Source: a virus
Length of the DNA: 22,535 bases
Reading direction: 5' to 3' (one strand)
IMG/VR virus record: IMGVR_UViG_3300030107_003140
Span: 1 to 22,535 of that record
The position numbers and the translations under genes were made by a program. Shown here piece after piece: positions 1 through 22,535 of the stretch (positions within the stretch are counted from its first letter, which is position 1; each line of letters starts with the position of its first letter). The notes beneath the pieces were generated by a model. The model was not told where the DNA came from. It saw only the letters and a program-made list of their open reading frames with translations, and made no database searches.

Positions 1-177
1 GAAGTAGATTGCACCATAGAAGAATACACTGTTCAAGCTAAACGCAGAAAAAAGATTGCTTCATTTTTAAAATGTGAGCATACAGATATAGTAGCATTTA
101 GAGAAGATCGTGGAAATACTTACGCCCTAATGGATATAAATGTTTTCTTATTATTATTAAAAAAACTGAAAGGATAA
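1..177 (+). CDS. Partial hypothetical protein, 3' end only
   Basis: The reading frame is open from the first base to a TAA at 175-177, giving 58 residues; the start lies left of the window. The visible part reads EVDCTIEEYTVQAKRRKKIA and ends with a leucine run followed by KKLKG. It is basic in the first third and has no motif that I recognise. The next gene starts 3 bases after the stop, and its SD (AAAGGA) lies in this gene's last codons, so the two are probably co-transcribed and translationally coupled. A small regulatory or DNA-associated protein is possible, but nothing in the sequence proves it. Confidence 0.7.
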   Translation, partial: EVDCTIEEYTVQAKRRKKIASFLKCEHTDIVAFREDRGNTYALMDINVFLLLLKKLKG

Positions 178-179
178 CT

Positions 180-440
180 ATGTTAGAAATAAGAACTAAA
201 TCAAAAGTAATAAATACTCATTATATAGCATCAGAATTTACTCTAGACGAACTAGAAGAAATTCAAACAGCTTTATATGAAACAGATAAAACAAGCGATT
301 TATTGCAAAAGGTTGGCGATGTGGTTCATCGCGCTCAATCAAGAATTGAAAATCTTAAAGCTTCAGAAAAAAGAAATGTTACACAAGATGAAGTAATACA
401 AGCCCAATCAGGTGCTTGTACTACTGGAAACTGTGACTAA
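180..440 (+). CDS. Small hypothetical protein, 86 aa
   Basis: The ATG at 180 follows AAAGGA with 5-6 bases of spacing. The product is acidic and mostly helical in character (residues about 20-65, with FTLDELEEIQ and a heptad-like stretch). It ends in a short tail with two cysteines (GACTTGNCD). No family was recognised. Its stop overlaps the next start as TAATG, indicating translational coupling with the 63-residue gene. The cysteines are too close to the terminus to form an obvious zinc site alone. It is probably an early or middle phage gene, judged from its position in a run of tiny + strand genes. Confidence 0.75.
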   Translation: MLEIRTKSKVINTHYIASEFTLDELEEIQTALYETDKTSDLLQKVGDVVHRAQSRIENLKASEKRNVTQDEVIQAQSGACTTGNCD

Positions 441-631
441 TGCAAAAAATAGGTTTAAACATACAAACTAAACTAACTCAAGAATTGTTAAAACTTTTAA
501 GTGAATTAGAAGAAGTTGATAGAGATAGAATGTCTAATGATGGCCAACTAATACTTGATAAAATTTGGAAACTATTAGGTCAGCCAACATACGAACAAAA
601 TCAAAAAATACTTGAACAAAAATCAAAATAA
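440..631 (+). CDS. Small hypothetical helical protein, 63 aa
   Basis: The ATG lies in a TAATG overlap with the preceding stop, so it is probably translated by re-initiation; no strong separate SD is visible. The product begins MQKIGLNIQTKLTQELLKLL and is charged and helix-forming throughout, with many Leu, Glu and Lys residues and no cysteine or membrane segment. I recognise no domain. It ends just ahead of the 637-755 inverted repeat, so it closes the first small operon segment. Confidence 0.7.
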   Translation: MQKIGLNIQTKLTQELLKLLSELEEVDRDRMSNDGQLILDKIWKLLGQPTYEQNQKILEQKSK

Positions 632-636
632 TAAAA

Positions 637-755
637 TTGAGGTTCAGACAAAACTTTTATAAAACATTAACTAAATTGAAAGGACCTTTTGGTCTGTGGA
701 TGAAAATAAAGTTGATAAATGAAAGTATTTGCTTGGTTGGCGCCCTGAACCTCAA
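637..755 (+). repeat. 119-base inverted-repeat element with perfect 11-bp closing stem
   Basis: TTGAGGTTCAG at 637-647 is the exact reverse complement of CTGAACCTCAA at 745-755. Inside, GACC-TTTT-GGTC at 683-694 forms a second hairpin, extendable by a G-U pair at 682/695. The spacing and nesting suggest a folded RNA with an outer stem and at least one inner hairpin. The 3' strand coincides with the last codons of a possible short ORF (637-765), so a coding explanation remains open. There is no U-run after the stem on either strand, so it is not an intrinsic terminator. The stem is seen directly; a function as ncRNA or leader is inference. Confidence 0.6.
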
Positions 756-765
756 AAAACTATAA
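637..765 (+). CDS. Possible short ORF, 42 aa from TTG (21 aa from ATG at 700)
   Basis: The frame is open from about 616 to a TAA at 763-765. From the TTG at 637 it would read LRFRQNFYKTLTKLKGPFGL and continue through WMKIKLINESIC, a believable basic peptide. From the only ATG (700-702) it has 21 codons, with no good SD. Its stop overlaps the AAGGGG that serves as SD for the next mini-ORF, fitting a coupled chain. Against it are the absence of an SD for either start and the fact that the region is also explained by an inverted repeat. I give it low confidence and list it so it is not lost. Confidence 0.25.
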   Translation: MRFRQNFYKTLTKLKGPFGLWMKIKLINESICLVGALNLKKL

Positions 766-844
766 GGGGCAAAAATGCTTAATGTTATGTTATTGGGATG
801 TCATTCCCTCCTTGTCTTAGCGGTGATAGCTACCATGCCCCTTA
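763..844 (+). promoter_or_regulatory. Structured leader with SD buried in a 9-bp stem
   Basis: TAAGGGGCA (763-771) pairs perfectly with TGCCCCTTA (836-844). Inside are GGGA/TCCC (795-798 with 805-808) and a weaker TAGC/GCTA (818-821 with 829-832), giving a three-way-junction layout. The stretch is clearly richer in GC than its surroundings, a usual sign of structured RNA in an AT-rich genome. The 5' strand of the stem is AAGGGG, five bases before the ATG of a 25-residue ORF (775-852), so folding would hide that SD. The gene at 854 lacks its own SD, so its translation may depend on opening this stem. Whether it senses a ligand, a protein (perhaps the zinc-ribbon product) or nothing is unknown. 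Confidence 0.55.
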
Positions 845-852
845 ATAATTAA
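775..852 (+). CDS. Hydrophobic mini-protein or leader peptide, 25 aa
   Basis: The ATG at 775 follows AAGGGG with a 5-base spacer, one of the best SDs in the left part. The peptide is strongly hydrophobic across residues 4-21 (VMLLGCHSLLVLAVIATM), enough for one short membrane helix, and ends PLNN. Its TAA (850-852) is one base from the ATG of the zinc-ribbon gene at 854, which has no visible SD, so coupled re-initiation is likely. The last codons contain the 3' strand that would pair with the SD, so ribosome passage would itself open or close the structure. It could be a true small membrane protein, a leader peptide, or an accidental frame in a structured RNA. Confidence 0.45.
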   Translation: MLNVMLLGCHSLLVLAVIATMPLNN

Positions 853-853
853 T

Positions 854-1105
854 ATGGAAACAAAACTACCCTGGTACTTAAATCCCATTGTGGATTTTAA
901 AAAACCTCCTAGGAGATCAAATCTTCTACATAGATGCTCTTTAAGACATTGTGTAGAATGTAAAAAAGTATGGCAATATGATTATTCTAATCCAAACAAT
1001 AAAAAGTTTATTAAATATGATGATATGCCAAAATATGGTTTAACTAAAAAAACTTGCGAAAAATGCAAACAAAGAAAGGTGCAACATGAAAATACCTGTC
1101 AATGA
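854..1105 (+). CDS. Small zinc-ribbon protein, 83 aa
   Basis: Two CxxC knuckles are visible, C33-x2-C36 and C68-x2-C71, with an aromatic W40/Y42 just after the first pair. This is the pattern of a zinc ribbon of the DNA/RNA-binding or protein-contact type; exact ligand and partner are unknown. C28 and C82 lie outside the two knuckles. The region from the first CxxC to the second aligns by eye with the C-terminal half of the 120-residue protein at 1518: CxxC-x3-W-x-Y, then a basic spacer, then Y/F-D-x-x/L-P before T-C-x-x-C-K. The two look like paralogues. The ATG lies one base after the mini-ORF stop and lacks an SD. A short hairpin (AAATCC/GGATTT, 880-897) lies near the start. Confidence 0.75.
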   Translation: METKLPWYLNPIVDFKKPPRRSNLLHRCSLRHCVECKKVWQYDYSNPNNKKFIKYDDMPKYGLTKKTCEKCKQRKVQHENTCQ

Positions 1106-1280
1106 ACAAATGTTAATTCTTGAAGAAGAAAATAATGATTTAAGAGAATTATTAAAAGAGTCTAGAGATTTTTTAGCAAAAATAGGAACATTAAAACCTA
1201 TTATAATGCAGGAATGTAAAGACTTAATAGAAAAAATAAATAATCACAGAACATATAAACATAACAATGTTAGTACTTGA
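1086..1280 (+). CDS. Small coiled-coil hypothetical protein, 64 aa
   Basis: The start overlaps the end of the zinc-ribbon gene by 20 bases and is preceded by AAAGG at about 6 bases from the ATG. The product begins MKIPVNEQMLILEEENNDLR, with heptad-like Leu and Glu spacing over residues 8-50, suggesting a helical or coiled-coil dimer. It has a single cysteine and no membrane segment. No family was recognised; short coiled coils of this sort are common in phage early regions. Its end overlaps the 47-residue membrane protein gene by 14 bases, so these three genes form one coupled set. Confidence 0.65.
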   Translation: MKIPVNEQMLILEEENNDLRELLKESRDFLAKIGTLKPIIMQECKDLIEKINNHRTYKHNNVST

Positions 1281-1410
1281 TATAGCCGAATGGATAGCTA
1301 ACTTTTTTATATTAGGAATAGCTGCGCTTATATGGGTAATAGCTATTTTTATAACAATGGCTTTATTTTCTGTAATTATAGAAAGAATACAAAAATACTT
1401 AGTTAAATAA
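1267..1410 (+). CDS. Small membrane protein, 47 aa
   Basis: The ATG at 1267-1269 opens a frame ending at the TAA at 1408-1410. Almost the whole chain from residue 8 to 38 is hydrophobic (WIANFFILGIAALIWVIAIF, continuing ITMALFSVII), followed by a basic tail (ERIQKYLVK). That fits one long or two tightly packed membrane helices with the positively charged end inside the cell. It overlaps the preceding gene by 14 bases and has no strong SD, so translation is probably coupled. A role in superinfection exclusion, host membrane takeover or lysis timing is possible, but nothing distinguishes these. Confidence 0.6.
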   Translation: MLVLDIAEWIANFFILGIAALIWVIAIFITMALFSVIIERIQKYLVK

Positions 1411-1496
1411 GAGGCAAGGGAAAGTATAATGGTGACTCCTAATATCTGGACACCGAGCCGCCAATACCTATCGATAGGTGCTTTCCCTTCGCTTCT
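1410..1496 (+). ncRNA. Three-way-junction RNA candidate upstream of the second zinc-ribbon gene
   Basis: The outer stem pairs 1410-1424 (AGAGGCAAGGGAAAG) with 1481-1496 (CTTTCCCTTCGCTTCT), 15 base pairs with one bulged C and one G-U pair. Inside are two further hairpins. GGTG/CACC (1431-1434 with 1451-1454) is continued by TCC/GGA (1437-1439 with 1448-1450) across a 2-base bulge. ACCTA-TCGA-TAGGT fills 1466-1479. The element is about half G+C in a region nearer one third. It ends 21 bases before the gene at 1518, whose own SD (AAAGGA) stays outside the fold. It also encloses the SD and body of a 24-codon ORF. A cis-acting leader or free small RNA is likely. Confidence 0.6.
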
Positions 1497-1503
1497 GAAA
1501 TAA
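1429..1503 (+). CDS. Possible leader mini-ORF, 24 aa
   Basis: The ATG at 1429 has AAGGGA eight bases upstream, and the frame runs 24 codons to the TAA at 1501-1503 (start MVTPNIWTPSRQYLSIGAFP). The SD lies in the 5' strand of the 15-bp stem, while the 3' strand lies in the last codons, the same arrangement as the 775-852 ORF. Codons such as CCG, AGC and CGC are unusual for this AT-rich genome, which argues that RNA pairing rather than protein sequence is under selection. The stop is 14 bases before the zinc-ribbon start at 1518. It is best taken as a possible leader peptide. Confidence 0.3.
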   Translation: MVTPNIWTPSRQYLSIGAFPSLLK

Positions 1504-1517
1504 AAAAAGGATAACAA

Positions 1518-1880
1518 ATGAGAAACCGACCTGATGGCTTAAAGCCTGAAGGTCGGATTTCCAGAGACAAACTTGCAGAACTCAAGTATAAAAAAAGAAC
1601 AAATGCTGAAATAGAAACTCTTCGTTTTTATTTTAATGATGATTGGTTTGATGATGCATATACATTTTTTGTTAATTCTAGGTATGGTAGAAGAAACTTA
1701 AAAGGAAGTGCTTACCCATTACAAAAATGCACTTCTTGTAATCGTATATGGAATTATCATATTGTAAAAAAAAGAATCAAATCAAAGCAAACTCAAATAA
1801 AAGATGTCGAATATTGGGATAAATATAAAAGATTTGACCGATTACCTATGGAGAAAGTTACTTGCCCTAATTGTAAATAA
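1518..1880 (+). CDS. Zinc-ribbon protein, 120 aa
   Basis: C71-x2-C74 and C116-x2-C119 make a four-cysteine zinc ribbon in the C-terminal half, with W78/Y80 after the first knuckle as in the 83-residue paralogue at 854. The N-terminal 65 residues are an added, mostly basic and aromatic region (around FYFNDDWFDDAYTFF) absent from the shorter protein. The start has a good SD (AAAGGA, 7-base spacing). A perfect nested hairpin covers codons 3-13, so the mRNA start could be occluded. Nucleic-acid binding is plausible, and autoregulation through the leader or the hairpin is an inference. The stop is only 2 bases from the converging end of the giant gene on the other strand. Confidence 0.75.
   Translation: MRNRPDGLKPEGRISRDKLAELKYKKRTNAEIETLRFYFNDDWFDDAYTFFVNSRYGRRNLKGSAYPLQKCTSCNRIWNYHIVKKRIKSKQTQIKDVEYWDKYKRFDRLPMEKVTCPNCK
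1526..1556 (+). promoter_or_regulatory. Nested hairpin at the start of the zinc-ribbon coding region
   Basis: CCGACCT (1526-1532) pairs with AGGTCGG (1550-1556) and GGCT (1536-1539) with AGCC (1543-1546), around a TAA loop. The two stems are separated by a symmetric internal loop, GAT opposite TGA, which can form tandem G-A pairs plus U-U, a typical protein- or ligand-recognition motif in RNA. It starts 6 bases after the ATG. The paired bases encode RPDGL and PEGR, so the coding sequence tolerates or is shaped by the structure. A translational operator is inference. Confidence 0.5.
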
Positions 1881-1882
1881 AA

Positions 1883-4800
1883 TTACTCTGATTCTAATAA
1901 GTTTCTTTTCTCTCTGCCAATGCCATGTATAGGTATGCCTGTCATTTGCTCTACCCACATTTCTGGAGTTTCTATTGTTTTTGCAATACTACGTCCAAAT
2001 CTTCCAAATGGAAAAAATGTCCACAGATAATAATCAGCAAATCGTTCCCAATTTCCATTAATAGTTGCATTTATTAAGGTCATAGGATACCTAGCAATAG
2101 GTGGTGTAACAATTTGAAGTGGTGCTAATACAGGATGAGGCCACGAAGAAAAGAATGCTCTTTCTCTTTCACGCTCATCACCAAATAACCAATCAGCAGT
2201 ATCTTGCATCCAATTTAAAGGAGGTGGTACAGTTGCATCAAATACACTTCCTGTAAACATATTAGCTAATGATAATGCAAACATATCTAATGTAGCTAAT
2301 CGTTTAAATTTTTCAAAAGATTCAGTTCCTTGTTTAAATCCGTATCTAGCAGCACGTTGATATGTTTGTCTTCTAAATCGTACAGAGTTCCATGCAAAAG
2401 GATGAAAACGTGTCATTACTTTACCAATTGCAGTTCTACTGTAATTGGGTCTAAATGCGCTATGATATAAAAACTGAGTAGCTTCAACACCTTTTAATGC
2501 CATATTAATAACATATGGATCATTGTGTTTTATGTTGGGTATAAAATCTTTTAAATTGTTATATGCATTTAAATAATGTGCAAAAAAACTATCTGTTCTA
2601 AGTTTTTTCTCAGACCAACGCATTGGAATAGCTGCTACATTTGCAACTGCAGTTGTTATTTTATATTTTTTAGCAATTGAAAGAACATCTGCTTCACTTA
2701 TACTAGGACTTGCTTTTAATCTTTCTTGTACTTCACGTAAAAATTCTTTTGCTTCTTTACTAGCAAACTTTCGTTCAAGTGATGCTTCTGTAACATAAAA
2801 AGTTTCATGCGCTCCACTTTCTTCTGCAAATCTACGTAAATGGTCTGATGTTGTTATTTTAGTCCCATCATTTAATTTTGTATCTTTAAATATAGTAGCT
2901 AATAATTTCTTTTTATTAAATGTTGCAGTAGTAAAATTGTATAAACCAGCATTTGCTATTGTATTATGACTACCTCCAAAAAGATTGGCTACTGCTGTTT
3001 TAGGATGTGATAACAATGTAATAAGTGACCATTTTGCTTCAGCCGCACCCATTGAATGCAATATTCTTGATAATGCTTGTCTTCTAGCTTCAGGGCTTTT
3101 TGGAAGTTCTCCATAAAAAGGCAATTTGGGTTTATCTTTTCTGCCCCACAACTTTGTACTTATTTTATCTAATCCATTAACCCCAGCTTCATCTGTTACA
3201 TAATAAAATAAACGCTTATCCCATGTTTGAAATTTCTTATTTTTTGCTAATTCAGATTCAGCTCTTTCTTTCATAGCATCAGAAATTGTATATTCTCTAC
3301 CATGAGCCATTCTTTGAGCCATAGTTTCAGCTTGGTCTTCAAATATTTTTTTTACTGTTTTAAATTTAAGTTTTTTACCTTTTCTTTCTCTGTCGTATGC
3401 TTTAATAATTGCTTCGTATTTTGCAATTTCTGATTTTTTAAGTCCAAATGTTTTAGGATTATACAAAGTGGGATGTCCAAGAACATCTGTAGTATAATCA
3501 CGCATAAGATTTGCCCACTCTTCAGTTATTTCTTTATCGCTAAGTGGATTTAATTCAGTATATCTATCAATTGCTTTTTTACTAATTAATGTAGTAGCGT
3601 TCTTAAAAAATGAATTAATCCATTGTTCTTGATATGCCTCTATAACTTTAAATTCATAACTAGCTCCTGGCATAGGCTCTTCACCTCTAGATTGACCACT
3701 GCTAGGTTTACTAAAATGACCATCCCGTACTGCTTCTTCTTTATTTTGATATTTTTGCCACAGATAATTTGCACCTTCTTGACCACTACCATTATCTAAT
3801 GTAAGAGATTTACCTAATTGCGCTTCAAACATTGTTTCAAGTTCTGCAATCTTTTCATTTATAATTGTCCTAGTCATTGCATCCTGTGCTTCTTGACCAA
3901 TAGTATTTTCTATTCGTTTTAAATCATTGTTTTTAAATGCAAAACGCTCATCTATTCTCATTTCAGTAACAAATTCTCTCTGTTTATCTGTAAGCGTTGG
4001 ATCATAGATGTATTTTTTTTCAAGATTTTTTCTTAATTCAATGCGTTTATTTTCCATAAAATTCTGCATTTCAATTAAACTTGCTTTTGTATCTCCATGA
4101 AACATTCTTGGAAAATATCTACCTTCTACTTTACCAATGCCTTTAAAATAAGTAGGGTTATCTAAGTAGCCTTTAAATTGAACTGAATCAGAAAGTTTGT
4201 ATCTCTGTCTATATCTTTCCCGATAAGCCTTTTGTTTATTTACAGGCATATCTTTAACAAATTGTTCTAATTGCTGTTCATATCGTATACGCCCTAATAA
4301 TTCTGCGCTAAATCCATTTTTACCTAACTGTTCTAAAATATATCTGCCATTTTCTGCTAAAGGCTTTAAATATTTGTTCTCTAGATATTCAAGATTTGCT
4401 CTACCAGTTTTTTCATTATACTTTAAAAATGTATTCTGTTTATTAAATGCTTTGTAATCAGGTTTTTGTGCTTTCTCACCTGTTAATGAATAAGTGTCTA
4501 TTAAACTAAAATCTATATTTGATTTAACAAGTGTATTATAAACTTGACTTAAAAATGCATCATTCTGCTCTGCAATAGTGCGCATTAACTGCTCACCAGT
4601 AACTTCTTTTTGCTGACCTTTTTCTATTATTTTATATGTATTATCTTTTAATGAATTATATAATTTTTCGTTTTTCTTCCATTCTTTCCAATTAAAATCA
4701 GTTTCTAATTCATTTCTACCTTCGTTTCTAAGCCATCTAGTCATTGCTGCTTGATGAAGTTTATTTGCTTCACTAACACCATTAGGTAAATCTAGTATAT

Positions 4801-7800
4801 CTTTACGCCACGTAAAAAATGCATCTCGGTCTTCCTGTGCGATATTAGTTACTATATTTTGCAAATTGTATATACTACCAAAACTATTTTGTAAATGTTG
4901 CATTGTACCTAATGGTACTTTAATACTTGTTCTTCCAAGATTGCCTTTGGCATCTCTAAAATTGACTTCTTGAACAATTGGAATACTGTGGTCATGGGCA
5001 AATTGTCTTTCTGCAACTCTTTGAGGGAATCTATATCTATCTAACCAATTTGGTCTATTTCCTTTTGGTTTTACAGATGTAATATATTCAAGAGTATTTG
5101 CAAAGTGCTTTAAATCTGCGTAAGTAGCTTCTTCAATGCCATAACCTACCCTATCCCTAGATTCTATCATTTTAATAAATACATCATTAATTGAGTCCAA
5201 TGCGTGTTCTGGTAATTTTTTATATGCTTCTACAATACGTTTTGCATCTGCTTTTGCATCTTTTGGAGCCTTAGTGCTTTTTTCAGACACTTTTAAATCA
5301 AAAAGATTTCTAAAGGGCATTAATTGCTCAAACTTTTCTTTTATGCCTTGGTCTTTTTGTTGAGGTGTTTCTGGGCCTTTTTTATTAACATTTTCCATTA
5401 CAGGGTCAACACTAGCTTTTTTAACTTCAGCTTTTATTTTAGGTACAACTGCTCTATCAAATATTTGACTAAATGTATTCATAAAAAGCTGTTTACTAGA
5501 GTTTGGTATCTCATTAGTTAAATAAGGATAATTATGTCTACTTGTTTTATTATAAAAACCTTTAAAATTATCTAATTGTTCTTCAAGACGAGCAAGTTCA
5601 TATCTTTTTCTTTTTGAATCTGGTAAAGACCTTACTTGTTCTAATTTATTTTCATAAACAGTCCTTAATTCCTCAATGCTTCTTGTTTGAGGATATAGAC
5701 TGCCAAGCATATACATATCAAAATATCTAGATGCATTTATAGGATTGATTCCTAGTTCTTCTGCAGTTTCAATAATATCATTTCGTCTATTTCGTATTTG
5801 TTCTTCTGCCTGTTCAATAGTATGTACATTTTTATTCTTACGTAAAGATGGGTCAATAGAGTATATTAATGCATAATCATCTTTAGAGCTAATTGCTTCT
5901 ATTGCAATTCTATCTGCAAACTCTATAAAATTTTCCTCTGATAAACCTCGTTTAAGCATATTGTTATATAATCGTTCACCAGCTTTATTTTGAATCAATA
6001 CGCTAGTAAGGTCCATTAAATCATTTGTTTTATATGTAGTTTCTTTTACTGCTCTTTTTTTACCTCTTGCTTTTGTTCGTCTTTTGCCAAGATCAGGTTT
6101 AACAGTTATATTCATTCTGCGAATCATTTTTAACAAACTTGGGTCTTGGAATCCACCTTGAAATTCGCGTAAAAAACGATTGTATTTCTTAAAATCCATA
6201 TTAGATACTTTTAATGGACTTGGTTCTATTAAATTCTCTGACCTACCATACGCCTTTGAAAGTTCAATAAGGCTTGATTGAAAATTTATTCCCAATTCAT
6301 TAAATTGGTTTAAATTAGTTTGCACATCTTCTAAAGATGGCCTTCTCCCCATATCATCTTTTCTTCTATATAAATTTCGTTTTACATCAAAAATATCTGC
6401 ATATTCAGGTAGATTTTTTAAATCACCAAAAATAGGACGCCTATATAATTCAGCACCAAATTGGTCTTTACTTATTTTACCTTTTTTATTGTAGACATAA
6501 ACTTTAGCATTAGGCATACCTCTTTGCGTTAATACATCTCTCATTTGTATTGCATCTATAAGTTTATAATAACCACTAGAATCTGCAGTTCTTGAAGATG
6601 TTTCTAAAGAATGCTCTTTATATCCCCCAGGTCTATCTAATCCTTCTTTTGTAATAGAGCCAAATTCCATTTCAGCGTATGGTTTATTGTTTCTATCATA
6701 CAATTTAAAACGCTCTTTACCCTTCATTTTTTTAGTTGCTTGTTTATTTATAACATCAGATAAAATAATATTTAAATACTCTTTAGCTGACACTATTTGC
6801 CCCATACCATCTTTACCAGCTTTAGCTGACATACCAGTTCGCAATAAAGCATTGGGCATATATTGAGATATGCTACTATTGATATATGTTAATTCGTTAG
6901 GTGAGCTTTTATCATATATAATATCATTTTTCTTAGCTTTATTTTCTATTGAAGCGCCATTGCGTTCTAAGTTATTTCTTTTCTCATAAACTTCTTTTAA
7001 ATATTCCTTAGGCATACCTTGATAAAGAAATACCTTATCGCCATCTACGTCAGCACCATCAATATAAAAGTGGTCTTTTTGTCTAAGATAAGTACCATAA
7101 TCATATGCACCATTTTTCTTTCCTGTAAAACCATCAAAATACAATACTCTAGTACCACTAATATCTGGACTAGGTACACGCATTACTGCAATACGTAAAT
7201 GCTCTTCTTTAAATTCTTTATCTGATAATTTACTGTCTTCTTTTTTTCTTAACGTAGGGTCTTTATAAGCTTCCCAAGCTTCACCCAATGTTTTATATCC
7301 TTTATGTTTCATATCTTTCATACTATGACCAAGCATAAAATGATCTTCTCTAATTTCTTTATTAGGCAGTCTATTTTTAAATAAAGCGTGATTACCAGCT
7401 ACCCAAGAAGATGCACTAAAATCGTATGTAGGATTTAAATATTTATCTGTAGTATAGCGAACTACTGCATCATTAAAACTTCCAGATTGGTCTTCTAAAA
7501 ATCGTACTGCAAGATGATTATAATCCGTATCTTTAAATTCTTTTGCTATTCTATCTGCATAGGTTTTTGACTCCATTAAATCAATATCATCAATATGGGT
7601 ATCATCACTGCGTTTCCGTTCTTTAGTTATCTTAAAAATGTCATCAACCAACTCTTTAACAACGGGACTTTTAGAATTGCTATTTAAAATATCTGCAATT
7701 TGTTTATGTCCTATTTTGCTTATATTAAAATCTTTAGGAACTTTCATATTAGGATTTTCTAACATTTGCTGGACATAGTTGTTTTGTTTTTCTATGCCTA

Positions 7801-10800
7801 AATATGAATCCTTAAATAATTCCATTAATGCATTATGACCTTTTGCACTAATATTTAACCCAGCAAGGGTACTATGCATTTGTCTTTTAATTGATACAGG
7901 GTCTAAAGCGTGTTTGTCTCCATATACTCCAAAATTAATTCGTAAATCTTCAAAATTAATTTTTGTTGTTTCAGGCACTACTTCTTTACCATCTTTATAA
8001 AACTTGTATTCATTTTTTTCATTTGGATATGCAGTATAAGTTTTGCCAGGATTTACTTTAGCCGCTGATGTCATTACTATCATACTGCCTTTTGTTGGCA
8101 GTACTGAATCAAAGCCTTTTTGACTAGGATGTATCCCTCCCTTAAGTAAAAATAACTTGCCATCTATTTCTGTGGCTATAGTAGGCTTTATATGGCTCGT
8201 AGTGGGGTCTAAACCGACCTCTTTTACTATTTTGTTAAATAGGTCTGTATGAAGAACAATATAGCCATCTACGTCACTTTCATGCATTCTTTTTTCAATA
8301 ACTCTTTTGCCATCTTTAATACGTTCAACATTAAATGTTTCTTGTTTTATTGGATTATTAGGGTCTTTTGCACTTGCCACATCATCAACAAAGATTACAT
8401 CCAATTTATTGTCTTTAGTAAAGTCTTTAAACTTATTAGGATTTAATTCATAATCTTTACTAGAAAGCAAACTGCTACGTTTAACTAGGTCTAATGCACT
8501 TTTAAATTGACCTTTAGGGTCATATAAATAATTGCTTTTAAAAATGTCTTCGTGTAATTCCTTCCAAATGTCTTGAGTTTTTTTACTCATTTTATTAACG
8601 CCAGTAAGTTTTAAAAACTCTTGTTGGTCAAGCTTAAAATGCTCACGTTCTTTTGGCGTTTTCAATATATCATTTAACTTTGCTTTTTTAGTATCGGGGT
8701 GATAAGTCCTTACTATTAACTTACCCTTGTCTTTTTCAGGAGTCCATATGTATTGACTTTTATTGGTTTTACCAACTTGCACCATAAGGTCAGCCATTTT
8801 TTCTGGTGTAAGTAAAAAGTCATACGATAATTCATTTTTTTCATTAAAGCGCATAACTTTAGCTAATGGATCATATGACTTATTACCTTCTATAATCTCA
8901 TCTATTACATAAGTTTTACCATGCTTATATATTTTTTCGTGGGGAAGTATAGGATGAGATAAAATCTTACGTACTCCATTAGAGTACTCTTCTATTTTAT
9001 TTAATTTATTGTTGTCTAGATTAAATGAACTATGGTATTGTTTTTTGTTCTGCCTAAAACGCTCATAACTTTGCACTAATGCTCTATTTATGTTATCTGT
9101 AGGTTTAACACCTAATTCTTTATATACCTCGTTTTTAAATAATGTATATCTGTCAAATTCTTGTTTAACTGGGTCTACAATAGGTTCTTTGACTTTACTT
9201 GTTTCACCTTGTCTCCACACACCAAATGATTCTTTATTATTACCTATTGTTTCCCCATTATTTATTCTGTTTTTAATATATGATAATAATGTATTCATAT
9301 CTGATACATACATATCTTCGTTTTTCATTATTTCAGCTACTTTATTTCGCACACTTTTTGGGTCTTTGTTTTTTCTTATGCCATCAGTTATTTCTTTCTC
9401 TACCAATTTATCAATCAATGGCATTTTTTCAGATTTTATATTTAGAATACGTTGTTTGCTGCCTGTTGTATCTGTATTTAAAAATTCTTCTCGTTTAACT
9501 TTTTCTTTTTGCAATTTTTTAAGTTCTGGTAAATCTTTTTTACTAATACTTCCGTCTTCTTTTCTCAGTGCAACTATTTTATTTTTTATCTCTAAAAGTT
9601 TAGCATCTTCTTTAGGTGTAGTTTTTTCTAAACCTTTGCCTGTTTGCTGACGCTCTTGTTGCTCAGCTAATTTCTTATCTACAGTTTCTTTAGCCTTAAC
9701 TACTTTACCTGCTACTTCAATATCGGTTAATTCATTGCCTTTTTTAGTTTGTATTTGTGTATTAACATCCCTGAAAAGCTTTTTTAATGTAGTATCGCTA
9801 TCTAATTCAGATTGTATTTCAGCATTTTTATTTTGAGTAATTAAATCTTCTGCTGTAAACTTTTTTTCTATATCATTAAAAAACTCATTTCGTTTTCCAA
9901 GTTCATTGTAAATAGAATTGTAATTACCTTCTTTAATCTGCTCTACTTGCTCTTTAGTTAACCCCTTATATATACGTTTAGTTTCACCTTCTAACTTGTC
10001 TGCTTTATATGTATTGATCTCATTACCAATGCGACTGCCTTCTTGAAAAATATTGCCTATTTCCTCATGGGCAGATACAATATCTTTTTGTGCTTCAAAC
10101 TTGTCTTTTTCTGTCATATCCTCACGTGATTTTTTACCACGTGTGCTATACATATCATATTGCTCATTTGCGAATTGATTTCTTAATTCTTGAGCGCCAG
10201 TTGACACATCAAACCTATTAATGCCTTTAGCGTTACTGGCTATATCATTAAATTTTTCTCCAATGTGTTTTTCAAATGTAAATTTTACTTCTGCTTGAGC
10301 ATCTTTAGGTAAAGCACTGAACTCAGGGTCTTCCATCATTTTATAATTCTTTTTAGATGTGTCAGAACTATATTTATTAAAATACTCTCTACCTATTTTT
10401 TGATGTACTGATGGATGTACAGAGCCAAAATAAGCACCAAGCATATATTCGTATATTTGAGTTGCAGTATCAGCACCATGCATAGTAGCCATACCGCCTT
10501 GAAATGCACTTCCAGCTATACCTTTTGCAATTCCTTCTCTTAATCTATTTTCAGCAAACTTTCTAACCATTGGACTAGGTGCGCCTATTGCTTTTTCTAT
10601 TAATTGCCTATAATTACCTATTGTACCAAATGCACCCCCTGCTATTGCCCCATGTATAAAACTATCTTTTATAGCGTCAGGGCCTTTCCAAAACTCGCTA
10701 ACTGCACTAGCAGTACCAAGGTGAACTGCAGATTGTGCAACATTGCCCATAACAGTATTGCCTTTTAAAAAAGCATCTGCCACTCTCCCTGCGTTACCTA

Positions 10801-11275
10801 CATAGTTAGCAAGTACACCTTCACCTACTTCCTTCCCAAGAATTTTATCAGCAGCACGTATAGGAATAGATTTAGTAGCCATTAATCCTCTACCAACATT
10901 TTCTAATTTCCTTGCTAATGTAACTTTACCAGCTTTAGCAACAACACTAGCCCCTGCTTTAATAGGCCCACCTAATAAGCCAGGGACAAAACCAATTAAA
11001 CTACCAACGCTTCTAGATATTTGTTGTGCAGAGGTTACAGGGTCTTTAGTAGCGCCACCAAAGATGTTTAATGGCCCAAGAAACCCTTCAGCTATACCGC
11101 CTATAAATTGACTAACAACGCCTGATTGTTTGCTTTCCTCAACATCCATATTTCTATTGAAATTGATTCCAGCTTCGGATGCGTACTTGGTAAGTTCGTC
11201 TACTTCATCGTCATTAAAAAGATGAGGACTAACACGATACGCATTTATGTATTGTGCAAGTTGATTTGGATCCAT
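1883..11275 (-). CDS. Giant virion-type protein with single-chain two-barrel RNA polymerase core, 3130 aa
   Basis: The central third carries RNA polymerase signatures. R1366-x-P1368 with G1374 leads to the loop GADVDGDK, in which D1409, D1411 and D1413 would bind the catalytic metal. About 360 residues earlier a second barrel-like segment contains K1030, K1040 and K1045. Downstream, around 1475-1496, a Gly/Lys-rich stretch (RTGMSAKAGKDGMGQI) resembles the segment following the active site in these enzymes. Residues 55-140 are glycine-rich and hydrophobic, 300-700 are highly charged and helical, and the C-terminal 400 contain the LxxHPKTxxxNLxG pattern near H2757 and several hydrophobic stretches, as in phage internal virion or polyvalent proteins. 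The family known for this plan is the crAss-like phage virion RNAP. The start lies 4 bases after the upstream stop and lacks an SD. No frameshift was seen. Confidence 0.85.
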   Translation of the reverse strand: MDPNQLAQYINAYRVSPHLFNDDEVDELTKYASEAGINFNRNMDVEESKQSGVVSQFIGGIAEGFLGPLNIFGGATKDPVTSAQQISRSVGSLIGFVPGLLGGPIKAGASVVAKAGKVTLARKLENVGRGLMATKSIPIRAADKILGKEVGEGVLANYVGNAGRVADAFLKGNTVMGNVAQSAVHLGTASAVSEFWKGPDAIKDSFIHGAIAGGAFGTIGNYRQLIEKAIGAPSPMVRKFAENRLREGIAKGIAGSAFQGGMATMHGADTATQIYEYMLGAYFGSVHPSVHQKIGREYFNKYSSDTSKKNYKMMEDPEFSALPKDAQAEVKFTFEKHIGEKFNDIASNAKGINRFDVSTGAQELRNQFANEQYDMYSTRGKKSREDMTEKDKFEAQKDIVSAHEEIGNIFQEGSRIGNEINTYKADKLEGETKRIYKGLTKEQVEQIKEGNYNSIYNELGKRNEFFNDIEKKFTAEDLITQNKNAEIQSELDSDTTLKKLFRDVNTQIQTKKGNELTDIEVAGKVVKAKETVDKKLAEQQERQQTGKGLEKTTPKEDAKLLEIKNKIVALRKEDGSISKKDLPELKKLQKEKVKREEFLNTDTTGSKQRILNIKSEKMPLIDKLVEKEITDGIRKNKDPKSVRNKVAEIMKNEDMYVSDMNTLLSYIKNRINNGETIGNNKESFGVWRQGETSKVKEPIVDPVKQEFDRYTLFKNEVYKELGVKPTDNINRALVQSYERFRQNKKQYHSSFNLDNNKLNKIEEYSNGVRKILSHPILPHEKIYKHGKTYVIDEIIEGNKSYDPLAKVMRFNEKNELSYDFLLTPEKMADLMVQVGKTNKSQYIWTPEKDKGKLIVRTYHPDTKKAKLNDILKTPKEREHFKLDQQEFLKLTGVNKMSKKTQDIWKELHEDIFKSNYLYDPKGQFKSALDLVKRSSLLSSKDYELNPNKFKDFTKDNKLDVIFVDDVASAKDPNNPIKQETFNVERIKDGKRVIEKRMHESDVDGYIVLHTDLFNKIVKEVGLDPTTSHIKPTIATEIDGKLFLLKGGIHPSQKGFDSVLPTKGSMIVMTSAAKVNPGKTYTAYPNEKNEYKFYKDGKEVVPETTKINFEDLRINFGVYGDKHALDPVSIKRQMHSTLAGLNISAKGHNALMELFKDSYLGIEKQNNYVQQMLENPNMKVPKDFNISKIGHKQIADILNSNSKSPVVKELVDDIFKITKERKRSDDTHIDDIDLMESKTYADRIAKEFKDTDYNHLAVRFLEDQSGSFNDAVVRYTTDKYLNPTYDFSASSWVAGNHALFKNRLPNKEIREDHFMLGHSMKDMKHKGYKTLGEAWEAYKDPTLRKKEDSKLSDKEFKEEHLRIAVMRVPSPDISGTRVLYFDGFTGKKNGAYDYGTYLRQKDHFYIDGADVDGDKVFLYQGMPKEYLKEVYEKRNNLERNGASIENKAKKNDIIYDKSSPNELTYINSSISQYMPNALLRTGMSAKAGKDGMGQIVSAKEYLNIILSDVINKQATKKMKGKERFKLYDRNNKPYAEMEFGSITKEGLDRPGGYKEHSLETSSRTADSSGYYKLIDAIQMRDVLTQRGMPNAKVYVYNKKGKISKDQFGAELYRRPIFGDLKNLPEYADIFDVKRNLYRRKDDMGRRPSLEDVQTNLNQFNELGINFQSSLIELSKAYGRSENLIEPSPLKVSNMDFKKYNRFLREFQGGFQDPSLLKMIRRMNITVKPDLGKRRTKARGKKRAVKETTYKTNDLMDLTSVLIQNKAGERLYNNMLKRGLSEENFIEFADRIAIEAISSKDDYALIYSIDPSLRKNKNVHTIEQAEEQIRNRRNDIIETAEELGINPINASRYFDMYMLGSLYPQTRSIEELRTVYENKLEQVRSLPDSKRKRYELARLEEQLDNFKGFYNKTSRHNYPYLTNEIPNSSKQLFMNTFSQIFDRAVVPKIKAEVKKASVDPVMENVNKKGPETPQQKDQGIKEKFEQLMPFRNLFDLKVSEKSTKAPKDAKADAKRIVEAYKKLPEHALDSINDVFIKMIESRDRVGYGIEEATYADLKHFANTLEYITSVKPKGNRPNWLDRYRFPQRVAERQFAHDHSIPIVQEVNFRDAKGNLGRTSIKVPLGTMQHLQNSFGSIYNLQNIVTNIAQEDRDAFFTWRKDILDLPNGVSEANKLHQAAMTRWLRNEGRNELETDFNWKEWKKNEKLYNSLKDNTYKIIEKGQQKEVTGEQLMRTIAEQNDAFLSQVYNTLVKSNIDFSLIDTYSLTGEKAQKPDYKAFNKQNTFLKYNEKTGRANLEYLENKYLKPLAENGRYILEQLGKNGFSAELLGRIRYEQQLEQFVKDMPVNKQKAYRERYRQRYKLSDSVQFKGYLDNPTYFKGIGKVEGRYFPRMFHGDTKASLIEMQNFMENKRIELRKNLEKKYIYDPTLTDKQREFVTEMRIDERFAFKNNDLKRIENTIGQEAQDAMTRTIINEKIAELETMFEAQLGKSLTLDNGSGQEGANYLWQKYQNKEEAVRDGHFSKPSSGQSRGEEPMPGASYEFKVIEAYQEQWINSFFKNATTLISKKAIDRYTELNPLSDKEITEEWANLMRDYTTDVLGHPTLYNPKTFGLKKSEIAKYEAIIKAYDRERKGKKLKFKTVKKIFEDQAETMAQRMAHGREYTISDAMKERAESELAKNKKFQTWDKRLFYYVTDEAGVNGLDKISTKLWGRKDKPKLPFYGELPKSPEARRQALSRILHSMGAAEAKWSLITLLSHPKTAVANLFGGSHNTIANAGLYNFTTATFNKKKLLATIFKDTKLNDGTKITTSDHLRRFAEESGAHETFYVTEASLERKFASKEAKEFLREVQERLKASPSISEADVLSIAKKYKITTAVANVAAIPMRWSEKKLRTDSFFAHYLNAYNNLKDFIPNIKHNDPYVINMALKGVEATQFLYHSAFRPNYSRTAIGKVMTRFHPFAWNSVRFRRQTYQRAARYGFKQGTESFEKFKRLATLDMFALSLANMFTGSVFDATVPPPLNWMQDTADWLFGDERERERAFFSSWPHPVLAPLQIVTPPIARYPMTLINATINGNWERFADYYLWTFFPFGRFGRSIAKTIETPEMWVEQMTGIPIHGIGREKRNLLESE
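7016..8278 (-). other. Predicted RNA polymerase catalytic core (two double-psi beta-barrels)
   Basis: This marks residues about 1000-1420 of the giant protein. The upstream barrel candidate runs from DVDGY (1001-1005) through IKPTIATEIDGKLFLLKGG, with lysines placed as in the first barrel of cellular-type and RdRP-type enzymes. The second barrel has VMRVPSPDISG and ends at DVDGD (1409-1413, bases 7037-7051), the universal DxDxD metal loop; the following K1414 is also usual in crAss-like members. The spacing between the two barrels fits known single-chain enzymes. The boundaries are judged by eye. Confidence 0.75.
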
Positions 11276-11279
11276 TTAT

Positions 11280-12731
11280 TTAATTTTCAGGAGGAATTAT
11301 ACTTGGCGTAGAAGTTGCTGAAGTAGATGGAGGTAAATTACTCATATTTTGTATAAGGGAATTTATTACATCTTGAGTTGCTCCATAAGCTTTAGTACCA
11401 ACAGCTTGTATTGCAGGTCCAACAGGGCCAAATACAGGGTCGCTTTGAGCATTGGGGTCAAATGGTTTTATTGCCTGAGTTCCTTGAGTGCCCATTAACA
11501 TCATAAGATTTTGCACTGCTTGCAGATTAGCATATGCCTCATTTGATTCACCAGTAAATTTATCTTTAGAGCCATAAAACCTTGGGTCTTGAAATTGGTC
11601 TTGTACTTCAATAAGCGCATTTAAAACTTGTTGTCTTTGTGGATTATTAGCTGAAGTTTGCATTACTTGTTGCACGTTTGCAGCTAACCCAGCAAACATA
11701 TTTGGTTTATTTGGGTCTTCAGGGTCGCCTCTAAATGCAGATAATACGTCAGTCTCATTAAACCCCGCACCAAAAAGACCGCCTTTTTCTTTTTTTAATC
11801 CTTGTAAAAACTGTGGGTCAAAAGAATATGTTTTATCTGCTTCTTGTTGTTTCATTATCCTAGCTTGTTCTCTAGCCAAAATGCCTTGTTCTTTGTACCT
11901 TTTTAAATCAAACTCTAATCCTTTTTCCATTCTAGTTAAAGCAGCTTCTATGTCTTTTTCTTGCATACCTTCTCTAGACAATCTGTCTTTTTCTCGTTGC
12001 ACAGCTTCAGCAATAATGTTTTTATTATTGATTCTTTCTCTAGATAATCTGTCTAATTCTGAAATTTTAGCAGAATTATCTAACCTATCAGATTGCAATA
12101 TTTTTTGAGCTTCTCTATCTAAAGCGTTTTCAGATGCAGTTGCGCCAAGTCTAGTTTTTAACGCTTCCATATTACCATCTTGTTTAAACTGTTCTATTTC
12201 TTTTTGAAATTGATTGCCTCGTTCAAACAAGTTTTCTGTGCTTTCTAGTTTAGCTCTCCATTCTTTTTCTCTATTTACCCATTCTTTATCAAATAACTCA
12301 CCTTTTTGAACTCTGTCTTTTGCATTTTCACCGCCTGTAAATTCCAATCTTTCTTTTTGCCTTAATGCGTCTAGTTCTCCACTTGTTTTTATTTTATTTA
12401 TATCAATTTCACCTTGAAGTAATTGACCTTTGCGAGTTTCTTCATATCTCTCTTTTATTTGTCTGCTTTCAATGTCTCCCGCTAACTCAGTTTGTGACTT
12501 AGTAAACTCTTGTCCAGCTACACGCTCAGAAGTTGCAAATATCTTATCTTCTGCTCTTTCTTGCGCCCTAGTCTTTTTATCCTCTGCTCTTTCTTGCGCC
12601 CTAATTGCTCTATCTTCTTTTTTATCTATTAATGCAATTAAGTTGTCAACACCCTTGCTGACTTCATCAGCTGTGCGATAATCAGTAAATACCTGACTTT
12701 GTTGATTTGTGCCTTTAATTCCTAATGCCAT
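11280..12731 (-). CDS. Coiled-coil structural or cargo protein, 483 aa
   Basis: The protein is highly charged and helical from about residue 30 to 310, with long runs of Glu, Arg, Lys and Gln and an 11-residue near-repeat (RAQERAEDK) at the N-terminus. The last third is richer in Gln, Asn, Pro and Ser and ends in a Pro/Ser/Thr tail. There are no cysteines or membrane segments. Its start has the best SD in the window (GGAGGT, 7-base spacing). It lies directly upstream of the giant RNAP gene, whose start is 4 bases past its stop. By position and composition it may be an internal virion or cargo protein packaged with the polymerase; no family was recognised. Confidence 0.8.
   Translation of the reverse strand: MALGIKGTNQQSQVFTDYRTADEVSKGVDNLIALIDKKEDRAIRAQERAEDKKTRAQERAEDKIFATSERVAGQEFTKSQTELAGDIESRQIKERYEETRKGQLLQGEIDINKIKTSGELDALRQKERLEFTGGENAKDRVQKGELFDKEWVNREKEWRAKLESTENLFERGNQFQKEIEQFKQDGNMEALKTRLGATASENALDREAQKILQSDRLDNSAKISELDRLSRERINNKNIIAEAVQREKDRLSREGMQEKDIEAALTRMEKGLEFDLKRYKEQGILAREQARIMKQQEADKTYSFDPQFLQGLKKEKGGLFGAGFNETDVLSAFRGDPEDPNKPNMFAGLAANVQQVMQTSANNPQRQQVLNALIEVQDQFQDPRFYGSKDKFTGESNEAYANLQAVQNLMMLMGTQGTQAIKPFDPNAQSDPVFGPVGPAIQAVGTKAYGATQDVINSLIQNMSNLPPSTSATSTPSIIPPEN
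12551..12603 (-). repeat. Short direct repeat, 20-base copies at 33-base spacing
   Basis: CTGCTCTTTCTTGCGCCCTA (+ strand) occurs at 12551-12570 and again at 12584-12603. The 33-base period encodes an 11-residue hendecad unit (RAQERAEDK plus two residues) in the coiled-coil protein. It is a recent in-frame duplication or a conserved coiled-coil repeat. Confidence 0.8.
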
Positions 12732-12738
12732 TTAATTT

Positions 12739-12746
12739 ACCTCCTT
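12739..12746 (-). promoter_or_regulatory. Strong Shine-Dalgarno site overlapping a stop codon
   Basis: On the - strand TAAGGAGGT combines the stop codon of the 298-residue gene with a full SD, 7 bases from the ATG of the 483-residue gene. It shows that the host uses classical SD initiation and marks the 483-residue protein as probably well expressed, unlike the SD-less giant gene after it. Confidence 0.85.
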
Positions 12747-13641
12747 AAGGATATGTTACGCCTGAATTTCCTGATGGGTTAAATATAGGAGTATTTAGCC
12801 CAAAATTATTTTGACCATAACCTCCCATATTAGAAAGGTCATATTGACCTGGAAAATTACTCATTGCAAGACCAGTACTTTGAGAAGGGGCGTATGCACC
12901 ACCACCACCACCAACCATTCCAGTTAAACCACCAACAGCCATCATTGGATTGCCTGTTGCTAAACCTAATCCAATATTTCCAACTCCCCTAATAAACGAT
13001 GCTCTTTGTCTTGCTCTATCAGCATCATAAGCATCTTGCCTTCTTGCATTTGCCATTTTAAGATTATATGAAGAATCTCTTAAATATTGTTTATAAGCAT
13101 TTTGAGCAGAAACATTTGAAGTATCTGTTTGTAATTTTCTAGCATCTATTGCGGATTGAATATTTCCCGCTCTTCCTGTAGTATCACTTGCAGTCCCATA
13201 TGCGCCAGTAGCCATTTGTCCAAACTGACCCGCTCTTTGCAACCCTACATCTTGAATGCCTGAATATCCCTTTCTTAACTGCTCTCCCATCTGATTACCG
13301 CTAACTGCACTTAAGAGACTAGACATTCCTCCTTTACCAATGCCTCGTTGAGCCATAGCTGATTGCATATTTTGATTTGCTCTTGCATAAGAACTTCCAA
13401 CGTCCCTTCTAAGATTACCAAATAATCTTTGATAATAAGCAGAATTTGGGTCAAGCATATTTTGATATGTTTGAGAAAACTTATCCCCTAACCCCACTTG
13501 TTTTTCAGATATACCTTGTAAATCTCCAACAGTACCCAATAATCCTTGATTCGGTTGATAATCTACTGTCTGCAGATCAAATCCAAAATTATGCTGAATA
13601 TCATCAGGTCTGTCGCTATCTCCAAATCCAAACCAACTCAT
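12745..13641 (-). CDS. Probable internal virion or tail-associated protein, 298 aa
   Basis: The start is preceded by AGGAG (6-base spacing). The N-terminal 60 residues are acidic and polar. Residues about 70-210 are Gln/Ser/Ala/Arg-rich and helical (SSYARANQNMQSAMAQRGIG), a composition seen in podovirus internal or ejection proteins. Residues 215-255 form a glycine-rich hydrophobic segment (GLGLATGNPMMAVGGLTG, then five glycines) that could insert into a membrane. The C-terminus is Gly/Asn-rich. Its position between the nozzle-like gene and the polymerase suggests a virion protein. The exact role is not shown. Confidence 0.75.
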   Translation of the reverse strand: MSWFGFGDSDRPDDIQHNFGFDLQTVDYQPNQGLLGTVGDLQGISEKQVGLGDKFSQTYQNMLDPNSAYYQRLFGNLRRDVGSSYARANQNMQSAMAQRGIGKGGMSSLLSAVSGNQMGEQLRKGYSGIQDVGLQRAGQFGQMATGAYGTASDTTGRAGNIQSAIDARKLQTDTSNVSAQNAYKQYLRDSSYNLKMANARRQDAYDADRARQRASFIRGVGNIGLGLATGNPMMAVGGLTGMVGGGGGAYAPSQSTGLAMSNFPGQYDLSNMGGYGQNNFGLNTPIFNPSGNSGVTYP

Positions 13642-13653
13642 ACTAAACTCCTA

Positions 13654-13914
13654 TTATCTATTTCTTACTTTCATAATGGCATATACCCAACCTTCATCGG
13701 TTTTTCCTTGTATTTCATAACTGCCATCATTTACTTTTGCAAGTCGAATATCTCCTGACTTGCCTTTAAAACTTTTTCTTTCCTCTGATGTGTTACTTTG
13801 ATTAACTGAGTTAATTACATCATTTAAATCATCATATATTTTTTCAATTACACGATTTATTTCTACTGCTTCTGAACTGTTAATAAGCAATGCTTTTTTC
13901 TTTGATATTGCCAT
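13654..13914 (-). CDS. Small phage protein with C-terminal beta segment, 86 aa
   Basis: Residues 1-45 look helical (KALLINSSEAVEINRVIEKI). Residues 50-80 form a beta-rich module with GDIRLAKVNDGSYEI and a DEGWV ending. That module pattern, G-D-I-R-L ... DG ... KT-x-x-G-W, recurs in small proteins beside tail genes of tailed phages as I remember them. The SD (AGGA) lies in the last codons of the 1138-residue gene, one base from which this ORF starts. It may be a small structural or fibre-attachment protein. The function is not established. Confidence 0.7.
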   Translation of the reverse strand: MAISKKKALLINSSEAVEINRVIEKIYDDLNDVINSVNQSNTSEERKSFKGKSGDIRLAKVNDGSYEIQGKTDEGWVYAIMKVRNR

Positions 13915-13915
13915 A

Positions 13916-16900
13916 TTATCCTGAGCTATTCTTTAATAATCTGTAAGCAACTCCTAATGCATCTACAGTTCCACTTTGAGATGACAATACCCATTGCATC
14001 TTTTTTCCCTTTTTAGAAGTCAAAATAAAATTTGTATATCCACTAGCACCATCATTTGCAACTTCAAGTCTGTTACCTTCATCAAGATTAACTGAAATAT
14101 TTGTACCTAAAGAACCAGATGGATTTCCTGTTAAATAAAAATTAGTAAATGATTTATCTTGAGTGTCTCGATTCATTGTAATTTGCTTACTTGCCCAATC
14201 CCAAGACTTTCTATTTGATTTATCTGAATTAATATCATAAAAGTAACCATTGATGTTCCAAATTATTTCGCCATTTTCTCCTAATATAAAATCTTTTGGT
14301 TCTGCTGTTACTTGAGAAAGACCATTTCCTTTAAATAACCTCTGTCTATCCCATCTTTGTTTTACTAAATTGTATTCCCAAGTAAAATAAGTTGCTGATG
14401 TAGTTTTAAATGTAATTAAAAAAGATTTATTGTAATTGTGAAATGCTATTTTAGGAATATAACTAAAATCAATATTTTCCCAGCTGTAATTTGCATCTCC
14501 TCGTAATATAGCAGTAGATATGTTATTGGCTCTTTGACCATCGTGAAGATAAATGCCATGTTTATCTGCAAAACACATCCCATATTCAGTTGAAAGAACT
14601 GAATCTTGACCCAAGCACCCAATACCATTCATTGATGATTCTACGTACATACTATTTGGTTCAATTCTTAAAATATTATTTTTATCAAATACGTAAATTC
14701 GATTGTTAAACGATGAAATTGCAGTTGGGTAAATAGGCAATACTAAAAAATCATTAATATAATTAAACTGATCATAATTATAAGGTCTTGATTTAAAAAG
14801 ATAATTTGAAGCATCATCTAATTCTGCGTGATAGCAATCTGCTACAAATAACTGATTATTTAAATCCGTAGATAAGCCATAATTTACAATTGTATTTTCA
14901 AGTATTTCAGAAATACCAGTTCTGGCTTCGTAAGATGCACCCACTATTCCATTATGATTATATACTTTGTTTCGATAAGAACCCCAATTTGGATTACCTG
15001 ACAAATCCTCACTAACAGTTGTAAATGAATTGTCTAATTCAATTGTATCTACATATCGATAAAACCCCTCTGGTGTAACAGAGCTTCCAACTCCTTCTGC
15101 CATGTAAATTGCAATGCCTGAAATTCTTTGAGAAAGCGTAGTTGTAGTTCGAAGTTTAATATCAATATCAATAGTTTTTTTAGTAGAAGTTATACTTGTT
15201 AAGTCTCCCAATGGTGATTCTTGATAACCATCATAAACGTAAGAAAATTTATAATAATATTTATTAGCATTTGTATGCGCAGAGGGAACTGTAGTCTCTG
15301 TTAAAGTAACATCCATCTCAGATTGCAATCGCACTGTAAATATATCCGCACCAATTGAACCTGCAGTATTCGTAGAAGACATCCACCTTCCACTTCCAGC
15401 ACCAGAAAACAAATGAATATCAACATTGGCACTATTATCCTTTAAATAAGGTCTGGCCTCATTAATATCATACGCTGTAGATGCGACTGCTAATGTCCCA
15501 AAAGCTGAACTTGAAGTGCCACTAATGCTAGTTGGTTGAGTAACGTATTTTAAATCAGAGCTTGTGGTTGTAGAGCTGTTTTGTACAGAAATAAGTAGTT
15601 TTCCCTCTGCTGATGCAACTCCTTTTATATATCCATCATAAGTTTTTTCATTTGAACTTTCAGTGATAATTTGTATACCGCCTTTATAAGTAGTCTCAGA
15701 AGGTATTCTTGCAGTATTGCCACCACTGCCAATCATCGCAATATCTGTATGCACAATAATTGCACCAGTATGGGTATAAGAACTACCATCATATATTCCT
15801 TCACCAGTTCTAGCTATTGATGGACTTGTTGCATTTAAATAAGTATCTACTAAAATACCAACTACATCATTTGTTCCAGATATTTCTACAAGATTTACTC
15901 TTGGTATTTTTAAAAAAATAGGGTCACTATTACTCAGACCTAGGGCTTTAAAAGCTCCCCTTTCATCACTACCTGAATTTTGCCTTAAATTATATCCAAC
16001 GCTATCATTTGTTGTTGCATCTCCATTTAAAGTTACATCTCCAGAGTTTGCAAAACTTGAAGTTGCTTTTGCAAACATATAGCAATTATTACTTGCTATT
16101 TGAGTTGCTTGAGTAGCAGTTGTAGAAGTATCACTTTCGGGAGAAACTCCACCTGACAACCATAAATAACTACCTTTTTCTAATATATCAGTAATTAAAT
16201 AGTGGCTATTTCCACTATTCCAGTGAGGAAAAGGATTATGTCCTCCACTTTGAGTATAATATAATAAACCACTTTTACTTATTGTTAATGTTTCTCTGTC
16301 AATTCTCATCCAAGTGCCTAAAATAATAGGAAAAGAAGTCCCTAAAGCACCTCCGCCTTTTTGATAAGTTCCCCCTGAAACTGAATAATCAATATTAGAA
16401 GTATCTATTACCCAAAGATTGTTATCAGAACCCATACATATTGCAGTAAAAGATGGAGACTGTGCATTGTCTTTTACAATTAATTTTCGCTTTGTAATGC
16501 TATAATCTGATATTTTTAATTTCCATATTGTATCAGAACCATATTCAAATCCATAAATATGAGTACTATCAGACACAGGTTTATGAAAATCAGGAATTGA
16601 ATTAGGGCTTAATAGTTTTGCATCAGCTAATTGCATTGTTGCAGGAGCGCTACCTCCGTATTGACCATGAGAGATCATTCCTATCCACTTAGGTTCATCG
16701 TTTGCACCGCTACCCATTCCAACGTGTAATTCTTTATTATTGTTAATCATAGATGGCAATGCACTATGAGTTTCAGCAGTAGAAGAGAGGTCGGAAGAAA
16801 CAGGTCTATTTGCGTGAATGTTATCTATCTTTTTAAATTTATTATCCGTATCGTCAAAAATAACGCCTTTGTGCGTTCCGCTATCGTTAATTTTAGAAAA

Positions 16901-17332
16901 CCTATCAGCTTTTATATCTGATGTTGCCATTTGATACACAGTAGCTTCTTCAGCTAAATTTCCTGTATTTCTCCAACCTGCTATATTTATTAAATTATCA
17001 CTTGAGACACCTTCTTTTGAATAAGCCAATACTTGAACGTCTCCAGCTGTATCTACAAAAGTAATATAACCACTAGAACTAAATGAACTAGCGTCTTCTA
17101 CTTCTATAGTTGTTCCACCATTGCTAACTGCACCAGAAGAAGATTGACTTACCCCATAAGAACTTGCTACAGGAACAATAGTATCATTTTTAACGCCTTT
17201 TAACATTCCATCTTCAGACATTACATCTATATTTAAACTAGAATTAGCCGCATCTTCAGGAATATCTGTATCTGATGGAGTTGTAATTGTTCCAGATTGA
17301 AATCGTTTTATTTCGTGTAATTGCTTAGGCAC
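13916..17332 (-). CDS. Tail nozzle/stabilisation-like structural protein, 1138 aa
   Basis: The N-terminus (MPKQLHEIKRFQSG, then an ALD-like SLNIDVMSEDGMLKGVKND region) matches the opening of podovirus tail tube/stabilisation proteins. The long middle is beta-rich with repeated Ser/Gly/Thr segments, as in beta-propeller-bearing nozzles. Around residues 865-935 is the usual pattern SSFNNRIYVFDK ... YVESSMNGIGC ... CFADKHGIYLHDG. Near the C-terminus W1044-D-W1046 follows a Lys/Ser-rich run, again typical. The start is GTG, within an 8-base overlap with the phosphoesterase gene; GGA lies about 11 bases upstream. By analogy it forms the distal tail tube through which DNA and packaged proteins, including the polymerase, would pass. 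A receptor-binding protein is the main alternative. Confidence 0.75.
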   Translation of the reverse strand: MPKQLHEIKRFQSGTITTPSDTDIPEDAANSSLNIDVMSEDGMLKGVKNDTIVPVASSYGVSQSSSGAVSNGGTTIEVEDASSFSSSGYITFVDTAGDVQVLAYSKEGVSSDNLINIAGWRNTGNLAEEATVYQMATSDIKADRFSKINDSGTHKGVIFDDTDNKFKKIDNIHANRPVSSDLSSTAETHSALPSMINNNKELHVGMGSGANDEPKWIGMISHGQYGGSAPATMQLADAKLLSPNSIPDFHKPVSDSTHIYGFEYGSDTIWKLKISDYSITKRKLIVKDNAQSPSFTAICMGSDNNLWVIDTSNIDYSVSGGTYQKGGGALGTSFPIILGTWMRIDRETLTISKSGLLYYTQSGGHNPFPHWNSGNSHYLITDILEKGSYLWLSGGVSPESDTSTTATQATQIASNNCYMFAKATSSFANSGDVTLNGDATTNDSVGYNLRQNSGSDERGAFKALGLSNSDPIFLKIPRVNLVEISGTNDVVGILVDTYLNATSPSIARTGEGIYDGSSYTHTGAIIVHTDIAMIGSGGNTARIPSETTYKGGIQIITESSNEKTYDGYIKGVASAEGKLLISVQNSSTTTSSDLKYVTQPTSISGTSSSAFGTLAVASTAYDINEARPYLKDNSANVDIHLFSGAGSGRWMSSTNTAGSIGADIFTVRLQSEMDVTLTETTVPSAHTNANKYYYKFSYVYDGYQESPLGDLTSITSTKKTIDIDIKLRTTTTLSQRISGIAIYMAEGVGSSVTPEGFYRYVDTIELDNSFTTVSEDLSGNPNWGSYRNKVYNHNGIVGASYEARTGISEILENTIVNYGLSTDLNNQLFVADCYHAELDDASNYLFKSRPYNYDQFNYINDFLVLPIYPTAISSFNNRIYVFDKNNILRIEPNSMYVESSMNGIGCLGQDSVLSTEYGMCFADKHGIYLHDGQRANNISTAILRGDANYSWENIDFSYIPKIAFHNYNKSFLITFKTTSATYFTWEYNLVKQRWDRQRLFKGNGLSQVTAEPKDFILGENGEIIWNINGYFYDINSDKSNRKSWDWASKQITMNRDTQDKSFTNFYLTGNPSGSLGTNISVNLDEGNRLEVANDGASGYTNFILTSKKGKKMQWVLSSQSGTVDALGVAYRLLKNSSG

Positions 17333-18086
17333 TAATTATTTTTCCATTATATGTCGTAACTCCATCATTTATATCAAGAACTACTAAGTTAAAATTTCCA
17401 TTACTTAAAATATCTACAATGCCAACATTATGAGTCCAATTTGTAGGTCTGCCTTTTAGATAATCTTTAGTCATATCAGTTAAACATCCCATTGAATATG
17501 CCATGTGGCTTCCTGAGATGTGGGTGATGACTGCTTTTTGGGAGTCGTGAGTATGCCCGTAGATGATGTTGCAACCCAATTGCAAGGCGTGAGTTCTTGC
17601 ATGGGCAATTCCCATGTAGTGTCCTCCATGATAAGCGTATAATTTGCTCCCGAATACTTTAAAGACTTCACCATACTCGTGCCATTCGTATCCACGTTCA
17701 TCGAACTTAAAAGCTCTTCTGGAGCCATAATGTTTAAGGTATGGGTTTTCTTCAACGAAGTGGTCAAACCATTTTTCGTGATTTCCCTGGGCAAATTGTT
17801 TCTTAGTACACTTAATAGATTTAAGAACCTTGTCAATTCTATCCAGTCCTTTATTCCCTTCTTTAATTTCTTTATCAATAAATGGAAGCTGGTATTCAAG
17901 CGGAGGACGTTTTTTCTTACTCCATTGCCAATGCGAAACAGATTCACCATCAATAGCATCTCCCAATAATAGAAAGGCAGTAGGCTTTACTTGCTTTAAG
18001 ACGTTTAAAGCGCATTTAAAAGCCTTCTCGTCGTGATTGGGAAAGTGGATGTCTGGAAAGACAACTACTCGTTCTTTTATGGTCAT
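17325..18086 (-). CDS. Calcineurin-like metallophosphoesterase, 253 aa
   Basis: All signature motifs are present in order: D12-x-H14, G42-D43, G101-N102-H103-E104, H153 and G177-H178-T179-H180. These form the two-metal site of calcineurin-like phosphoesterases, which cleave phosphate mono- or diesters. The full-length domain, without signal peptide, suggests cytoplasmic activity. The start has AAAGGAA 6 bases upstream, 3 bases after the endolysin stop. The neighbours are endolysin and tail nozzle, so it is expressed late. Possible substrates include nucleotides, cyclic signal nucleotides or RNA ends; the sequence does not decide among them. Counter-defence against cyclic-nucleotide signalling is an interesting but unproven option. 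Confidence 0.9.
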   Translation of the reverse strand: MTIKERVVVFPDIHFPNHDEKAFKCALNVLKQVKPTAFLLLGDAIDGESVSHWQWSKKKRPPLEYQLPFIDKEIKEGNKGLDRIDKVLKSIKCTKKQFAQGNHEKWFDHFVEENPYLKHYGSRRAFKFDERGYEWHEYGEVFKVFGSKLYAYHGGHYMGIAHARTHALQLGCNIIYGHTHDSQKAVITHISGSHMAYSMGCLTDMTKDYLKGRPTNWTHNVGIVDILSNGNFNLVVLDINDGVTTYNGKIISA

Positions 18087-18089
18087 ATA

Positions 18090-18488
18090 TCATTCCTTTA
18101 TCTCAAAGTGAACAAGATCATCAAAGTTATTATCTTTGGTGGTTCTTGCATTTTTACTAAGACTGGAATCCGACCAATCACCGCCCCATCTTACATCAAT
18201 TCCCATCTTTGATGCAACACCTAAAACAAATCCACCTAAGTAATGAAAATCATCTCTAGAGTTCCAATCAATAGGGTAAGGGGCAATATCTACTGCTTTT
18301 CCCTGTACGTGTTTACCAAATTTGGTTTTACTTTTTCCCTGAGCAACAAGTTCATTTTGTCTTTCCTGGCTTCTGAGACCCTCTATAACAGTTATATCAA
18401 AGTATTTAACAACTTCATTTAAAACATTTACAAGCTTAGAGTCTACGCCTTTTAAGCGTTCCCTCGATCTTTTACCGAATCTTGGCAT
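18090..18488 (-). CDS. M15-type peptidase, probable endolysin, 132 aa
   Basis: The protein has the M15 (VanY/D-Ala-D-Ala carboxypeptidase-like) zinc site: H60 and D67 in KHVQGKAVDI, and H127 in DLVHFEI near the C-terminus. R39 lies in the usual GLRSQERQ stretch and WGGDW is present. Its size is that of single-domain phage endolysins that cut L-Ala/D-Glu or related peptide bonds of peptidoglycan. There is no signal peptide, so it should need a holin or membrane damage to reach the wall. It is surrounded by small single-span membrane proteins that could supply this. The SD GGAAG lies 6 bases upstream. Confidence 0.9.
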   Translation of the reverse strand: MPRFGKRSRERLKGVDSKLVNVLNEVVKYFDITVIEGLRSQERQNELVAQGKSKTKFGKHVQGKAVDIAPYPIDWNSRDDFHYLGGFVLGVASKMGIDVRWGGDWSDSSLSKNARTTKDNNFDDLVHFEIKE

Positions 18489-18722
18489 TTAAAACTTCCA
18501 CACAAGTTTAACTGCAGCAGATAGTACATCCATACATTCTTTTGCAATAGCTTGTTGTTCTGCTTTACTTATCTTACCATCTTTAGATGCTTCATGGTAT
18601 TTCTCAGCTACTTCCTTTATCTCTTTCAAGATTATTCTATACTTAGTAGCTACCATAGTAGCCATACCACCAAGTATTATTGCAAGTAAGTATGCTGCGT
18701 TTTCTAAGTTTAACCAGTCCAT
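18489..18722 (-). CDS. Holin-like membrane protein, 77 aa
   Basis: A membrane helix at residues 9-26 (AYLLAIILGGMATMVATK) is followed by a charged amphipathic C-terminal half (YRIILKEIKEVAEKYHEASK). One span plus a soluble tail next to an endolysin gene is the usual holin position and size. The SD GGAG lies 6 bases before the ATG. It directly precedes the endolysin, with no gap between the two. Alternatives are a spanin or a membrane adaptor. Its identity as the holin is inference. Confidence 0.7.
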   Translation of the reverse strand: MDWLNLENAAYLLAIILGGMATMVATKYRIILKEIKEVAEKYHEASKDGKISKAEQQAIAKECMDVLSAAVKLVWKF

Positions 18723-18878
18723 TTAAGACTCCTTTATCTTTTTTGTTTTTAAATATAAATAATAAATTTGGATTGCAAACATAATACACATTAAGACACC
18801 TGATATAATATCTGTCCAGTAAACCACACCTAAGCTCGTGCTTATTCCAGTAACTTTTATACTATCCATGTTTTCCAT
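18723..18878 (-). CDS. Small membrane protein, 51 aa, too short for routine calling
   Basis: The ATG at 18876-18878 opens a frame to the TAA at 18723-18725. Residues about 19-42 (VYWTDIISGVLMCIMFAIQI) are hydrophobic, followed by YYLYLKTKKIKES, so it is a single span with a basic inner end, pinholin-like. AAGGG lies 3 bases from the first ATG; a second ATG at 18869 would give 48 residues. It overlaps the 106-residue gene by 17 bases, and its stop is adjacent to the next ATG. Five or more such proteins occur here, so holin, antiholin and spanin roles cannot be assigned to individual genes. Confidence 0.7.
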   Translation of the reverse strand: MENMDSIKVTGISTSLGVVYWTDIISGVLMCIMFAIQIYYLYLKTKKIKES

Positions 18879-19182
18879 TAACCCTTGATAAGCTTCCTTT
18901 TATTTCTGAAACTTGATTATCTAAGTCATTAATTTCTTTTGTAATGCTATCAAACTTTCTATCAAGCTTATCATCGGATTGATTCCATCTGTTAATTAAC
19001 TTAATAATCATTCCTTCCATATTTTCAAGTGTTTCAGATTGTCCCTTATTTTCTATCTTTAAATTTTGTAATGCTTCCGCTTGTTCGTTTCCTCTTTTGT
19101 TCATAGAGTAAACCATAAAGCAAAACATAGCCCCTACGACACCTATCATACCCGCTTCTGAGTAAACTGCTAGAAAATCCAT
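18862..19182 (-). CDS. Membrane-anchored coiled-coil protein, 106 aa
   Basis: Residues 9-27 form a transmembrane helix (EAGMIGVVGAMFCFMVYSM), followed by a long charged coiled coil (about residues 35-98, KIENKGQSETLENMEGM and later KLDRKFDSITKEINDLDNQV). It has a similar plan to the next two genes. The SD GAGGA precedes the ATG, in the overlap with the 30-residue ORF. Such proteins may act as holin-like or i-spanin-like lysis factors, or as membrane anchors. No family was recognised with certainty. Confidence 0.7.
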   Translation of the reverse strand: MDFLAVYSEAGMIGVVGAMFCFMVYSMNKRGNEQAEALQNLKIENKGQSETLENMEGMIIKLINRWNQSDDKLDRKFDSITKEINDLDNQVSEIKGSLSRVNGKHG

Positions 19183-19274
19183 TATTCCTCTTTTTCTTTA
19201 CATTCATCACAAACACCATTTAATGCTTGGTTAATTGGCTTATCACACTCAATGCAATGAAATGGCATTGGCAT
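19182..19274 (-). CDS. 30-residue CxxC/CxxC microprotein
   Basis: The ORF fits exactly between its neighbours: its ATG overlaps the upstream stop (TAATG) and its own stop overlaps the downstream ATG (TAATG). GAGGAAC precedes the start at about 5 bases. The peptide MPMPFHCIECDKPINQALNG continues VCDECKEKEE, with C7-x2-C10 and C22-x2-C25, a minimal zinc-ribbon or zinc-knuckle pattern. It is embedded in a run of membrane coiled-coil genes. The coupling and the four cysteines support a real gene; the function is unknown. Confidence 0.7.
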   Translation of the reverse strand: MPMPFHCIECDKPINQALNGVCDECKEKEE

Positions 19275-19540
19275 TACTTGTTCCTCATTGTTAAATCAAT
19301 ATAAACTTTTAAATCAGATTTAATTTCTGCATTCCACTTTTTTAACTTGCCCATTTCATCCATAATTATATCTAATCTATGTTGCAAGTTTTCATGCTTT
19401 TCATCAAATCTTTTTAAAGTGTCTTCTACTTTTTCTTTTAAAATAAATCTTACTACACTATATAAAGCAAAAGCTAACCCAACGCTAATAGCAACTGGAA
19501 AGCCCAACTCTTGTATTAATGTTATTACTTCAGATGTCAT
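19274..19540 (-). CDS. Membrane-anchored coiled-coil protein, 88 aa
   Basis: The start is placed at the ATG at 19538-19540, which overlaps the upstream stop as ATGA and follows AAAAGGAAAAAGAA. A longer TTG start 18 bases upstream adds only EKEKE and has no better SD. Residues about 14-33 (FPVAISVGLAFALYSVVRFI) form a single membrane helix, followed by a charged coiled coil to residue 75. The plan equals that of the 106- and 105-residue neighbours. It is a possible holin-like or spanin-like lysis component. Confidence 0.75.
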   Translation of the reverse strand: MTSEVITLIQELGFPVAISVGLAFALYSVVRFILKEKVEDTLKRFDEKHENLQHRLDIIMDEMGKLKKWNAEIKSDLKVYIDLTMRNK

Positions 19541-19854
19541 TTCTTTTTCCTTTTCCAACTAAATGGATTTAGGTTCAATTCTTTTTCAAAGAAGGATATA
19601 CGCTCTTCCATCTCTGCTCTTTCTTTTTGCTCTTCAATCATATGTTTATCTACAAGCTCTTCAATGCTGGTAGTAGCAAGTTCCATTCCTCGCTCAAGTT
19701 CTGCAATTCTATTCGTAATTTGTAAGTATCCATAAATAAGACCAGCGATAGCCACAAACAATTGACCAAGCCACTTAATGTTAATATGGATGGAAAAGTT
19801 ATCATCAATAACTCCCGCCCTATAACTCCTCGCTGTCTTTGGCTTATCACTCAC
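19537..19854 (-). CDS. Membrane-anchored coiled-coil protein, 105 aa
   Basis: The start is GTG, with AAGGAAGA immediately upstream, in an 8-base overlap with the lipoprotein gene. Residues 1-24 are a polar basic segment, 25-48 a membrane helix (HINIKWLGQLFVAIAGLIYG), and the rest a strongly charged coiled coil ending in a lysine/arginine cluster (SWKRKKK). This N-in plus helix plus coiled-coil plan is common in marine phage lysis regions as I remember them. With the lipoprotein it could form an i-spanin/o-spanin pair, but the order and topology are not proved. Confidence 0.75.
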   Translation of the reverse strand: MSDKPKTARSYRAGVIDDNFSIHINIKWLGQLFVAIAGLIYGYLQITNRIAELERGMELATTSIEELVDKHMIEEQKERAEMEERISFFEKELNLNPFSWKRKKK

Positions 19855-20113
19855 TCTTCCTTCTCACGTCTTCCCAAATATGATGCTTATAACAATAGTT
19901 TCCACCCATCTCAATACTTGGCTCATACCAATGCTCAGAACTATCTTGATCTACTATTACCAAATAAGATATTTCTACAGAATCGGATGGTGTTATTTGC
20001 ACCCCACCAATAGACCACCCACCATTACATCCTGTAAAAGTAGTAATCATTACTAATATCACAACTAACAAAGCAATCCAGCTTCCCAATAATATCTTTT
20101 CATTCTTTTTCAA
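19847..20113 (-). CDS. Small lipoprotein candidate, 88 aa
   Basis: The N-terminus KKNEKILLGSWIALLVVILV, then MITTFTGC, looks like a lipoprotein signal: two lysines, a long hydrophobic stretch and a cysteine at 29 after Phe-Thr-Gly. Phe at -3 is less usual than Leu. The only start in frame near this point is a TTG, overlapping the pseudopilin stop as TTGA, with a poor SD. The mature part (60 residues) is acidic, with ITPSDSVEISYLVIVDQ and a second cysteine (NYCYKHHI). An o-spanin or outer-membrane surface protein is possible. The gene lies between the pseudopilin and the membrane cluster. Confidence 0.65.
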   Translation of the reverse strand: MKKNEKILLGSWIALLVVILVMITTFTGCNGGWSIGGVQITPSDSVEISYLVIVDQDSSEHWYEPSIEMGGNYCYKHHIWEDVRRKSE

Positions 20114-20616
20114 GGCTTATAATACTTGTAAAAATCTTGAGGCTTTTCTGTGTCTACTACCACGAATATCGGAGAGACAATACTATTGCCTGTACCAGAG
20201 CCACCAATAATGGCATATTCATAACGACCATCTTGGTAAGGACTCTTGATTGTATCATTATCAAATAAGTGTAAAAAACTTGTATCATCGAATACAGGAA
20301 CAAACTCTGCATCTACTAACTCTTCCACTTCAATTCTTCTATTGTTATTATCATCTACCAATACTCCAATACTACTTGTTCTATGTGCTTGACTTGGGAA
20401 TCTACCCATACCATTAATTTCTACTTGCTGGTTGTACCACATAGAAGATGCTTTTGTAATCTTTTCAAGATTGGCTCTTGTTTGTTTTGCTTTAGCTCCT
20501 TCACCGATACGACTAAAAGCAGGAGCGGCAGTTGTAGCAAGAGTAGCCATGATAGCCATTGTAACAGCAAATTCTGCCAAAGAGTTACCTCTATTATCCA
20601 ATAAGATTCCACTCAT
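20110..20616 (-). CDS. Type IV pilin/pseudopilin-like protein, 168 aa
   Basis: A short leader ends at G10, followed by NSLAEFAVTMAIMATLATTA. The residue five after the cleavage glycine is E15 (+5), and P32 sits at +22, the two conserved positions of type IV pilins and type II secretion pseudopilins. A hydrophobic then amphipathic alpha1 helix runs on through GEGAKAKQTRANLEKI. The C-terminal half is a polar globular domain with SPYQDGRYEYAI, reminiscent of the GspG-like loop region. It needs a host prepilin peptidase (PilD type). It overlaps the HeH gene by 23 bases. A pilin fold in a phage late cluster is unusual; it may be captured from a host. Confidence 0.8.
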   Translation of the reverse strand: MSGILLDNRGNSLAEFAVTMAIMATLATTAAPAFSRIGEGAKAKQTRANLEKITKASSMWYNQQVEINGMGRFPSQAHRTSSIGVLVDDNNNRRIEVEELVDAEFVPVFDDTSFLHLFDNDTIKSPYQDGRYEYAIIGGSGTGNSIVSPIFVVVDTEKPQDFYKYYKP

Positions 20617-21139
20617 CCTTTTTCATCTCTTCAATAGCTTCACTATGGCTCATCGCAGTAATACCACTTACCCCACTAACTGCATCTAATGTTCCATCTT
20701 GTATAGGTAGCTCATACTTTACAATCACTTTACTTGCATCGCTATTCCATCTTGGACTGCCAAGTTTACCATTTTGAAATGCTGACTCTTTCCAAGTTGG
20801 ATCTTGTAATGTAGTTGTATCTACTTCTTGCTCTGTATATGTGTACTCTTCTTCAACTTGTGGTACAGAATGAGGCTCTGCGTTAAGTTTTTCAAGTAGT
20901 TCAGCTTTGGTATCGCTTGATGAATAATCTACGCTACAATCGTCCATATAAGCCTTTATTTCAGCCTTTGTATTATCTTCTGATGGGTAATAATCATATT
21001 TATCCACCATTCTTTTGCCTGTCTTTTCTACATCCTTATATGTGTACTCATTCCAAGACAATCTATCAGCAGTTTTTAGTTTAGCTGGGAGTTTACCTTC
21101 CCAGATTGCTTTTGTTAATATTAAATAAGTATTAGTCAT
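20594..21139 (-). CDS. HeH/LEM-like domain protein, 181 aa
   Basis: The start is placed at the ATG at 21137-21139, which overlaps the LamG stop by 8 bases (ATGACTAA) and has AAAGGA upstream; a start 21 bases earlier has no SD. Residues about 57-86 read NTKAEIKAYMDDCSVDYSSS then DTKAELLEKL. This is the HeH/LEM-like pattern, two helices with T-K-A-E-L, common in phage structural and head-tail proteins and usually linked to DNA or protein contact. The C-terminal region is acidic and unassigned. Being between LamG and pseudopilin genes, it is probably a late accessory or virion protein. Confidence 0.7.
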   Translation of the reverse strand: MTNTYLILTKAIWEGKLPAKLKTADRLSWNEYTYKDVEKTGKRMVDKYDYYPSEDNTKAEIKAYMDDCSVDYSSSDTKAELLEKLNAEPHSVPQVEEEYTYTEQEVDTTTLQDPTWKESAFQNGKLGSPRWNSDASKVIVKYELPIQDGTLDAVSGVSGITAMSHSEAIEEMKKDEWNLIG

Positions 21140-22535
21140 TTTTATGCTTTCCTTTGCCATGCTTATGGTTTTTAGATATTTCTGTTGCTGATAATGCTCT
21201 ATTGTAAATTTTTACTTCATCAATTAATCCATTATAAAAATACCCAGAATTACCATCATGGTATCTTCCAATTTGGTCAAGAGTAATTGTACCATCATCA
21301 GCACTTAAAGTTTGCGTTACAACACTTTCGTCATTCACATATTTATAAAATTTAGGAACATTAGAACCATCTCTTGTAATAACGATGTATTGCCATAACC
21401 CTGTAGCAAGATTAGCATTAGTAAATGTTGATGAAATATTAGACGATACAACTCCAACATCATTATTAGCATCAATCCATATATAATCATTTGAAGAGCT
21501 TGAGTTTCCAAGCAAATTCGCACTTGTATTATCTTCTAAATAAATCCACATAGATATAGTAAATGCACTATCAAGTACATGAGAAAACTCTAATTTTATA
21601 AACTCACTAACACCATCTAACCTCAACACATTTCTATCATCATTCTTAAAAGGAAATCCTAATCCATCTTTGTTTGAGTTCAATCCTTCACGAACTATGA
21701 TAGATTCTGGAGTACCAGCGGGTGTGCCATTGTTTGCACCAATTAAAGTTGGACTATTGGTCATTGTTCCATTGTTGCTATTTGTACTTCTATCATATAT
21801 AGTTGAAGATGTATCTGGACTTGAAGATGCATTTCGGTTCATTGTGTAATAAGCTACAAGATTAGTTCCGTAACTTGCAGTTAAATCAGTATCTCTACGA
21901 CCAAGAGCATATATTCCAGATACTTGAGATGATGTTAAAGCACTATTCCAAACTGCTGTTTGACCTATAATCCCATCAAATGAATAAGCACTAAAATCCC
22001 AAAAATTGCCTATAACTAATTTATCATTTGTTGCAAAATCCATATCAGATGCAGACGGAAAAGTACCAGTTGTAGAACCAACTGAAGAACCATCTAAATA
22101 CATTAAGCTTTCAGATTCACTACCAGCAGTATATACACAAACTAAATGATGCCACGAATCATTATCAGTAAATGAAACAGACCTTGACCAACCACCTTGA
22201 TTTAGATTAAACCATAATTTTGAAGATGCACCAAGTGAAATCCAAAATTCACCAGAACCAGAACCAGCCCCTATATATACAAGCCCATCATCATTAGCTC
22301 CATTATTTTTAAACCAAGTAGAAACTGTCAAACTACCACTATAATTATCTCCAAGAGAATCAGCAAGACCAGTACCACATAATATATGTTTATTATTTCC
22401 AGCACCAAAATTAACTGCTTGTATATCACTTCTATCTACCCAACTACTAATCCCATCATTACGCCAGTAACCCATAAGATTACCAGCTTTACTATGAGTA
22501 GTAGCATCTAAAGCAACGCCATCGTTGAATAATTC
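21132..22535 (-). CDS. LamG/concanavalin A-like protein, partial (5' end outside window)
   Basis: The frame is open through the right edge, so the visible 467 residues lack the true start; the ATG at 22475 is internal because sensible residues (ELFNDGVALDATTHSKAG) precede it. Two LamG-like (Laminin_G_3 type) beta-sandwich repeats are visible: one with LTVSTWFKNN ... SWHHLVCVYT ... YLDG ... AVWNSALTSSQV, and a second with FTISMWIYLED ... YIVITRDG ... LIDEVKIYNRALSATEI. It ends in a His/Lys/Gly-rich tail. Such domains bind carbohydrate or protein on a surface, so a tail fibre or adsorption role is likely. Confidence 0.85.
   Translation of the reverse strand, partial: ELFNDGVALDATTHSKAGNLMGYWRNDGISSWVDRSDIQAVNFGAGNNKHILCGTGLADSLGDNYSGSLTVSTWFKNNGANDDGLVYIGAGSGSGEFWISLGASSKLWFNLNQGGWSRSVSFTDNDSWHHLVCVYTAGSESESLMYLDGSSVGSTTGTFPSASDMDFATNDKLVIGNFWDFSAYSFDGIIGQTAVWNSALTSSQVSGIYALGRRDTDLTASYGTNLVAYYTMNRNASSSPDTSSTIYDRSTNSNNGTMTNSPTLIGANNGTPAGTPESIIVREGLNSNKDGLGFPFKNDDRNVLRLDGVSEFIKLEFSHVLDSAFTISMWIYLEDNTSANLLGNSSSSNDYIWIDANNDVGVVSSNISSTFTNANLATGLWQYIVITRDGSNVPKFYKYVNDESVVTQTLSADDGTITLDQIGRYHDGNSGYFYNGLIDEVKIYNRALSATEISKNHKHGKGKHKND

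Follow-up and report, generated by a model that had tools for sequence, protein, structure and literature searches.

Candidate intercistronic RNA modules and a start-codon hairpin in a small-gene operon of a phage group

Comparison of the window, a 22.5-kb virus record, with 15 related phages (16 phages in total) revealed two kinds of structured elements in an operon of small genes: a chain of modules, EX-E0-E1, that stays with the gene p180, and a hairpin at the start of the zinc-ribbon gene znB. As the best explanation, to which we assign a probability of about one half, we propose an intercistronic chain of RNA modules anchored to p180, together with an operator at the znB start codon. In the polycistronic mRNA of these temperate phages, EX, E0, and E1 would be RNA modules arranged head to tail between cistrons; either as part of the operon transcript or after excision from it, they would work as RNA and would most likely set processing, stability, or translation of the surrounding small-gene operon. 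The znB start hairpin would be a translational operator that an RNA-binding protein opens or closes, thereby setting the output of znB. First candidates for this protein would be the zinc ribbons, in an autoregulatory arrangement resembling that of Mu Com on mom.

The phages and their small-gene operon

DNA and protein BLAST of the window against GenBank phages gave no match, and single-protein searches with znA and with znB returned no relatives. Related phages were found in IMG/VR by two routes, i.e., via the C-terminus of a 3130-aa protein (L002-L006; 94-52% identity) and via a resolvase, the end of which corresponds to window positions 1-177 (close group, L022-L038). The two sets overlap, with some contigs bearing two labels (L025, L022, L027, L029, and L036 in the resolvase set, L002-L006 in the other); L035 and L034 are nearly identical in the studied region. 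The gene for the 3130-aa protein (1883-11275) occupies ~42% of the window, and the last 1000 residues of the protein matched no PHROG of known function. Near the same region, L031 (7571-7643) and L038 (8162-8234) have a complete tRNA gene on the minus strand.

All operon genes described here are on the + strand. The small protein p180 (180-440) belongs to a family that we defined by HMM in the 16 phages. Among the window protein and its 15 homologues, identity falls to ~20-30%, yet a C-terminal C-x4-C-D is invariant, as if this tail were a metal site, a redox site, or a processed peptide; in L029, p180 was assigned by its C-terminus, CKTGVCD. The other small proteins are p440 (440-631), p1086 (1086-1280), and p1267 (1267-1410), which is hydrophobic and membrane-like. 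The two zinc-ribbon genes are znA (854-1105; 83 aa) and znB (1518-1880; 120 aa). The first-pass annotation described them as paralogues with a shared CxxC motif, and this is confirmed at the level of protein sequence: CxxC-x3-W-x-Y ... P ... CxxC is common to both, iterative HMM searches merged the two families, and profile-profile comparison gave a probability of 94% (E = 1.5e-7). The CxxC...CxxC pattern, a predicted zinc-binding module, is invariant in 16 znB and 14 znA proteins. At the Pfam cut-off, no zinc family was assigned to znA, znB, or any aligned member; the znA profile matched no PDB sequence, and Foldseek returned nothing for AlphaFold models of znA and znB, which were of moderate confidence.

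Four of the relatives have an integrase/attP segment between znB and the gene for the 3130-aa protein (about 7440-8502 in L003; also in L002, L004, and L005). In L002-L004, the integrase gene and an attP with the 3' part of a tRNA adjoin znB, and in L005 the integrase is accompanied by another tRNA-like sequence. The 45-nt attP core of L003 and L004 occurs exactly in 17 bacterial contigs, of which 13 are named Marinimicrobia or Neomarinimicrobiota and four "bacterium". Because the attP core of these integrase-bearing relatives matches their genomes, the host of this phage group is probably Marinimicrobia (SAR406), an abundant, uncultured ocean phylum. A prophage search of 245 Marinimicrobia-group genomes found neither znB nor E0, and a search for the resolvase in GTDB genomes was also negative. 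The integrase/attP segment is missing from the window, in which the end of znB (1880) nearly meets that of the gene for the 3130-aa protein (1883), encoded on the other strand; the window phage may therefore have lost lysogeny.

Structured modules beside p180

The strongest stem in the region is that of E0 (637-755, + strand; z = −4.21), which consists of an outer stem (TTGAGGTTCAG/CTGAACCTCAA), an inner helix, and a conserved 3' linker ending GGTTGGCGCC. The outer stem has 10-13 bp and is 99.3% paired in the 16 phages, with 17 both-side changes vs 5.0 in shuffles. Its inner part varies on both strands (GGTTCAG/CTGAACC, GGCTCA/TGAGCC, GACTCAT/ATGAGTC, GGTTATTG/CAATAACC, and GACTTC/GAAGTC), and the inner helix is variable in single-sequence folds. 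The 3' linker ends GRUUGGC 2-6 nt ahead of the closing strand, and this ending (GGUUGGCGC) is conserved in sequence, whereas the stems conserve pairing only. An E0 covariance model matched all 16 phages, as it must by construction, and additionally the more distant phage L088 (E = 7e-4). L088 and a second distant phage, L075, have E0 with other stem sequences beside the same 3' motif; E0 of L075, which has one bulge, was recognized by eye. Across IMG/VR, matches to sequence patterns for E0 and EX were confined to this phage group and one GC-rich contig, L104, which proved unrelated when read.

E0 is followed by an optional last module. In five phages (the window, L022, L025, L027, and L029), this is E1, which starts 5-7 nt after E0 and at 763-844 of the window has an outer stem (TAAGGGGCA/TGCCCCTTA), a 5-nt loop, a 3-bp P2 (GCT/AGC), and the 3' loop TACCA. 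In six other phages, a module that we refer to as E1' lies 12-49 nt after E0 and is laid out as nine pairs, a loop CANUA, three or more pairs, and a loop GACC. E1 and E1' share place and topology and may be homologous, but the E1' model does not detect E1. Three phages have a further module, EX, 5-7 nt ahead of E0. The order EX-E0-E1 is fixed, and E0, E1/E1', or EX account for the top-ranking stems 3' of the resolvase gene in almost all relatives. Two phages have an extra 45-49 nt with possible small hairpins between E0 and E1' (L036, 4661-4711; L037, 4751-4797), and within the L036 segment the E0 3' strand, GAGAGTCTCA, occurs again.

Covariation is clearest in E1', in which both partners have changed at 11 of the 12 pairs among the six phages. 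All E1' pairs are intact (100% paired; no broken pair in 71 cells), both-side changes number 26 vs 8.9 in shuffles, and pairing dropped to ~50% when partners were slid by one column as a control. These counts, like those for E0, are inflated by the relatedness of the sequences. Compensatory changes in related phages, which the first-pass annotation had named as a check, support RNA stems, but the signal is weak in E1 (only 2 pairs), and E2, a stem upstream of znB, is represented by two sequences only. At the gathering score, Rfam 15 has no family for the window; at E values up to 5, positions 600-1900 gave chance matches only, far below gathering, and the 15 relatives gave tRNA genes only. Based on these alignments, E0 and E1' are clearly RNA families with compensatory evolution that are absent from Rfam 15, and the same would hold for E1 and EX on fewer sequences.

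Inverted repeats covary in DNA as well, and the modules come and go between genes across the phages, as might be expected if the stems had no RNA role and were instead cruciforms, binding sites for proteins, or small mobile hairpin remnants in the DNA. We regard such an origin as improbable because all stems have one orientation relative to transcription, asymmetric internal loops are conserved, and the znB hairpin is locked to the start codon. Moreover, non-Watson-Crick pairs on the + strand are all G-U, numbering 6 in module stems and 8 in that of the znB start, with no A-C among them, an outcome favored by our choice of stems, which permitted G-U.

The position of the chain follows p180. 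E0/EX starts 2-9 nt past the p180 stop codon in eight phages and ~195 nt (194-196) past it in the window, L022, L023, L025, and L027, in which p440 lies between; in three phages, it ends 25-26 nt ahead of p180. Downstream of the chain is znA in some phages and otherwise genes for small proteins that are membrane-like, HTH-like, or cysteine-rich. Because p180 is always near while the downstream gene varies, we link the chain to p180 and not to the zinc ribbons. Positions 1-2000 contain no + strand promoter-like site, as judged by the sigma-70-type consensus only, and no terminator-like site; therefore, the chain is probably transcribed together with the operon.

Varying downstream genes are unusual for a cis regulator and count against an intercistronic module chain as the explanation. 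Moreover, E0 is present in a single copy in every relative, independently of the downstream gene and always near p180, and its linker, unlike the stems, conserves sequence. These features would fit a stand-alone noncoding RNA, processed or separately transcribed, that acts in trans, possibly in complex with the p180 protein. We consider this alternative possible but doubtful given the absence of + strand promoter-like and of terminator-like sites in 1-2000 and given that, in half of the phages, p180 and the RNA are separated by just 2-9 nt. An antisense target of the E0 linker also had no consistent place in the phages, and in 41 Marinimicrobia genomes only scattered 3-mismatch matches without a common locus were found. 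Neither did an attenuator or riboswitch fit the chain: no leader peptide is conserved among the mini-ORFs considered below, the downstream gene is inconsistent, and we found no expression platform, with no terminator-like site in 1-2000 and any downstream SDs located outside the modules. The missing platform counts against our preferred explanation as well.

We tentatively suggest that EX-E0-E1 could represent a new modular class of phage RNA, composed of hairpin modules beside p180 that can be exchanged while their order stays fixed, and that it could function, as RNA or as RNP, when Marinimicrobia are infected. In the literature that we found, phages of Marinimicrobia are little described, and the new RNA families mark a group that attP connects to this probable host.

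Mini-ORFs and stems upstream of the zinc-ribbon genes

The first-pass annotation had focused on E1 and E2, proposing that each zinc-ribbon gene follows a leader in which a stem masks the SD and the end of a mini-ORF and that the zinc-ribbon proteins themselves perhaps control these leaders. Both stems exist beyond chance (E1, 763-844, 9-bp outer stem; E2, 1416-1489, 12 bp), and three outer stems of the observed strength were found in 441-1517 in 0 of 300 dinucleotide shuffles. The window also has the SD-like sequences AAGGGG and AAGGGA in the 5' strands, 5-7 nt from the start codons of two + strand ORFs (775-852, 25 codons; 1429-1503, 24 codons), but these features are not conserved in the relatives. 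E1 measures 82, 76, 78, 64, and 71 nt across the phages, differences that are not divisible by three. L022 and L027 have no ATG for its mini-ORF; in L025 the frame closes 24 nt short of the stem end, and in L029 it runs into the next gene. The E2 mini-ORF of L025 terminates 13 nt ahead of the stem end, and the peptide that it specifies is unrelated. Because the mini-ORFs are lost or reframed in all relatives and the peptides are unrelated, we rejected the masked mini-ORF as a selected feature; judging from these comparisons, the mini-ORFs play no part in the mechanism.

The proposed connection to the zinc ribbons did not hold either. In the full feature extent, E2 spans 1410-1496 (+ strand; z = −4.31) and comprises the 12-bp stem AAGGGAAAG/CTTTCCCTT, its extension AGAGGC/GCTTCT, and the inner hairpin CCTATCGATAGG. 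It is stable and present only in the window and L025, and at least three relatives with znB (L022, L027, and L029) lack it. An E1-type module is absent directly upstream of 8 of 14 znA genes, and znA is the next gene after such a module in only 6 of 11 cases. Thus, the same layout at both genes is peculiar to the window genome, and the pairing of stem and gene breaks in relatives. Since relatives keep the proteins without the stems, an outcome that the first-pass annotation had itself named as refuting, we rejected, for E1 as well as E2, a regulatory module repeated at the two genes; masking leaders under zinc-ribbon control are a very improbable explanation overall, despite the well-placed SD-like sequences in the window. 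In the clade of the window, no SD separates E1 from the znA ATG, which lies ~8-12 nt past the last module, and in most other phages an SD follows the module.

Other stems occur at similar places. At the E2 site before znB, L026 has a 16-bp stem element of unrelated sequence (5200-5268), and in the more distant phage L088 a long hairpin of 13 bp (AATAGGAGAGGGT...ACCCTCTCCTATT; 378-464) lies directly 5' of the znA homologue. A pairing between CCAAU of E2 and the GGUUGG linker of E0, spotted by eye, was dropped, as it involved two sequences only.

The znB start hairpin and known systems

Control of a zinc-ribbon gene at the RNA level gains support for znB, from another hairpin, at the start codon. 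Like E0, the stronger element, it had escaped the first-pass annotation. In the window, this hairpin, E3 (1526-1556, + strand; z = −5.86), lies on znB codons 3-13 and is formed by CCGACCT...AGGTCGG closing GGCT...AGCC. Every one of the 16 phages has structure in the region from −35 to +42 around the znB start (z below −2 in 15; mean, −3.4), and the mean z of the start region is ~0 for znA, p180, p1267, and p440.

The hairpin takes two forms. The type I form, with the stem inside codons 3-13, is found in the window, L022, L025, L027, and L029, and covaries weakly, at 2 pairs, a level that 36 of 500 shuffles reached. In the other 11 phages, a 7-bp stem, the 3' strand of which begins at the G of AUG, pairs an untranslated strand with coding bases and in most cases has an SD-like GGAG in the loop; all 7 pairs are present in all 11 phages (null, 3.7% each). 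In L026, the Ala-Ser codons are GCGAGT where others have GCTTCC, and pairing is kept because the untranslated strand has changed to ACTCGTC. Similarly, L036 has GGGAGCC/GGCTCCC, in which A-U is replaced by G-C and Ser by Pro, again with pairing kept. Compensatory changes in the start-codon form thus span the border between untranslated and coding sequence, even where "MAS" is recoded. Because untranslated bases pair with coding bases, the hairpin is best read as translational control of znB. With pairing kept while codons are rewritten, it would allow translational control by phage zinc ribbons to be tested directly and on a small scale.

T4 gp32 and RegA are phage proteins that repress translation by acting where their own mRNA starts, on its structure or sequence. 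The likeness to znB is in the proposed control of the own mRNA start; proteins and operators differ. Com of Mu is a small zinc protein whose site of action is close to a hairpin that includes the mom start codon in its stem (PMC6483171), so small zinc proteins can act on start-codon hairpins. The phages described here likewise have a small four-cysteine, predicted zinc protein with a CxxC...CxxC module and a hairpin where znB translation starts, on the AUG itself in 11 of 16 phages. Com controls another gene, mom, whereas here the hairpin is on the zinc-ribbon gene itself, and no profile relation to a described zinc-finger regulator family was found at the Pfam cut-off or, for the znA profile, in the PDB.

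For the chain, structured RNAs of marine phages or marine metagenomes include manA, wcaG, PhotoRC-II, and Ocean-V, of which manA and wcaG are found in cyanophages carrying metabolic genes (PMC2864571). These four are Rfam families and did not match the present modules. Another parallel is offered by the RNase III sites of T7, which are intercistronic processing hairpins in polycistronic phage mRNA. As in T7, hairpins with an internal loop lie between genes of a polycistronic phage mRNA; unlike the T7 sites, the present modules have conserved loop sequences, are of several types, and follow a fixed order.
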